A stretch of DNA of 64,000 bases. It comes from Lignipirellula cremea. Lineage in GTDB: Bacteria; Planctomycetota; Planctomycetia; Pirellulales; Pirellulaceae. The stretch spans positions 5,561,001-5,625,000 of the forward strand of contig NZ_CP036433.1 in the NCBI RefSeq assembly GCF_007751035.1. The letters are read 5' to 3'. Shown piece by piece: positions 1 through 64,000 of this stretch; position 1 is the stretch's first letter; every line of letters begins with the position of its first letter. The notes below the pieces were generated by a model, which saw only the letters and a list, made by a program, of their open reading frames with translations, ran no database searches and was not told where the DNA came from. Both the position numbers and the translations under genes were made by a program.

Positions 1-113
1 TGGTGATAGAGTCATTTCAGGCGCACGTTTGATCCCCTGAGACCTGGCAAGCGGTTCTGAATGAAATCTCACAAGGCCGCCAGGCGCCTCGCATTCACAG
101 AAGGTTTTTCACG

Positions 114-755
114 ATGAACCTGGGCAAGTTGTTTGGCGCTGGAAGCACGGGTATGACGGATCCGGAGCATCGTGAAATGATAAGTTTTGCAGGTCCGGAT
201 TTGCCTGCCGCCTATATCGAGATTCTACGGCTATCCAATGGATTTCAGTTTGACAATGGTGCGATTCTCTACGCCTCGGCAGAAGTCGCAGAGCGAAACC
301 AAACTCTTGAAGTGCAATTTTACGAACCAGGTAAACTTGCAATCGGCGACGATGGAGGAGGAACTTTGTTCCTGCTTGACAAAGGAGCGGGGAAGGAGTC
401 CCAGGTTTCCACGATCGGAGCCGGCGCCCTTGGTTCGACAGCCCCGACCATCGTTTCGAACAGTATTCAAGCATGGATCGAGGACGGATGCCCTGCATCG
501 ACTCCGTCGTCTGTTGAAGTGTTTCCGGAATTTGTCGATGTCGTGCTCGAGAGATTGCCCAGCGAGGGCATGAAGGCGCTAATCAAGATCAAGAACGAGC
601 TGGGAATCAATACAAGCATTGGTGAGCTGAAACGAAGCTGTGAGAATCTGCCAGCATGTATCGCCAGGAAAGTGCCGTACGGAAAATTCCGTTTACGGTG
701 CCAGAAGCTGAACGAGCGGTTCGGCAATTGCCTGGTCCTGCAGGAGTGCGGATAG
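114..755 (+). CDS. SMI1/KNR4 (SUKH) family protein
   Basis: A 213-residue soluble protein. Its N-terminal two thirds match the SUKH/SMI1-KNR4 pattern: an LPAAYIEILRLSNGF helix around residues 29-43, followed by strands and a Gly-rich turn (IGDDGGGTLF, about 78-87). There is no signal peptide or membrane segment. In bacteria this superfamily is often the immunity protein of contact-dependent or polymorphic toxins, and SMI1/KNR4 genes are numerous in planctomycetes. No toxin is visible downstream, and the upstream side is cut by the window edge, so an immunity role is only possible. The ATG is preceded by AGAAGG. The C-terminal 50 residues are basic and Cys-containing and fall outside the domain. 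Confidence 0.75.
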   Translation: MNLGKLFGAGSTGMTDPEHREMISFAGPDLPAAYIEILRLSNGFQFDNGAILYASAEVAERNQTLEVQFYEPGKLAIGDDGGGTLFLLDKGAGKESQVSTIGAGALGSTAPTIVSNSIQAWIEDGCPASTPSSVEVFPEFVDVVLERLPSEGMKALIKIKNELGINTSIGELKRSCENLPACIARKVPYGKFRLRCQKLNERFGNCLVLQECG

Positions 756-940
756 GATGGAAAGAATCGGACGCACGCGGCGACTGCCGAGCCTGACCAT
801 CGCTGCCGGGAGTGCGACTCGATTGAACGCCGGCCAACGGCGGAGCTATTATGCCGCGGACGCAGGGCAATGCAATTGACGCAGTCATCATCACCGTTGA
901 TCTTGTAAATGATTCCTTTTAAATCCGGAGCGAGAATCCA

Positions 941-1543
941 ATGCGACGAACACTTTTCGTCCTGATAATGACCCTCTCGCAAATGTCGGCGGGATTCGCC
1001 CAGGCTGCGGAGCCGGCTGGGCCCGTTGGTCTTGAATATCGTCAGCGTCTTCCGGGCGTACGCATGGAGAAAGACGAGCAGGGACAGGTCGTATATCTCG
1101 AAGTGGCGAACGATAAATTCACCAATGCAGACGCAGTTCATATCGGGCGCATTCCCACGCTTAAGTCTGTGTCATTGTTTGCGACTGCCGTCACGGATGA
1201 CGGAATGACGTTCCTCCAGCATCTGCCGCATTTGGAAAGCATTGCAATAATAGGGTTGAGCTTGCCCGACAATACCGAAAAGAAATGCCCATTCCGCGGG
1301 ACGGGCCTGGCTCACCTGCATCCCCGGGCGGAACTAACTTCCGTGAATTTTAGTACGAGCGAGTTTGGCGACCCAGCAAGGAATCTGTTGCTGAAGGAAA
1401 AGTCCCTCAAGAGCGTTTTTCTCATCGACTCGAATATGACCCAGCAAGGAATCGACCTGCTGCGTCAAGGTCTGCCCGATGCGAACATCTACGGCGGCAA
1501 AGTATTCGGGACTTCTTTCCCTGGGCTTTCCCCCGCGCCATAG
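941..1543 (+). CDS. secreted leucine-rich-repeat-like protein
   Basis: A 200-residue protein with a clear Sec signal peptide (hydrophobic residues 4-18, cleavage near AQA-AEP around 22). Degenerate LRR strands follow: LKSVSLFAT, LESIAIIGL and LKSVFLIDS appear at regular spacing. This is the pattern of short LRR-type repeats in many planctomycete exported proteins that act as binding scaffolds. No catalytic motif is visible. It stands alone; the flanking gaps of 185 and 490 bp hold no convincing gene. The ligand is unknown. Confidence 0.65.
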   Translation: MRRTLFVLIMTLSQMSAGFAQAAEPAGPVGLEYRQRLPGVRMEKDEQGQVVYLEVANDKFTNADAVHIGRIPTLKSVSLFATAVTDDGMTFLQHLPHLESIAIIGLSLPDNTEKKCPFRGTGLAHLHPRAELTSVNFSTSEFGDPARNLLLKEKSLKSVFLIDSNMTQQGIDLLRQGLPDANIYGGKVFGTSFPGLSPAP

Positions 1544-2032
1544 CAAGGCCCGGGCCCTGCATGAATGCACGTCAACTCGCGCTGGTTCTTGCGGACCGGC
1601 AATAGCAGTCCGCATTGGAAGGTAAACCCTCGCAGGGCGTCGTGGAGCGTTCCCCCAGATGCGTGCCTTTCGGGATAAACGACCGAAACCTCCTACTCCT
1701 CCTGGCCTGGCGGTGGAAACCCGAAAGCCAAGCTGGGCGTGCGCTGGAACAGGCGACAGGAATTCCGGACGTCGTTTCTGGAGTGACGGGAGCTGCGGCA
1801 GAGGCCATGCTGCGTGCAAGCAACCCTAACCCTAACAATGGGTTAGGGCGCCGCTCGTGGACTTTCTAGAAGGCGCCGGCGGGACGCCTTACGGGTCCAA
1901 CGAGTGCGTCGGTTGCCGCCGAATTGGATACGGACGGTGGCGGCGTGGTCAGCGTCGTTGACACTTCTTCTTCCCGGGAACTACAATGACGCGTTTTCCT
2001 GCACCGTTTTGGGTTGCCGAGGGACGTTATCG
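1544..2032. other. intergenic stretch before argB
   Basis: I find no convincing gene in this 489-bp gap. Short open frames on both strands lack ribosome binding sites and domain-like sequence. The one clear structure is the telomere-motif hairpin at 1824-1848. The argB frame stays open upstream to a GTG at 1904, but the added residues do not look like acetylglutamate kinase. Confidence 0.6.
1824..1848. repeat. hairpin of telomere-like CCCTAA units
   Basis: CCCTAACCC (1824-1832) and GGGTTAGGG (1840-1848) form a perfect 9-bp stem around a 7-nt loop. The left arm is nearly two CCCTAA units. No T-run follows, so it is not an obvious terminator. It lies about 185 bp before the probable argB start. 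Confidence 0.6.
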
Positions 2033-2911
2033 TTGGACGAAGCAATACGTAAAGCTGACACGCTGATCGAGGCCCTGGGCTGGATTCGGCGTTTTCGTGG
2101 CAAGTTGACCGTGATCAAGCTGGGCGGCAGCGTGATGGAGCAGCCCGATGCGCTCCGCCATGTGCTGCTCGACATCATGTTTATGGAAACGGTCGACATG
2201 CGGCCCGTGGTCGTGCATGGCGGCGGGGCGGCGATCAGCAGAGCGATGGATACGTCGGGCATCGAGCCGCGGTTTATCCAGGGCCGTCGGTATACCGACG
2301 ACGCAACCTTGAAAATCGTCGAGGAAGTTCTCGCCTACGACGTCAACGAAGCGATCGCCAAACGGATCGAAGAGATGGGCGGCCGGGCCATGCCGCTTAA
2401 TTTCCGTTCGACCAACGTCCTGTTCGGCGAGAAGCTGACGCTGCCCGGTCCCGAAGGCGAGATCGACCTGGGGCGGGTCGGCCATGTGACGCGGGTGGAC
2501 CGATCGACGATTGAGAACCTGTGCTATGCGGGCCAGGTGCCGGTGATTCCGTCGATGTGCCTCGACGCGGAAGGCGGCATGCTGAACGTTAACGCCGATA
2601 CAGCCGCCACGGCGGTCGCCCAGGCGCTGGGCGCCGAGAAGCTCATTATGCTGAGCGATGTCAGCGGCGTGCTGCTGGACAAGAAAGACCCCGGCTCGCT
2701 GATCCATTCGCTGAACGAGGCGGAAGCTCGCGAGCTGATCCGCACCGGCGCGATCGATGCGGGCATGATCCCCAAAGTCGAAGCCTGTCTGGAAACGCTC
2801 AACAAAGGGGTGCGGAAGGTGCATATTATCGATGGGCGCGTGCGGCACTCGCTGCTCCTGGAGATCTACACCACCAGCGGCGTGGGCACCGAAATCGTCA
2901 AAGAGCGTTAA
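2033..2911 (+). CDS. argB: acetylglutamate kinase
   Basis: ArgB phosphorylates N-acetyl-L-glutamate with ATP, the second step of arginine synthesis. Visible motifs are the kinase N-terminus VIKLGGSVM, the VVHGGG acetylglutamate-binding loop, and [10 protein letters not shown] with [11 protein letters not shown] in the nucleotide-binding half. The frame is open from a GTG at 1904, but the family-like sequence begins at [16 protein letters not shown] chose the TTG at 2033 because GAGGGA ends 8 nt upstream and the resulting 292 residues fit the family. It is first in an argB-argD-argF run, with argD starting 150 bp downstream. Confidence 0.93.
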
Positions 2912-2942
2912 TCTCGCGGCGCCCCCCCTCGTCTGTTTTTCT

Positions 2943-2957
2943 GGTTCGTCGCGAACC
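2943..2957 (+). other. small hairpin in argB-argD gap
   Basis: GGTTCG and CGAACC pair as a 6-bp stem with a 3-nt loop, 31 bp after the argB stop. There is no T-run. It could be an RNA processing or attenuation element, or incidental. Confidence 0.3.
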
Positions 2958-3061
2958 TGGTTCCTTGTAGGCGGTCTGATTACTTTTCCCACATTGCCTG
3001 CCGGCAGTTCCGCCGCCGGGTAATTATTCCGTTCGTTGTTTTGTGCAAAGGACACTCGCTA

Positions 3062-4264
3062 ATGACCGTGAGCGCTGCCTTGAATTCGGCCGAGACCGTC
3101 GAATTATTTCACAAGTATGTGATTCCCAACTATCGTCGCTACCCGGTCAACCTGGTCCGCGGCGAAGGCTCCAACGTGTGGGATAGCGAAGGCAATCGGT
3201 TTCTCGATCTGTTCCCCGGCTGGGGCTGCAACCTGCTGGGCCATTGCCCGCCAAAGGTAGTGCAGGCCGTCCAGGAACAAGCGGCCGCCCTGCTGCACGT
3301 GCCCAACTCCTGGCACATGGAAGCCCAGGGCCAGTGGGCCAAAATGCTTTCCGAACGCAGTTTTGGCGGGCAGGCGTTCTTCTGCAACTCCGGCGCGGAA
3401 GCGAACGAAGCCGCCATCAAACTAGCGCGGCTGCACACGCCGCGTGAAAAGTACAAAATCATCACCTTTGAAGGCGGCTTTCACGGCCGCACTCTCGGGG
3501 CCACCGCCGCCACCGCCCAGCCCAAATACCACGAGGGCCTGGGGCCGCTTATGGCCGGCTTCAAGTACGCCCCCTTTGGCGATCTGGAAGCAGTCGAAGC
3601 ATTGATCGACGCCGAAACCTGCGCCCTGATGGTCGAGCCCGTCCAAGGGGAAGGCGGCGTTCGCATTCCGCCTGAAGGCTTCCTGGCCGGACTGCGGGAG
3701 TTGGCCGACGAGCATGAGTTGCTGCTGATCTTCGACGAAGTGCAGGCCGGCTGCGGCCGACTGGGCGAATGGTTCGCCTACCAGCATTTCGGCGTGACGC
3801 CCGACGTCATGACGCTGGCCAAGGCCATCTGCGGCGGCGTCGCCGGCGGCGCCATGCTGACCACCGCCGAGATCGCCCCCAGTCTGCGGCCTGGCATGCA
3901 TGCTTCGACCTTCGGCGGCAATCCGCTGGCCGCGCGGGCTGGCATCGCCACGCTGGAAACGATTGAAGAAGAGAACTTGCTGGAGCGGGCCAAACACCTG
4001 GGCGAACTGTTCCGCACCCGGCTGGAAGCCCTGCAGCAGGAGTGCGAACGGATCCGCGAGGTGCGCGTCCAGGGAGTGATGATCGGCATTGAACTGGTCG
4101 ACGAAGGCGCCGATGTCGTGACCGCAGCCATGGAAAAAGGGCTGCTGATTAACTGCACGCAAAACACGGTGATTCGGCTTTTGCCGGCGATGAACCTTTC
4201 CGACGAACAGGCCCACGAGGGTTGCGATATCCTCGCCGACATCCTCAAGCAAGGGGGCGCCTGA
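3062..4264 (+). CDS. argD: acetylornithine aminotransferase
   Basis: A class III PLP-dependent aminotransferase of 400 residues that converts N-acetylglutamate semialdehyde to N-acetylornithine. Landmarks are [12 protein letters not shown] at 109-120 (PLP phosphate and cofactor contacts), GGFHGRT at 138-144, [10 protein letters not shown] with Asp225 for the PLP pyridine nitrogen, and TLAKAI with Lys254 for the Schiff base. The ATG at 3062 is preferred over the in-frame TTG at 3041 because AAAGGA lies 9 nt before it. The stop codon overlaps the argF ATG (TGATG), implying translational coupling. Confidence 0.95.
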
Positions 4265-5181
4265 TGCGACATGTTCTGACACTCTTTGATCTATCGCCCG
4301 ACGAAATCCGACAGATCTTTACGCTGGCGGCGGAACTCAAGGCGAAGCTCGTCCAGGGAATTCGGGAGCCGATTTACCCAGGCCGGGTGCTGGCCATGCT
4401 GTTCCAGAAACAGTCGCTGCGCACGCGGGTCAGCTTTGAATGCGCCATGGCGCACCTGGGCGGCAACAGTCTGTTCCTGGGAGAGGACGTCGGCTGGGGC
4501 AGCCGAGAATCCGTCGCCGACTTCTCGCGCGTTCTCAGCGAGTATGTCGATCTGATTGTGTGCCGTTCCAAACGCCACAGTCTGGTCGCCGAACTGGCCG
4601 AGCATAGCACCTGTCCGGTGATCAATGGTCTGACCGATCTGGCCCACCCGTGTCAGGCGATAACCGATCTGTTCACCATCCAGGAGCATTTTGGCGACCT
4701 GAAAAACCGGAAACTGACCTATGTCGGCGACGCCAATAATGTCGCCCGCAGCCTGGCGCTGTGCTGCGCACAGCTGGGCGTTCCGTTTGCCATTGCTTCG
4801 CCGACGGGTTACCAGTTTGATCCCGCATTTCTGGAGAAACTGGCGGAGCGTTTTCCAGCGTTCCAGGTGGAGGCCACCACCGATCCGGCCGCAGCGGTCG
4901 ACGGCGCTTCGGCCGTTTACACTGATGTGTGGGCGAGCATGGGACAGGAAGACGAGCGCGAAGCCCGTTGCAAGGCGTTTGCCGACTACCAGGTCGACGG
5001 CAAGCTGATGAAGCATGCCAAACGCGACGCCATCTTCCTGCACTGCCTGCCAGCCCGTCGGGGAGAGGAAGTGTCGGCCGAAGTCATCGATGGTCCGCAG
5101 AGCGTGATCGTGCAGCAGGCCGGCAATCGGCTGCATGCCCAGAAAGGGCTCATGGCCTGGCTGCTCAGCGAAGGCGCCTGA
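4264..5181 (+). CDS. argF: ornithine carbamoyltransferase
   Basis: ArgF makes citrulline from ornithine and carbamoyl phosphate. The 305-residue protein carries the carbamoyl-phosphate loop as SLRTR (51-55) in place of the commoner STRTR, HPCQ at 128-131, and the HCLPARRGEEV C-terminal active-site loop containing the HCLP signature. The start overlaps the argD stop by one base, with AAGGGGG 7-8 nt upstream. No arginine repressor or ARG-box-like operator is evident nearby. Confidence 0.95.
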   Translation: MRHVLTLFDLSPDEIRQIFTLAAELKAKLVQGIREPIYPGRVLAMLFQKQSLRTRVSFECAMAHLGGNSLFLGEDVGWGSRESVADFSRVLSEYVDLIVCRSKRHSLVAELAEHSTCPVINGLTDLAHPCQAITDLFTIQEHFGDLKNRKLTYVGDANNVARSLALCCAQLGVPFAIASPTGYQFDPAFLEKLAERFPAFQVEATTDPAAAVDGASAVYTDVWASMGQEDEREARCKAFADYQVDGKLMKHAKRDAIFLHCLPARRGEEVSAEVIDGPQSVIVQQAGNRLHAQKGLMAWLLSEGA

Positions 5182-5396
5182 GCCGGCTCTTCTGCAGCCG
5201 CCCTATAGTTTCCCAAAAGACGAGCCGCCTGGATCGTCTTTTGTGCATCACCGGGCGACCTGCTCCCGAACAACGAGACGGCGCGGCGGGCAAGCCGAGG
5301 GGGAACTGCGCGAGCATCGCCTTGTCGCAGCGAAGCGAATGCCCGACAATAGACTGGCTCCCTGGATGCGGCCTGTTTCTCCTTTCTGGTTCTGTC

Positions 5397-6143
5397 ATGA
5401 CTCACTCACGCAACCTGCTGCTGTTAATTCTGGGACTTTGCCTGGGTTGCTCAGGCCCCGCGGCCGCGCCGCCGACAGCGGAAGAACCGGCTACGGAAAC
5501 CTCCCCCTCCCGTTCCACCCCCGCCAAGGGAACGCTGACGGATGCTATTGGTTCGACCGTTTCGCCGGGAACCGGCCCCACTGACGACGCCAAGGTGCTG
5601 GCTCCGCTGAAACTGGACGCAACCCTGCGTGAACCCTGGGAGGAGTTTCTGGCTTCTCCCAGCGAGGAAAGGTTCTTGCTGCTGCGACAGTTGCTGCTGA
5701 ACCATAAAGAATACAATCCCCAATCAACCCAGCTGGAACAGGCCGACAGATTGATCTTGCGGGAACGCTACCAGGAAGCGGCCGACCTTTGCCTGGCGGC
5801 GATGCCGAATCTGCTGCTGAGTCCGCGGGCCCATTTGCATCTGGCGCTGGCCGCTGAACGCCTGGGCGATCAGGAACGCGCGCATCAGGAAGGTCTGGCG
5901 GCCGCCACGCTGCTCAGCGGAATCGAATGGACGGGCGAAGGGACGCAGACGCTACCCTACCTGATCTGCCGTAGCGACGACGCCCTGGACCTGATGCGAT
6001 TCTATGGCGAGGGACTGTCCGGCGCAAACCAGCTACAAAAAGGCGGGCGTTATTTTGAGGTCCTGCAGACAGAGGACGGGGAAAAAGTCTGGTTCGATAT
6101 TACGGATATGCTCGTGGCCCTCGACCGGGCCGCCCGCAGCTAA
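5397..6143 (+). CDS. putative lipoprotein with TPR-like helices
   Basis: A 248-residue protein beginning with a lipoprotein signal: hydrophobic residues 7-16, then a lipobox LCLGC with the acylated Cys around residue 18. A Pro/Thr-rich linker follows, then a helical region (repeated Leu/Ala-rich helices, about 90-190) resembling tetratricopeptide repeats. No enzymatic motif is visible. It sits 36 bp before the membrane-bound trypsin-like protease on the same strand, so the two may be co-expressed. I do not recognise a named family. Confidence 0.65.
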   Translation: MTHSRNLLLLILGLCLGCSGPAAAPPTAEEPATETSPSRSTPAKGTLTDAIGSTVSPGTGPTDDAKVLAPLKLDATLREPWEEFLASPSEERFLLLRQLLLNHKEYNPQSTQLEQADRLILRERYQEAADLCLAAMPNLLLSPRAHLHLALAAERLGDQERAHQEGLAAATLLSGIEWTGEGTQTLPYLICRSDDALDLMRFYGEGLSGANQLQKGGRYFEVLQTEDGEKVWFDITDMLVALDRAARS

Positions 6144-6179
6144 ATCCCACGCGGGCCGCCTTTCGAAGCGGAACTTTGG

Positions 6180-7124
6180 ATGACCAAACCGAGCGACAAG
6201 ATCCGGATTTCGCCCGAGGAGGTCGCTCCCCTTCCGCTGCAGATCAAATCCGAAGAAGTCGCCCGCGTGCAACCGTCCCCGCCTTTACGGGCCGGCGTTT
6301 CCCAGGGCGCAGCGCCGCCGCCAGACGACGACCTGGCGGATTCACCACCATGGTACTGGTGGACTCTGGTGACGCTCACGCCGTTTTTCAACGCCTGGAT
6401 CTGGTGGCGAATGGCGCCCGCCGAGCGAAGCCGCCGGCATATCTATCGCGGGGTGGCGATTCTGCTGGCTTATCTGTCACTGGTGGGCGTTGTGCTGCTC
6501 GGCATGTGGGGCTTTCAACCGCGACGCAACTGGGTGGAGCAGGCCGCCTATAACGCCGATCATAGCGTGGTGCAGATCCAAACCGGCTATGTGATGGGAG
6601 CCGGCTTTGTGATCGCCAGCCAGGAAGGCCGGCATTTGATTTTGACAAATCGCCATGTGGTCAGCGACGGCGACACCTGCCAGGTGCGACTGCGTTCCGG
6701 GCGGCAACTGCAGGGACGCGTGGCGGGCCGCCCCCGCGATGCAGAGATTGATCTGGCCCTGGTGCTGGTTCAGTCCCGCGAGCTGGCTCCGCTTGCGCGT
6801 ATCGGCTCGTTCGACACGGTCGCTGTGGGGGAAGAAGTGGTTGCCATCGGGCACCCGTTAGGGCTGGAATACACGCTGACGACCGGCATCATCTCCGCCA
6901 AGCGCGGCGGGATGGAACTGCAGACCAGCGCCGCCATCAGTCGAGGCAACAGCGGCGGCCCGCTGCTGTCCAAGCGAGGCTACGTGGTGGGAGTCAACAC
7001 GCGAACGGTCGATCCGAGCGACGCCCAGTCGCTCGGCTTCGCCGTACGGGCCGATCTGGTCCGGCAGACTGCCCTGTGGAAGTTCGACGCTGACATCACT
7101 GACCTGCTGCAGCGGATTCGTTAG
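6180..7124 (+). CDS. membrane-anchored trypsin-like serine protease (S1C)
   Basis: A 314-residue HtrA/DegP-type protease domain without a PDZ domain. A Pro-rich cytoplasmic N-terminus is followed by two hydrophobic segments (about 58-76 and 90-110), which would leave the protease domain outside the membrane. The catalytic triad is visible: His159 in LTNRHVV, Asp191 in EIDLALV and Ser258 in GNSGGP. An oxyanion-type segment GHPLG lies at 224-228. Without PDZ modules, substrate selection must differ from DegP. Its stop codon interlocks with that of the convergent prs gene (4-nt overlap). Confidence 0.85.
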   Translation: MTKPSDKIRISPEEVAPLPLQIKSEEVARVQPSPPLRAGVSQGAAPPPDDDLADSPPWYWWTLVTLTPFFNAWIWWRMAPAERSRRHIYRGVAILLAYLSLVGVVLLGMWGFQPRRNWVEQAAYNADHSVVQIQTGYVMGAGFVIASQEGRHLILTNRHVVSDGDTCQVRLRSGRQLQGRVAGRPRDAEIDLALVLVQSRELAPLARIGSFDTVAVGEEVVAIGHPLGLEYTLTTGIISAKRGGMELQTSAAISRGNSGGPLLSKRGYVVGVNTRTVDPSDAQSLGFAVRADLVRQTALWKFDADITDLLQRIR

Positions 7125-8077
7125 CGGTCGGCTTCGTCGAAGATGGCGCTGATCGACTGGTCGAAGTGGATGCGGCGAATGGCTTCGCCCAGCAGTTCGG
7201 CGACCGACAGGATTTTGATGTTCGGCAACATCTGCTCTTTCCGCAGCGGCACGCTGTCGGTGATCACCACGCTGGTGATGGGCGCCTTGGCGATTCGTTC
7301 ACAGGCTTTGCCGCACAGCAGCCCGTGCGTGGCGGCCACGTGGATCTCGCGAGCGCCGGCCTGATGCACGCGTTCGGCGGCGCCGCAGATGGAGCCAGCG
7401 GTGCTGATCATGTCGTCGAACATCAGGGCGATGCGGCCTTCGACCGGTCCGCCAATGATGTTCTCCTGTTTGGTTTCATAGGCGCTGGAGCGGCGTTTGT
7501 CGACGATCGCCAGTTTGCCGCCCAGGCGTTTCATGTGGCCGACGGCCCGTTTGATACTGCCTTCGTCGGGGCTGATAATGACCAAGTCGTCGGGCGTGTA
7601 GCCTTTTTCCAGGAAGTGGTTGTTGAGCACCTTGGAAGCGTAGAGGTGATCGACGGGCACGTCGAAAAAGCCCTGGATCTGCGCGGCGTGCAGGTCCATC
7701 GTCAACACGCGGTCGGCCCCGGCACGGGTGATGATATTGGCGACCAGCTTGGCCGTGATAGGCACGCGGCCTTCATCTTTCCGGTCCTGTCGGGCATAGC
7801 CAAAGTACGGCATGACGGCCGTAATGCGCGCGGCGCTGGCCCGCTTGCAACTGTCGATCATCACCAACAGTTCCATGATGTTGTCGTTGACCGGCGGACA
7901 GGTTGGCTGCACCAGGTAAACGTCGCGGCCGCGGATATCTTCCAGAATCTTGCAAGAGATTTCGCCGTCGGGAAAATTGCTGAGCGCAATGTCGGCCGAA
8001 CGCAGATTCAGATACTCGCAAATGTTACGCGACAAACTGGGATTGGCGCGTCCGCTGAAGATTTTGAGGTCTCGCAT
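7121..8077 (-). CDS. prs: ribose-phosphate pyrophosphokinase
   Basis: Prs makes PRPP from ribose 5-phosphate and ATP for nucleotide, histidine and tryptophan synthesis. Diagnostic stretches are FPDGEISCKI, the PYFGYARQDRK catalytic region, TMDLHAAQIQGFF, and the PRPP loop as FDDMISTAGS (Ser replaces the usual Asp/Glu). I start at the ATG at 8077, which gives MRDLKIFSG and 318 residues, close to the usual 315; ATGs at 8083 and 8098 are also in frame. The GlmU-like gene lies 91 bp upstream on the same strand, a linkage also known from other bacteria. Confidence 0.94.
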   Translation of the reverse strand: MRDLKIFSGRANPSLSRNICEYLNLRSADIALSNFPDGEISCKILEDIRGRDVYLVQPTCPPVNDNIMELLVMIDSCKRASAARITAVMPYFGYARQDRKDEGRVPITAKLVANIITRAGADRVLTMDLHAAQIQGFFDVPVDHLYASKVLNNHFLEKGYTPDDLVIISPDEGSIKRAVGHMKRLGGKLAIVDKRRSSAYETKQENIIGGPVEGRIALMFDDMISTAGSICGAAERVHQAGAREIHVAATHGLLCGKACERIAKAPITSVVITDSVPLRKEQMLPNIKILSVAELLGEAIRRIHFDQSISAIFDEADR

Positions 8078-8168
8078 GGGCATCCGCCAACGTTTCATCG
8101 GGTAAGCGATTGTGAAAGAGCGTACGAATTTACGGGGAATTGCCCGTGGACGCCGACAAGGAATGGCG

Positions 8169-8918
8169 TTAAGCCTGTTCGTTCAGTTTTTGCATTTCTG
8201 CTTCGACCCGCGCCAGATCGTCGAGCGTGTTGATGCTGAGGGCTTCACACGGCTCCAGCACCGGCAGGGCGTCGACCGGACGGCCCATACGACGCAGAAT
8301 GCCAGGGCAATCGGTCAAGTAATATTCGCCCTGATTGTTGTCGTTCGACAGCTGGTCGAGGGCGAGAATCAGGTCCTGCGAGTTGAACACATAGGTGCTC
8401 ATGTTGACTTCGGTTACGGCCAGCTGTTCAGGGGTAGCGTCTTTGTGTTCAACAATACCGACAAAGGCCTGGTTCTCGTCCCGCACAATCCGACCGAGTC
8501 CGGTGGGGTCTTCTTTATGCAGCGTGCCGAGCAGGCAGGCCGGCTTTTCGATTTCAAACTTTTCCAGCAGTTTACGCAGCGAAGCGGGACGCAGCAAAGG
8601 GGAATCGCCGGTGACGATCACTACCGGCCCGTCGTGGGCGACCAGTTGTTCCCGGCACATCATGACGGCATGCCCAGTGCCGTGCTGGACGTTCTGTTCG
8701 GCAAACTCCACGCTGGTATAATCGGCAAGTGCTTCGCGAACCAGGTCGCCGCCGTAGCCAATCACCACGACACAGCCGTCCACGCCACCTTCTTCCAGCG
8801 ACTGCAGTACGTATTCAATCATTGGCCGACCCCGTACCGGGTGCAGCACTTTAGGCAAATCCGAGTTCATTCGCGAGCCTTTTCCGGCCGCCAGAACAAT
8901 TGCCAATCGCTCGCTCAT
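8169..8918 (-). CDS. GlmU-type sugar nucleotidyltransferase (N-terminal domain only)
   Basis: A 249-residue NTP transferase with the GlmU uridylyltransferase signature: VLAAGKGSRMNSDLPKVL at the N-terminus, QHGTGHAV, VTGDSPLL, and EVNMSTYVF. The best guess is UDP-GlcNAc formation from GlcNAc-1-P and UTP for peptidoglycan or LPS precursors. The left-handed beta-helix acetyltransferase half of canonical GlmU (about 450 residues) is absent; the gene ends normally after a short helix. The acetyltransferase step must be encoded elsewhere, or the substrate differs. The frame is open upstream to 9113, but that stretch does not resemble the family; MSERLAIVLAAG is the natural start. Confidence 0.85.
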   Translation of the reverse strand: MSERLAIVLAAGKGSRMNSDLPKVLHPVRGRPMIEYVLQSLEEGGVDGCVVVIGYGGDLVREALADYTSVEFAEQNVQHGTGHAVMMCREQLVAHDGPVVIVTGDSPLLRPASLRKLLEKFEIEKPACLLGTLHKEDPTGLGRIVRDENQAFVGIVEHKDATPEQLAVTEVNMSTYVFNSQDLILALDQLSNDNNQGEYYLTDCPGILRRMGRPVDALPVLEPCEALSINTLDDLARVEAEMQKLNEQA

Positions 8919-9109
8919 TTTGGAATCTCTGCTCCGTGAGAATGCAGTTTCGTTCCGCTTGCGAATATGTTCCCATGAACACCGTTTGCGTTCCAGGGGT
9001 AGCGCCGAGAAACCTGTCGTTCGCTGTCCGGTCCGCCCAGGCGACGCCAGGTTCGCTCTCAGGCGGGTCCCGGCAGGGAACTGCGAGCCTCCACAAAAAT
9101 GAGGGGTGG

Positions 9110-10423
9110 TCAAGCCAGCTCTAGACCGGTCAGCGTACCGGTGCTGGAACCGAACGAGGACTCCTCCAGCCCGAATCGCTGCATCATCGAGACAAACAGG
9201 TTCGACAGCGGCTGGTTCTGCTCTCGGTTGCCGGCCAGATGCTGCCCATGCCGGAAACCGCCGCCCGCGAGCACAATGGGCAGGTTCCTGGTGCTGTGGG
9301 TGGCGCCGTCGTTCAGGTTGCTGCCGAACAGCACCATGGTGCGGTCGAGCAGGGATTCGCCTGCTTCGTCGGTCGCCTGGAGCTTCCCCAGTAAATCGCG
9401 CAGGGCCTTGAACATTGCCATCTCAAACAGAGTCAGCTGCGCCACCGTATCGGGTCGCTGGTTATGGTGCGACAAACTGTGCCAGTCGCCCGTTACGCCG
9501 GCCAGCTTCAGTGGGGCCGTAATGTACGAAACCTGCAGCGTAACCAGGCGAGTGGAGTCGGTCTGGAACGCCAGATGGACCAGATCGTAAAGCATGTGCA
9601 AACGGCCGATGATATCCGTCGCGTCGGCAATATCTTTGGGCGGCGGGACGTCGACTTGCGGCTTGGGCTTGCGGGCCCACTCCTGATTCATGGCGAGTCG
9701 CTGCTCGAGCGCCCGGACCGAAGAGAAGTATTCGTCCATCTTGCGACGATCGCCGGGCGGCAAAGTTCGCTCTATCTGTTTGGCCTGGATGCGTACGGCG
9801 TCCAGGATGCTCTTCCCTTCCTGCAGCTCGCGTTCCTGGGCCAGCTTTTCCTGGGGAGAGCCCGCCAGGAACAGTTTCGCGAACACCCTCGATGGCTGGA
9901 CCTCGGCCGGATTGCGCACGCCGTTCCTTGTCCAGGAAAGCCGCGCGGTGCGCGGCTGGACGGTCGTTAAATTCAGATAGGGAAACCGCGTGTGGTGTCC
10001 CACCCGCTCGGCCATATACTGGTCCAGCGAAATCGTGTTCCGAAAAGTCGGGGAAGTCGGCTGCGGGGCCGAAGTCAAAAAACAGGCTTCACTGGCATGC
10101 CCGCCGTCACAATCCGGGTGTGACAGGCCGGAGCAGATCGTCATCTGCTGCTGAAAATCTTTCAGCACCGCCAGGTACGGACTGGGCGTGTAGTCGCGGC
10201 CCGACTGCTCAGGCAAAAAGTTCGCCGGGTACAGTCCCAGCGGCGTCATCACCGCCAGCATCCGCCGCGGTTTGGGCGACGCTTCCCCCGCACGGGCCAA
10301 AGGACGCATCGCTTCCAGCGCAGGCAAGGCCAGCGCCACGCCGGCGCTCTTCAGCAAGGTGCGACGACTCAGCAAAGAACGGCGACCTGAGAAAGCAGAG
10401 CGACGATGCTGCGGGCGAGACAT
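9110..10423 (-). CDS. DUF1552 domain-containing Tat-exported protein
   Basis: A 437-residue protein with a twin-arginine leader (SRRTLLKSAGVALALPALEA, about residues 19-38). The DUF1552 body includes the TPLGLYPANFLPE region, GGHASEACFLT, and FGSNLNDGATHSTRNLP near the C-terminus. DUF1552 proteins are abundant in planctomycetes and typically lie directly after a DUF1592/cytochrome-c protein, as here (49-bp gap). They are distantly similar to the alkaline-phosphatase/sulfatase-like DUF1501 group, but the reaction is unknown. Periplasmic or paryphoplasmic location is inferred from the Tat signal. Confidence 0.88.
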   Translation of the reverse strand: MSRPQHRRSAFSGRRSLLSRRTLLKSAGVALALPALEAMRPLARAGEASPKPRRMLAVMTPLGLYPANFLPEQSGRDYTPSPYLAVLKDFQQQMTICSGLSHPDCDGGHASEACFLTSAPQPTSPTFRNTISLDQYMAERVGHHTRFPYLNLTTVQPRTARLSWTRNGVRNPAEVQPSRVFAKLFLAGSPQEKLAQERELQEGKSILDAVRIQAKQIERTLPPGDRRKMDEYFSSVRALEQRLAMNQEWARKPKPQVDVPPPKDIADATDIIGRLHMLYDLVHLAFQTDSTRLVTLQVSYITAPLKLAGVTGDWHSLSHHNQRPDTVAQLTLFEMAMFKALRDLLGKLQATDEAGESLLDRTMVLFGSNLNDGATHSTRNLPIVLAGGGFRHGQHLAGNREQNQPLSNLFVSMMQRFGLEESSFGSSTGTLTGLELA

Positions 10424-10472
10424 AACAAGTCCTGGCGTGTGAAATGAAAGGGGGGAAGAGCGGCAAGTCGAA

Positions 10473-12896
10473 TCACTTGCTGCGAAACGAAGGACTCCTA
10501 ACAACCGCGTGCAGCAGGCTCCGCAATCCATAATGTCCGGAACGGGTCGACTCGACCAGCGCATCCACAGCGGCCCGTTCCCCCGGCTGCACGGCGGAGC
10601 CGGTGGCGCTGACGAGCAGTTTTTCGGCGACCCCGCGGGCGATGGCGAGTTCGTCCTGCAGGAACAAACGCTTCAGCTCCGTGACATTCTGGAACGGCTG
10701 GTCGTTGTAAACGTACGCCGGATCGACGGGCGGCCCTGGCTGGTGACGGTAACCATTCTTGCCGGGAATGCGGTAAATTTCGCGAAAGGCGCCCGTCACA
10801 TCGAAGCTCTCCAGCGCAAAGCCGGGCGGGTCGATCCGGGCATGGCACGCGGCGCAGCTGGCGTCGGCCCGATGCTTCTCCAACTGTTCGCGAATCGTCA
10901 CGGCGCCGCGGGTGTCGGGCACAATGGCGGGAACTTCTTTCGGCGGCGGCGGGATCGTTTGCCCCAGGAGCTTCTGCATCACCCAGACCCCGCGCGTCAC
11001 GGGCGAGGTGGTGCTGCCGTTTGCGGTAACCTTCAGAATGCTGGCCTGCGTGAGGATGCCCCCGCGAGGGCTGTCGGCCGGCAGCCGCACTTTGCGAATC
11101 TCTAGCCCATGCACATCGGGGATGCCGTAATGCAGGGCCAGCCGCTCATTCAGCATGGCAAAATCGGAATCGATAACGTTCATCACCGTCAGATCGTGTT
11201 GCAGCATTTCTTCAAAAAAACGTTCCGTCTCCTTCACCATCGAAATCTGCAGGAGTTCGTCAAACTCGGGGTACACCTGGCTGTCGGGCGTGGTCGCCGC
11301 TATTTGACGCAGGTCCAGCCATTGGCCGACAAAGTTTTCGGTAAAGCGTTCCGCCTTGGGATCAGCCAGCATCCGTTCGACCTGCTGGTGCAAGGCCTGC
11401 GTGCTGCTGAGCTTCCCCTGGGCGGCCAGCGCGTACAGCTCGTCGTCGGGCAGGGAACTCCACAGAAAGTAGCTGAGCCGCGTGGCCAGGGCGTAATCGT
11501 CAAGCGGTCCTGGCTTCTCCTTGCGAAAAAGAAAATCCGAGGAGCAGAACAAACCCGTCAGCCCAACGCGCAACGCCTGCTCAAAGGTGTTCCCTTGTTC
11601 CAGCTGGTCCCGCATCAGGTTCACAAACGGTTCCAGTTCCGCATCGGCGACCGGACGGCGGAATGCCTTTGGCGCCAAACGTCCCAGGATGGCCTCCGCG
11701 TCGGCCAGCGTCCCTGTCGCGGGATCGACCGAGCCGAACAATCGCGTCCGGCTGACGGGCGGCCAGACTTCGGCCAGCGGTCCTTCGACATCAACCCACT
11801 GTACGGCAATGCCCGCTTCGGGGTTATTGTCATAGCCGACGCCGTTGGGGATATGATGCCGGGCGCCGCCGAACGTATAGGGACTGAAATTGAAAATGTC
11901 CTGATGTTCCACATCAGCTTCCAACTGGATCAGGTGCGCCTTGCCAGGCATGGCGTTGTAGTAGCCCGCGATCCGCCAGTTGTCTTTTTGTCCCGTGTAG
12001 AAACTGAACGGCAACGGCGCCTTTGACTGCCAGGCATACACGGACAAAGTAAACCGATAGCGGCCCGCCGACGGAGCATGGAACGCGTACTGCGCGCCGA
12101 GCCCCGGTTTGACGTTGCGAAAAACCAGGGCGTCGTCGGTCAGCGCGTAATAACTCACCAGTGGCTGGCCCTCGCGATACCTGTCGCCAAAGGTGAATCG
12201 CCTGGTAGTCGGAACGGGGCGGGGACGTTCGGCAATCGCTGCGTCGATCGCGGTCCGCGCCGCCTCCAGGTACTTTTCCATCAACACGGGCGAGAAGCCC
12301 AGGGCGTCGGCCACGTTGTCGAAACCGTGCATCTGGTCATCTTCCGGCAACAGCATGGCCAGCGGCGCCTCGATGCCGAGCAGATCGTGCAGCGTATTTT
12401 CATACTCGATCCGGTTCAGACGGCGGTAAACGGTGCGTCCCTCGGTGCGTCGCCGGAGATCGTTCGTCTGCTGCAGTTGCGAGGAAATCCAGCGGACGAC
12501 CGGCTCCCTTTGCTGGGCCGACGGACGCATCCGTCCCGGCGGCGGCATTTCATCTGCTTCCAGTCGTCGCAGCATCTCGGACCAGTGCGATTCCGTTTCC
12601 GCATCGCGAAAATCGGCCGACAGCTGATCCACGCGCAGCTCGCCCTGCTGTTTCTGCGCGCCATGGCAAGCGACGCAGTGCTGCTGCAGGAAAGGCTGCA
12701 CCTGTTGCTGATAGAAGCCGGGCGAATCCGCTTCGGCGGCTCCCGCCCAGGAAACAGGCGTCAGACATAAGACGACCAGACAGAACAACCCCACGCAGCT
12801 GCCGGCAAGGCAGCGAGCGAGCGCTCGCTCGCCGGTAAACGGCGACCAGCCTGATCGCGACAAGCAGGCGAGAAGTTCCGCGGGATGTCGTCGCAT
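10473..12896 (-). CDS. DUF1592/DUF1588 protein with planctomycete cytochrome c domain
   Basis: An 807-residue exported multidomain protein. After a long N-region and hydrophobic core (about 30-50) comes a cytochrome-c-like domain with the haem motif CVACH at 74-78. The body follows the DUF1587, DUF1595, DUF1592, DUF1588, DUF1585 order typical of planctomycetes. A second CxxCH (CAACHARIDPPGF) occurs near residue 715 within the DUF1588 region. Such proteins are thought to be secreted redox or carbohydrate-linked enzymes of unknown reaction. The DUF1552 gene follows as a likely partner. The first 28 residues are unusual for a signal n-region and contain a 20-bp palindrome, so the true start may be internal. 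Confidence 0.88.
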   Translation of the reverse strand: MRRHPAELLACLSRSGWSPFTGERALARCLAGSCVGLFCLVVLCLTPVSWAGAAEADSPGFYQQQVQPFLQQHCVACHGAQKQQGELRVDQLSADFRDAETESHWSEMLRRLEADEMPPPGRMRPSAQQREPVVRWISSQLQQTNDLRRRTEGRTVYRRLNRIEYENTLHDLLGIEAPLAMLLPEDDQMHGFDNVADALGFSPVLMEKYLEAARTAIDAAIAERPRPVPTTRRFTFGDRYREGQPLVSYYALTDDALVFRNVKPGLGAQYAFHAPSAGRYRFTLSVYAWQSKAPLPFSFYTGQKDNWRIAGYYNAMPGKAHLIQLEADVEHQDIFNFSPYTFGGARHHIPNGVGYDNNPEAGIAVQWVDVEGPLAEVWPPVSRTRLFGSVDPATGTLADAEAILGRLAPKAFRRPVADAELEPFVNLMRDQLEQGNTFEQALRVGLTGLFCSSDFLFRKEKPGPLDDYALATRLSYFLWSSLPDDELYALAAQGKLSSTQALHQQVERMLADPKAERFTENFVGQWLDLRQIAATTPDSQVYPEFDELLQISMVKETERFFEEMLQHDLTVMNVIDSDFAMLNERLALHYGIPDVHGLEIRKVRLPADSPRGGILTQASILKVTANGSTTSPVTRGVWVMQKLLGQTIPPPPKEVPAIVPDTRGAVTIREQLEKHRADASCAACHARIDPPGFALESFDVTGAFREIYRIPGKNGYRHQPGPPVDPAYVYNDQPFQNVTELKRLFLQDELAIARGVAEKLLVSATGSAVQPGERAAVDALVESTRSGHYGLRSLLHAVVRSPSFRSK
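12813..12832. repeat. 20-bp perfect palindrome
   Basis: GCGAGCGAGC is followed immediately by its reverse complement GCTCGCTCGC, giving a perfect self-complementary 20-mer. It falls inside the predicted N-terminus of the DUF1592 protein, just before the hydrophobic signal core. It could be a regulatory or dispersed intergenic element if translation actually starts downstream. Confidence 0.7.
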
Positions 12897-13197
12897 GGAA
12901 TCAGACTCCGAATCAGCATCAATAAGAGGGCATCAAGTGCGACGGGTGGATCCGCAGGAGAGCAAGACGGCGGGATCGGATGGAGGATGGGACCTTCGAA
13001 CTCAATTGTCCTCGAAGCCTTGGACGGCGGCAATCCGATTTCTCGGAATGGGCGTCCGGTTATTCGCCAAACAGGCAGGATGGGCGGCGCCGGATTGCTC
13101 GCTGCCATTTTTTGACAGAACGCTATTCGCGAGCTAGATAGATGTATCCTTCCCCCTCCTGCCGCCCAGGACGCGAATCCCCTTCGCGAAAATACCG
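12897..13197. other. intergenic, no gene seen
   Basis: About 300 bp between divergent genes. I see no convincing coding sequence, RNA gene or consensus promoter. Confidence 0.5.
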
Positions 13198-13485
13198 ATG
13201 TCCGCCATCGCTCCCGCCCCCCTGCGTCGTCGTCCGGTACGCCCTCAGCCTCACACCGAGGTGGTGTCGCTCACGCTCAGCAATGGGTTGTGTCGCTTTG
13301 CCGAAGTTGTGACCGATTCGCCGGCCAACGTTGCGGTCCTGGTTGGCGAGCGTTTTGGTTTCGCGCGTGGGACCGAGCTGGAGATCAGCCTGCGCAACGG
13401 CAATCACCGCGCTACGATTTCGGACGTAATCCCCTGGGGCAAGGCCTATCGCCTGGAACTGGATCTGCAGCTTCTTTCTCTGTAG
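13198..13485 (+). CDS. small hypothetical protein, PilZ-like strands
   Basis: A 95-residue basic-N-terminal protein made mostly of predicted beta strands (VVSLTLSNG, RFAEVVTDS, LEISLRNGN, ATISDVIPW, YRLELDLQLL). It lacks a signal peptide. The strand spacing is reminiscent of a PilZ-type barrel, but the RxxxR and D/NxSxxG c-di-GMP motifs are not evident, so no function is assigned. A longer frame on the opposite strand (13123-13587) is of lower quality. Confidence 0.45.
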   Translation: MSAIAPAPLRRRPVRPQPHTEVVSLTLSNGLCRFAEVVTDSPANVAVLVGERFGFARGTELEISLRNGNHRATISDVIPWGKAYRLELDLQLLSL

Positions 13486-13873
13486 CCAATTTCGCTCCAG
13501 CCCGTCGCGCGGCCTCGGGATTGGCCGCGTTTCAAGATAACAGCATGCTTTCGGCACTGTCGTTGCACGACGACTTTTGCGCCGCAAAGTCTGCGTAACT
13601 TGAACATTTTTCGCTTCAGAACCGGAAAATGTTACAAAAAAACGCGGTGCTTTGCTGGCGCCAGCCCGCTAGCGTCGGGCCGCTTCATCAGTCGCAACGC
13701 TATACCCAGAAGTCACTTAGCGGTCGCATTCCCTTGCGCAAAAATAAAATTACGGGAAAGATCTACTTTGGCGCATGAATCGCTATACTCAAGGTAGAGA
13801 AGCGATCTTAATCCTTCATGAAGAAGGTGGTCGCTTGCTCCTTATCCGACGAATGGAATATCGGAGACCGCCC
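13486..13873. other. intergenic, degenerate hairpins only
   Basis: No gene is supported in this 388-bp gap. Around 13661-13680 a GCCCG...CGGGC hairpin contains the CGCTAGCG core, loosely like the GGGCGCTAGCCC hairpin at 55553-55564. Confidence 0.4.
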
Positions 13874-14164
13874 ATGATTCTGGCGTGCAGCGATTCGCTC
13901 TTTTTAACGCTTTTGGTAGTGACGCAGATTTTTGGCCTGGCAAGCGTAATCTGCGCTCGACTGTGCGAAGGGTCGCGTTTCCAAAGTTTGTTCTATTCGA
14001 TGTTCTTCATCGCCTACATCCTGGTGGGCGCTGGTGCGATGAGCTCGGTCTCTCGCGGCGAGAACGGCTGGCTGTGCTGCGTCGTGACGCTCACCATCAT
14101 GTCGGTAGGCGCCGTGCTCGATTCGACCCGGGCGCCGCTCGAAAAATCGTTCCGCCACTTTTAA
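13874..14164 (+). CDS. small membrane protein
   Basis: A 96-residue protein with three hydrophobic segments (about residues 8-28, 37-55 and 66-82) and short polar ends. GGAG (13863-13866) sits 7 nt before the ATG, which favours this start over in-frame ATGs at 13775 and 13853. No family is recognised. It converges on the SMP-30 gene with a 24-bp gap. Confidence 0.6.
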   Translation: MILACSDSLFLTLLVVTQIFGLASVICARLCEGSRFQSLFYSMFFIAYILVGAGAMSSVSRGENGWLCCVVTLTIMSVGAVLDSTRAPLEKSFRHF

Positions 14165-14170
14165 GGTTTT

Positions 14171-14184
14171 CCCCATTCCTGGGG
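14171..14184. terminator. short hairpin between convergent genes
   Basis: CCCCA and TGGGG form a 5-bp stem with a 4-nt loop. A T-rich tract precedes it and ATTTTT follows 6 nt later. It is a weak candidate terminator for the small membrane-protein gene. Confidence 0.35.
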
Positions 14185-14188
14185 ACAA

Positions 14189-15121
14189 CTATTTTTGAGC
14201 TGCTGGCGGAAAGTACAGCACTCCCTGCGTTCTGGTTTTGCGACGGAAGATCGTATCTCCGCAAGCCACGTACAGCCAGGAGAGCTTCGGCCCCGCAAAA
14301 GCCACACTGACCAGCGGTTGATCCTGGGGCTTGCGGATGACTCCGCCCATGCGGCCCGTGGGGTCAAACATCTGCAGACCAACGGCTGAGGTCGTATAGT
14401 AGCGACCGGCAGCATCAGTGATCATGCCATCGCCGCGACTCGGCGCGTCGGCTCCCGGCGTACGGAGCGTCATGTACGGCGCTTTATAAGCCAGGCTGCC
14501 GTCGGCATTGATTCGCCAGGCCCAGACATGCTTGCCGCCGTAGTCGGAGACGGCCAGCGTTCCCTGGTCAGGCGACAGGGCGATTCCGTTTGGCTTGCCA
14601 ACTCCCGTATCGACCGCTTCCGGCTTTCCTCCTGGCGCGATCCGCGTGACCTGCTGCTTGCCCGTTTCCGTGAAGTAGATGTCGCCCTGTCGAGTTACCA
14701 CCAGGTCGTTCGGCTTGACGCCTTCGGCCACCACGTGCAACTCGCCCTGCTTGTCAAAAGCGACGATGCGCCCCCACTGGCCCACCTGGCACGCATACAA
14801 CCGACCATCAGGACCAAACTGCAGCCCGCTGATACTGGGCGCGTTTTTGGCGTAAACCGAAAGCTCTCCCTCAGGCGAGAGTTGGTTAATGGTGGTTCCC
14901 TGTTTCACATCGGTGAAGTACAGGTTCCCGTCTTCGTCGGCAGTCAGACCGTCGGTAAACAAATGCCCCGTCGAGACCGCCTCCCAGTCTTCGCCGTCGA
15001 TCAGCACTTGCGACAGCGGCATATCCTGGGCCTGGATCAACGCGACAGGCCTCAATGGGATTATTCCCGAGGCAAGGGCGATAATGCCGGTCGACAGCAG
15101 CATACGACAGAGGTTACTCAT
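14189..15121 (-). CDS. SMP-30/gluconolactonase-like beta-propeller, secreted
   Basis: A 310-residue protein with a signal peptide (hydrophobic 7-31) followed by propeller blades showing the SMP-30/gluconolactonase pattern: [63 protein letters not shown] and [15 protein letters not shown]. These correspond to the metal-binding Asn/Asp positions of the family, so lactone hydrolysis on sugar lactones is plausible. Its start overlaps the stop of the upstream esterase by 8 nt, so the two are surely co-transcribed. Confidence 0.85.
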
Positions 15122-16028
15122 TTGACTCGCCTTCCTTTAGGGATGCCTGTTTGACGCCTGGGTAATCGCGCCATAGCCAGCGCATCATCTCGGGCAGAAT
15201 CGCGCCGCCGTGTCGACCGTTGTGGCCTCCGTCGCCAAGGACAAACTGGTAGTCATAGCCAGCAAATTTGAGCGACGCCGCCATCTGCTGGTTGGCCAGC
15301 GGCCAGTTACCGTGCAGGTTGTCCAGGTCGCCTGCGCCGTCCTGCAGATAAACGCGAATCGGCTTCTTCTCTGTTTTGCGAATCTGCGCGTGGTAATCAT
15401 GGCCGCCGCGGATATTTGTAAAACTACCGACGTAGCTAATCACCTTGCGGAACTGATCCGGTCGTTCCCAGGCAACCGTCCAGGCGCAAATGCCGCCCGA
15501 GCTGATCCCGCACAAAGCCCGGCCTTCCGGCTTGTCGGTCAGGTTGTATTTCTCGCCGACGTAGGGCAAGATTTCTTCCAGCAGGAAGCGGGCATAGCGG
15601 TCGCCCAGTTCGTCGTATTCAAAGCTGCGGTTGCTGCGGTCCCTGGCGCCTGGCTTGTCGGCGGGAAAGCGGCCCGGATTAAGGAACACGCCAATCGTGA
15701 CCGGCATGGCTCCCTGGTGGATGAGGTTATCCATCACGATCGTGGCCCGGCTATGGCCGGTCGGATTAAGATACCCGGCTCCGTCCTGGAAGATCATCAC
15801 GCAGGCCGGTTTGCTGGCATCGTACTGGGCCGGCACATAAATCCAGCAGTCGCGGGCCGTACCGGGAAAAATTTTGCTGTCGGTCCAGTTAAAGGCAACG
15901 ACCGTTCCCCGCGGCACGCTTTCGTGCAACTGGGAGTCGGGGCCGAGTTGATAATCTTCTGCCAGCACAACGCCGCAAGAAACGCTTAACGCGAAGGCAA
16001 TCGCCCACGCTGAACATTGTTGGATCAT
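15114..16028 (-). CDS. secreted alpha/beta-hydrolase esterase (enterochelin-esterase-like)
   Basis: A 304-residue exported hydrolase of the esterase D/enterochelin esterase type. A signal peptide covers residues 1-24. The nucleophile elbow is GISSGG, with Asp candidates in the QDGAGDLDN region and the catalytic His in [10 protein letters not shown]. Family members cleave feruloyl, acetyl or siderophore esters; pairing with an SMP-30 lactonase suggests a role in breaking down plant or algal ester-linked sugars (inference). The ATG at 16028 is chosen because the hydrophobic signal follows directly; the frame extends to 16142 without family-like sequence. Confidence 0.85.
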
Positions 16029-16245
16029 TGGCCATCCACCATCAGGAAGAGCAGGGAAAAGCAGGAGCCAAACGCGCAGGCGACGCCGCGCGGCCTGTTT
16101 GTTATGGCCGATTACCCTACCTGCTCCTGCGGCGCGTCGCAAGAAGCGGATGCGCTACGAGCGCCAAGACTCGTGCGGTGCGTGGGATTTGAGTTGCCTG
16201 TCGAATCGTTTGGCGACAAGGAGACCGCGCGAGAATGCGACCGGG

Positions 16246-17121
16246 CTATTGGTCTTCTTTGTCGATACCGCTGATCGCCTGGGCGACGCGTTCGGCCGTC
16301 TCGGGCCGTTTGTTGGGATCAGGCTGCAGGCATTGCATGATGATGCTGGCGATGGCTGGGTTGAGCCGAGGACGCCGCTCCAGAATGCTGGTCGGCGCCT
16401 GGGTGTCGAACGACAGGGCGGCCTTGCCGGTGGCGTCGCCATCGGACCAGGGGTGCTCGTTCACAAACAGGCGATAAAGCGTTACGCCCAGGGCGAAGAT
16501 ATCCACGCGATGGTCGGTCGCACGGCGACGGACAATCTCCGGCGACATATAAAGCGGCGTGCCGGTGCGATTGCCAGGCTGGCGATAAGGCGGCTCGTTC
16601 GGCACGGTCAAGCCAAAGTCGATCAGCTTGGCTGTGTTGTAATCGGCCGACACGATAAAATTGCGAGGGCAAACATCGCGATGGATGAAGCCTGCCTTGT
16701 GTACGGCGCCAACGCCAAGAGCCATCTGCCGCATCAATGACACGCGTTTTCCGTTCAGGCCGGAGTCGCGATTTTGAATCATCTGATTCAGGCCCGAACC
16801 TTCGATGTATTCCATCACGATGTAGCGGACGCCGGAAGTCGCCACCCCGTGCTCGTACGTTTCGACCACCTGGGGATGCTTCAGCAGCATGGCGATGGCC
16901 CCTTCCGAAGGCTTGTTCAACCCCTTGAAGCGAGCTTCAAAATGCTCGGTCTTTTCGGAGTCCAGCACCTTCAGACCGACCGTACGCGAGTTTTCGATAT
17001 CGAAAACCTTGCGAAACTTCGACATGGTGCCGGAGATCGCTTCGCGAGAGAATTCAAAACGGGCCGAGATATCGACCTTGTCGCTTTTGAACAGCGTCTT
17101 CAGCTTCTCCAGAAAACTCAT
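16246..17121 (-). CDS. serine/threonine protein kinase
   Basis: A 291-residue soluble Hanks-type kinase. Motifs in order: VGLKVLD (ATP-anchoring Lys), HRDVCPRN (catalytic loop with Asp), DFG in KLIDFGLTV, GTPLYMSPE (activation segment end) and DIFALGVTLYRL. The glycine-rich P-loop is degenerate (REAISGTMSKFRKV, only one Gly). Most planctomycete kinases have long C-terminal sensor regions and a membrane segment; this one has neither, so it must sense through a partner. It lies downstream of accD on the same strand with a 95-bp gap. Confidence 0.9.
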   Translation of the reverse strand: MSFLEKLKTLFKSDKVDISARFEFSREAISGTMSKFRKVFDIENSRTVGLKVLDSEKTEHFEARFKGLNKPSEGAIAMLLKHPQVVETYEHGVATSGVRYIVMEYIEGSGLNQMIQNRDSGLNGKRVSLMRQMALGVGAVHKAGFIHRDVCPRNFIVSADYNTAKLIDFGLTVPNEPPYRQPGNRTGTPLYMSPEIVRRRATDHRVDIFALGVTLYRLFVNEHPWSDGDATGKAALSFDTQAPTSILERRPRLNPAIASIIMQCLQPDPNKRPETAERVAQAISGIDKEDQ

Positions 17122-17216
17122 GGACGCGCTTCCGTGTAAGGCCCGGATGTTACCGTGTGCGAAACACAAACGGCAAGAAACCAACGGCAAACTTTGACAC
17201 GCGGCGCCCGAAGCTG

Positions 17217-18050
17217 CTACTTCCCGCAGTAGTCGATCGTGCGCGCAATTTCTGATTTCAGTTTAGAACGCGGAACAATGCGGTCGACAAATCCATGCTC
17301 TAACAAAAATTCGCTGGTTTGAAAACCTTTGGGCAGTTCAATCCGAATGGTTGCCTTGATGGTGCGCGGACCCGCAAAACCGATCAGCGCTTTGGGCTCT
17401 GCAAACACCACGTCGCCCAGCGATGCAAAGCTCGCGGCGACGCCGCCCATGGTAGGGTTGGTCAGCACGGAAATGAACAACCCGCCAGCCCGATCATACC
17501 GCGCCAAAGCGGCGGATACTTTCGCCATCTGCATCAAAGACAGAATGCCCTCGTGCATGCGTGCGCCGCCGCCGGATCCGCTCACGATAATCAGCGGCAA
17601 CTGCTGTTCGGTCGCACGCTCCACCAGGCGGGCCAGGCGTTCGCCCACGACCGACCCCATGCTGCCCATGATAAATGCCGAGTCGGTTACGCCAAAGGCG
17701 ACGCGGCGGGCGCGGATCATTCCGCAGCCGGTGATGGCGGCGTCGGACAGGCCCGTTTCGGCCTGGGCTTCAATCAGTTTGTCGGCGTACGACTTGTTGT
17801 TTTTGAAAACGAATCCCAGCGGATCCGTAGGCTCCAGGTCGCCGTCCCATTCTTCGAAGGTGCCTTCATCGAGCACCTGTTCAATCCGCTGCCGGGCGGA
17901 AACATACAAGTGATAGTCGCAGTCGGGGCAGACCCACAGTCGCTTCTCGACCTCTTTACGGAAAATGGCGCTCTGACAACCGGGACAGCGTTGCCAGAGT
18001 CCTTCGGGAATACCGCGTTTCTTCTGCTTCTGGTCGTGACGGGTGTTCAT
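17217..18050 (-). CDS. accD: acetyl-CoA carboxylase carboxyltransferase subunit beta
   Basis: AccD forms, with AccA, the transferase that makes malonyl-CoA, the first committed step of fatty-acid synthesis. The 277-residue protein has the N-terminal zinc ribbon (Cys22, Cys25, Cys41, Cys44) and a crotonase-fold domain with [12 protein letters not shown] and the [13 protein letters not shown] oxyanion region. The ATG at 18050 puts the zinc ribbon at the usual distance. It lies 70 bp after the histidine-phosphatase-like gene and two genes after rpe, so probably in one transcript. accA is not in the window. Confidence 0.95.
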
Positions 18051-18120
18051 AGGATTTTCGAGCGGGCTCGTCTGACAGGAAAGAGAGAAAAGCAAAGCAG
18101 GGTCCCGCAGGACCGCGGTG

Positions 18121-18705
18121 CTATCGCCAGCTGAACATCGACTTTTGCGGCAGGACGTCGATGACTTCCCAGCCCCCATTATCGCATTCCGCCTTCCAGA
18201 GATCCCCCATCTCCCGATCGTTCAAGCAGCTTCGCATGAGACTTAATAAAGGCTCCGGCAGCACGACGGCGACAACCCCTTTTTTGTGCTTCCGCTGCAG
18301 CTTGTCAAGAAACCGCCGGACGCGCAGAGTTGCCGACTCCAAAGTCTCCCCCTGGGGGGGGCAGACCGTTTCCGGATGCTCCTGGCACTGCTTGTAGACG
18401 CGAGGCTGATTCATTTTCACCTCGTCGATTCGTTTCCCCTGCCAGAGTCCATGATTGAGATTCAGCAGCTTGTCGCTCTGCCGTACTGGCAGTCGGTGCT
18501 GCTCCGCCAGCGCTTCTGCTGTTTTCATGGCAGACTTGCAGGGGGCCGCATAAATGCAATCCACTGCGAGTTCGCTAAGCTCTCGAGTCGTTTGGGCGAC
18601 CTGCAGAGTCCCTGTATCACTGAGAGGAAGGTCAAGCGTCCCCTTGATTCGACGTTGTTCGTCGAAATCGGTTGCGCCCGGGTGCACCAGCACTATTCGA
18701 AGCAT
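18121..18705 (-). CDS. histidine-phosphatase-fold protein lacking catalytic residues
   Basis: A 194-residue protein that follows the phosphoglycerate-mutase/histidine-phosphatase pattern ([58 protein letters not shown]). The catalytic motif that should read R-H-G is H8-P9-G10, the S-x-L-x-R-A phosphate-pocket segment is A-P-C-K-S-A, and the second catalytic His position falls on Pro150. It is therefore very unlikely to be a phosphatase or mutase. It is sandwiched between rpe (20 bp upstream) and accD (70 bp downstream), pointing to a regulatory or scaffolding role in central metabolism (inference). Confidence 0.8.
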
Positions 18706-18725
18706 GATTATTTAGACTCCAAAAA

Positions 18726-19412
18726 TCAGCACGCCGCGTGCGAGGCCAAATCGGCGATCGCAACGGAATAATCGGGGTGCTTGAAAATCGCCGAACCGAC
18801 GACAAACAGCTGGGCTCCAGCAGACGCGCAACTGGCAATGGTTTCAGGGCTTACGCCGCCGTCCACTTCCAGCAATACACGCTCGCCAACTCGTTCTTTT
18901 AAAAAGCGTAGCTTGTCGAGGGCAACGGGGTTGAACTTTTGTCCGCCGAAACCGGCGTCAACGCTCATCACCAGGATCAGATCGCAAAGATCAATACACT
19001 CTTCAATTTCAGCAATTGGCGTTCCGGGATTGAGTGCAATTCCGGCTGCAACGCCACATTCGCCAATTTTTGTCAAAACTGCGCGAGGATCGCTCGTCGC
19101 TTCAATGTGAAACGTGATCAGGTCCGCGCCCGCCTCGGCAAACTGGGAAATGTAGTCGCCCGGGTTAGAAATCATCAAGTGGACGTCGATCGGCAAGCGG
19201 GTCAAACGGCGCATCGCCGCCACAATCGGCATGCCATAGGTCAGGTTCGGCACAAAATTGCCGTCCATCACGTCCAGATGGAACGCCCGCACACCGGCCG
19301 CTTCCAACCGAGCAACCTCCCGCTCCAGGTTTCCAAAATCGCAAAGCAGCAATGATGGCAAGATCACCGGAGCCGCGGATTGAAGCTGCGGCAGTAATTC
19401 ACGTCCACGCAT
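18726..19412 (-). CDS. rpe: ribulose-phosphate 3-epimerase
   Basis: A TIM-barrel epimerase interconverting ribulose 5-phosphate and xylulose 5-phosphate. Motifs: ILPSLLLCDF at the start, FHLDVMDGNFVPN with the metal-site His and catalytic Asp, DVHLMISNP, MSVDAGFGGQKF, and EVDGGVS with the second catalytic Asp. The ATG at 19412 gives 228 residues, close to the usual length of about 225; in-frame ATGs at 19469 and 19523 would add an unconserved extension. Neither start has a strong ribosome binding site. Confidence 0.93.
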   Translation of the reverse strand: MRGRELLPQLQSAAPVILPSLLLCDFGNLEREVARLEAAGVRAFHLDVMDGNFVPNLTYGMPIVAAMRRLTRLPIDVHLMISNPGDYISQFAEAGADLITFHIEATSDPRAVLTKIGECGVAAGIALNPGTPIAEIEECIDLCDLILVMSVDAGFGGQKFNPVALDKLRFLKERVGERVLLEVDGGVSPETIASCASAGAQLFVVGSAIFKHPDYSVAIADLASHAAC

Positions 19413-19604
19413 AGATTCTTTTAGCAGGGTCGCCGCAGCCTGTTGCCAGGGCGGGTTTGCCAGACTCATTTCTGAGGCAGGCCCGCGCTGTTTGACTGGG
19501 CGGCGACCGGGAATGACATGCAAAGCAAAGAGGAAATTCTACCGTGCCCCGCGGTTAACGTCTGCGCCGAACTGGAGGTCCGCTATAAACCCGTCTCTAA
19601 CATA

Positions 19605-19610
19605 AGTATA
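19605..19610 (-). promoter_or_regulatory. possible -10 box for rpe transcript
   Basis: TATACT on the minus strand, about 190 nt before the chosen rpe start, with only a weak -35 match. It would drive rpe, the pseudo-phosphatase gene and accD. Confidence 0.3.
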
Positions 19611-19826
19611 CGTCGATTGGTTTCTGGTCAGCCCCAATTGGCGAGCCTGCGGATGCGTAGGGTAACCGATCCTGCCCCTGGATTGCTAGCGTTGCTTGCA
19701 AAATTCCGGCGGCGATCAACAAGGAAGGCGTTTGAGACGCATGTCTGACGTGGCTTTTCCCCATAATTTCCAGGGTTTTTCTTCAGCGGCGCGTCAGCGG
19801 GCCGCTGCCAGGTACGGGAGGCCGAT

Positions 19827-20828
19827 TCAGTCAGCTTCCAGGTCGACATGCTGCGCCTTGGGGGTAACCGCACGAATGCGTGCTTCCAGCAGGTCGATTT
19901 CGTCGGCCAGCAGATCGACCACTTCATCCGCGTAACGGACCGCAAATTTCTCGAAATCTTCCCGGCTTTTTATCTCATCGTAGGCGGTCTGGATCCGCTC
20001 CGAGAGTTTTTTCGCCAGGGCTTCGCCGTTAAAGTGGATGTCGGCCTTGATGCGGTAAGTTTCCGAATCCAGCATGCGGGAGCGGAAGTCGACGACCTCT
20101 TCCACCAGAGGATTCTCTTCCAGGATTCGCAACACCTGCTTTTTGACATGCGGCGGTATCGCTTCACCAACCAGTAGTTGATGGTTCTTGGCAATCAACC
20201 AGACCGCCACCCCTCCCAGCAACAGGCCGATCGCAATCGATCCGAACGCGTCCCAGTACTGTTGCCCGGTCAAGCGGGTCAGCAGAATCGCCGCCAGGGC
20301 GAAAATCACCCCCAGGCAGGCGGCCGAGTCTTCCAGGATCACCGCGACCGTGGCGACGTCGGCTTCTTCACGCAGAAATTTGAAAAAGGGGCGACCTTTC
20401 GCCTGACGCCAAGCGGCCCGCAGGGCAAAAACGAGAACGGCGCCTTCGATCACCAGCGACATGAGCAGCACGCCGAACGCCCAGGTGAGATCGACCACCT
20501 CATGATGCTCCGGTCGGAGCAACTGGCTGATGCCGTGATAGAGCGTTACACCGCAACCGAGAAAGAAAATACCGACCGCAGAAATCAGCGCCCAGACGTA
20601 TCGTTCCGGGGCGTAGCCGTACGGGTGATCTTCGTCCGGTTCACGCTCGGAACGGACGACGCCCACCATCAACAGCGCCTGGTTGAGCACATCCGCAACG
20701 GAGTGGATGCCCTCGGACAGCATCGCGCCCGATCCCGTAAAAGAGAACGCGACAAACTTGGCGACCATCACCAGGGCGTTGCCAGCCAGGGCCGAGACGA
20801 CAGCAAATCGGGAGCCGGCAACCGCCAT
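19827..20828 (-). CDS. cation diffusion facilitator (ZnT9-like)
   Basis: A 333-residue CDF transporter with about six membrane helices and a cytosolic C-terminal domain. TM2 carries the metal-site pattern SEGIHSVAD (His42, Asp46), followed by the DHPYGYAPER loop characteristic of the SLC30A9/ZnT9-like branch. The TM5 site reads EDSAA instead of HxxxD, also typical of that branch. The ion is probably Zn2+ or another divalent metal, but the altered second site makes this uncertain. It lies 51 bp downstream of the ketosynthase-like gene on the same strand. Confidence 0.88.
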   Translation of the reverse strand: MAVAGSRFAVVSALAGNALVMVAKFVAFSFTGSGAMLSEGIHSVADVLNQALLMVGVVRSEREPDEDHPYGYAPERYVWALISAVGIFFLGCGVTLYHGISQLLRPEHHEVVDLTWAFGVLLMSLVIEGAVLVFALRAAWRQAKGRPFFKFLREEADVATVAVILEDSAACLGVIFALAAILLTRLTGQQYWDAFGSIAIGLLLGGVAVWLIAKNHQLLVGEAIPPHVKKQVLRILEENPLVEEVVDFRSRMLDSETYRIKADIHFNGEALAKKLSERIQTAYDEIKSREDFEKFAVRYADEVVDLLADEIDLLEARIRAVTPKAQHVDLEAD

Positions 20829-20879
20829 CGTTCAAGGTTCCTTTCAGGGAATCTGCAGTCGGATACACGTTCCGCTTGT

Positions 20880-22190
20880 TCAGGACGCCTTGCGAACCAC
20901 CACGGCGCTCGCTTGTCCCTGCGGAGTGACATTCACATTGACGAAACTGTCGCCGGCCGCGTCGCCGCTTTTGGCGATTCGCAGGCGGCAATCAGGATCC
21001 ACCGTTTCATGGTTAAGCACCGGGAACAGCGGACCGTGCTTGACGGCCAGCAGGCTGCTCATCAGTTCGATCAGGCCGGAACCGGCGCCCAGATTACCGA
21101 AGTAGCTTTTGGCGGCGGTGACCGGCGGCGATGTCTCGGCGGCGCCGAACAGGCGAATCAGGCCCTGGGCTTCCTCCGCATCGCAGCGCTGCGTGGAAAG
21201 TCCATGGGCATGGATATGGCCAACTTCGGCCGGTTTCATGTCGGCTTTTCGCAGGGCGGCGACAATGGCGTTTTCAATCGCCCGGTCGTAATGCGCCACA
21301 TGCTCTCGGTCGATCACGGTGGAGGACCCGTAACCGACGACCTCGCCCAGGATGCTGGCGCCCCGCTTGACGGCGAACTCGTACTCTTCCAGCACAATGG
21401 CGCCGGCGCCTTCGCCCAGGACCATGCCGGACCGATTTTTGTCAAACGGACGACTTGCGCCAGCCGGATCGATATCGCCCTGGGCGATTTCTTCCTGGAG
21501 CGCCATGTGAATCGTGCGCATCGGATGGACGCGAGTGCCGGTGGCGCCGGCGATCAGCGTATCGGCCCAGCCCCGGGCGATCGTGGCGTACGCCTCGCCA
21601 ATGGCCAGATTCGAGGACGCCTCACGCACGGTGATGGAGTTATTGGGCCCGCGGAAGTCATTGTAAATGGCGATATGGCTGGCCGGCATGTTCGGCAAGT
21701 ATTTCAGCAGCCACAACGGGGTGACTTCGCCCAGGCCAACATCGCCCCAATGGGTAAAGTCGAATTCGCCGTTTTCATCAAGGCATTTCCGCACGCCGTC
21801 GACGAATTCGTCGGGCTTGGTCATGATGTAGTCGGAGCCGTAAATCACGCCGGTCCGATCCGGATTGATGTTGCTAAGGTTGGCGTGCGCAATGGCCAAT
21901 TGCGCGGCCGCTACGCCCATTTCGATCTCGCGGCACATGACCTTGAGATTCTTGCGGATGTTTCGTTTGATCTCTTTATCCAGATCGCCGAAATCGTCGA
22001 TGGTTCCTGTGAAGTCGCGGGCTTCTCCGCCAAACGTGGAGGGCAGGTATTGCGTGGGAACGCCCTGCAGCGGCGCAACCCCGCTGCGCTGCGCCTGGAG
22101 AGCGTTCCAGAGAGACTCGTCGGAGTTACCGAGCGGACTCACCAGGCCCATTCCGGTAATCACCACGCGGCGAGGCGAATTTTCGGCCAT
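20880..22190 (-). CDS. beta-ketoacyl-ACP synthase homologue with altered triad
   Basis: A 436-residue thiolase-fold protein of the FabF/KAS II type: RRVVITGMGLVSPLG at the start, SRPFDKNRSGMVLGEGAG, HIHAHGLST and KSYFGNLGAGSG. The active-site Cys position is Glu190 (TVREASSNLAIGEA where FabF has TACATG...IGEA). The first His is kept (His329), but the second His is Asn366. It cannot condense through a Cys thioester; Gln-for-Cys relatives (chain-length factors, KSQ domains) act as partners or decarboxylases. It may therefore be a chain-length-factor-like subunit or malonyl-ACP decarboxylase (inference). Confidence 0.85.
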   Translation of the reverse strand: MAENSPRRVVITGMGLVSPLGNSDESLWNALQAQRSGVAPLQGVPTQYLPSTFGGEARDFTGTIDDFGDLDKEIKRNIRKNLKVMCREIEMGVAAAQLAIAHANLSNINPDRTGVIYGSDYIMTKPDEFVDGVRKCLDENGEFDFTHWGDVGLGEVTPLWLLKYLPNMPASHIAIYNDFRGPNNSITVREASSNLAIGEAYATIARGWADTLIAGATGTRVHPMRTIHMALQEEIAQGDIDPAGASRPFDKNRSGMVLGEGAGAIVLEEYEFAVKRGASILGEVVGYGSSTVIDREHVAHYDRAIENAIVAALRKADMKPAEVGHIHAHGLSTQRCDAEEAQGLIRLFGAAETSPPVTAAKSYFGNLGAGSGLIELMSSLLAVKHGPLFPVLNHETVDPDCRLRIAKSGDAAGDSFVNVNVTPQGQASAVVVRKAS

Positions 22191-22456
22191 TGAAAAAGAT
22201 TCCGTAGTCGGGATGTTCCGGCAAATTAAGGGGCCCAGACAATCCGTTTTCTGGGTTTCCCGTCCCCATTATGAAAAGCCGGGTAATTCAAGTCGAGCAG
22301 GGTAGCAATCTGATCGTCTTCCGGCAAGGGCGACGGGAGTTAGCGTCATTTTACGCGGCGACGGAATTCGCTCTTGTCGATTTCCTCCGCAGCGACTATC
22401 AGGGGAACTCACTTTTCTCTGTGCTCTCTTCGTTCTCCTCAAGCAGTTCGTAACCG

Positions 22457-23335
22457 ATGGGTGTTTGGTCTGCTGCCTTTGTCCGATTATCGGCCGCTTT
22501 GCTGCTGGGGGCAACCGGCTGCGCTTCGCTGGATCTGGGGCCCGCCTCGCAACCGATGGCGGCGACCGAAGCGATGTTAACCAATCCACTGTTCCCTTCA
22601 AACCACCGGAACTGGGATCCCAATCTGGCCGTGCTGCCCCAGGCGGAAATGGTCGGCGACCAGATCACGGTGCACAATGTGCGGAACACCACGTACATTA
22701 CGGAAACTGACTTTATCGTACGTCACTACAACAAGACGTTCAAAATGTCCGACGTGTGTTCGGTCGATTACTGCCTGGTGCCGTTCAACGACTCCCGGGC
22801 GCTGGCCCACACGTTTCTGTCGTTCGGCCTGACCAACGGCGAATACCTGGCCGTCAGCATCGAGGTGCGGCTGGAAGCTGACGAAGAATACTCGCCGGTG
22901 ATGGGTTCTTTGCGGCAGTTTGAAATCATGTACGTGGTGGCCGATGAACGCGACGTAGTGCTGCTCCGCACCGAGCATCGCAACTGCGACGTCTTTATCT
23001 ACCCGACTAAAGCGACGCCGACGCAAGCGCAGGCCGTCCTGCGGGATCTGCTGGATCGCGTCAATGAACTGGTAGTGCAGCCTGAATTTTACGACTCGCT
23101 GACGAATAACTGCACGACAAATATCATGCGTCCGCTCAACAAACACATGCCGCAGCGTTTGACGTACGACTACCGGATGCTGCTGCCTGGCTACTCGGCT
23201 CAACTGGCGTACGACGCCGGCCTGCTCGACACGCAGTTCAGCTATGTCGAAGCGACCACGCGGGCCCGTGTGACGGACAGGGCCCATCGCTATAAAGACG
23301 ACCCGGACTTTTCACGGAAGATTCGCGGTTATTAG
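22457..23335 (+). CDS. Lnb-type (DUF4105) lipoprotein
   Basis: A 292-residue protein with a lipobox (LLLGATGC, Cys about 22). The body matches the DUF4105/Lnb N-terminal periplasmic domain: a VSIEVR strand after GEYLA, FEIMYVVADERDVVLLRT, and the LTNNCTTNI Cys motif near residue 219, which suggests a Cys-His papain-like (NlpC/P60-related) active site. In Gram-negatives this family has been linked to outer-membrane lipoprotein handling. The gene ends in a strong bidirectional terminator. Confidence 0.7.
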   Translation: MGVWSAAFVRLSAALLLGATGCASLDLGPASQPMAATEAMLTNPLFPSNHRNWDPNLAVLPQAEMVGDQITVHNVRNTTYITETDFIVRHYNKTFKMSDVCSVDYCLVPFNDSRALAHTFLSFGLTNGEYLAVSIEVRLEADEEYSPVMGSLRQFEIMYVVADERDVVLLRTEHRNCDVFIYPTKATPTQAQAVLRDLLDRVNELVVQPEFYDSLTNNCTTNIMRPLNKHMPQRLTYDYRMLLPGYSAQLAYDAGLLDTQFSYVEATTRARVTDRAHRYKDDPDFSRKIRGY

Positions 23336-23373
23336 TCATCCGCAAGCGTGGCAACCTTACATCAGACGACAAA

Positions 23374-23400
23374 AGCCCGCCTGGAAACGCCAGGCGGGCT
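23374..23400. terminator. bidirectional rho-independent terminator
   Basis: AGCCCGCCTGG and CCAGGCGGGCT form a perfect 11-bp stem with a 5-nt loop. T-rich sequence follows on the plus strand, and an AAAA tract precedes it (TTTT on the minus strand). It serves both convergent genes. Confidence 0.9.
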
Positions 23401-23471
23401 TTCAAGTTTTTGCGAGGTTACCTCAGGCAGGTCGTCGGCTGCGGAAGCCCATGCTCTGCCGGAAGGGACGT

Positions 23472-26054
23472 TTACGGTTTGAAGAGATCATCAAACTCAG
23501 CGTCGCCCGCGGGAGCCGGACCGGGCTTTGCGCCTGGGTTATCCGGGTTCTCTTTCACTTCAATCGGGACTTCGATCGGCGCGGGGAAGTCATCGTCGAC
23601 CGCAACGCCCTCCTCGCCGGTCAGGAAACTGGAAGCCAGTTTCGTGAGAGAATTCAGCAACATTCCTTCCACGCGGACCTGCACCTTCGCCCCACGCGGC
23701 TGGCTGAGCATTTCCAGCGTGACATGGTCCTGGTTTTCCAGTTCCGCCCACGAACCGAGAAAGTTTTGCGCCATCGCGTTGATTTCCGTCTCGGGAGCTT
23801 CATCCAGGCTCAGGTTGGCTAACCGCGCCATGTCGCCGACGCCGAACCGCAGCTGAAAGGGAGCAATCGGCTGATCGCCCTGGTCGAGCGACTGGTCCAT
23901 GATCTTTTTCAAGCGGTTCGTCGCATCGACGCCCATCGCGACATAAAAAGTCTGATGGCCGCGGGCCAGCGCGATATGCACCGTGCTGCCAAATAACCGC
24001 TGGAAATGCTTTTCACTTTCCTCTTCGGGATCTTTGACGATCTTCTCGCAATGCAGATCAACGATGTAGAAACCCCGATAATCGCGATCAACATCGGCTT
24101 TCTTGATCGTTAAACCGGGATCGGCGTCGATGGCGCGGTAGATCTCTTTGTACATCTCTACCAGGGCCTTGTCGTCTTCGACTTGACCGCCGAACACGCT
24201 GAGCGAGTTCTGCGGCTCCACCTTCATCGACATGGTGACATCCAGCTGTTCGGCGTTGAGCAGCAGCGGGATCATTTTGCCGGCCAGCTCTTCCATTTTC
24301 TTCTCTTCTTCGCTCAGAGCGTGGTCGCCGGCAACCTGTTCCTCCCACGAGTTTTCAACCCAATCGATCAGGCTTTTCGCCGTTTCCGAACGCAGCGGCG
24401 TGGTGATTGACCACTGCAGCGATGCCGCCGGGTTGCGAATTCCGGCCACTTTGGTCTGGGCTTCGCCGAGTTCCGTGAACCAGGCAAGCAGATCGGTATC
24501 CGCCTTGGCGGTCAAAGCATAAGCAATCGTCGCTTCGCTCGTCTCTCCATCGATATCGACGGAGAATGTCAGGCTTTCCGCCTCCCGGGCGGCTTTGCTG
24601 ACGTTCTCATTGAAATTGTCCGGCAGTTCGGATTCATCCGGACCATTCGCCAGCTCTTCCTCCATATTCTCAAAGAATTTGGGCGGAAGCTTCGACACCT
24701 GAAAGCGGAGGGCCAGATCGTGCTGTTCCGGCAGCCCTTCCAGCAACGTCGTCGGGTCTGCAGGCGACGAGCGAAGCCAGGCTTCGTCGGTGCTGGCAAT
24801 CAGCATGCCGTTTCGCTCCACAAGATAGATCGCGTCGAAATCCAGCCCGTCCGGCGGGCCGCTGTGGCCGGCATCGGCGGGAATGACATCAACCGGAACG
24901 TCGTCCGGGTCGCTGGCTGGCTCCGTCGGCAGGCCGAACGGATCGGCGCCCGGCGGCTTGGGCGTATCCCCAGCGGGAAGTCCAAATGGATCCTTGGCCG
25001 GCGGAGCGCCAAAGGGATCGGCGCCCGGCGGCTTGGGCGTATCCCCAGCGGGAAGTCCAAACGGATCCTTGGCCGGCGGAGCGCCAAAAGGATCGTCAGC
25101 GGCCGGCTTCGGCGTATCCCCAGCGGGTGCACCGAAGGGATCCTTGGCCGGCGGAGCGCCAAAAGGATCATCAGCGGCCGGTTTCGGCGTATCGCCAGCG
25201 GGGGCGCCGAAGGGGTCCTGAGCCGGAGGAGCGCCAAAAGGATCCGCACCCGCCGGGGCGCCAAAAGGATCGGACGCAGGCGCCTTGGGCGTTTCGGCGG
25301 CGGGGGCTCCAAAAGGATCGTCGTCGACCTGGGCGACCAGGAACGGACTGTTGTCGCCGCCGAACAGGTCGTCCTTGGCGGGGGCGTCGTCTTTCGGAGC
25401 TTCTTCCGGGGCCGGTTTGAAAATGTCGTCGAAGTTGCTCGCGGGTTTGCTATCACCTTCGCCGGGGGCCGCCGGCTTGTCGCCGGGGACGGGCTTCGGG
25501 TCCTCTTTCTTGGGTCCAAACAGATCGTCGAAACCGTCGCCAGCGCCGTCTTCTTTCGGGGCGGGCAGGCCGAACGGATCTTCTTTTGCGGGCGTGGCCG
25601 GGAAACCGGGATCTTCCACCGCGGCCTGGCGACCTGGGTTTCGGAAGCGATACACGCCGCCGGGCAACTCCTCGGGCTTGCCAATCACTTGCGTGAGCAT
25701 GGCGATAATCCCGCGGAACTGGGTCTCACCGTCTTCGACCTGCAGGCTTGCCACGGCCAGGAAGTCGATCGGCTCCATGGCGTCGTATTCTCGAGTCAGC
25801 AAGCCGATCGGCTTGTCGAAATCAATGCCGTAGCTGTTGGCTTCGACGAGGGTCTGCAGGTGCTCGTAGGCTTCCTGGTTCCTGGTGGCCTTGAAGGATT
25901 TTTCCAGTTCGCCGACGATCGTGTTGACGGAGCGAATGGAGAAGATTCCCACGACCGGTTTTGCGGCGGGATCCTGACCCAAAAGGGGCGATCCCAGGAG
26001 TGAAATCGCCAGCAAGCCCACGGCGACCGCTGAAAAGCGGGGCAGCGTTAACAT
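23472..26054 (-). CDS. secreted protein with DPFG-repeat linker
   Basis: An 860-residue exported protein (signal peptide 1-26, ending LLGQ). Residues 27-150 and about 400-850 look folded (mixed alpha/beta, no known catalytic motif). Between them lies a low-complexity Pro/Ala/Asp linker with more than a dozen DPFGxP motifs, including four tandem 25-residue units at 280-379. A further FDDLFKP motif closes the C-terminus, echoing FDDLFGP and FDDIFKP inside the linker. The repeated Phe-Gly motifs suggest a sticky flexible tether or a site bound by a partner. Function unknown. Confidence 0.7.
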   Translation of the reverse strand: MLTLPRFSAVAVGLLAISLLGSPLLGQDPAAKPVVGIFSIRSVNTIVGELEKSFKATRNQEAYEHLQTLVEANSYGIDFDKPIGLLTREYDAMEPIDFLAVASLQVEDGETQFRGIIAMLTQVIGKPEELPGGVYRFRNPGRQAAVEDPGFPATPAKEDPFGLPAPKEDGAGDGFDDLFGPKKEDPKPVPGDKPAAPGEGDSKPASNFDDIFKPAPEEAPKDDAPAKDDLFGGDNSPFLVAQVDDDPFGAPAAETPKAPASDPFGAPAGADPFGAPPAQDPFGAPAGDTPKPAADDPFGAPPAKDPFGAPAGDTPKPAADDPFGAPPAKDPFGLPAGDTPKPPGADPFGAPPAKDPFGLPAGDTPKPPGADPFGLPTEPASDPDDVPVDVIPADAGHSGPPDGLDFDAIYLVERNGMLIASTDEAWLRSSPADPTTLLEGLPEQHDLALRFQVSKLPPKFFENMEEELANGPDESELPDNFNENVSKAAREAESLTFSVDIDGETSEATIAYALTAKADTDLLAWFTELGEAQTKVAGIRNPAASLQWSITTPLRSETAKSLIDWVENSWEEQVAGDHALSEEEKKMEELAGKMIPLLLNAEQLDVTMSMKVEPQNSLSVFGGQVEDDKALVEMYKEIYRAIDADPGLTIKKADVDRDYRGFYIVDLHCEKIVKDPEEESEKHFQRLFGSTVHIALARGHQTFYVAMGVDATNRLKKIMDQSLDQGDQPIAPFQLRFGVGDMARLANLSLDEAPETEINAMAQNFLGSWAELENQDHVTLEMLSQPRGAKVQVRVEGMLLNSLTKLASSFLTGEEGVAVDDDFPAPIEVPIEVKENPDNPGAKPGPAPAGDAEFDDLFKP
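24918..25217 (-). repeat. four tandem 75-bp coding repeats
   Basis: Each unit encodes 25 residues of the pattern DPFG(A/L)PAGDTPKP then (AAD/PGA)DPFGAPPAK. Units 1 and 2 are identical at protein level; 3 and 4 carry Leu and PGA variants, and unit 4 ends in GLPTEP. Nucleotide identity is high, so the array is probably prone to expansion and contraction. Confidence 0.85.
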
Positions 26055-26162
26055 TGGATTTTCCTGCGGTTAAAAGAAGGAAGAGAATTGCATTGGTGAA
26101 ATCCAGGAATCAGGCAGCGCGCGTCAAAAGCCGGCCATCCATGGCGAACGGGCCGACGGCCG

Positions 26163-27923
26163 CTAGCGCGTTTTGTCCGGCGGATCTTCTTCGCTGTCCG
26201 TATCGGTCGCTTCCGGCGCCAGGGTCGACGGCGCAGGCTTCAGGCGACTGAAACAGACGAGGCACATGTCGTCGTCCTGTTCGCCGTCGCCGAGAAACTG
26301 GCGGACGTCGTCGATCATGCGCTGCCCGATATGATGCGGGTTGCGATCTTCCGCATGACGCAGATGCTCTCGCATCCGGTCGATCGAGTACATTTTGCCG
26401 TTGGTTCCGGCACATTCGTTGATGCCGTCGGTGAACAGCACCAGCAGATCGCCAGGCTCCAGGCTGATCGAGGCCTGGTTGTACGTCATGCCTTCGACAA
26501 TCCCCAGCGGCAGGCCAGCGAAGTCTTCACTCGGTTCTTCCAGCGAGCCGTCGGCCTTGAGCCACAGCGGGGCCATATGGCCCGCATTGACGATCACCCC
26601 TTCGTGCTTTGCCGGGTCGAGCACCACCATGATCATGGTGACAAACTTGTCCAGCGGCAGCCGGCACAACGCGTCGTTCAGGCGGTTCACCGCGCGGGCC
26701 GGGTCGGGCTCCACCGCCAGACTGAATCGGGCCTCGGCCGAGAGCTTCGCCATCAGCAGGGCGGCCGCTACGCCATGGCCGACCACATCGGCCACCAGAA
26801 TCGCCACGCGGCCGTCGGGCAGTTGCACGTAGTCGTAGTAGTCGCCGCCGATCTTGTTGGCCGGCTCGTAGTAGCGGAAGAATGCATAGTCCGACAGGTT
26901 GTCGGGCGGCGTGTCCGGCAGGAAACCCCGTTGCACCTCGTGCGCGACTTCGAGATCCCGTTCCAGGTCCCGCTGCTTCAGCGCCTGGTCATGCATGCGG
27001 GCGTTGTCGATGGCGATCGCCGCCTGGCCGGCCACGCTGGCCAGGACTTCCAGGTCTTCCAGCTGAAAACGTTTGCGCTGGTCGAGCGTATCAATCTGCA
27101 GGGCGCCGATCGCTTCGCCGTCGCTGTTGACCAGCGGCGCGCACATCATAGAGCGGATGCGGAAATCGGCGATGCTCTGGCTCATTTCAAAGCGTTCATC
27201 GGTCGCGGCGTCGGCCGACAGGATCGCTTGCTGCGAGTCCATGCACTGGGTCACAATCGTGCGGCTGATGCGAATGGTGTCAACGCTGTCTTCCCGCCGC
27301 ACCTGCGTCCACATCGGCACAATAGCCCCGTCGGGGCGCCGCATGACGATAAAACCGCGATCCGCCTGGACGAAAATCTTGAACAGACTTTTCAGCACGG
27401 TCGGCAGCACTTCATCCAGCGAAAGCGCCTTGCCCAGGTTCTGGTTAATCTCAATCAGGGCGGAAAGCTTTGCCTCAGGACTGGAGGAAAGCATCACCCG
27501 GCCGCGACTTGTCGAAACATCGAGCTTCTGAGTCACGCTCGAAGTATCGTTGGGAAGCTCGTCAATGACGACCGTTCCCAGGTTCTTGCCGGCCAGTGTG
27601 TTTTGACGGCCGGACAGATCCTCCCCCGGCTCGCCTGAGTGAAAGGTGAACGTTACATCGCAGACCCGGACCTGGTCGCCCGGCAAAAGCGGCTCACGGG
27701 CCTGAACCATTTTGTCGTTCAAAAAAGTGCCGTTCCGGCTCTTCAGATCCTCGACAAAATACCTTTTTCCCTGGGTGAGGATACGAGCATGCTTGCGGCT
27801 GACGGCTCCGACATCGACCACAATCTGGCATTCGGGGTGACGCCCCAGCACCGATTCCGGTGACACAATGGGGAATTTTTTTCCGGACATCGGTCCGTCG
27901 TTGGCGACAATAAAAGCGGCCAT
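26163..27923 (-). CDS. FHA-GAF-PP2C (RsbU/SpoIIE-type) phosphatase
   Basis: A 586-residue signalling protein. An N-terminal FHA domain (GRHP 27-30, Ser42, Arg43 and His45 in VSRKHA, SRNGT 62-66) would bind phosphothreonine. A GAF domain follows (about 155-310) and then a SpoIIE/RsbU PP2C phosphatase (about 345-560) with the metal-binding segments GGDYYDY, ILVADVVGHGVAAAL and LLVLFTDGINE. It probably dephosphorylates an anti-sigma antagonist or another Ser/Thr-phosphorylated target, with FHA docking it to kinase products. No RsbV/RsbW-like gene is adjacent. Confidence 0.92.
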   Translation of the reverse strand: MAAFIVANDGPMSGKKFPIVSPESVLGRHPECQIVVDVGAVSRKHARILTQGKRYFVEDLKSRNGTFLNDKMVQAREPLLPGDQVRVCDVTFTFHSGEPGEDLSGRQNTLAGKNLGTVVIDELPNDTSSVTQKLDVSTSRGRVMLSSSPEAKLSALIEINQNLGKALSLDEVLPTVLKSLFKIFVQADRGFIVMRRPDGAIVPMWTQVRREDSVDTIRISRTIVTQCMDSQQAILSADAATDERFEMSQSIADFRIRSMMCAPLVNSDGEAIGALQIDTLDQRKRFQLEDLEVLASVAGQAAIAIDNARMHDQALKQRDLERDLEVAHEVQRGFLPDTPPDNLSDYAFFRYYEPANKIGGDYYDYVQLPDGRVAILVADVVGHGVAAALLMAKLSAEARFSLAVEPDPARAVNRLNDALCRLPLDKFVTMIMVVLDPAKHEGVIVNAGHMAPLWLKADGSLEEPSEDFAGLPLGIVEGMTYNQASISLEPGDLLVLFTDGINECAGTNGKMYSIDRMREHLRHAEDRNPHHIGQRMIDDVRQFLGDGEQDDDMCLVCFSRLKPAPSTLAPEATDTDSEEDPPDKTR

Positions 27924-28308
27924 GAGTTATTCGCACTCGATTGGCGTTCGCGCGGTCAAAAAAGTCGTTCCGTCTCTTGGAACTGTCTGCAGCCGGTTTC
28001 GAAATTTGCCTGTTACCTGCCCGGAACAGCAATCACGCGGTTATCGCGGGAACGATTGCGCCCCTGCATGCGGGGCGACCCGTTGGCGACCTGGAGTCTG
28101 GCAGGAAAAAAGCGGGACAATCGAAAGGAGCGGGCGAACAGTCTGGGAGCTTCTCCCGGATTGTACGTGCCCCAGGCGAGTATCGTCAACCAATTGACAG
28201 CCGCCAACCGGCCCGTTTTGATGGGATTCCTCCGCCGGCCACGCTCAGGTGCTCCGACCCTTTTCGCCGCGGTTATCCCTTCGCTCGTTCCTGCTTGAGG
28301 TTAATGCG
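27924..28308. other. divergent intergenic region, no gene seen
   Basis: 385 bp between divergently transcribed genes. It should hold both promoters, but I cannot pick out consensus elements with confidence. Confidence 0.4.
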
Positions 28309-29319
28309 ATGTCGCCCTGCTTGCCCGCTTTCTGTATTTCGCTCTGCCTGCTGGGAGCCGACGCCCCGGAACACGCCGCCCCAGGCGTTACATCCCTCAC
28401 GAACCCCCAGGTGAAATTCGAACGGACCGACCAGCATGCGATCGTGCTGCAGCGGGCTGGCGTCACGGCGGTGATCGTCGACAACCACGCCGTCGATACG
28501 GCCGAAGCCCCGGGACACCGCGCAGGCTACAACGGCGTCGCCGCGTTGCGGCATACCCGCCAGCCGCTCAACATTTTCTGCAGTCCCTACGCGGGGCTGA
28601 ATTTTGAACATATCCACGACGGCACGCTCGCGATCAGCCGTGAAAAATTCGAGCCCCGCAAGGCGCCGCTGGAATTGCGTAAAATTAATGCCCATACGGT
28701 CGAGCTGTACCAGCCGCCCACGCCGAACTGGAAGCTGGAAAGTTGCGGCCGTTACGAACTATTGGAGGATGGCGTACTGCAGTACACCCTGGAATGCATC
28801 CCCCGAGCCAACCACTACCGGCACGACTATATCGGTCTGTTCTGGGCCAGCTATATCGACGCCCCCGCCGACAAGGCAATTCACTTTCGTGGACGGGAAA
28901 AAGACACAACCCATGCCGCGGACTGGATCAGGGCCGTGACTCCCGCGCATGGAGTCGACAGCACGCATCCACCTGACGGACCGGCGCCGACGATCAAGGT
29001 CGACGACGACTTCCCGCTGACGCTCGTCAATCATCGCTCGAAGTATCGCCATGCGGAACCCTGGTATTACGGCGTCTGCCGCGGCATGGCGCTGGTGCAG
29101 ATGTTTCGTCCAACGGATCAGATCTGGTTCGCCCAGAGCCCGACTGGCGGCGGGGCCGACAACCCCGCCTGGGATTTTCAGTGGTTCATTCCGCATCCCC
29201 AGGTTGGCCAGACGTATCGCTTTGTGATGCGAGCCGCTTACCTGCCCTATGAAAACCGGGAACAGATCGAGCGAGCGACAGCCTCCCATCGTAAAGCCCT
29301 GGCAGAGCCCTCCCGATAA
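28309..29319 (+). CDS. secreted protein of unknown function, possible mutarotase-like fold
   Basis: A 336-residue exported protein (hydrophobic N-terminus, residues 4-17). The body is rich in beta strands with His and Trp residues (FEHIHDG, RYELLEDGVLQYTLECIPRA, YIGLFWASYID), which recalls galactose-mutarotase-like beta sandwiches, but I see no defining catalytic His/Glu motif. The ATG is set by GAGG at 28297-28300, 8 nt upstream. It stands 186 bp before cysC on the same strand. Confidence 0.6.
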   Translation: MSPCLPAFCISLCLLGADAPEHAAPGVTSLTNPQVKFERTDQHAIVLQRAGVTAVIVDNHAVDTAEAPGHRAGYNGVAALRHTRQPLNIFCSPYAGLNFEHIHDGTLAISREKFEPRKAPLELRKINAHTVELYQPPTPNWKLESCGRYELLEDGVLQYTLECIPRANHYRHDYIGLFWASYIDAPADKAIHFRGREKDTTHAADWIRAVTPAHGVDSTHPPDGPAPTIKVDDDFPLTLVNHRSKYRHAEPWYYGVCRGMALVQMFRPTDQIWFAQSPTGGGADNPAWDFQWFIPHPQVGQTYRFVMRAAYLPYENREQIERATASHRKALAEPSR

Positions 29320-29505
29320 CCTCGGATGCGGAATTGGCGAGCGGCGACGGGACAGTCGACCTCGTCTTCTAGCCGTGCGGGAAAGCTGCATAATAGGGGA
29401 CGAATTTCCGCCCCTGGGTGCTGCCGGCCTGAATCCGCTGACGCCGCAGGTGGTGTACGGCGACGATCACAGCAGAGCGGCCTTGTTCCTGGAAAGTAAC
29501 CATCC

Positions 29506-30144
29506 ATGGTGGAAAAAATCGACGTAACGTGGCACGAGCATAGCGTTCAGCGGAAGCGGGGCTGCGTCGTCTGGTTTACCGGCTTGAGCGGCAGCGGCAA
29601 GAGCACCGTCGCCAACCAGGTCGACGCCCAGCTGCATGCGGCCGGCGTCGCCAGCTACCTGCTCGACGGCGACAACGTCCGCCATGGTTTGAACGCCAGT
29701 CCGGCGATGCTGGCTGAGGAACATGGCGAAGAGTTCGCCGCCCGCTTTGGACTGGGCTTTGGCCCGACGGATCGAGAAGAGAATATCCGTCGGATTGGCG
29801 CCGTCGCAGAGCTATTCTGTGCGGCCGGACTCATTACGCTAACGGCCTTTGTGAGTCCTTACCGGCGGGACCGCGATCTGGCCCGACGCCAGGTCGAACG
29901 AAACGGCCAAACCGGCGACTTCATCGAGGTCTTCGTCGATACGCCGCTGGAAATCTGCGAACAGCGCGACCCCAAAGGCTTGTACCGCAAAGCCAGAGCA
30001 GGCGAACTGAAACAGATGACCGGCATCGACTCCCCGTATGAGGCCCCGGAAAGCCCGGAGCTGATTCTGGCGGGCGGTTCGGTCGATCCGGTCGCACTGG
30101 CTGAGCAAACGCTCGCATACCTGCGCAGCCAGGGGAAAATTTAA
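29506..30144 (+). CDS. cysC: adenylylsulfate (APS) kinase
   Basis: CysC phosphorylates adenosine 5-phosphosulfate to PAPS. The P-loop is GLSGSGKST (26-34), then [12 protein letters not shown] (DGDN motif), [10 protein letters not shown] and [10 protein letters not shown] with the phospho-acceptor-type Ser117. Between HGLN and the ENIRR segment there is an insertion of about 20 residues compared with the E. coli enzyme. At 212 residues it is a stand-alone kinase with no cysD/cysN fusion or neighbour, so it may supply PAPS to sulfotransferases rather than to assimilation (inference). Confidence 0.93.
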
Positions 30145-30597
30145 CCCGTGAATTCCCCCCCGCTTCGGCGGGCTTAACCGCCACAGCTCGCCCGGGAAAA
30201 CTCTTGACAAATTGTCGACAAACGATACCTTGAAGAGGAAGACGGTCGACAATCCTTCCTCTCGCCGGCCCATTCCTGCCTTACTTTTTGCGAATGAACT
30301 CGCTGGTAATGCAGGACAAAAATGGGCGAATCCAACCGGAAGGGTCGGTTGCGTCTTGCCTGGCATCTCACCCCCCGCGTCATGAAGCGAGGCTGTTTCG
30401 CAACGCTAGTTGCGATCAACCCAGAACGTGCGGCAGATCATTTTTCCAGGTTCTTGCTCGCGCGTTGTACCCAAGGATGTAGTCTCTCGCCGTCGCACTC
30501 GCCGCCTTGTTGCGGAATGAGATGCTTGAAACACTAACCCCAATTCCTGTTGGCCCCTGCGCCCACCTTCTGGTAGCAAGGACGGAGATCCTACCGT
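30145..30597. other. leader region with hairpin and promoter-like element
   Basis: No supported gene in this 453-bp gap. A CCCGC-TTCG-GCGGG hairpin (30159-30172) follows cysC without a T-run, and a promoter-like sequence lies at 30204-30231. Confidence 0.5.
30204..30231 (+). promoter_or_regulatory. promoter-like element with internal palindrome
   Basis: A perfect TTGACA -35 (30204-30209), a 16-nt spacer and a weak -10 TACCTT. The spacer contains the perfect 10-bp palindrome TTGTCGACAA (30212-30221), placed like an operator. It is about 370 nt upstream of the BON-domain gene. Confidence 0.4.
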
Positions 30598-30816
30598 ATG
30601 TCGCAAGCTGCTGCACTCGACGTCGCTTCCCGAGCCCAGTCCGCTCTGGAGCAAAGTCCCATTTATCTCCTGCGTCAAATCCGCGTATCCGAAGTAGCAG
30701 ACTGCCTGCATCTGGCAGGACGAGTGGACTCGTTCTACCACAAGCAGATGGCGCAAGAACTTGTGCTCGCGGTTTCCGATGGCGTAACGGTCGTCAATAC
30801 GATTGCTGTCGACTAA
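30598..30816 (+). CDS. small BON-domain protein
   Basis: A 72-residue protein that is essentially one BON domain: an N-terminal helix (VASRAQSALEQ), then IRVSEVADCLHLAGRVDSFYHKQMAQELV and a C-terminal VTVVNTIAVD strand. BON domains bind phospholipid or surface ligands. This one lacks a signal peptide, which is unusual since most BON proteins are periplasmic. The ATG has GGAG 10 nt upstream. Confidence 0.75.
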   Translation: MSQAAALDVASRAQSALEQSPIYLLRQIRVSEVADCLHLAGRVDSFYHKQMAQELVLAVSDGVTVVNTIAVD

Positions 30817-31446
30817 CAGCCGTTCGCTGCTTCCCGCCACAGGCCCCGGGATTGCTTTTGGGCCCTTTCCAACGGTCGTTGGCTCTGAGTCCGCGATCCG
30901 TTCTCTCCCGGCCCTGCTTTCGCGTGTTCGCGAAGGTAAGGGACCACCTGCTCGTTAACCCGGCCGCTTCCAATCCGCCAAGGATTGCATTTACTGGAAG
31001 GCCGCCTGGGATTCTCGCTCCTCCCTGCTTCCGGGAAAAAATTCCCGTCGCCAGCAGAACGACGCCGGTCCAGGCTGCGTAGAACAGGCGACGTCCCCAA
31101 GTGGGTCGAAAAGAAATCGACCCATCTGTAGCGCCGGGAAGCGCTCTCCGTCAACGGTTCTCTACCGTTTTAATCTTGATTATCTGCGTCAACCGACCTT
31201 CGCCGCGCGACTTTGCCGGTGGGTTCGATTAGTCGCCCAAAGATTCTCGACGGATTTTTGACCGGGGCATAAACGTGGTCTATATTCCACTGGCTGAGGA
31301 CTCTCGCTGCGTCTCAGTCCCGCGTTGATTCCCTGAAACGACTTTGCCTCCGCATTCGGTCCCCATTTTCAAATCGCGTCTCCCTCTTTGGCGGTTTGAA
31401 TCTCGTGTGCACTGGCGTCGTCCCTCCCAGCAGAATGGATTGAGTT
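30817..31446. other. intergenic, promoter at its right end
   Basis: 630 bp without a supported gene; an open minus-strand frame (30813-31154) has no recognisable sequence. The main signal is the promoter at 31258-31286. Confidence 0.5.
31258..31286 (+). promoter_or_regulatory. sigma-70-type promoter for S41 protease gene
   Basis: TTGACC (31258-31263), exactly 17 nt, then TATATT (31281-31286). Both boxes match the consensus at five of six positions with optimal spacing. The implied leader to the ATG at 31447 is about 155 nt. Confidence 0.65.
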
Positions 31447-33108
31447 ATGCAATCACGCCAAACGCGATACGGCGCTCTTACCGTGGCATCCGCTTTCGTT
31501 GCGTACCTGGTACCGATGACGCTGTTTGCTCCGGTCGCACACTCGCAAGTGCGGGTTCCCGCCGCGGCCCTGGTCGACCAGGCGGAACTGCAGCGCGTGC
31601 TTCAGGAAGGCGCCGATCTGGAGCGGAATCGCCACTGGTCCGACGCTCTGCATCACTATGAAAAAGGCCTCAAAGCGTTTCCCGGACAGCGGTCGATCGA
31701 AGAACGCCTGACCCTTTCCCGCGTGCACTGGGATATCGTCCGCCGCAGCCACGACTCCAGCTATGTCGGCTCCGTGAACGCCATGAGCGAACTCCAGTCG
31801 CTGGATCTGTACGCGGAAGTGCTGCTCAAAGTCCATGCCCACTATGTCACCACGCCCGACTGGCGTGCGGTCGCCCAGCGCGGCGCCCTGTTCCTGGAAG
31901 TCGCCCTGGACGAACCGGGTTTCACCGATCGTTACCTGCCGAGCGTCACGCCCGAACAGAAGCGGGCGTTCATCGCCGAGCTTCGCCGCACGATGGCGAT
32001 GCGAGTGGTGCGCAGTCGCTACGAAGCTCGCGATGCTGCTGCCGCGATCGCCCATCTGGCCGCCGCCCGACTGGGACTAGCTTCCTCGGCGACGGTTTGC
32101 GAATTTACCTGCGGCGCCCTGGGTTCGCTCGATCAGTACACCAGCTTCCTGACGGCCGCCCAGCTGGATGAAGTGTTCTCGCAGATCGAAGGCAACTTTG
32201 TCGGACTCGGCGTGGAGTTGAAAGCGGAAGATCACGCCCTGTTGATTGTGAATGTCATCAAAGGCGGTCCGGCCGACGCCGCGGGGATCAAGTCGGGCGA
32301 CCGCATCACCGAGGTGGATCGCAAGTCGATGTACGACATTACAACCGACCAGGCCGCCGACATGCTGCGAGGAACCGAAGGCTCCAGCGTCGACCTGCTG
32401 GTTGTTGGCCCGGAAGCCCGGGAACGCCAGGTGCAGGTTCGCCGGGCCCGCGTCGAAGTGCCCAGCGTCGAAGGGGTGCAGCTGATCGACCCGGATTATG
32501 GAGTCGGCTACATGCGGATTTCCAGCTTCCAGAAAACGACGGTCGCCGACGCCGACGCAGCCCTGTGGGATCTGCATCGCCAGGGGATGCGAAGCCTGAT
32601 CATCGACGTTCGCGGCAACCCGGGCGGACTGCTGACCGCTTCGGTCGAACTGGCCGACAAGTTTCTGGAAAAAGGGGTGATTGTGTCGACCCGCGGCCGC
32701 AGCTCGCAGGAAGACTTTGACTACCAGGCCCATGCCGCCGGCACCTGGCGGATGCCGCTGGTCGTGCTGATCGACGGGGACTCGGCCAGCGCCAGTGAGA
32801 TTTTTGCCGGGGCAATTCACGACCATCATCGCGGACAGGTGGTCGGCGAAACCAGCTACGGCAAAGGCAGCGTGCAAGGCATCTTCCCGCTGACGGGAGC
32901 CAAAAGCGGCGTGCGACTCACGACCGCCAAGTTCTTCTCGCCCAGCGGACAAGCGATCAGCGATCGCGGCGTGACGCCCGACATGGTGGTGCGGACGGTT
33001 GCCAAACCGGAAGCAGTCGCCGGCGGCACGATCGCCGAATCGAAAGAAGACCGCGTGCTGCAGGCCGGCGTCCAAGTCGCCCGCCAGCAGATCAGCCAGC
33101 GGCAGTAA
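31447..33108 (+). CDS. S41 C-terminal processing peptidase
   Basis: A 553-residue exported CtpA/Prc-type protease. A signal peptide (about 1-33) is followed by a helical, TPR-like region (46-215), a PDZ domain (about 245-335, FVGLGVELKAEDHALLIVNVIKGGPADAAGIKSGD) and the tail-specific protease domain. Catalytic Ser448 lies in DGDSASASE and general-base Lys473 in YGKGSVQ; the 25-residue spacing equals that of E. coli Prc. It probably trims C-termini of envelope proteins. It ends at a terminator shared with the convergent lipoprotein gene. Confidence 0.92.
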   Translation: MQSRQTRYGALTVASAFVAYLVPMTLFAPVAHSQVRVPAAALVDQAELQRVLQEGADLERNRHWSDALHHYEKGLKAFPGQRSIEERLTLSRVHWDIVRRSHDSSYVGSVNAMSELQSLDLYAEVLLKVHAHYVTTPDWRAVAQRGALFLEVALDEPGFTDRYLPSVTPEQKRAFIAELRRTMAMRVVRSRYEARDAAAAIAHLAAARLGLASSATVCEFTCGALGSLDQYTSFLTAAQLDEVFSQIEGNFVGLGVELKAEDHALLIVNVIKGGPADAAGIKSGDRITEVDRKSMYDITTDQAADMLRGTEGSSVDLLVVGPEARERQVQVRRARVEVPSVEGVQLIDPDYGVGYMRISSFQKTTVADADAALWDLHRQGMRSLIIDVRGNPGGLLTASVELADKFLEKGVIVSTRGRSSQEDFDYQAHAAGTWRMPLVVLIDGDSASASEIFAGAIHDHHRGQVVGETSYGKGSVQGIFPLTGAKSGVRLTTAKFFSPSGQAISDRGVTPDMVVRTVAKPEAVAGGTIAESKEDRVLQAGVQVARQQISQRQ

Positions 33109-33158
33109 AAAGCAGGAAGCATGGCCGAACGTCGCCCGACGCTCGACCGCTTCGCAGC

Positions 33159-33223
33159 AAGCCCGCCCTGCAGTCTGGAGTCGCCTTTCCATGGCGATCT
33201 CCCTCTGCGGACGCGGGCTTTTT
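33159..33223. terminator. branched bidirectional terminator
   Basis: AAGCCCGC (33159-33166) pairs with GCGGGCTT (33213-33220), followed by TTT. An inner hairpin (GGAG-TCGCC with GGCGA-T-CTCC, 33177-33202) fills the loop. It lies between the convergent S41 protease and lipoprotein genes. Confidence 0.65.
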
Positions 33224-33279
33224 CGTTGCGTTGTGCTATCCACCAGCAATTTTGCGAGAGAAAACCTGGCGACGGCCCG

Positions 33280-34164
33280 TTAAGGCGTTGCAGGTTTCTC
33301 CCTGGCAAAGGGCGTCAGGTTGATCGTAGAATTCAAGTTCGTCGTGAGGGCCTGCTCCGCCGAGGGGATGCTCAGCACCGCCATCACGGTCACATCGTCG
33401 CCTGGCTGCAAGCCTTCAAAGGCCCGCATGTTGAAGCTCCCGGTGTATCCAAAAACGCGCTGCTTGTCGGCTCCGTCGATCGCTACCCAGGAGGACTTGT
33501 CTTCCGCGTTTTCCGGCGCGATGCGGCCAGCAAACTGCCCCATAAGGATGAGGCTCTTCTGGGGCGAAGGGCTGAACTGCTCCGCCATTCCGGGCGGATC
33601 TTCCTGCAGCCTGGCCCGCAGTTCGTCGACGGTAAATTCTGGAACTGGCGCGCCTTTCGTATCGATGATGCGGCAGGCGACCAGGTGATGGAAGCCGCCC
33701 TCCTCTGTCAACGCTCCCCGCAGCGTTACTTCCGACCGAGGCTGGGTCTGCTTCCAGGGCTGCTCGCCGTCGGCCGCCTGGCAGACGCAAATATCGGTGC
33801 TGCCCAGTCCGCCGTTAGAGGGCGGCGCGATCGCCATAGTGAGAATTTTTTCGCCGGTAGCATCATGCACGACAACGTCGATGTTAAAAAGCTCGCCAGA
33901 AACATCCACCCAGCTTTTCGCATACCGGGCGACCTGATCGTCGCCCGCCCTGATATCTGCATAGAGTTCCGCAGCCGTCACCTTCACGATCGGCGCATCC
34001 GCGGCCGGCAGTTGAATTGCGGGCTCGTTCGCCTCATGGGGTTCTGCCACTACCGGCGCCGGCGTCTCGGTTTTCTGAGTGATCGGTTCGAACGTAGTCT
34101 TCGAATCGGTGCAGCCCGTCAGCAGCAAGAGTACTGCGGGCACGAGGAAACGAGAAGAGAACAT
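33280..34164 (-). CDS. lipoprotein with OB-fold-like domains
   Basis: A 294-residue lipoprotein: lipobox LLLLTGC (Cys about 18), a Pro/Glu-rich linker, then two beta-rich segments. The first (VTAAELYADIRAGDDQVARYAKSWVDVSGEL) resembles the tRNA_anti-like OB-fold domain found in small bacterial exported proteins; the second (about 190-275) looks similar in layout. A binding role is likely, and the ligand is unknown. The ATG at 34164 places the lipobox correctly; the frame runs open to 34275. Confidence 0.65.
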   Translation of the reverse strand: MFSSRFLVPAVLLLLTGCTDSKTTFEPITQKTETPAPVVAEPHEANEPAIQLPAADAPIVKVTAAELYADIRAGDDQVARYAKSWVDVSGELFNIDVVVHDATGEKILTMAIAPPSNGGLGSTDICVCQAADGEQPWKQTQPRSEVTLRGALTEEGGFHHLVACRIIDTKGAPVPEFTVDELRARLQEDPPGMAEQFSPSPQKSLILMGQFAGRIAPENAEDKSSWVAIDGADKQRVFGYTGSFNMRAFEGLQPGDDVTVMAVLSIPSAEQALTTNLNSTINLTPFAREKPATP

Positions 34165-34404
34165 GACGCCATTCCTTGTACGATTTGACGCTGGTAAGAG
34201 AACCCGCCGCGACGGGGGTCTGCCAGAGCCATGATCGTAATGCCTGTCGGGCCGCGCCGCCACTTGCGTCCGCAAGAATGCCGATATTTACCGCCGCCCA
34301 ATTTCGGACGGTTCAGGAAAGAGGTGAATTAAGGGCGAAGAGAATGAGCTTGCGCATGGCCCCCGTCCTTCCCGGCCGTCTACCCGATAGATCTGGCCGA
34401 ACAT

Positions 34405-34448
34405 CCAGCGGAACGTTCCCCGCTGGCGAAGGCGAGCCCATGCTCGCC
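34405..34448. other. two adjacent hairpins downstream of the fusion gene
   Basis: CCAGCGG/CCGCTGG (34405-34411 with 34420-34426) and GGCGAGC/GCTCGCC (34431-34437 with 34442-34448) form 7-bp stems just after the stop of the fusion enzyme gene. There is no T-run. Possible 3-prime stabilisers. Confidence 0.4.
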
Positions 34449-34460
34449 TGGTCCTGTTCC

Positions 34461-37400
34461 CTAGAGAGCTTCCAGAATCCCGGCGCCAAAGGTGAATCCG
34501 CCGCCAAAAGCGCACAGCCCGAGGCGATCGCCTTTTTTGCTCGCCGGCAACACGTCGGCCAGACACAAGGGAATGCTGGAGGACGAAGTATTGCCGTGCG
34601 TCCGGATGTTACTGAACACCTCGGTCTGAATACGATTGCCGATGGCGTTCATGATCCGCTGGTTCGCCTGGTGCGGCACGACCAGGTTCAGGGCCTCGAC
34701 GCCCATCCCTTCGCGTCCGCAGACACGGGTCAGACTGCCGACCATGGTGCGGACCGCTTCGCTGAACACTTTGCGACCGTGCATCTGAATGTAGCCTTCC
34801 CGCAGCAGCGGCACTGTCAGGGCCGAGCCGCTGTCGCCTTTGGCGGACAACTCGGGACGGAACAGCTTCCCCTGGGCATGGGACATGCAGCCTTCGCCGT
34901 ACAGGATCGAAGCCGAAGCGGCGTCGCCAAACAGAATTGCCGTGTCAAAGTCGTTCGGGTCGAGCAGGGGCGAAAGCACCTCGGCCGTAACGATCAGCAC
35001 TTTGCCGTCCGGCTTGCTCTGCAGGTAGTCATAGCCTGACTGCAGGGCGTAAAGGTAGCCACTGCAGGCCGCGTTGATATCGAAGGCCTGAAGCATGGCC
35101 CCCGACGTTTTCCCACGCGACAAACCGGCCAGAACCTGGCAGGCCATCGAAGGGGTGACCGAGTTGGGGCTGGTGGTGGTGCAGATCACCAGATCCAGAT
35201 CATCGGGGATCAGGTTCTCGCGGTCGAGCGCTTCCCAGCTGGCTTTGACGGCCATGCCAATGGCGTCTTCCTGGGTGTTGATCCACTGGCGGGATTCAAT
35301 GCCGGTGCGACGGACGATGTCCTCCGCCGTCATCTGGCCCGAGTTGCCCAGCAGGGCCAGCAGTTCTTCATTACCGATAGTGCGTGAGCCTTCCAGGGCG
35401 GCGATCGACGACACGCCGACTTCGAACTGGCGGATCTCGGTCGTCCGTCGCGGCACGCGCAACCGTTCCCGGCTGGGCTTGCGGGTCAGCACCGGTTCGC
35501 CAGGCAATTCCTGCGTAACGGGCTTGATACGACGTTCGGCAGCCGGCAATCGCACCCGCATCAGCGGGGCGCCAACGGCCACGGTGTCCCCTTCGGAGAC
35601 GAGGATTTCTTCCAGCATGCCAGAAACGGGCGAGGTGATCTCAAACACGCTTTTGGTCGCTTCCAGCGAAGCCACGGCGTCGCCGCGTTCCACGCGGGCG
35701 CCCGATTTGACGAGCAGATCAACGACCAGCACGCTTTCGTCGGCGGGACCACTGCCGATCGCTTCGATCATGGCCGAGCCGGCTTCCGGGACCGGCGGGG
35801 CGATCCAGCTCAGGTCCAGCGACAGCAGCTCGGCGGCCGTGGTCAGCACGCGGCGGAACGAAGGCAGCACTTCCAGCTGGTTCGCAAAGTTGCACGGCAC
35901 AAAAGTGTCAGGACGTGTCACTCGGCGAATGGCGACCGGCACGCGGGTCTTCTCGGCGACAGTGGCGGAGATTTCCGCTCCCAGCCCGCAGGTATGGTTG
36001 TCTTCGTGCACGACCACCAGATGGGCCGTTTTCTCTGCTGAGGCGATGACCGCGTGCTCGTCCCAGGGGGACAACGTTCGCAGATCCAGGATCTCGGACT
36101 CCACGCCGACTGCTTCCAGCGCTTGGGCCGCTTTTTCGCACAGCTTGATCGTATTGCCCCAGGAGACGAACGTCACATCGCGACCGCTGCGCACCTTGCG
36201 GGCGGGACCGATCGGGGTGAACTGGTCAGCGACAAGGGCCGGCGTGCGATTGGCTGGGTCGTTGAGCAGGCTCTTGGGATACAGGAACAGCGTCGGCCGT
36301 TCCGAAGCAAAGGCCGCATTGAGCAGGCCGGCTGCATCGGAAGCGGTTGAAGGCATAAACACATCGACGCCTGGCGTATGGGTCAGCAGCGACTCAAACG
36401 ACTGGGCATGGAACGGTCCCAGCCCCGGACGCAGTCCGCCGCAGGCCGCCATCACAATCACCGGCGACGACCAGCCGCCGTCAGAACGCCAGTGCATGCT
36501 GGCCATTTCCGACACAATCTGGTTGTAGGCCAGCGGCATGAAGTCGGCAAACTGCAGGAACGCCACCGGCCGTTCGCCGGCCAGAGCCCGACCGATCGAG
36601 AAACCCAGAATCGTCGATTCGGTCAACGGCGCATTTTTCACCCGGGCGCCGAACTGCGTCGTCAGCCCTTTCGTTACGCCAAAGACGTCCCCTTTAGGAT
36701 CTTCAATATCCTGTCCGAACAGCGACACGCGGGCGTCGTCCTGCAGGTGGTTCCGCAACACCTCGCGGAGCGCTTCCCGCATGGTCAGGGCAGGGGCGCC
36801 TTCGCCATGGTTTTCTCGCGAAGGATGGGTCAACTCGACCGAGATCGCTTTCTTGGCGTCGAAAATGGGCGCCGGCTCAGGTCCCGCGATGGCGTCTTCT
36901 TCCGCCTGGCGGACTTCCTTCTGTACGGATTTCTCGATCGCGGCCAGTTCTTCCTCGGACAGACCCTGCTGGAGCAGATGGCTGCGGAAGTTAAACAGCG
37001 GATCGCTGCCGTCGGCGGCGGCGAGAATCTCTTCCTGCTCGCGATACTGGGTCTGATCGTCGGCGTTGGTATGGTTGTCAAGCCGCTCGACGTCGAGCAC
37101 GATCACCACGGGGCGCCGGTCCTGGCGCATTTGCGCGACGACGTCGCCCACGACCTGGTTCACGGCGACCACATCGCGTCCGTCGACCCGGTGAATGGGC
37201 ATGCCGTAGAACTCGTCGGCGTCGCCGTCCGGTCGCGAATAGAACGTATTGCCGCGGGTCTGGGTGGAAATGGCGTAGCGATTGTCTTCCACAAAGAAGA
37301 GCACAGGCAGCGTGCTGCGCACAGCTTCCGCGCAGGCTTCCAGGAATTCGCCCTGTTGGCTGGTGCCGTCGCCGACGCTGCAGAGTACGACCGGAGAGCC

Positions 37401-37802
37401 CTCGCGCTCGCGAACCGCGGCTGCAACGCCTGCCGCCTGGAGGGCGCTATTGCCGACGGGGCCGACGATACTCAACAGGTGCAGCTCGGGCGAACTCATA
37501 TGGGCGCTCATCTGGCGCCCACGGGAATGCGAGGCGTCTTTGCACAGCGAAGCGTCAAAAAAGTCCTTCGCCGTCAATCCGCGCGCCAGCATCAGGGCCT
37601 TGTCGCGATAGTGGCAATGCAACCAGTCATGTTCGTTCAAATGCAAGGCCAGGCAAGCCGAACTTTCATGTCCCGCACCGGAGACATGAAAGAATGCTTC
37701 CCCGCGATTGGTCAGTTCCCGCTCGACCCGATCCACGCACCGAGCCGCATACATTGCTCGGTACAAATGCTTCAGATCCTGCAAATCCATGGCGCCGCTC
37801 AC
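34461..37802 (-). CDS. 2-oxoacid dehydrogenase E1 alpha-beta / lipoyl / KAS III fusion
   Basis: A 1113-residue four-part enzyme. Residues about 10-330 are E1 alpha (HYRDKALMLARG, and the TPP motif GDGTSQQGEF...EDNRYAIS with Gly144-Asp145-Gly146 and Asn174). About 338-665 are E1 beta (LFGQDIEDPKGDVFGVTKGL, HAQSFE with His465, VVHEDNHTCGLGAE). About 676-752 are a lipoyl/biotinyl domain with Lys717 in LEATKSVFEI, lipoyl-type rather than the AMKM of biotin. About 792-1113 are a FabH-like ketosynthase with Cys913 (NAACSG), His1044 (VPHQANQRIM) and Asn1071 (THGNTSSSS). No E2 acyltransferase or subunit-binding domain exists. Predicted role: oxidative decarboxylation of a 2-oxo acid and direct acyl hand-off to KAS III for chain priming. 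The GTG at 37802 or ATG at 37790 may be the start. Confidence 0.92.
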   Translation of the reverse strand: MSGAMDLQDLKHLYRAMYAARCVDRVERELTNRGEAFFHVSGAGHESSACLALHLNEHDWLHCHYRDKALMLARGLTAKDFFDASLCKDASHSRGRQMSAHMSSPELHLLSIVGPVGNSALQAAGVAAAVREREGSPVVLCSVGDGTSQQGEFLEACAEAVRSTLPVLFFVEDNRYAISTQTRGNTFYSRPDGDADEFYGMPIHRVDGRDVVAVNQVVGDVVAQMRQDRRPVVIVLDVERLDNHTNADDQTQYREQEEILAAADGSDPLFNFRSHLLQQGLSEEELAAIEKSVQKEVRQAEEDAIAGPEPAPIFDAKKAISVELTHPSRENHGEGAPALTMREALREVLRNHLQDDARVSLFGQDIEDPKGDVFGVTKGLTTQFGARVKNAPLTESTILGFSIGRALAGERPVAFLQFADFMPLAYNQIVSEMASMHWRSDGGWSSPVIVMAACGGLRPGLGPFHAQSFESLLTHTPGVDVFMPSTASDAAGLLNAAFASERPTLFLYPKSLLNDPANRTPALVADQFTPIGPARKVRSGRDVTFVSWGNTIKLCEKAAQALEAVGVESEILDLRTLSPWDEHAVIASAEKTAHLVVVHEDNHTCGLGAEISATVAEKTRVPVAIRRVTRPDTFVPCNFANQLEVLPSFRRVLTTAAELLSLDLSWIAPPVPEAGSAMIEAIGSGPADESVLVVDLLVKSGARVERGDAVASLEATKSVFEITSPVSGMLEEILVSEGDTVAVGAPLMRVRLPAAERRIKPVTQELPGEPVLTRKPSRERLRVPRRTTEIRQFEVGVSSIAALEGSRTIGNEELLALLGNSGQMTAEDIVRRTGIESRQWINTQEDAIGMAVKASWEALDRENLIPDDLDLVICTTTSPNSVTPSMACQVLAGLSRGKTSGAMLQAFDINAACSGYLYALQSGYDYLQSKPDGKVLIVTAEVLSPLLDPNDFDTAILFGDAASASILYGEGCMSHAQGKLFRPELSAKGDSGSALTVPLLREGYIQMHGRKVFSEAVRTMVGSLTRVCGREGMGVEALNLVVPHQANQRIMNAIGNRIQTEVFSNIRTHGNTSSSSIPLCLADVLPASKKGDRLGLCAFGGGFTFGAGILEAL

Positions 37803-38179
37803 AAAGTAAATTTGCCATCATGGCGATGAGAGGCGAGGAGTGTAGCGAATTCCCTTTTCCGATGATGCGCCAATATTCACGTTTCGGATTGCATTTCCCG
37901 GGACGCTTTCGCCCAGTTTTCCTAGTCGCCCCCAAGACACACGGCATGTCGCAGAGCAGCTGGCGCCAGCGGTGCAGGCACTGAAGCATACGGACAGGCA
38001 TTTGCCGTATTGCCCCGGTACTGGGATGCGTGTTGTGCGGGTTATAAGGGCGCAGTCTGGCGGAGACGGTTGCGAAGAGGCTGCGGGCGTGAAGTCCACA
38101 GCTCGCCAGCGCCGATAGCACTGAAGACGAAGGGCTTTAGTGCCATGGTTATTGAGAGTGCGCGTCAGGGAGGACTGCC
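37803..38179. other. divergent intergenic region
   Basis: 377 bp between the fusion enzyme and the Pro/Ala-rich protein gene. I see no gene. A strong ribosome binding site, AGGGAGGA (38167-38174), closes it on the plus side. Confidence 0.5.
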
Positions 38180-40408
38180 ATGCGGAAATACAGCTTTTTA
38201 GTGGCGCTGGCCACAGTGCTGTTTTGTTGCTCCCGCAGCCAGGCGCAACTTTTCGGGTCCCGCTTCATGGGGGGAATGCCCCAGGCCCAGGCGCCTTCGG
38301 ACCCGCCGCCGCTGCAGCCTTCGACGATCATGCCGCGGGAGAATCCAGCGGCCCAGCCCGGTGTCGCATCGCCCCCGACGATCTACACCCCCAGCAATCC
38401 GGCCGCTGGCTACCCGGCAGCGAGCCAGGCGCCGACCGCGTTCCAGAACCCGCCCCCCTACGGCACGACCGGCGGCGTTCCCCCGGCAAACGGCAATGCT
38501 GCAGCGGCAGCCCCCGCAGCCCCGGCTCGAGGCTGGAGCTTCCCGTTCTCGGCAGCCAACTTCCTGCCATTCCAGGGGCAGGCGGCGGCCGCACCGCCGA
38601 CGGCTGGACCCGCCACGCCTCCGCCGGCCGCTTATCGCAATCCGCCCACAGCGGCCAACATTACGCCAGCCAGCGGTCCGCTGCCGGGTGCGATGTCGGG
38701 AACGATGCGCTCGCCGGCCCAGACCGCCGTGTCAGCGAATGCCGGCCCCCAGCAGCCTGTGGTGACGCGGCAAACGCGGATGATCATTCCTTATGTGAAT
38801 CCGGTGGGAGCCGTACCGATTGAGATGCAGCTGTTTGTCTCGGTCGATTCCGGGCGGACGTGGAACCTGCAGTCGCGTAATCGGCCCGATGCCGGACAGT
38901 TTGAGTTTGCGGCTGCCGGCGACGGCGAATACTGGTTTGCCTTGCATACCCTGACGGAAGTGAACCGCGCGCAGACGCCGGCGACGTTCCAGCCGGAACT
39001 GATCGTCAAGATCGACACGGCGGCGCCCCAGGTGGATTTTGTCGCGGAGAGCGGCTCTTCCGGCGAACTACGCGTTCGCTGGAATGTGGTCGACCCGAAC
39101 CTGGATCCGACCCTGCTCCGCCTCGAATACCAGGGCGTCGGAGAACCCAACTGGCGTCCCGTCGCCATTGACCCAGCCGCCACCAGCCAGGGCATGTCCC
39201 AGGGGCAAACGGCCTGGCTGCCGCAGGCCGCGGGCCAGGCAATGAACGTGCGCTTGCATGCAGTGGATCTGGCGGGGAACCCCACGGTGGTGCATCGCCG
39301 CGTGTTGCTGCAGCCTGTGAATACGGGTCAGGCTCCCGCCAACACGAACCCGCCGCTGTTGACCCCGCCGTCGCTGGGCAGCGCGCCCTGGCCCGCAGGA
39401 GAATCCGCCCCGCTGGCAGGTTCCGCCTATGGAACCGCGCCCGGCGCAACGGGAGCGGCGATGGCAGGCGCCGTCCCGCCAGCGATTGGCGCAACAGGCG
39501 CCGCCGCGACCACCTGGGCCCCCAATCACCAGGCCACGGGAACGCCTTTGGAAACGAATGGACCGAGCGCATCGCTCGGCGCGGAACCGCAAAAGTTTCC
39601 CGAGGCAACTTCTGCGGTCTGGGGCGCGGCCCCCAGCCAGGTGCATCCCGCGGTCGGCAGTCAGGCCGATGCGGCGCGGACGAGCGGTTTGGATCGCCCC
39701 CCGGTCGGAGCCAGGGCGCCGCAACCGCCGCGCAGCGAAGGGCTGCAGGCAACGCGGTTGCGCGAGTTCAATCTGGAATACGATGTGGAAGCGGTCGGGC
39801 CGACAGGGGTGAAAAAGGTGGAGCTATGGTTCACCCGCGACGGCGGCGCCTCCTGGGCGCACCTGAGCGACGACGACGATCTGAAGAGTCCGATCCACGT
39901 CGAAGTCGACCGCGAGGGGACGTATGGCTTTACCATTGTGGCGACGGCCGGCAGCGGGCTGGCGGGTCGCCGGCCTGCCTCAGGCGATGCTCCCGACGCC
40001 TGGATCGCTGTCGATCTGACTCCGCCGCAGGTAGAGATTGTTTCGGCCCCCTACGGCGATGGCGAACAGGCCGGGCAGCTGGTGATCCAATGGGTGGCGC
40101 GGGACGAACGGCTGGCCGATCGACCAATCACCTTGTATTACGCGGAGCGGCCGTCCGGTCCCTGGTCGATTATCGCCTCAGGGCTGGCAAATACCGGCTC
40201 TTACGCCTGGGCGGTCGATTCCAATAGCCCGCGTAAAGTGCATCTGAAAGTGGAAGTGCGCGACAAGGCCGGCCATATGGCGACCGCCGTCACGCCGGAG
40301 GTTGTGTCCCTGGAAGGCCTTGTGCCGAAGGCGCGGGTTCGCGGACTGGCGGAACCGGCAGAGACCACGGGAATGATCAGCAACCCGTATTACTTGCAGC
40401 GCCGGTAG
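38180..40408 (+). CDS. secreted Pro/Ala-rich protein with Asp-box-like beta domains
   Basis: A 742-residue exported protein (signal peptide 1-22, ending SQAQ). A long Pro/Ala/Gln-rich region (23-190) is followed by beta-sandwich-like modules (about 192-380 and 525-735) separated by a second low-complexity linker. Asp-box-type turns are visible (SVDSGRTWN, TRDGGASWAHL), along with repeated DLTPPQVEIV and DTAAPQVDFV strands that start Ig/FN3-like modules. It is probably a structural or adhesive envelope protein. No enzyme motif is seen. Confidence 0.7.
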   Translation: MRKYSFLVALATVLFCCSRSQAQLFGSRFMGGMPQAQAPSDPPPLQPSTIMPRENPAAQPGVASPPTIYTPSNPAAGYPAASQAPTAFQNPPPYGTTGGVPPANGNAAAAAPAAPARGWSFPFSAANFLPFQGQAAAAPPTAGPATPPPAAYRNPPTAANITPASGPLPGAMSGTMRSPAQTAVSANAGPQQPVVTRQTRMIIPYVNPVGAVPIEMQLFVSVDSGRTWNLQSRNRPDAGQFEFAAAGDGEYWFALHTLTEVNRAQTPATFQPELIVKIDTAAPQVDFVAESGSSGELRVRWNVVDPNLDPTLLRLEYQGVGEPNWRPVAIDPAATSQGMSQGQTAWLPQAAGQAMNVRLHAVDLAGNPTVVHRRVLLQPVNTGQAPANTNPPLLTPPSLGSAPWPAGESAPLAGSAYGTAPGATGAAMAGAVPPAIGATGAAATTWAPNHQATGTPLETNGPSASLGAEPQKFPEATSAVWGAAPSQVHPAVGSQADAARTSGLDRPPVGARAPQPPRSEGLQATRLREFNLEYDVEAVGPTGVKKVELWFTRDGGASWAHLSDDDDLKSPIHVEVDREGTYGFTIVATAGSGLAGRRPASGDAPDAWIAVDLTPPQVEIVSAPYGDGEQAGQLVIQWVARDERLADRPITLYYAERPSGPWSIIASGLANTGSYAWAVDSNSPRKVHLKVEVRDKAGHMATAVTPEVVSLEGLVPKARVRGLAEPAETTGMISNPYYLQRR

Positions 40409-40566
40409 AACGATACGCCACGCTGGCAAGTGCGGCCATCAGGTTCCGAGGTTGGCTCGGGAATAACCTCAGAACGATTGCAAACTTCGAGCGAGGGCGA
40501 TGCCGGGACAACCAGGTCGCCCGGCAGAAAGAGACAATCACAAAAGCGCGGCGGCAAACCGGAGAG

Positions 40567-41070
40567 CTATTTGGGGGCGATGGTGCACATCATGCGACGG
40601 GCGTGCTGCTGGGGTCGCGTCTCGAGTTTTCCCACTTCGCGGGTGAGCTCCTCGATAACTCCCTCCATCACTTTGCGGCCTTCTTCAATGTGCGCCATTT
40701 CGCGACCGCGAAAAATCACGGTGACTTGCACCTTGTCTTTGTGCCGCAAAAAGCCGAGCGCCTGCTTCACTTTGAAATCGATATCGTGCTGGCCCGTTTT
40801 GGGTCGCAGACGAATCTCTTTCGTTTTGGTGTGATGCGTGTGGCCGCTTTTCTTTTTGTTCTTGTCATATTTGTATTTGCCGTAATCCATGATCCGGCAA
40901 ACGGGCGGCTGCTCATTCGGCGCCACTTCCACCAGATCCAGCCCTGAGTCGCGAGCCCTCAGGATGGCATCTTTGGTGGCGAGAACTCCCAATTGCTCGC
41001 CGTCATCGGCAATCACTCGAATGGGTGAAACACGAATCTGTTCGTTCACCCTTGCCTGCGTTCGTTCGAT
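40567..41070 (-). CDS. infC: translation initiation factor IF-3 (AUC start)
   Basis: IF-3 of 167 residues. The N-domain has [13 protein letters not shown]...LGVL and [22 protein letters not shown]; the C-domain has [25 protein letters not shown] and [12 protein letters not shown]. The longest frame from a conventional codon begins at GTG 41049, but that leaves the RVNEQIR segment without its usual 7-10 leading residues and without a ribosome binding site. An ATC at 41070 has AAAGGG exactly 8 nt upstream, and infC is known for AUU/AUC starts that let IF-3 repress itself. It is not followed by rpmI-rplT: the next gene downstream is convergent. Confidence 0.93.
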
Positions 41071-41464
41071 GGTCTTTACCCTTTCTTGAAGAGAAACTCA
41101 CCAGCAGGAGGACGACAGCAAGGGTTCGAACCTCCCATTTCCTGAATCAATAATTGACTAAAAATAGAGTATTGGCGCGACAACAGGCCGACGTCAATAA
41201 TGATTTTTAAAAATCGCAGGCCGTCTTTGCGGCGGCGGCTAGCGATTCGGCGGCCACCCCCTGCAGCGCTTCCCGCGCACTTCCTGCAGGTCGCCGGAAG
41301 CTTCTGCCCAGGGCGAGCAGGGTGGGGCTGAATAGAACCAAAGTCTTGCCCGGTTCGAGCGTTCCAAGCGATCGGAAAACCTTAGGCAGAACTCGGCCCG
41401 CCCAATACGAATCGCGCGTTGTTACACCTTGATCTCTCGGCAGCGGATCTGGGGAAACGCAGGA
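41071..41464. other. intergenic region upstream of infC
   Basis: 394 bp, no gene supported. It contains the candidate infC promoter and a leader of about 90 nt. I do not see an extended L20-type pseudoknot or riboswitch. Confidence 0.5.
41168..41197 (-). promoter_or_regulatory. candidate infC promoter
   Basis: On the minus strand: TTGACG (41192-41197), an 18-nt spacer, then AATACT (41168-41173). The -35 matches at five of six positions and the -10 at four of six. Confidence 0.45.
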
Positions 41465-43375
41465 CTACGTTCCGGCGACGTACGGCGTGACAGAAACGAT
41501 GAAATAGCGGGGCCGGGCGCGATCGGCGTCGGATTGAAAATCATCGCTGCAGACGTGCCCCCAGAGCTGGGGATTGTCGTTAAAAGGTTCCAGCACGACG
41601 CGCACCGCCTGGCCCGTTTTGGCGTTGGCGATCGGCTGGCGAAGTCCGTTCAATACGGCCCAGTCTGCCGCCAAAACCTGCCCCCCGGGGGCGATACTTT
41701 CGTCGAACAGTTCATTGCGCAACACGCGCACCACATCAAGACCACGAACCATCAGGGCGGCGTCGCCAGGTGCGTACTCGCTGGGCCGCGGCATTTGCGA
41801 ACCGCGATTCCAGATGGCGATGAGCTCCGCCTGGGGGATGTGCGGTCGGCTCCTTACTTCATCGAGGTAACGTTGCGACTCCTGGGCAATTTCCTCTGCT
41901 TCCAGGGCTCGGGAGTAACAGGCCACCCCTTCCAGGGAACCGGGCCAGGCCGGATTCACATCGTGAACTTCGCCAAAACGAAAGCGGGCCTGGCGCCAGT
42001 TATTCCACTGCAGGTCAAAGGTTCCCCGGGCGGACTTCTGCCCGTTGAGGTAAGCGGAAAATTCGGTTTCCGACAGTGACACGGCGACATGGGTCGGTGC
42101 GCCGGCCTGGAGCGATCCAATCACCAGTTCGTCGGCGTGGTCGCGGCACTGCAGTCGCAGCAAAAGCTCGCTGCCGCGCTGCGCCAGCGCCAAACTGTGG
42201 TGTTCATCGAACAGCGTAACAATGGAGGCAATCTCGGCCGTGGATTCGGCAGCCGGAGTCAGCGTCGCCTGGATACTCAAAGCACCCGACGCGGTGGTGG
42301 CTGCGACCACGCCTGCGACGGCCTCGGGCGGTACCGTAAACGAGCCGTCCTGCAGTTTCATGGCGAAGTGGGAGTTCCAGGTCGCACTACCGGCCGGCTG
42401 CAGGTTGTAGGACTGGATCGCGCCGGAAGAAGTCCGCGCCCAGCGTGCTTGCCGCGCGGTCTGGAAGACGAACGTCAGGTCCTTTTGATCGCCGGGCCAC
42501 GTGATCGGGCTGACCGTCACGCCCGACGCGGAAGCCATCCCCAGCTCGTTCTCGCCCACAATCACTGACGACAGCAACTTCGGCTGCTCCAGCTCGACCT
42601 TTCCCTGGTGGACTTCAAGGCGGGTCGAGTCGCGATCGGTCGCCAGGAAAAATTCGGTGCCCAGCACACGGGCAATCGCCTGATCCGTTTCGACGAGTAA
42701 CGGCTTTTGTTGCGGCGTCACCTGGGCCGCCACATCGCCGCGCCGGATTTGCAGCACCTTTTGCAGGCTGCTTTCCCCATAGCAAAACTCGATATCGGTC
42801 GAACCGTTGACCTGGACCTTCACCCCGTCGGCATAAACAACTTCGAAAGCGCCGGCCGTCGCTGTTTCGATGCGATCCCCGTAATACACCCGAAAGGCGG
42901 CCCTGACAGGAATTTTTTCGCCTCTGCGGTGGAGCAGCAACTCGCCTGAAAAACGATCGACCCGGGCGATGCTGCGCCATTGCGGAGCGGTCAAGTACGC
43001 ATAGTATCCGCCGGCTGCAATCAGCAGCATGGCCGCCACGCCAAGCCAGAGTCGCATCCACTGGCGACGCTCCAGACGGAGCTGGGCTTCCTGCAGTTGT
43101 CCCTGGGCCAGGGCGCGTAATTCCACGGCGCGCTGGTCGAGTTCGACTTCGCCCCGCTGGTAGTCGCGGATGCGCTGGTCGACCTGGGCCCGGAAATCAC
43201 TGCGGTCAACCGCCAGCTGCTGGCCGAGCATCTCCGCGATCATGAGCTGCGACTTGAGCTCCAGCAGCAGTTCAGGCGATGCAGCAACCGCCTCGATCAA
43301 CTCCGCCAGTTCGTCGTCGCTGAGGCTATCACGATCTTCGACGTAGCGCTCGATGGCCGCCTGGATCTTCGTCAT
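41465..43375 (-). CDS. FecR/LamG membrane protein partnered with ECF sigma factor
   Basis: A 636-residue protein: a cytosolic helical anti-sigma-like region (1-108), one transmembrane helix (about 109-128), a FecR domain (about 135-285, with VYYGDRIETATAGAFEVVYADGVKVQV and a RRGDVAAQV/VLGTEFFL pattern), then a LamG/concanavalin-like domain (about 340-510). It is the probable regulator of the sigma factor upstream, sensing an outer ligand through the LamG part. The ATG at 43375 overlaps the sigma stop as ATGA, which I prefer to the ATG at 43381. Confidence 0.87.
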   Translation of the reverse strand: MTKIQAAIERYVEDRDSLSDDELAELIEAVAASPELLLELKSQLMIAEMLGQQLAVDRSDFRAQVDQRIRDYQRGEVELDQRAVELRALAQGQLQEAQLRLERRQWMRLWLGVAAMLLIAAGGYYAYLTAPQWRSIARVDRFSGELLLHRRGEKIPVRAAFRVYYGDRIETATAGAFEVVYADGVKVQVNGSTDIEFCYGESSLQKVLQIRRGDVAAQVTPQQKPLLVETDQAIARVLGTEFFLATDRDSTRLEVHQGKVELEQPKLLSSVIVGENELGMASASGVTVSPITWPGDQKDLTFVFQTARQARWARTSSGAIQSYNLQPAGSATWNSHFAMKLQDGSFTVPPEAVAGVVAATTASGALSIQATLTPAAESTAEIASIVTLFDEHHSLALAQRGSELLLRLQCRDHADELVIGSLQAGAPTHVAVSLSETEFSAYLNGQKSARGTFDLQWNNWRQARFRFGEVHDVNPAWPGSLEGVACYSRALEAEEIAQESQRYLDEVRSRPHIPQAELIAIWNRGSQMPRPSEYAPGDAALMVRGLDVVRVLRNELFDESIAPGGQVLAADWAVLNGLRQPIANAKTGQAVRVVLEPFNDNPQLWGHVCSDDFQSDADRARPRYFIVSVTPYVAGT

Positions 43376-43905
43376 TGCCATTGCTCGCCGGACAGAGAAT
43401 CGGAAATGCAGTTTTTCAGCCCGTTGCGAATCCGATGCAAGGAGACCCGCACCGCCTCGGCAGTCGAATCAAGAGCTTCGGCAATCCGTCGCGAGGACAG
43501 GTCGTCGCGATAACGCATGGACAACAAATCCCGGCTTTTGGGCGGCAGTTTCGAGAAGCAGTTTTCCAGTGCAACTGCAGCCCCGCTTTGTTCAAACAGC
43601 TGCTCCAGCGGCGGTTCGACGCGCGACAGCAACTCGGCGAGGGCTTCTTTCTGCAGCTGGGAGCGTCGTTTCTGTTTGCGGAAATGATTCATGCACAGGT
43701 TTCGGGCGATGCCTTTGAGCCAGCGTTCCGGGGCGACATCGTGCGGCGTTTTGTCCAAATTTTTGTAGAACTCCAGGAAAACGTCCTGGGCGACATCGTC
43801 GACTTCGTGCGAAGGCACCCCCATTCCGGCGATATAGGCACGAATATGCGACTGGCTCGACTTCAGAATGGCGTCAAAATCCAGATCGGTGATCGGTTTC
43901 GGCAT
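43372..43905 (-). CDS. ECF sigma-70 factor (Rhodopirellula/Verrucomicrobium type)
   Basis: A 177-residue ECF sigma factor. Region 2 includes HEVDDVAQDVFLEFYKNL and WLKGIARNLCMNHFRKQKRR; region 4 includes LPPKSRDLLSMRYRDDLSSRRIAEALDSTAEAVRVSLHRIRNGL. The sequence style fits the planctomycete/verrucomicrobial family (TIGR02989). It is preceded by GGAGAAG and translationally coupled to the FecR-LamG gene. Its promoter targets cannot be read from this window. Confidence 0.92.
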   Translation of the reverse strand: MPKPITDLDFDAILKSSQSHIRAYIAGMGVPSHEVDDVAQDVFLEFYKNLDKTPHDVAPERWLKGIARNLCMNHFRKQKRRSQLQKEALAELLSRVEPPLEQLFEQSGAAVALENCFSKLPPKSRDLLSMRYRDDLSSRRIAEALDSTAEAVRVSLHRIRNGLKNCISDSLSGEQWQ

Positions 43906-44231
43906 CGGAACACTTCTCCTCTAAAGGCATCATGGCTCCGCCGGGCCCTGGATGTTACAGCTTTCTTCCGGTGTTTCACCCGCCAGACGCGGTTCATGGC
44001 TTCGCTGCCGCGCCAGTTCGTCGCCCGTCGGGGAAGTTACCCCTTGGGTCAATTTAGCATGGATGGCGGCCGGCCGATAAGCGACTCTTCCATCGGGGGG
44101 GGCGAACGCGTTTTGGCGGAGAGCCGGACAAACCGTTCCCGTGGGCAATTCTCGGGGTCTCTGTTTGCGTTGGGCTGTGCTTTCGTGTTTACTGGCGCGT
44201 TGTCTGCCATTTTTTCTTCGGGAGTTAGTCC
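43906..44231. other. divergent intergenic region
   Basis: 326 bp between the sigma factor and the VCBS-repeat gene. It must hold both promoters and perhaps an autoregulated ECF promoter; I see no unambiguous consensus. Confidence 0.4.
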
Positions 44232-45470
44232 ATGGAATCTGTTCGTCCTTTTCGTTCCCTGGCGGCGCCGCTTGGCGCGCTTTGCCTGGCGTTTGCATTG
44301 TCTGCTTCGCCTGGGCAGGGCGGAGAGCTGAAGTTTGGCGAGATTGAACTGAGCGAGCGTCTGGAAGTTGGCTATGCGGTTCGCCTGATCGACATGAACG
44401 GCGACGGACGCCTGGATATCTGCGTGGTCGACAGCAAGCGGCTGATCTGGCTGGAGAATCCGCAATGGAACGTGCACACGATCGACGCCTCGCCCGACAA
44501 GACCGACAACGTCTGCTTTGCCCCGTATGATATCAACAGCGACGGCAAGCTCGATTTTGCAGTCGGTTCTGACTGGACGCTCGACACCAAATCCGGCGGC
44601 ACGATCGGCTGGCTGGAGCAGAACGAAACGCCTGCCAAACCGTTCAAGCTGCATCCCATTGGGGAAGAGCCGACCGTCCATCGCATCCGTTTCGCGGATC
44701 TCGATGGCAACGGGCGCGAGGAGCTGATCATTGCTCCGCTGCTCGGCCGCGACACGACCCGGCCGCACTTTGCCGAGAACGGCGTCCGTTTGCTGGCGTA
44801 CGAGATCCCCAAAAACCCGACCGTCGACGACTGGAAAATGACGGTGCTCAGCGACGAACTGCACGTCTGCCATAACTTCTGGCCGACCGACCTCAACGGC
44901 GACGGCCAGTTGGACCTCCTGGTTGTCAGCTTCGAAGGCGTCAGCCTGCTGGAACGTCAGAAAAACGGAACCTACAAACGCACGCTCATCGGCGCCGGCG
45001 AACAGCAAACCTCGCCCAATAAAGGCGCCAGCGAAATCAAGCACGGCAAGTTAGCGTCGGGCGCCGACTACATCGCCACGATCGAACCCTGGCATGGCAG
45101 CGAAGTCGTGGTCTACACCCGACCCAAAGGCGATCGCGATCCGAAATCCGACCGCTGGATGTGGGATCGCCACGTGCTGGACGACCAGCTGAAATGGGGC
45201 CACGCCGTGTGGTGCGCCAACCTGGACGACGACGAAGACCAGGAGCTGATCATCGGCGTGCGCGACGACCTGAGCAACGAGCACCGGCGCGGTCTACGCA
45301 TTTATGATCCGCAGCCCGACGGCAGCTGGAAACGGACGATCATCGATCCCGGCAGCGTCGCCATCGAAGACCTGGCCGCCGGCGACCTGAACGGCGACGG
45401 CCGCACCGATATCGTCGCCGTCGGCCGGCAGACGCATAATATTAAGCTCTATATCAACGAGACGAGGTAA
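44232..45470 (+). CDS. secreted VCBS/FG-GAP repeat protein
   Basis: A 412-residue exported beta-propeller protein (signal peptide 1-31). FG-GAP/VCBS calcium-binding blades recur: DMNGDGRLDICVVD, DINSDGKLDFAVG, DLDGNGREELIIAP, DLNGDGQLDLLVVS, NLDDDEDQELIIG and DLNGDGRTDIVAVG. The Asp-rich loops imply Ca2+ binding. Such proteins act as extracellular binding or adhesion modules. It is monocistronic and converges on sppA. Confidence 0.85.
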   Translation: MESVRPFRSLAAPLGALCLAFALSASPGQGGELKFGEIELSERLEVGYAVRLIDMNGDGRLDICVVDSKRLIWLENPQWNVHTIDASPDKTDNVCFAPYDINSDGKLDFAVGSDWTLDTKSGGTIGWLEQNETPAKPFKLHPIGEEPTVHRIRFADLDGNGREELIIAPLLGRDTTRPHFAENGVRLLAYEIPKNPTVDDWKMTVLSDELHVCHNFWPTDLNGDGQLDLLVVSFEGVSLLERQKNGTYKRTLIGAGEQQTSPNKGASEIKHGKLASGADYIATIEPWHGSEVVVYTRPKGDRDPKSDRWMWDRHVLDDQLKWGHAVWCANLDDDEDQELIIGVRDDLSNEHRRGLRIYDPQPDGSWKRTIIDPGSVAIEDLAAGDLNGDGRTDIVAVGRQTHNIKLYINETR

Positions 45471-45519
45471 CCCCGCACGCCAAACCAGGGATCCCGTAGT
45501 GGACCTGGCCCTAAGTCCC

Positions 45520-45535
45520 CGTCCTGCACAGGACG
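45520..45535. terminator. short hairpin between convergent genes
   Basis: CGTCCTG and CAGGACG form a 7-bp stem with a 2-nt loop, immediately beyond the sppA stop. No T-run, so a weak candidate. Confidence 0.3.
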
Positions 45536-46642
45536 TTAATCGCGGGGCGGGCGACTGCTGGCCAGGGAGGGCAGCGAGGTTGCCAGGTAATACGCCCTGG
45601 GGGATGACATGTCGAGCAGGGTCTTCAGGTCGAACTGGCTCCGCGGCTGCTGGGCCAGGCCGACCAGTTGCGATACCGACATCGGCTTGGAATAGCGGAT
45701 CACCCGCACCTGGTCGCGGTCCAGTCGGCCGATCTTGAGCGCCTGTTCCAGCGCCTGGTCGAAATAGCCGATCTCATCCACCAGGCCGTTCTGCTCGGCT
45801 TGTCCGGCAGTGTAAATCTGGCCGGTCGCCAGGGCGTCGAGCTTCTCGGGGTTCTGCTTGAAATAAGGCCGGCCGTCCTTGATAACATCTTTGAAGCGGG
45901 AAAAAGCCGAGTCGACGTACGTCTGCAGGATGGCCCGATCCTCCGGCGACATGACCCGGGTGGGGCTGAGCATCTGTTTGTGGGGACCCGACACAATCGA
46001 GTCGTCGGCCACATGATATTCCGACATCAGGCCCGTCAGGTCGTAGTGCGGAATAATCACGCCAATCGACCCGGTCGTGGTCGTCGGTTCGGCGAAGATC
46101 GTACCGTATTCCGTCAGGCGTTTGGCCGCCATCGCCACATAGTAACCGCCGCTGGCGGCCATACCGCCCATGCTGACGACCATGGGCAGGTCGCGTTCTT
46201 CCCGCAGGTTCTTCAGCTGATAGTACAGATAGTCGGATGCGCTCACTCCGCCGCCGGGCGAATCGATACGGAGCACGACCGCCTTGACGGATTTATCGGC
46301 GCGAACCCGGTCAATCTGGTCTTTGACATAACCTTCGCCGTCCATAATGGCGCCAGAGATTTCGATGATGGCGACCTTATCGGCGGCCCGCTCATTGCCG
46401 GAGTGGAATTTTTCCTGGATCCCTTTGCTGTTGTCGTAGTATTCGCTGCGTGCGCTAAGCAGGAACATCCAGCCGAAAAAACAGACGAAGAACGCCGCCC
46501 AGCCCAGCCAGGCAGCCGCCTTCCACGGCCACACATTGTTGCGCATCACCACGGAAAGAACGCGTGGTCGTTGCCGATCGGCGCCTTCCCTCGCTGGCGC
46601 GTTCTGCTCTGCCGGAAGACTAGAGTCGGGTTTGCTTTCCAT
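45536..46642 (-). CDS. sppA: signal peptide peptidase SppA (short form)
   Basis: A 368-residue S49 membrane serine protease with one transmembrane helix (about 41-63) and a single protease domain, like the Bacillus-type rather than the double-length E. coli enzyme. Motifs: RIDSPGGGVSASD, SMGGMAASGGYYVA with nucleophile Ser164, and TTGSIGVI; the general-base Lys is probably in the SGPHKQM segment. It would cleave signal peptides left in the membrane. The ATG at 46642 has AAGGA 9 nt upstream; a TTG at 46660 is the alternative. Confidence 0.92.
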   Translation of the reverse strand: MESKPDSSLPAEQNAPAREGADRQRPRVLSVVMRNNVWPWKAAAWLGWAAFFVCFFGWMFLLSARSEYYDNSKGIQEKFHSGNERAADKVAIIEISGAIMDGEGYVKDQIDRVRADKSVKAVVLRIDSPGGGVSASDYLYYQLKNLREERDLPMVVSMGGMAASGGYYVAMAAKRLTEYGTIFAEPTTTTGSIGVIIPHYDLTGLMSEYHVADDSIVSGPHKQMLSPTRVMSPEDRAILQTYVDSAFSRFKDVIKDGRPYFKQNPEKLDALATGQIYTAGQAEQNGLVDEIGYFDQALEQALKIGRLDRDQVRVIRYSKPMSVSQLVGLAQQPRSQFDLKTLLDMSSPRAYYLATSLPSLASSRPPRD

Positions 46643-46838
46643 CACCGAAAATCCTTGCAAGGAGGAACAACCAATTCGATCTGACGGCGCCTGTCGGTTC
46701 GCAGAATTTGATCCGGGAAGGGACGTAGTTCCCGAAAAAAGGCAGGGCCGCGCAAAAGTGCGACTCAGGGGGTAAACGCTAGTCTAAGCAGAACGCGGCC
46801 CCATGTCGCGGGGCGTCGCGCGGGGGTGGCGGCCGGGG

Positions 46839-47792
46839 TTACTTTTTCGAGCGAGCCGGCGTCTCCTCGAACGGCTTGTTCGACACCCGGATCGCCCCGG
46901 GGCGGGGATGGATCTGGCGGCCGCGCTGGCCGGCCCACATCTGGGTGAACTCGGCTCCCCAGAGGAAAATCATCGAGGCGTAATAGATAAACGCCAGCAG
47001 CAGCACCAGCGAGCCGGCAGCGCCGAAGCTCGAGCCGATTTTTGCATAGTGAAAGTAGTACGCCAGCAGCATCTTCCCCAGGGTGAACAGCACGGCCGTT
47101 ACGCCCGCTCCGACCCAGACGTCCCGCCATTGCACTTTCGCGTCGGGCAGCAAGCGAAAGGTCAGGCCAAACAGCAAGGTAATCACCGCGAGCGACATCA
47201 GCCCATTGGCCAGGCGCACCCCCAGATGGCTGGACGACTGCCCGATCCACTCGCCGAGCGAATTACCCAGCACCGCCAGCAACGCACTTGCCAGCACCGA
47301 AGCCAGCAGCGTGAGTGAGATCACCAGGATCAACCCAACCGACAGCACCCGCTTCCAGATCAGCTTCTTCACGTGACGTTCGCGAGGGTCAGGCATCACG
47401 CCCCAGGCCTGGTTCAAAGCGGCCTGGATCTGCCCAAACATGCCGGTCGCCCCCATCAGCAACATGCCGATGCTCATGGCGCCGGCGATCCAGCTGGTGG
47501 CGTTCGCCTGGCGCGAATCAACCATCTTCTGCACCGTGGCGACGCCCTGGGCGCCAATCACCGATTCCAGCTGGGCCGCGACTTCCCCCTGGATTTGCGA
47601 GGGTTCGACAAACAGGCTGGCTGCTCCCACGACCAGCGTCAACAGCGGGGCCATGGCAAACAGGGTGTAGTAGGCCAGGGCGGCCGCCGCCCGGGTGCAG
47701 TCGTCGCGCAGGAACTCCTGCGTGGCCCGGTACACCAGGCGCCATGTGCCGCGCCCGAACTTCCGCCCCCACGTCAAAATCATCTGTAGCAT
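46839..47792 (-). CDS. YihY/BrkB-family membrane protein
   Basis: A 317-residue protein with about six transmembrane helices and the family pattern: DDCTRAAAALAYYTLFAMAPLLTLVVG in TM1, TGMFGQIQAALNQAWGV, and GSSFGAAGSLVLLLAFIYYASMIFLWGAEFTQ in the last helices. The family is widespread and was misnamed ribonuclease BN; transport or envelope roles are proposed, and the substrate is unknown. The ATG at 47792 is used; an ATG at 47783 is equally possible. Confidence 0.9.
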   Translation of the reverse strand: MLQMILTWGRKFGRGTWRLVYRATQEFLRDDCTRAAAALAYYTLFAMAPLLTLVVGAASLFVEPSQIQGEVAAQLESVIGAQGVATVQKMVDSRQANATSWIAGAMSIGMLLMGATGMFGQIQAALNQAWGVMPDPRERHVKKLIWKRVLSVGLILVISLTLLASVLASALLAVLGNSLGEWIGQSSSHLGVRLANGLMSLAVITLLFGLTFRLLPDAKVQWRDVWVGAGVTAVLFTLGKMLLAYYFHYAKIGSSFGAAGSLVLLLAFIYYASMIFLWGAEFTQMWAGQRGRQIHPRPGAIRVSNKPFEETPARSKK

Positions 47793-48249
47793 CGCTGCCC
47801 CGCTTGCAGTTCTAAAACTTCCCCTCCGACTCTGGAGCTCCGATTATACGGCGATCAGCCATCAGACCGCGGGCAATTACCCACGGAGGACAGTTTTTTT
47901 GTTTTTTCAACAACCGATGGTAGCGCCGCCAACCATGGGGCCCGGCGAAGAGCCGCTGCCGGCCTTTCGCCAGGGCGACGGTTCGCTGCCTCCCTGCGGT
48001 GCGCGCCGTGTGGCGTGAAAAACGGTAAAAAATCGACAGAAGCCCCTGCCTGACGTTCGTATTCAGGCCGCAAGCAGACCGAGCGACGGGCGACCCAGTC
48101 GCAAACGTGGGTGTCTGCGGGAAGAAAAACGGGTCGCCAGGGCCGGCATGCAGAGACGCCAGCGGGCGTGGTCCGCAACTTGTCGCCGTGGAAGGACGGA
48201 ACTAGACTAAGCGGTTTGCTGGATTTCACTTCCTATTGGGGATTTCAAG
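47793..48249. other. divergent intergenic region before purA
   Basis: 457 bp without a supported gene. I find no PurR-box-like operator or riboswitch. Confidence 0.4.
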
Positions 48250-49566
48250 GTGTCGGGAACTTGTGTCATCGGATTGCAGTGGGGCGACGAAGCTAAAGGG
48301 AAACTCGTCGATTTACTAACCGCTCAGTTCGATATGGTGGTGCGCTACCAGGGCGGAGCCAATGCGGGCCATACGGTCGTCATTGGTGATCAAACCTACA
48401 AGCTGCATCACATTCCCAGTGGTATCCTCAATGAGGGGGTCATGAATCTCGTCACGCCGGGCGTGGTGCTGAATCCGCCGACCCTGCTGAAAGAGATCGA
48501 CTCGCTCCTGGAACGAGGGGTGAACGTCTCCAGCAATATGATAATCAGCGAGAGGGCCCACGTCGTTTGCCCCTGGCATCTGGCCGAAGATCGCTTGCTG
48601 AATGATACGCCAGCCGCTGGCGAGAGCATCGGCACCACCCTTCGCGGGATCGGTCCGTGTTACCGCGATAAAGTCGGTCGCACCTATGCCGTCCGCCTGG
48701 GTGATCTGTATCGTGACAACTTTCCGGAACGTGTCCGCGAAATCGTCGAGGCCAAAAATCGCCTGCTCGCCAGTCTGAGCGACGACTCCGAAGTCAAACT
48801 CGACCACGAAGAAATCTGCCGCGAGTTCGCCGGCTATGCCGAACGCCTCAAGCCGTTTGTCGGCGACACCACCACCTTGCTGCTCGATGCGGCCGAGTCC
48901 GGCAAACGCCTGCTGTTTGAAGGCGCCCAGGGAGCACTCCTGGATATCGACCACGGCACCTTCCCGTTTGTCACCAGCAGCAACAGCTCGGGCGTCGGCG
49001 TATGCGCCGGTTCTGGCGTCCCGCCGAAGTGGATCAACAAGGTCATTGGCGTCGCCAAGTGCTACAGCACCCGCGTCGGCGGCGGACCCTTTCCGACAGA
49101 ACTGGAAAACGAAACGGGCCAGCACATTCGCGACAAAGGGCACGAGTACGGCACCACAACCGGCCGGCCGCGTCGCTGCGGCTGGTTCGATGCGGTCGCC
49201 GTTCGCTATACGGCACGTTTAAGCGGTGTCGATTGTCTGTCCATGATGATGCTCGACGTGCTGAGCGAACTGCCTGAGATCCAGGTCTGCCGCGCGTATG
49301 AAATCGACGGCGTCGAGGTCAATACGTTCCCGGCCCACGTGGAAGATTTGCGCCGAGCAAAGCCCATTCTGGAAACCCTGCCGGGCTGGCAGAAAGAGAT
49401 CACCGAGGTCCGCTCGTACGACGACCTGCCGGAGAACGCCAAAGGCTATTTGAACCGGATCAGCGAGCTGGTCGGTCGCCCGGTTGGCGTGGTGTCGGTA
49501 GGACCCGATCGGGCCCAGACCATGTTCCCCGGGACGATCCTGTCCGACATGGGCGTGCAGGTCTAA
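48250..49566 (+). CDS. purA: adenylosuccinate synthetase
   Basis: PurA joins IMP and aspartate using GTP on the way to AMP. The 438-residue protein begins at a GTG with GGGGA about 8 nt upstream. Signatures: [12 protein letters not shown] (phosphate loop with catalytic Asp), [10 protein letters not shown] (catalytic His), [38 protein letters not shown], and [13 protein letters not shown]. Full length. A dispersed inverted repeat follows 30 bp after the stop. Confidence 0.96.
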
Positions 49567-49596
49567 GCGGCCCGTTCCGCCATTTCGCCACCCCGG

Positions 49597-49680
49597 CATG
49601 TGGCAGAAGTCGCCAGAATTTGGTCAGAGCATTCCCGGCCAGGCAAACAGCGGCCAAACTCTGGCGAGTTCGGCTATGGC
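49597..49680. repeat. 84-nt dispersed inverted repeat, copy A
   Basis: The left arm GAAGTCGCCAGAATTTGG and right arm CCAAACTCTGGCGAGTTC pair over 18 positions with two mismatches, bracketed by CATGT and GGCTATGGC. The same element, also 84 nt long and in the same orientation, is at 63502-63585. Here it sits between convergent purA and the GNAT gene and may act as a terminator. Confidence 0.8.
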
Positions 49681-49719
49681 GCCTTTTGCCTTGACAATTG
49701 GTCGCTGCGCAGCCCCTGT

Positions 49720-50844
49720 TTATTCGGCGGGGGCCGGATTCTTCTCCTGCCACCAGTCGACAAGATTGGCGCGCAGCCGCAGAATCTGCCCCTTTACGGC
49801 GCGGGAGCGGTAGTGGGTTGACTGGTAGATCGGAGCGATTCGCGACTGGAAATACCGTTTGATTTCCAGCGACCCGGCGCCCAGGTCGTAACGCACATCG
49901 CCGCGAGCGTAGCAGTCTTCAATCGCTAGTGCATACAACACGTTACCGGGAGTAAGCCGGGTGAACTCCGGGTCAAAACCGACCCGCATCCCATACACCT
50001 GCCCCTGGAAGTGGTAGTTATAGGCAAACGCAATCGGCTGCTCATTCAACCGCAGCAGATTGAGATCCAGAAAGCCGCCCGCTGCTGCGGCCTGGTGCGT
50101 ATCACGGATAAAGTCCGTAATCGTGTGGTGCGAAATGGTCGTGCCAGTCGTCGATGACCCCTGCCAGCTGACGGCAGCCAGTCGCTGGCATTCGTCCAGC
50201 AGGTTCCAGCACGGTTCGCCGTCACTGGCGGCCGATCCCAGCGGACGATACCGCTCCAGTCGCACCTCTCCCGCTTCATGCGCCCTTCGCAGCCAGCGTT
50301 GCAGGTTGTTTCGCCACTTGCTGTTGCGCAGCGACAGGTACGCGTTCCAGTCGCCGATCAGATCAATCAGGCAGGTTTCGGCCCTTTGACTGCGGCGCGG
50401 ATGCATATCGGCCAGTTGCATCAGGCGGTCCGTTTCGGCCGTGTCGCAGCCTTCCTCAGGATGCCACCGCAGATCGACCATATCCCACGACTGCCGGGTC
50501 TTTTTGACATGCAACAGGGCGGCGTACAGCGCTTCCAGCGGCTGGTTGCTGATCGGTCCATAAAACGACCCCCAATCGTCCAGGGGATACGTCAGCACGC
50601 GAATCTTGCCGATCTTGCGGATCTCGGTCCGTTCCACCAGTGGGACAATCCCGATCGGTCGCTCCGGCGGCCCCACGATCAGCACCCGTAAACGCTGGTC
50701 TTTCTGAAAATGCCTCCAGTAACACTCCAGCCAGTCCAGCGATTGGAAAAAGCTCGCTTGGGGCGTCTTTTCCAGCAGCTTTCGCCAGGCCGGCCGGTAC
50801 GGCTCCAGGTCAGCCATTTCATTGATTTCAAGCACGTCCCACAT
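49720..50844 (-). CDS. GNAT acetyltransferase of the CelD/BcsL type
   Basis: A 374-residue protein with the BioF2-like/CelD acyltransferase pattern: FFQSLDWLECYWRHF near the N-terminus, WRNNLQRWLRRAHEAG in the middle, and the GNAT-like C-terminal half FLDLNLLRLNEQPIAFAYNY, GFDPEFTRLTPGNVLYALAIEDCYARG, YDLGAGSLEIKRYF. Homologues acylate exopolysaccharides or are related to FemX peptidyl transferases. No polysaccharide genes adjoin it, so the substrate is open. Confidence 0.82.
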   Translation of the reverse strand: MWDVLEINEMADLEPYRPAWRKLLEKTPQASFFQSLDWLECYWRHFQKDQRLRVLIVGPPERPIGIVPLVERTEIRKIGKIRVLTYPLDDWGSFYGPISNQPLEALYAALLHVKKTRQSWDMVDLRWHPEEGCDTAETDRLMQLADMHPRRSQRAETCLIDLIGDWNAYLSLRNSKWRNNLQRWLRRAHEAGEVRLERYRPLGSAASDGEPCWNLLDECQRLAAVSWQGSSTTGTTISHHTITDFIRDTHQAAAAGGFLDLNLLRLNEQPIAFAYNYHFQGQVYGMRVGFDPEFTRLTPGNVLYALAIEDCYARGDVRYDLGAGSLEIKRYFQSRIAPIYQSTHYRSRAVKGQILRLRANLVDWWQEKNPAPAE

Positions 50845-51138
50845 AGTCGCGATATCTCGCAGTTTGGAATCCTCGATACGGCAACGGAAACCAACGGCGC
50901 CAGCAAGATATTTGCCCCTTGAATCTCCTCAGAAAAGATACGTTACGAAAAAGCAGAACTCTGACTGCAGGGGGAAAATCCGAAGACAGAGAATAGACCT
51001 GCACGATTTTGCGGGGATTATCCGTCGCAAGGACGCAATCCGTCCCGGCCGGCGGCGGTTGTCGGCGGGACGCGTCTTCACGCGCTCGGCAGTTCCGTAT
51101 ACCATCGAGTTTTTCCGCCCTCGAGGGTCCGCCTACGC

Positions 51139-53148
51139 ATGTCGCACGATCTCAATCCTGCTCAACGCCAGGCCGTGGAAACGCTCAGCGGCCCCCTGCT
51201 GGTGCTCGCCGGGGCCGGCACCGGTAAAACAAGGGTGGTGACCTACCGCATCGCCGCATTGATCCGCAGCGGCATTGCTCCCGAGCGGATCCTGGCCGTA
51301 ACCTTTACCAACAAGGCGGCGGCCGAAATGCAGGAACGCGTCGCCAAACTGCTGGGGAAGCGGAAGGAGAAACCGAAAGTTTCCACCTTCCACTCCCACT
51401 GCGTGTTCATCCTGCGGCAACACATCAGCAAGCTCGGCTATCCGGCCAAATTCGCCATCTACGACGGCGGCGACCAGGAAAGCCTGGCCCGCACGGTCCT
51501 GCGGGAAATTCGCGTCTCCAATGAAATGATGCGGCCCGGCGATCTGCTCCGTAAAATCAGCAACTGGAAGTCGGCCGCCATTCGACCTGCCGAGGCTGCT
51601 TCGCTGGCAGAGACCGATAAAGAGCATCTGGCCGCGATGGGCTACCGCCGATATCAAAAGGCCCTCAAGCTTTCCGGCGCCGTGGATTTCGACGACCTGC
51701 TGCTGCTGACCGAAGACCTGTTTCGCGAACATGCCGACGTACGCGAAAAAGAAGCCGGCCGGTTTGACCATCTGCTGGTCGACGAATACCAGGACACCAA
51801 CGGCACCCAGTACCGCATTGTCAAAGCCCTCGCCAAAGACCACCGCAACCTGTGCGTGGTGGGCGACGACGACCAGTCCATTTACGGCTGGCGCGGGGCC
51901 GAGGTGGAGCATATCCTGAAGTTCGCCCGGGACTGGTCCGATGCGGTCGAGGTGCGTCTGGAAGAGAACTACCGCTCGACCGCCGAGATTCTCAACGCAG
52001 CCAACACGCTGATTGCCTACAACAAAAAGCGACACGACAAAATCCTGCGGCCGGCCCGGGCCGGCGGCGAGAAGCCTCGCATCAACCAGCACAAGGATGA
52101 AACCGAAGAGGCCAAAGCCGTCGTCGCCGATATCCAGCGTTTGCTGACCGATCCGCACTGGTCGGCCCGCGATGTGGCCGTGCTGTTCCGCACCAACGAA
52201 CAGCCCCGCCCTTTTGAAACTGAAATGCGCCGCGTCAAAATCCCGTACGTGGTCGTCGGGGGCATGTCGTTCTTTGACCGGAAAGAAGTTCGCGATATCC
52301 TGGCCTATCTGCGGCTGCTCGTCATGCAGCAGGATGAAGTGTCGCTGCTCCGCATTATGAACACGCCCGCCCGCGGCATCGGCCAGGGGTCGGTCGAAAA
52401 CCTGATGAAGACCGCCGTCTCCCAGGCCAAAACCATCTGGGAAATCATCAGCAACCCCGGCCTGAAGCCCCAGCTACCCGCCGCCGCCGACAAGGGGGTG
52501 AACGATCTGGTCGGACTGATCCGCCATTTCGGCAAGCTCGCAGAAACCAGCAGCCTGGTCGACACCGCCCGCGGCCTCATCGCCAAAATCCGCTACGAAG
52601 ACGAAATCCGCCGACGCCACCCGGAACCGAACGACCAGGAATCGCGCATCGCCGCCGTCGAAGAAGTCGTCAACGCCATTGGCGCCTATGAGAGCCGTTC
52701 CAAAAAACCGACGCTCGCCGGCTTCCTGGAAGAAACGGCCCTCGGCGGCCGTGAGTTCGATAACGAAAAAGACAAACAGCTCCGCCGCAACGCCGTGGTC
52801 CTGATGACGCTGCACGCCGCCAAGGGACTAGAATTCCCCCATGTTTATATGGTCGGTATGGAAGAAGGCATCCTGCCCCATCATCGGGCCGTCAAGCTGG
52901 AGATGGAGTCCGACGCCATCGATGAAGAACGCCGCCTGTGCTACGTCGGCGTCACCAGGGCGCAGGATCGTCTCACCCTGTCGATGGCCCGCACCCGGAT
53001 GAAATGGGGCAAACCTCGGGAGACAACCCCCAGCCGGTTCCTGTACGAAATCATCGGCAAGGCCGACAACGCCCATCGCATCGCCGCCCGCTCCAGCGGT
53101 TCCCGCCCGACCGGCCGCGGCGCCGCCCGCAAAAGACCGCCCGGTTAG
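51139..53148 (+). CDS. UvrD/Rep-family ATP-dependent DNA helicase
   Basis: A 669-residue superfamily 1A 3-prime to 5-prime helicase. Q-motif LNPAQRQAV; Walker A AGAGTGKT (24-31); motif Ia VTFTNKAAAEMQER; Walker B VDEYQDTN; motif III DDDQSIYGWRGA; motif IV ENYRST; motif V TLHAAKGLEFPHVYMVGMEEG; motif VI EERRLCYVGVTRAQDRL. The length matches Rep/PcrA/UvrD; the basic C-terminal tail (Arg-rich, Gly/Ser) could bind DNA or polymerase. I leave the symbol blank because UvrD and Rep cannot be separated by eye. Confidence 0.95.
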   Translation: MSHDLNPAQRQAVETLSGPLLVLAGAGTGKTRVVTYRIAALIRSGIAPERILAVTFTNKAAAEMQERVAKLLGKRKEKPKVSTFHSHCVFILRQHISKLGYPAKFAIYDGGDQESLARTVLREIRVSNEMMRPGDLLRKISNWKSAAIRPAEAASLAETDKEHLAAMGYRRYQKALKLSGAVDFDDLLLLTEDLFREHADVREKEAGRFDHLLVDEYQDTNGTQYRIVKALAKDHRNLCVVGDDDQSIYGWRGAEVEHILKFARDWSDAVEVRLEENYRSTAEILNAANTLIAYNKKRHDKILRPARAGGEKPRINQHKDETEEAKAVVADIQRLLTDPHWSARDVAVLFRTNEQPRPFETEMRRVKIPYVVVGGMSFFDRKEVRDILAYLRLLVMQQDEVSLLRIMNTPARGIGQGSVENLMKTAVSQAKTIWEIISNPGLKPQLPAAADKGVNDLVGLIRHFGKLAETSSLVDTARGLIAKIRYEDEIRRRHPEPNDQESRIAAVEEVVNAIGAYESRSKKPTLAGFLEETALGGREFDNEKDKQLRRNAVVLMTLHAAKGLEFPHVYMVGMEEGILPHHRAVKLEMESDAIDEERRLCYVGVTRAQDRLTLSMARTRMKWGKPRETTPSRFLYEIIGKADNAHRIAARSSGSRPTGRGAARKRPPG

Positions 53149-53264
53149 CCCAGTCTTCCTGGTTTCTTCTCGTGGGGAAACAGAGACGGCCAGGCAGGCT
53201 GAAACTACTGTACGCATCCTTTTCCAGACCGCCGGGAATTCCGGTGAATTCCCATCAGACATGG

Positions 53265-53294
53265 TTGATTTGATAAGCCCTCATGCCTTAGAAT
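53265..53294 (+). promoter_or_regulatory. sigma-70-type promoter for DUF1501 gene
   Basis: TTGATT (53265-53270), an 18-nt spacer, then TAGAAT (53289-53294). It lies about 75 nt before the ATG, which has an excellent AGGAGG (53355-53360) at 8 nt. Confidence 0.6.
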
Positions 53295-53368
53295 GACGAT
53301 GGATCATCCATCAGGCTGTCGCCAAAGGCTGCCTGCTTGCCATTACATTCTGCCAGGAGGAATTCGTC

Positions 53369-54634
53369 ATGCTCAGCATTCTTGGGAAAAAAACAACCGG
53401 CTTTTGCGACGGCGTGTCGCGGCGCGGGTTCTTGAAGCTGGGAGCGATGACCATCGGCGGCTTTACGCTCGCCGATCTGATTAAGGCGGAGGCCTCCGCT
53501 GGCACAGGTTCCTCCCACAAGGCCGTGATCAACATCCACCTGACAGGCGGTCCCAGCCATCAGGATATGTTCGATCTCAAGCCGAACGCCCCGGTCGAAT
53601 TCCGCGGCGAGTTCAACCCGGTGGCAACCAACGTCCCCGGCATGCAAATCTGCGAACACTTCCCGATGCTGGCCCAGATGGCGGACAAGTTCGCCGTGGT
53701 CCGCTCGCTGATCGGTTCCGCCGGGCAGCACTCCAACTTCCAGACGCACAGCGGCTACGACTCGCGTGATCTGGCCAGCGTGGGCGGTCACCCGTCGCTG
53801 GGCAGCGTGGTCTCGCGGATGCAGGGCTCCCACCATGGCGCCCCGCCGTTTATCTCCTACAACGGCGGCGAGCCCGGCTTCCTGGGCCCGATCCACAAAC
53901 CGTACAAACCGTCCGGCGGCGATCTCAGCATGAACCGCAGCCTGACGGAATCCCGCCTGGGCGATCGCACCAACCTGCTGACTTCGCTCGATCGCATCCG
54001 TCGCGACGCCGACGCTTCCGGCCAGATGAGCGCCCTCGACGCCCATACCCGGCAAGCGGTCGAGTTGATCGTTTCCGGCCGTGTCGGCGACGCGCTTGAC
54101 CTGAACAAGGAAGACGCGAAGCTGGTGGAACGCTATGGCAAAGACGGCAAGAACTTCCTCACCGCCCGGCGCCTGATTGAAGCCGGCGTGCGCGTTGTCT
54201 CCTTGAACTGGGGCAGCTGGGATTCGCACCAGGGCAACTTCACCCGCTTGAAAACGCAGTTGCCCAAGCTGGACGTCGCCATGAGCGCCCTGATCCAGGA
54301 CCTGCACGATCGCGGCATGGACCAGGATGTGACGGTCGTCATGTGGGGCGAATTCGGCCGCACGCCCCGCATCAACAAGACCGCGGGCCGCGACCACTGG
54401 CGTAAAGTGATGATGGCCTTCCTCGCCGGCGGCGGCATGCAGACTGGCCAGATGATCGGCACCACTTCCGACGATGCGGGCGAAGCCAAAGATCGCCCCA
54501 TCCACGTGCACGAGGTGTTCTCCACCATCTACCGGAACCTGGGCATCGACACCGCCAGCACTACGCTGGCCGATACCAATGGTCGCCCCCAGTACCTCAC
54601 CGATATTCGCCAGCCGATCAGCGAACTGGTTTAA
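53369..54634 (+). CDS. DUF1501 Tat-exported protein
   Basis: A 421-residue protein with twin-arginine signal SRRGFLKLGAMTIGGF (17-32). The DUF1501 body follows: INIHLTGGPSHQDMFDLKP, FAVVRSLIG, HSGYDSRDLASVGGHPSLGS, VSLNWGSWDSHQGNF and VVMWGEFGRTPRINKTAGRDHW. The family is related to the alkaline phosphatase/sulfatase superfamily, and the conserved Asp/His residues suggest a metal site, but the reaction is unknown. In many planctomycetes it follows a DUF1549/DUF1553 cytochrome-c gene; no such partner is next to it here. Confidence 0.92.
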   Translation: MLSILGKKTTGFCDGVSRRGFLKLGAMTIGGFTLADLIKAEASAGTGSSHKAVINIHLTGGPSHQDMFDLKPNAPVEFRGEFNPVATNVPGMQICEHFPMLAQMADKFAVVRSLIGSAGQHSNFQTHSGYDSRDLASVGGHPSLGSVVSRMQGSHHGAPPFISYNGGEPGFLGPIHKPYKPSGGDLSMNRSLTESRLGDRTNLLTSLDRIRRDADASGQMSALDAHTRQAVELIVSGRVGDALDLNKEDAKLVERYGKDGKNFLTARRLIEAGVRVVSLNWGSWDSHQGNFTRLKTQLPKLDVAMSALIQDLHDRGMDQDVTVVMWGEFGRTPRINKTAGRDHWRKVMMAFLAGGGMQTGQMIGTTSDDAGEAKDRPIHVHEVFSTIYRNLGIDTASTTLADTNGRPQYLTDIRQPISELV

Positions 54635-54716
54635 TTCGCCGGTAACGGCAAGCGTCAATTTAATTCGCCGGTAACGGCAAGCGTCAATTTAATTCGCCGG
54701 TAACGGCAAGCGTCAA
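54630..54716 (+). repeat. three tandem 29-bp repeats over a stop codon
   Basis: Exact copies at 54630-54658, 54659-54687 and 54688-54716. The first copy includes the TAA of the DUF1501 gene, so the stop codon itself is triplicated. Each copy contains GCCG-GTAA-CGGC, a short hairpin with a GNRA-type loop. Confidence 0.95.
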
Positions 54717-54723
54717 AACCACC

Positions 54724-54760
54724 AAGGGGATGCGGTTCCAGCAACTGCATCCCCTTTTTT
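54724..54760 (+). terminator. rho-independent terminator of DUF1501 gene
   Basis: AAGGGGATGC (54724-54733) pairs perfectly with GCATCCCCTT (54747-54756), followed by a run of six T. Confidence 0.9.
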
Positions 54761-54899
54761 CGTCGCTACGCCGAATGCCGTTTTCCCCCAAAACCGCCCT
54801 GGCGCCGCTGCTCTTTCCCGGCGATTTCGAGTATCGTACAGCAGGTTGCCCCACACGGGAGGGCCGCTTTCGGATCGCCGAACTGACGTCGGAGAGGGA

Positions 54900-55508
54900 A
54901 TGAACAATCATATCGAGCAAGTACTGGTATTACCGGCGGCGCGGCTGCAGGAGCTAGGTTACTTTCAGGGTTTCTCCTCGGACATCGACCGCTATCTGGC
55001 GGAACTGCTGGACCCGGCCCACACCAGCTATCGGCCCCGGCCGGAAATGGAGCTGGACCCCAGCTTCAAGCAGCTGATTCCCTACGTGCTGTTCCGCTGG
55101 ACCGACGATCAGGGGAAGGTCTCGCTGTTCCAGTACACCCGTGGCTCCGGCCAGGGGGAAGCCCGCCTGCATCAGAAGCGGAGCGTCGGCGTCGGCGGCC
55201 ATATCTCCTCGGTCGATGGCGAGTGCGACGACCCGTACCTGGAAGGGATGCGACGAGAGCTGGCGGAAGAGGTCGAGATCCGCACGCCGTACATCGAAGA
55301 GTGCGTCGGCCTGATCAACGACGACGAAACCGACGTCGGCAAGGTCCACCTGGGCGTGGTCCACATTCTCGACGTCGCCAGCCCGGCCGTCGTCTCCCGC
55401 GAAGAAGATCTCGCGAGCGCCGGCTTCCAGGCCCTGCCCCAGCTGCTCAAAGAGATCGACCAGTTCGAAACCTGGTCACAGATCGTGCTGAAAGCGCTGT
55501 TCACCTAG
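54900..55508 (+). CDS. Nudix-like phosphohydrolase family protein
   Basis: A 202-residue protein whose centre carries a Nudix-like box: GGHISSVDG followed by MRRELAEEVEI (the RE-x-x-EE core of the motif). An N-terminal extension of about 85 residues precedes the domain. It likely hydrolyses a nucleoside-diphosphate-linked compound, but the substrate cannot be read. The ATG at 54900 lies just after GGAGAGG. It is isolated between the DUF1501 terminator and a hairpin terminator downstream. Confidence 0.75.
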   Translation: MNNHIEQVLVLPAARLQELGYFQGFSSDIDRYLAELLDPAHTSYRPRPEMELDPSFKQLIPYVLFRWTDDQGKVSLFQYTRGSGQGEARLHQKRSVGVGGHISSVDGECDDPYLEGMRRELAEEVEIRTPYIEECVGLINDDETDVGKVHLGVVHILDVASPAVVSREEDLASAGFQALPQLLKEIDQFETWSQIVLKALFT

Positions 55509-55955
55509 TGGTGCGTCAAACCAAAAAATCAGGTTTCTCTCAATCAGCCGCCGGGCGCTAGCCCACGGTTTTTTTGGCAGCACAGCAGCACGGCCCAAAT
55601 CGCTCACTCTAAGATTGAAGATTGACGCAGCACTAGAAGAACGCCAGTCGCTTAAGCGGTTTCGACGTGTGGTATCAAATCGCAATTTCTTCGCTTTACC
55701 GCGCGCCAGCAGCAGCCTGCGACCGTTCCTGGCTCTTCTCCTGCTGACGTATCAACAGAAAATGAAAGTAGTTACAGCGATTTGCGTACGACCGCGCAGC
55801 ATCGTCTCCCGCGGCTCGCCGGCTGGAGATCGCCCCCGCCGGAATTTGAGATGCGTCGCAATCGTGTAAAGAAAGGTACGAGCATGGCCTTCTAGTTCAA
55901 CCGAATTCCTCTTGCCTTCGCTCGTAAACATTCGGCCCAAATACACGAGCGACGA
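55509..55955. other. intergenic, hairpin only
   Basis: 447 bp between convergent genes. The CTAG-core hairpin at 55548-55575 is the only structure seen; no gene supported. Confidence 0.5.
55548..55575 (+). terminator. GGGCGCTAGCCC hairpin with T-run
   Basis: GGGC/GCCC stem (55553-55556 with 55561-55564) around loop GCTA, extended by a bulged CCG/CGG, then seven T (55569-55575). It probably terminates the Nudix gene. From memory, similar GCTAGC-core hairpins recur in planctomycete genomes. Confidence 0.6.
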
Positions 55956-56591
55956 TTATCCGTCCTTCGGCTTCTTCGCCACATCAAGACTCCGCCAGCA
56001 GTACCACGTGGCGATGGTGGCGAAAGGACGCCAGGGGGCGGCGATCTCCAGGCTGGTCTGCTTGCTGGGCAGGTCGTTCAGCTGATAGGAATCGCGGATC
56101 GCGGAGCGGATGCCCAGGTCGTCGTGCGGGAAGACGTCGAGTCGACCGAGTGCGAAGATCAGGAACATCTGGGCCGTCCAGCGTCCGATCCCTTTCACTT
56201 GCGTTAACTGGGCGATGATCGCTTCATCGTCCAACCGGGCGATGCTGCGGAGCTTGACCGTGCCGTCTTCTGTTTTCTCGGCCAGGTCCAGCAGGTAGCT
56301 GGCCTTTTGCGCGGACAGGCCGAGCGCACGTAGCTGTTCCAGATCGCAGGCCAGCAACCCGGCCGCCGTGATCTTTTGCGGCGCCAGGTGCTGCTCCACC
56401 CGGGTGCGGATCGACCGGGCGGCAGCGGTGGAAATCTGCTGCGAAATGATCGACCGGACCAGCATGCCAAAGCGGTTCGGCTCCAGCTTGAGCGCAAACG
56501 GCCCGACCGCGTCCATCATGGCCGCCATGACCGGATCGCCCGACCGCAAATGCTGCTGGGCCGTCTCCAGCGGCAGGTTTTTCCAGGTCAT
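55956..56591 (-). CDS. AlkA-like DNA-3-methyladenine glycosylase
   Basis: A 211-residue HhH-GPD base-excision glycosylase. Motifs: LVRSIISQQIS near residue 44, the helix-hairpin-helix LTQVKGIGRWTAQMFLIFALGR, and DVFPHDDLGIRSAI containing the catalytic Asp. No iron-sulfur Cys cluster, which fits the AlkA/MagII group rather than endonuclease III. It would excise alkylated purines. No N-terminal regulatory Ada fusion. Confidence 0.9.
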   Translation of the reverse strand: MTWKNLPLETAQQHLRSGDPVMAAMMDAVGPFALKLEPNRFGMLVRSIISQQISTAAARSIRTRVEQHLAPQKITAAGLLACDLEQLRALGLSAQKASYLLDLAEKTEDGTVKLRSIARLDDEAIIAQLTQVKGIGRWTAQMFLIFALGRLDVFPHDDLGIRSAIRDSYQLNDLPSKQTSLEIAAPWRPFATIATWYCWRSLDVAKKPKDG

Positions 56592-56777
56592 CAGGGTTCG
56601 TCCTGCAGGCGAGCGATGCGTCTCCCTGGGAGAACAGCAGTCGCCGGGGATTCAAGGGACGTGTAACGAATTACTGTCGGAACTCAGAGAATCGTCGTCT
56701 TTCGCTCGGATCGCGAACGGATTGACTGCTAGAAATTGATTCGTCGTTTCGAGGAAGAACCGACGTCGGTCACTCGT

Positions 56778-56819
56778 CTTTCACTTTGTGAAAGAACGCG
56801 TACTTTCGCGGAGCGAAAG
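56778..56819. repeat. double-hairpin dispersed repeat, copy A
   Basis: CTTTCAC-TTT-GTGAAAG (56778-56794) and CTTTCGC-GGA-GCGAAAG (56803-56819) are perfect 7-bp hairpins with 3-nt loops, joined by AACGCGTA. A related element occurs at 61809-61839. It lies in the gap between the glycosylase start and the desaturase stop. Confidence 0.75.
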
Positions 56820-56837
56820 TCGACTTTCCTCGCGTTG

Positions 56838-57887
56838 CTAACGGGCCAGACGTTTCCGCTCCATCGCTCGCGGGCTGGGGGTGCGCACATTCCAGGCGAG
56901 TCCGCACAACTCCATGCCGCGAATCACCAGCCAGCTGACATCCAGTTGCCACCAGGCCAGCCCATGCCGGGCCGACGTCGGAAACGCATGATGATTGTTA
57001 TGCCACCCTTCGCCAATCCCCAGCACGCCGCAGAGCAGGTTGTTGGTCGACTGGTCCGACGACTCATACGTGCGCGTGCCAAACAGATGACACACGGAGT
57101 TGATCGACCAGGTGATGTGATGCGTGATAAACACCCGGACCAGTCCGCCCCAGAGCAGCCCCAGCCCGGCGCCTTGCCAGGACCATGTGGCCACTCCGCC
57201 AATCGCCGTCGGAAGGGCAAAGCTGAGCAGCACCCACAGGTAGTATCTCTTATCGACCGCGACCAGTAGTTCTTCTTCCAGCAGGTCAGGCGTATAGCGT
57301 TCCAGTTCCGGCTGGCTCCAGTAACCGGCAAACAGCCAGCCGACCTGGGCGTACCAGAAACCCCGCAGCGAGCCCAGCCAGTCGTCGCCATGCAGATGCG
57401 GCGAGTGCGGATCGCCCGGCAGGTCGGACCACTGATGATGCCGGCGATGCATGGCGCACCAGATCAGCGGCGAGCCTTCGACGGAAAGACAGCCCAGCGC
57501 CATCCAGCAGGCCCGCACCCACGGATACGTTTCAAATGAGCGATGCGTCAGCAGGCGATGGAAGCCGATCGTGATACCCATCCCGGTCAGCAACCAGCCG
57601 CCGACCAGCAGGCCCAGATATAGCCAGCCCATAAAGCCGTAGCTCCAGGTCCAGGCGATGGCGCCAATCAGGCCCAGGAACGGCAGCCCGACGGCGATGC
57701 CCATCATTAGTTTCTGCGGCCAGGGAGCGGCCGGGATCTGGGTTAATGACGCCGCCGCGGTCGGATCGACGGGAGGGGCCGTTGCAAGGCGGGTGTCTGC
57801 CGGCTGCAGCGCTGGCTGGTCAAGGGTCGCCGCCTGGGAATCCGATTCGTCAATGTCCTGGGAGATGAACGAGTCCTTGCTCAACAT
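56838..57887 (-). CDS. membrane fatty acid (acyl-CoA delta-9 type) desaturase
   Basis: A 349-residue di-iron desaturase with the three His boxes HRLLTH (110-115), HRRHH (147-151) and HNNHH (about 285), plus about four hydrophobic helices (60-80, 85-105, two around 210-250). An N-terminal 55-residue Pro/Ala/Thr-rich tail precedes the catalytic part. It inserts a double bond into saturated acyl chains, adjusting membrane fluidity. An RNA-binding protein of a cold-linked type lies next upstream on the same strand. Confidence 0.93.
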   Translation of the reverse strand: MLSKDSFISQDIDESDSQAATLDQPALQPADTRLATAPPVDPTAAASLTQIPAAPWPQKLMMGIAVGLPFLGLIGAIAWTWSYGFMGWLYLGLLVGGWLLTGMGITIGFHRLLTHRSFETYPWVRACWMALGCLSVEGSPLIWCAMHRRHHQWSDLPGDPHSPHLHGDDWLGSLRGFWYAQVGWLFAGYWSQPELERYTPDLLEEELLVAVDKRYYLWVLLSFALPTAIGGVATWSWQGAGLGLLWGGLVRVFITHHITWSINSVCHLFGTRTYESSDQSTNNLLCGVLGIGEGWHNNHHAFPTSARHGLAWWQLDVSWLVIRGMELCGLAWNVRTPSPRAMERKRLAR

Positions 57888-58050
57888 AAATTACGTCGTG
57901 TTCTCGAAGAGTGATCTGGCGGGAAGCAGGCAGAACCGGTCTGGTAAAACTGCAGTAACGATCAGCGTCTTGCCCGGCAGGAATCTGGTCAGGCAGACGC
58001 TCGTTGTGATTGACGGGAAAAAAGAAGCGGCTCACCCGGAGGCAAACGGT

Positions 58051-58353
58051 TTAGTAACGACCGCCTCCACCGCCGCGATTGCCACCGCCGCCATCGCGAC
58101 GGGGTTGACGGGGCAGGGCTTCATTGACGACCAGCGTGCGGCCGCCCATTTCCGATCCGTTCAGGGCGGATACGGCGCGACTGACTTCTTCCGGCGAATC
58201 CATTTCGACGAAACCGAATCCACGGCTCCGGCCCGACTCTCGATCCATGATGACTTCGGCGGAAAGGACGTTGCCATGCGGCTGAAACATCGTTTCCAGT
58301 TCCGTGTTGGTACACGACCAGGGCAAGTTGCCCACATACATTTTTTTGGCCAT
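58051..58353 (-). CDS. RRM RNA-binding protein with glycine-rich tail
   Basis: A 100-residue protein: one RRM with RNP2 MYVGNLPWSC and RNP1 RGFGFVEM, followed by a Gly/Arg-rich tail of about 15 residues. This is the class of small bacterial RNA-binding proteins, often cold-induced, that act as RNA chaperones. The frame is open to 58467, but a -10-like TATACT at 58474-58479 would put the transcript start there. AAGGA 9 nt before the ATG at 58353 favours that start (ATG 58359 is the alternative). Confidence 0.88.
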   Translation of the reverse strand: MAKKMYVGNLPWSCTNTELETMFQPHGNVLSAEVIMDRESGRSRGFGFVEMDSPEEVSRAVSALNGSEMGGRTLVVNEALPRQPRRDGGGGNRGGGGGRY

Positions 58354-58810
58354 TGCCATCGATCCTTGCGTTTCACCTGCTTCTGCGTAAACGAAAGTGG
58401 ACCGGTTCGGAATCATGGGGCCGGCAGGAAACGCGACCGCCGCACCCAGACAACCGTTTGGCTCCATGGGTGAAGTATAAAAGATTTGAGAATCCGCTAT
58501 CAGCGAACGTTCTCGTTTTCATGTAAAAATTCTGTAAAAATCAGCCGTCGTAGTCCGCCTTTCTTTTACCCGGCGGTAGCATTCGTCCGCCCTGGCAAGC
58601 CGCTTCAAACCCCATGCAAGAAACTTGTCATTGTGTCAATGGCGATCCCATATCGCCCTTGCACAAGGCTTGCACTAGACTCGCATCCGTCCGACGACGG
58701 CGGAAATCGGCCGAAAATCGCCCGCCTCGACATGTGCAAGGCGGTCCGAACCGGGGCGTTGGGCGGTTCCCGCTGCGGGAGCACAGGTCCCTTTAGCTGG
58801 CAGTCGAATC
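58354..58810. other. divergent intergenic region with long leader
   Basis: 457 bp. It includes an inferred leader of about 110 nt for the RRM gene, which fits cold-shock-type regulation. No other gene is seen. Confidence 0.45.
58474..58479 (-). promoter_or_regulatory. probable -10 box of RRM gene
   Basis: TATACT on the minus strand, within T-rich sequence. The -35 is not clear. Confidence 0.4.
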
Positions 58811-60190
58811 ATGACAACACCTGACACCTCGCGTTTGCCGCTTTCGCTTCCGCACCCTGCCCCGCCGCCGCGGCCTTACGATGGGCCCCCGCGAGAAGAA
58901 GTGATCGCCCTGCGGCGCCAGTTCCTGTCGCCGGGCCTGGTGCAGTACTACCGGGAGCCGCTGCTGATTGTCGACGGCCAGATGCAGTACGTGTGGGACG
59001 AAACAGGGAAGCAGTATCTCGACGGGTTCGCCGGCATCGTTACGATCTCCGTCGGACATTGCCATCCGGAAATTGTCGAAAGGGTCCGCGAACAGGTCGG
59101 TCGGCTGCAGCACACCACCACCATTTACCTGCATCCCACGATCGGCCAGCTGGCCCAGAAAATGGCGGCCCACATGCCGACCGGCAGCGGGCTCGATGTC
59201 AGCTATTTCACCAATTCCGGCAGCGAAGCGAACGAGATCGCCATCCTGGCTTCGCGCGAGCATACGGGCAATGTGGATGTCGTTAGCCTGCGCAACAGCT
59301 ACCACGGCGGCACGCAGGGAGCGATGGCCCTGACCGCCCACGGCAACTGGAAGTTCAAATCCAGCCCCAGCCATAACGTCAAGAACGCAACGCCAGGCTA
59401 CTGCTATCGGTGCCCTTACGGACTCGAATATCCCAGTTGCGACGTCCGCTGCGCCCGGGATATCGAAGAGCTGATCCGCTACGAAACGACCGGCGAAGTC
59501 GCCTGCTTTATCGGCGAGCCGATCCAGGGCGTCGGCGGGGTGGTGACTCCGCCGCCTGAGTATTTCCAGATCGTTTACGACATTGTTCGCCGCCACGGGG
59601 GATTGTGCATCGCCGACGAAGTGCAAACCGGGTTCGGCCGCACCGGCGAGCATTTCTGGGGCTTTGAGAACTGGGGCGTCACTCCCGACCTGGTCACCAT
59701 GGCCAAAGGAATCGCCAACGGGGCCCCGCTGGGAGCGTGCGTCACCCGGCCCGAGATCGCCCAGGTGATGGCGAACCGCGTGCACTTCAATACGTACGGC
59801 GGAAATCCGATCAGCATGACCCAGGGGCTGGCGACGCTGGAAATCATCGACAAAGAGAACCTGCAGGAGAACGCTCGCGTGGTGGGGAACCATCTGCGGG
59901 AACGGCTGGAGGAACTAAAGACGCGGCATCGCATGGTGGGCGACGTCCGCGGCAAAGGACTCATGCTGGGCGTTGAACTGGTGCTCGATAAAACGTCCAA
60001 AACCCCCGCATCCGCCGCCACAGGCGAGATCATGGAGCTCGCCCGCGAGCGCGGCCTGCTGCTGGGGAAAAGCGGCCTGTACGGCAACGTCTTGCGGATC
60101 AAACCGCCGCTGTGCATCACCCGCGACGACGCCGACTTTATGGCCGATTGCCTGGAAGAAACACTTACTCTCGTGGAAGCTCAATCATGA
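58811..60190 (+). CDS. class III aminotransferase, AGXT2-like
   Basis: A 459-residue PLP enzyme of the alanine-glyoxylate aminotransferase 2 / omega-aminotransferase branch. Motifs: TNSGSEANEIA, RNSYHGGTQGAM, IADEVQTGFGRTGEHFWGFE with the PLP Asp, and TMAKGIANG with the Schiff-base Lys. An unusual Cys cluster (CYRCPYGLEYPSCDVRC, about 198-214) could bind a metal or be structural. The stop overlaps the following dehydrogenase start as ATGA. The pair suggests an omega-amino acid (beta-alanine or beta-aminoisobutyrate) as substrate, with the semialdehyde passed on (inference). Confidence 0.88.
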   Translation: MTTPDTSRLPLSLPHPAPPPRPYDGPPREEVIALRRQFLSPGLVQYYREPLLIVDGQMQYVWDETGKQYLDGFAGIVTISVGHCHPEIVERVREQVGRLQHTTTIYLHPTIGQLAQKMAAHMPTGSGLDVSYFTNSGSEANEIAILASREHTGNVDVVSLRNSYHGGTQGAMALTAHGNWKFKSSPSHNVKNATPGYCYRCPYGLEYPSCDVRCARDIEELIRYETTGEVACFIGEPIQGVGGVVTPPPEYFQIVYDIVRRHGGLCIADEVQTGFGRTGEHFWGFENWGVTPDLVTMAKGIANGAPLGACVTRPEIAQVMANRVHFNTYGGNPISMTQGLATLEIIDKENLQENARVVGNHLRERLEELKTRHRMVGDVRGKGLMLGVELVLDKTSKTPASAATGEIMELARERGLLLGKSGLYGNVLRIKPPLCITRDDADFMADCLEETLTLVEAQS

Positions 60191-61635
60191 AATACCCCGC
60201 TTTGGCGAATACCATCGCCGCGGGTTCGTCCCGTGAAATGTTGCCGATTCTCAGTCCGCTCGACGGCAGCACGCTGTCGGAAGCGCCCTTGTCGACGGCC
60301 GCCGATGTCGACGCCGCCGCAAAGGCAGCCGCCGAAGCCCAGGTCGAATGGGGCGCCCGGACCATCCGTCAGCGAGCGCAGGTCTTTTTCCGTTACCGCC
60401 AACTGCTGGAGCAGCACCAGCACGAACTGGCCGAGCTCATCCACGAAGAGAACGGCAAAATGCCTGGCGAAGGGCTGGCCGAGATCGTCCGCGCCATCGA
60501 GGTCACCGAGTTTGCTTGCGCCCTGCCGCAAATGATCGCCGGCGAAGTTCTAGAGGTCAGCTCCAATGTGGAGTGCCGCACGCAGCGTTCCCCACTGGGG
60601 GTGACGGCCTCGATCACGCCGTTTAACTTCCCCATGATGGTGCCGCACTGGACGATCCCGATCGCCCTTTGCCTGGGCAACGCGATGCTCTTCAAGCCGT
60701 CGGAAAAAACGCCGCTGAGCGCGATGCGCACCGCCGATCTGCTGCAGCAGGCGGGCCTGCCCGACGGGCTCTTTAGCGTCGTCCATGGCGACCGCAATTC
60801 GGTCGAAGCGATCTGCGATCACCCACTGATCAGGGCGGTGACCTTTGTCGGCTCCACCGCAGCGGCCAAAGCCGTTTACATCCGTTCGACCGGCAACCTC
60901 AAAAGGGCGCTCTGCCTGGGCGGCGCCAAGAACCACCTGATCGTGCTGCCCGACGCGATTGAAGAGCAAACGGCCGTGAACGTGATTGCTTCCATGGCCG
61001 GTTGCGCCGGCCAGCGCTGCATGGCGGCCGCTTCGATGATCGCCGTCGGCAAGGTCGACTCCATTATCGACAAGGTCTGCGAGGAAGCGAAGAAACTCGT
61101 CCCCGGCAAGAACCTTGGCGCCGTGATTTCGCTGGAATCAAAACAGCGGATCGAACGTTACATCGACGAGGCCGAAGCAGCCGGCGCCCGGGTGCTGGTC
61201 GACGGCCGCAACACGGTCGTGGCCGGACGCGAAGGCGGCTATTATGTCGGCCCCACCGTCCTCGACGGGGTAACGCGCGAGATGAAGATCGCCCAGGACG
61301 AAGTCTTTGGCCCGGTCCTGGCCATCCTTCGCGCCAGCGATGTCGAACAGGCGGTAGCGATCGAGAACGCTTCCCCCTACGGCAATGCGGCCGCCGTTTA
61401 TACCCAGCGAGGCGGCGTCGCCCGGACCATCGCCAACCAGGCCAGCGCCGGCATGATCGGCGTGAACATCGGCGTGCCGGTGCCGCTGGAGCCGTTCGGC
61501 TTCGGCGGCTGGAACGACAGCCGTTTCGGCGTCGGCGATATCACGGGCCGCGGTTCGATTGAGTTCTGGACGCAGACAAAGAAGATCACCAGCCGCTGGT
61601 CGACCGAACTCAAACAGGGCTGGCTGGGCGACTAA
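60187..61635 (+). CDS. mmsA: CoA-acylating methylmalonate-semialdehyde dehydrogenase
   Basis: A 482-residue aldehyde dehydrogenase of the MMSDH type, which oxidises (methyl)malonate semialdehyde to propionyl- or acetyl-CoA with NAD+. Motifs: ASITPFNFPMMVPHW (MMSDH-specific), FKPSEKTPLSA, FVGSTAAAKAVY, LGGAKNHLIVLPDA, and GCAGQRCMAA with the catalytic Cys. The ATG at 60187 overlaps the aminotransferase stop by 4 nt. With the upstream aminotransferase it would make a two-step route from an omega-amino acid to acyl-CoA. Confidence 0.93.
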   Translation: MKYPALANTIAAGSSREMLPILSPLDGSTLSEAPLSTAADVDAAAKAAAEAQVEWGARTIRQRAQVFFRYRQLLEQHQHELAELIHEENGKMPGEGLAEIVRAIEVTEFACALPQMIAGEVLEVSSNVECRTQRSPLGVTASITPFNFPMMVPHWTIPIALCLGNAMLFKPSEKTPLSAMRTADLLQQAGLPDGLFSVVHGDRNSVEAICDHPLIRAVTFVGSTAAAKAVYIRSTGNLKRALCLGGAKNHLIVLPDAIEEQTAVNVIASMAGCAGQRCMAAASMIAVGKVDSIIDKVCEEAKKLVPGKNLGAVISLESKQRIERYIDEAEAAGARVLVDGRNTVVAGREGGYYVGPTVLDGVTREMKIAQDEVFGPVLAILRASDVEQAVAIENASPYGNAAAVYTQRGGVARTIANQASAGMIGVNIGVPVPLEPFGFGGWNDSRFGVGDITGRGSIEFWTQTKKITSRWSTELKQGWLGD

Positions 61636-61985
61636 GGATTGCGAAGCTAGTCACTTTTATAATTTAGTTTCGTGGTTTTGCGAGAAAGCAGCCGCAGAAA
61701 GTCGACCTACACTCCGTGCAAGATCGCGTTCTTTTGCGGGGACCGTGAAAGGATCAACTGATCGATTCGCGTTCGCCGTTTTGAGGAAGTACAAACGCCG
61801 GACAGTCGCCTTTCACTCCGTGAAAGGACGCGTACTTTCTGCGCCGGCTGGTTTGCAAAACAACCAAACCAAAATCGACAGTAATTACCTTCGCGCTCCG
61901 AGCAAAAGACGACTGACTGTCGCCTTTGCCGGAACCAGCGGAGTACACGTCCTTTCCCTCCACCCCGGCGACCTGGCTGACGCTT
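61636..61985. other. intergenic with hairpin repeats
   Basis: 350 bp between mmsA and the symporter gene. It carries one clear and one degenerate copy of the CTTTCAC-type hairpin element; otherwise no gene. Confidence 0.55.
61809..61839. repeat. double-hairpin dispersed repeat, copy B
   Basis: CCTTTCAC-TCC-GTGAAAGG (61809-61827) is a perfect 8-bp hairpin, followed by ACGCGTACTTTC as in copy A at 56778. A more diverged third copy spans about 61697-61740. Confidence 0.7.
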
Positions 61986-63497
61986 ATGAAATTCATCGTC
62001 ATCCTGCTTTATTTTGCCGTGCTGCTGCTGATCGGCGCTTTGGCGTCACGGCGGGTGAAAACGCTGTCGGACTTTTACGTCGGCGGGAAGAACCTGGGCT
62101 ACTGGGTCGTGGCATTCAGTTCCCGGGCGAGCGGGGAATCGGCCTGGTTGTACCTGGGGCTGACGGGCCTGGGCGCCATGCTGGGCCTGCAGGCGATGTG
62201 GGTGGTCGTTGGCGAAACGCTGGGAGTGGCCATCGCCTGGTTCTTCATGGCGCGGCCATTCAAAAGAGCGACCGACGCCTGCGGCGCCATGACCGTGCCC
62301 GACTATCTGGTCAGCCGCTTTGCCGACTGGCCGCGTACGGCCCGTTTTCTGCGTTACCTGTCGGCCGCGGTGCTGACGATTTTTGTCACCATTTACGTCA
62401 GTGCGCAGATCGACGCGACCGGCATTGCGTTTGAAGCGTTCCTGAAGTCGGGTTACTTCCGGGGCGCCCTGATCGGCTTTGGCATCGTTGTCATTTACAC
62501 CCTGTCCGGCGGGTTCGTGGCGGTCGCCTGGTCGGACCTGTTCCAGGGGCTGGTCATGCTGGCCGGTCTGCTGTTGCTGCCGATCGCCGCCCTGATCGTG
62601 CTGAGGAGCGGGACGAACCCGACTCCGCTGTCCGCCATTTTCTTTGGCGACCTGCTGCCGCACACCGGCGACGGGTGGCTGTCGACCGCGACGATGATCG
62701 GCTATCTGGCGATTGGGCTGGGGTTTCTGGGATCGCCGCAAGTGTTTGTGCGGTTCATGTCGATTCGCGACGAACAGGAGATCCTTTCCGGCCGCTGGGT
62801 GGCGATCGTGTTCACGATTCTGACCGACGGCGGGGCCGTGCTGGCAGGCATGTGCGGCCGCGTGCTGGTCGAGCAAATACAGCCCGGCGTGGAGCTGTTT
62901 GGCGAGGGAAACGTGCTGGGAAAAAGCGGACAGCTCGTCCTGCCGGTAATGGTCGAGCAGCTTTTTCCCGCGATGATCGTGGGCGGGTACGTGGCGGCCG
63001 TGCTCGCCGCCAGCATGTCGACGATCGACTCGCTGCTGGTCGTGGCTTCCAGCGCGGTGACGCACGACATGATTGAATCTTCGACCACCCGCAAGCCGAC
63101 GGCGGGGCAGTTGAACTGGCTGTCCCGCGGCGTGACCCTGGCGCTGGCGCTGGTCGCCCTGGGGATTGCGATGGGGGTCGCGGTGCTGGTTCCTGGCAGG
63201 TCGGTGTTCTGGTTTGTTATCTTTGGCTTTTATGGCATTGCCGCATCGTTCTGCCCTTTGACGGTGCTGGCGTTATTCTGGCCGCGTTACAACGCCCCCG
63301 GCGCCGTGGCGTCGATGTTCACCGGTTTTCTGTCGATCCCGCTATTCAAGTTCGCCGTCCCCCACCTGCCGGTCGTCGGGCCCTGCTTCGTCAGGATCGA
63401 AGAGATGCTGCCTTCGTTCCTTTTGGCGCTGGCCGCCGGCGTGGTGGTGACGCTGCTCACCAGTCACAAGGCGACCGACGACAATCGTCCCGCCTGA
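61986..63497 (+). CDS. sodium:solute symporter (SSS family)
   Basis: A 503-residue transporter with about 13 predicted membrane helices in the PutP/SglT fold. Family marks: an N-terminal SDFYVGGKNLGYWVVAFSSRASGESAW (unwound TM1), GLGFLGSPQVFVRFMSIRDE, and MSTIDSLLVVASSAVTHDM in TM8 (Na+ site Ser/Thr residues). It resembles proline/pantothenate-type carriers. Being downstream of the aminotransferase-MmsA pair, it may import the amino acid they degrade. The ATG at 61986 opens the first helix; the frame extends to 61926. Confidence 0.9.
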   Translation: MKFIVILLYFAVLLLIGALASRRVKTLSDFYVGGKNLGYWVVAFSSRASGESAWLYLGLTGLGAMLGLQAMWVVVGETLGVAIAWFFMARPFKRATDACGAMTVPDYLVSRFADWPRTARFLRYLSAAVLTIFVTIYVSAQIDATGIAFEAFLKSGYFRGALIGFGIVVIYTLSGGFVAVAWSDLFQGLVMLAGLLLLPIAALIVLRSGTNPTPLSAIFFGDLLPHTGDGWLSTATMIGYLAIGLGFLGSPQVFVRFMSIRDEQEILSGRWVAIVFTILTDGGAVLAGMCGRVLVEQIQPGVELFGEGNVLGKSGQLVLPVMVEQLFPAMIVGGYVAAVLAASMSTIDSLLVVASSAVTHDMIESSTTRKPTAGQLNWLSRGVTLALALVALGIAMGVAVLVPGRSVFWFVIFGFYGIAASFCPLTVLALFWPRYNAPGAVASMFTGFLSIPLFKFAVPHLPVVGPCFVRIEEMLPSFLLALAAGVVVTLLTSHKATDDNRPA

Positions 63498-63501
63498 CCC
63501 G

Positions 63502-63585
63502 CATGTCGCCGAAGTCGCCAGACTTTGGAGCGAGTCTTCAGGGCTGTGGGAGACGCGATCAGCCTCTGGCGAGTTCGGCTACGGC
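63502..63585. repeat. 84-nt dispersed inverted repeat, copy B
   Basis: GCCGAAGTCGCCAGA pairs with TCTGGCGAGTTCGGC with one mismatch; the flanks and total length match copy A at 49597-49680. It begins 5 nt after the symporter stop. Confidence 0.8.
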
Positions 63586-63708
63586 CTTCCATGCATGTGA
63601 CGGATTACTGAAACCCAATCGGAGGGGATCGGGCGAAAACCGGCTGGAAACGCACCGGCGATCGCACATCCGCCGGCGGTTTACGCTATCCGTCGGGACG
63701 GCATGCGA

Positions 63709-63714
63709 TATAAT
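63709..63714 (+). promoter_or_regulatory. consensus -10 box before DUF1552 gene
   Basis: A perfect TATAAT, 63 nt before the ATG. No good -35 at 16-19 nt. Confidence 0.45.
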
Positions 63715-63777
63715 AGGAGGAAGGTGCTGCCCGTTGCACGCCTTGAATCTTCGTATCCTTGCCTTAGGAAGGACGCA

Positions 63778-64000
63778 ATGCCTTTATTGCCTGTCGCCGC
63801 CCGCCCTCTTCATCGTCGACATTTTCTGCGTGGAGCCGGCGCTGTTTTGAGCCTGCCGTTGCTGGAAGCAATGACCGGTTCGCTGGCAAAGGCCGATCAG
63901 GGCAAAGCGCCGAAGCGAACGGTGGCGTTTTGCGCTACGCTCGGTTTTCACGGGCCGGCATTGTATCCCGAGCAGGCAGGCCGCGATTATCAGTTGACGC
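63778..64000 (+). CDS. DUF1552 protein, 5-prime part
   Basis: The first 74 codons of a Tat-exported DUF1552 protein; it runs off the window. The signal has HRRHFLRGAGAVLSLPLLEAM (about 12-32), and the body begins with TVAFCATLGFHGPALYPEQAGRDYQL, parallel to the DUF1552 protein at 9110-10423. AGGAAGGA at 63766-63773 is 4 nt before the ATG. Unlike the first copy, no DUF1592 gene precedes it on this strand. Confidence 0.85.
   Translation, partial: MPLLPVAARPLHRRHFLRGAGAVLSLPLLEAMTGSLAKADQGKAPKRTVAFCATLGFHGPALYPEQAGRDYQLT

Follow-up and report, generated by a model that had tools for sequence, protein, structure and literature searches.

What does an enzyme do that carries, in one polypeptide chain, the α and β parts of a 2-oxo-acid dehydrogenase E1, a lipoyl domain and a complete KAS III (FabH)? 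The question is raised by a gene in the window analyzed here, a 64,000-nucleotide stretch of the genome of Lignipirellula cremea. Fatty-acid synthesis normally starts from acyl-CoA and malonyl-ACP. The gene suggests another way of starting, in which the acyl group would pass from E1 to the KAS cysteine on a tethered lipoyl arm. We describe the gene and its relatives, what its parts imply about the reaction, and how it compares with systems that are already known.

The gene and its domains

The reading frame is open on the reverse strand from 34461 to 37802, 1113 codons without a stop, and continues as far as a GTG at 37802. Translation probably starts at the ATG at 37790, because homologues begin at the residue corresponding to Met5, conserved without exception in 12 genera; the product would then have 1109 residues. 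The order of parts is E1α, E1β, lipoyl domain, KAS III (Table 1). The open reading frame and the Pfam domains agree with the original prediction of a four-domain frame of 1113 residues, and Pfam and NCBIfam together bear the architecture out. The residues that it had named (Gly144–Asp145–Gly146, Asn174, His465, Lys717, Cys913, His1044 and Asn1071) are all where it had placed them. The KAS III part lies barely above the cut-off of its FabH subfamily (249 bits). Pfam finds neither an E2 catalytic domain (PF00198) nor a subunit-binding domain in the protein, as had also been claimed.

Table 1. Features of the fusion gene (window coordinates; residues numbered on the 1113-codon frame)
Feature	Position	Strand	Basis
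Complete fusion gene, E1α–E1β–lipoyl–KAS III	34461..37790	(-)	Start: probable ATG at 37790
E1α, residues 14–312, TPP motif GDG 144–146...Asn174	36867..37763	(-)	Pfam E1_dh, 5.5e-48; best solved relative Thermus branched-chain E1α, 1um9_A
E1β pyrimidine-binding domain, residues 339–514, with His465	36261..36788	(-)	Pfam Transket_pyr
E1β C-terminal domain, residues 533–644	35871..36206	(-)	Pfam Transketolase_C
Lipoyl domain, residues 689–749	35556..35738	(-)	Pfam Biotin_lipoyl, 8.1e-14; all-beta in the model
Lys717, predicted lipoyl-lysine, motif EATKS	35652..35654	(-)	Lys and Glu714 invariant, 79/79
KAS III (FabH) domain, residues 793–1113	34464..35426	(-)	NF006829, 249.6 bits; Pfam ACP_syn_III (907–970) and ACP_syn_III_C (1030–1111); Foldseek FabH, target-normalized TM-score ~0.9
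Cys913, KAS nucleophile	35064..35066	(-)	79/79
His1044, KAS catalytic His	34671..34673	(-)	79/79
Asn1071, KAS catalytic Asn (decarboxylative type)	34590..34592	(-)	78/79, one gap
Asp828, position of E. coli FabH Trp32	35319..35321	(-)	Trp absent from all 79 fusions, present in 13/13 stand-alone planctomycete FabHs

An AlphaFold2 model built from a 79-row alignment has a mean pLDDT of 88.9, with low values confined to the ends and linkers (the N-terminus, and the linker at 778–789 that precedes KAS III). In Foldseek, parts of the model match structures of E1β and of FabH, with target-normalized TM-scores of about 0.9, and the model also matches OdhA/KGD over some 800 columns. The adjoining frames in the window, 33280–34275 (-) and 38180–40408 (+), have no Pfam match; the former is lipoprotein-like.

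Distribution and inheritance

Scanning 84,980 species genomes yielded 504 relatives, of which the best 80 were kept. All but two of the 80 are full-length single frames without stops, 47–67% identical; conservation is counted here over 79 sequences, these 78 and the copy in the window. Carriers occur in at least nine phyla: Planctomycetota, Verrucomicrobiota, Kiritimatiellota, Lentisphaerota, Spirochaetota, Pseudomonadota (Devosia, a betaproteobacterium and Caedibacter), Cyanobacteriota, Myxococcota and Sumerlaeota. Most are metagenome-assembled genomes (MAGs), but the set also includes a complete chromosome (CP043547) and an isolate, Devosia insulae. The residues His465 (E1), Glu714 and Lys717 (lipoyl), and Cys913 and His1044 (KAS) are identical in all 79, and Asn1071 is kept in every sequence but one, which is gapped there.

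It had been foreseen that an assembly error or frameshift might have joined separate genes artificially. Nothing speaks for this: among relatives of the host, 1 of the 15 carriers (G015) consists of two overlapping frames, which is itself probably a sequencing frameshift. The same frame is open, at full length, at 78 loci in other, independent assemblies, including the complete genome CP043547, and we regard the artefact as refuted, its chance of being right being negligible. Absence from close relatives, which would likewise have told against the prediction, was not what we found. Within the same family, 13 of 24 genomes—about half of the sampled genera—carry the fusion (12 as a single frame, one as two overlapping frames). 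The profile over the rest of the order gave 2 carriers in 15 genomes. In an even sample of 294 genomes from the whole phylum just 3 score, so the gene is patchy outside the family.

Pairwise distances in the E1 and KAS parts correlate at 0.82, against a permutation maximum of 0.11, the pattern expected of one fusion that has been inherited or transferred as a unit. In a tree of E1 sequences the fusions form one group, beside E1α–β proteins of other planctomycetes and of Streptomyces. The nearest non-fused relatives in planctomycetes (L120–L124) are E1α–β fusion proteins, each followed by an E2-type gene with a weakly scoring catalytic domain.

A proposed route from 2-oxo acid to 3-oxoacyl-ACP

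From the domains and residues we propose the following reaction. The fused E1 would decarboxylate a 2-oxo acid, most likely a branched-chain one, on thiamine diphosphate and reductively acylate the lipoyl arm at Lys717. The arm, on flexible linkers, would swing to KAS III and hand the acyl group to Cys913, and condensation with malonyl-ACP would give 3-oxoacyl-ACP for fatty-acid or polyketide synthesis. Dihydrolipoyl dehydrogenase would re-oxidize the arm in trans, and priming would require neither E2 nor acyl-CoA. We hold this reading of a one-chain priming enzyme with a little more confidence than doubt. The architecture, its conservation as a unit and the absence of E2 parts are read directly from the sequence; the lipoylation, the direct transfer from lipoyl to KAS, the condensation and the substrate we infer from them.

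The E2 genes of the host bear on the first step. Its complete genome has two full-length E2s, one adjoining AceE and the other SucB, with SucA elsewhere. There is no other α/β-type E1 in the host genome, and no E2 gene at the fusion locus. Both full-length E2s go with AceE and SucA, which leaves the E1 of the fusion without an E2 of its own and with its tethered arm as the one evident outlet. The evident acceptor, in turn, is the KAS III to which it is fused. Outside the window, a 317-residue frame (C1:8685425–8686150) has two weak, fragmentary matches to the E2 catalytic domain (PF00198).

The arm itself has the lipoyl-lysine motif E-x-(D/T)-K-(A/S). EADKA occurs in 35 of the 79 sequences, EATKS in 28, and variants in the others; the motif is never MKM, and a biotin carboxyl carrier was rejected on this ground. 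Of 27 genomes with the fusion, 25 have a lipoyl synthase that scores above the cut-off. In a Kiritimatiellia MAG, a lipoate–protein ligase (LplA) gene on the same strand immediately precedes the fusion (L077:8728–9804). Lys717 is thus presumably lipoylated.

The KAS III domain offers a clue to the source of its acyl group. In E. coli FabH, Trp32 stacks on the adenine of CoA. Its position is occupied by Asp or another non-Trp residue in all 79 fusions, and by Trp in 13 of 13 stand-alone FabHs from planctomycete genomes. Loss of this Trp would be expected if free acyl-CoA had ceased to be the donor for the KAS, although a single residue is not proof. Arg151, the other side of the CoA adenine sandwich, is also absent from all 79; it varies in planctomycete stand-alone FabHs too, and was dropped as a marker, leaving the Trp comparison alone informative. 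Planctomycete stand-alone FabHs likewise vary at the pocket residue aligned with E. coli Phe87 (Thr883 in the fusion), which was therefore dropped as a guide to the substrate.

These observations weigh on a more conventional reading, that an ordinary branched-chain dehydrogenase and a FabH have simply been joined. The arm would then dock in a separate (PDH) E2, acyl-CoA would be released, and FabH would take it up from solution. E2s are indeed present in every genome examined. But the protein lacks a subunit-binding domain and has no dedicated E2, the Trp for CoA adenine is missing throughout, and one ancient fusion has been kept intact over nine phyla; we consider this reading improbable. Conversely, the proposed route from E1 to lipoyl arm to KAS cysteine, as originally predicted, gains support because the unit is conserved across phyla, the Trp is lost, and no E2 is dedicated to it.

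Whether KAS III condenses, or only transfers, is a separate matter. It could be a loader that transfers the acyl group from lipoyl to ACP phosphopantetheine, making acyl-ACP for a dedicated pathway. The KAS III of the dnacin cluster (DinQ/NapE) has been proposed to load a C2 unit on ACP, beside the NapB/NapD two-component system (PMC7570522), and the Streptomyces relatives described below apparently load ACP via a lipoyl-E2. Against this, the decarboxylating Cys–His–Asn triad is present in every ungapped sequence, and the domain scores as FabH rather than as any loader subfamily. We think a loader unlikely, if worth keeping in mind. Under the preferred reading, of a condensing enzyme, the fusion would be a specialized initiator, since stand-alone FabH coexists with it in fusion genomes.

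The substrate is the least certain element. E1α scores 151 bits against the Thermus branched-chain E1, 116 against human BCKDH and 99 against human PDH; E1β is less discriminating in comparison with solved relatives. We lean, with low certainty, toward branched-chain 2-oxo acids. Alternatively, a ketose phosphate might supply a C2 unit to the TPP part, with glycolyl carried on the arm, as in NapB/NapD and QncN/QncL. The same parts (TPP domains, lipoyl domain and a KAS III beside an ACP) are found together in the dnacin cluster, the scleric acid cluster being without KAS III. Yet the fusion has a full E1α–E1β with His244 and His465 invariant, its E1α is closest to a branched-chain E1, and in its sister clade E1-type proteins are followed by E2 or lipoyl-E2. 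A ketose-fed loader therefore seems very doubtful.

The original prediction spoke of branched-chain or other unusual lipids. A bulk branched-lipid role is not favored: Stieleria, of the same family (Pirellulaceae), has mainly straight-chain fatty acids, in strains that may not carry the fusion (PMC12254169). The product is therefore more likely to be a minor or specialized lipid than one of the bulk membrane. The neighbors of the fusion differ between phyla, and among them we find no conserved lipid operon or recurring lipid genes; assigning a function from the operon was abandoned for this reason. In eight Pirellulaceae genomes the fusion is followed immediately, with the same orientation and mostly after 6–21 bases, by a gene for a tandem bacterial-microcompartment shell protein (PF00936, 208–233 residues; L032:13325–13951, and the same place in L034, L036, L037, L038, L040, L042 and L048). 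The window's genome also has a gene of this kind, though not at the fusion but at C1:1549965.

Comparison with known systems

Taken more broadly, the fusion may represent a widespread, uncharacterized and CoA-independent start of acyl chains, from 2-oxo acid to 3-oxoacyl-ACP on one polypeptide, with KAS III fed by a lipoyl thioester; on this our belief is evenly balanced. If true, an enzyme conserved across nine phyla would add a second mode of chain initiation, tying the oxidation of 2-oxo acids to lipid or polyketide synthesis without CoA. It would also provide a compact, single-chain starter module for engineering.

The original prediction knew of no characterized enzyme of this architecture. 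We too found the fusion described nowhere, in a literature search with most subscription journals outside its coverage, but precedents had been missed (NapB/NapD/NapE, QncN/QncL/QncM and SclQ1–4). Loading of a C2 unit by NapB/NapD was reportedly the subject of work in PNAS in 2012. The scleric acid (SclQ1–4) and quinocarcin (QncN/QncL/QncM) systems comprise an E1-type enzyme, a lipoyl-acyltransferase and an ACP, and transfer C2 to ACP without CoA. The dnacin and naphthyridinomycin clusters do so with an E1-type enzyme, a lipoyl domain, KAS III and ACP (PMC7570522 for dnacin).

All of these loaders (NapB/NapD/NapC/NapE, QncN/QncL/QncM, DinU/DinS/DinT/DinQ and SclQ1–4) resemble the fusion in their TPP E1/transketolase-type domains, their lipoyl domain and, as proposed for the fusion, CoA-free transfer to ACP; the nap and din clusters, like the fusion, include KAS III. 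They differ from it in being separate proteins of a cluster, for tetrahydroisoquinoline antibiotics or scleric acid, with a ketose donor and no condensation claimed, whereas the fusion is one chain. Two of them, QncL and SclQ4, include an acyltransferase domain of the E2 type, whereas the fusion has no PF00198 match.

Closer in sequence are clusters on Streptomyces plasmids, in which E1α–β is followed by a megasynthase (L118:14920–32055, L119:14878–31908 and L148:7920–17920). In L118 and L119, which from their neighbors we judge to be streptogramin-like, the E1α–β is 37–39% identical to that of the fusion and the megasynthase begins lipoyl–E2–ACP–KS. It is annotated merely as an NRPS, and apparently has a built-in CoA-free loading module. 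As proposed for the fusion, a related E1α–β would feed a lipoyl arm that leads on to carrier-bound synthesis; unlike the fusion, with its KAS III and no E2 in one protein, these systems keep the E2 catalytic domain and have a PKS-type KS, in two proteins. Direct passage from E1 through a lipoyl arm to carrier-bound synthesis thus has precedents, in these megasynthases and in the nap, din, scl and qnc loaders. What appears to be new, and undescribed as a fusion, is that KAS III belongs to the same single chain, that E2 has been lost, and that the gene is widespread beyond natural-product clusters.

The fusion shares with the branched-chain 2-oxo-acid dehydrogenase complex (Thermus E1, 1um9; human BCKDH) the E1 fold, TPP motif, active-site His and lipoyl arm. 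It differs in that its E1 subunits are fused, the catalytic and subunit-binding domains of E2 are absent, and a fused KAS III is the putative acyl acceptor. With FabH it shares the fold, Cys–His–Asn and the ACP-contact Arg (Arg1049), the differences being that its KAS is fused and without the CoA-adenine Trp. Finally, actinobacterial OdhA (the E2–E1 two-in-one 2-oxoglutarate dehydrogenase), one of the Foldseek matches, is likewise a rearrangement of dehydrogenase parts in a single chain. Unlike the fusion, OdhA keeps E2 catalysis and makes succinyl-CoA (PMC10415282).
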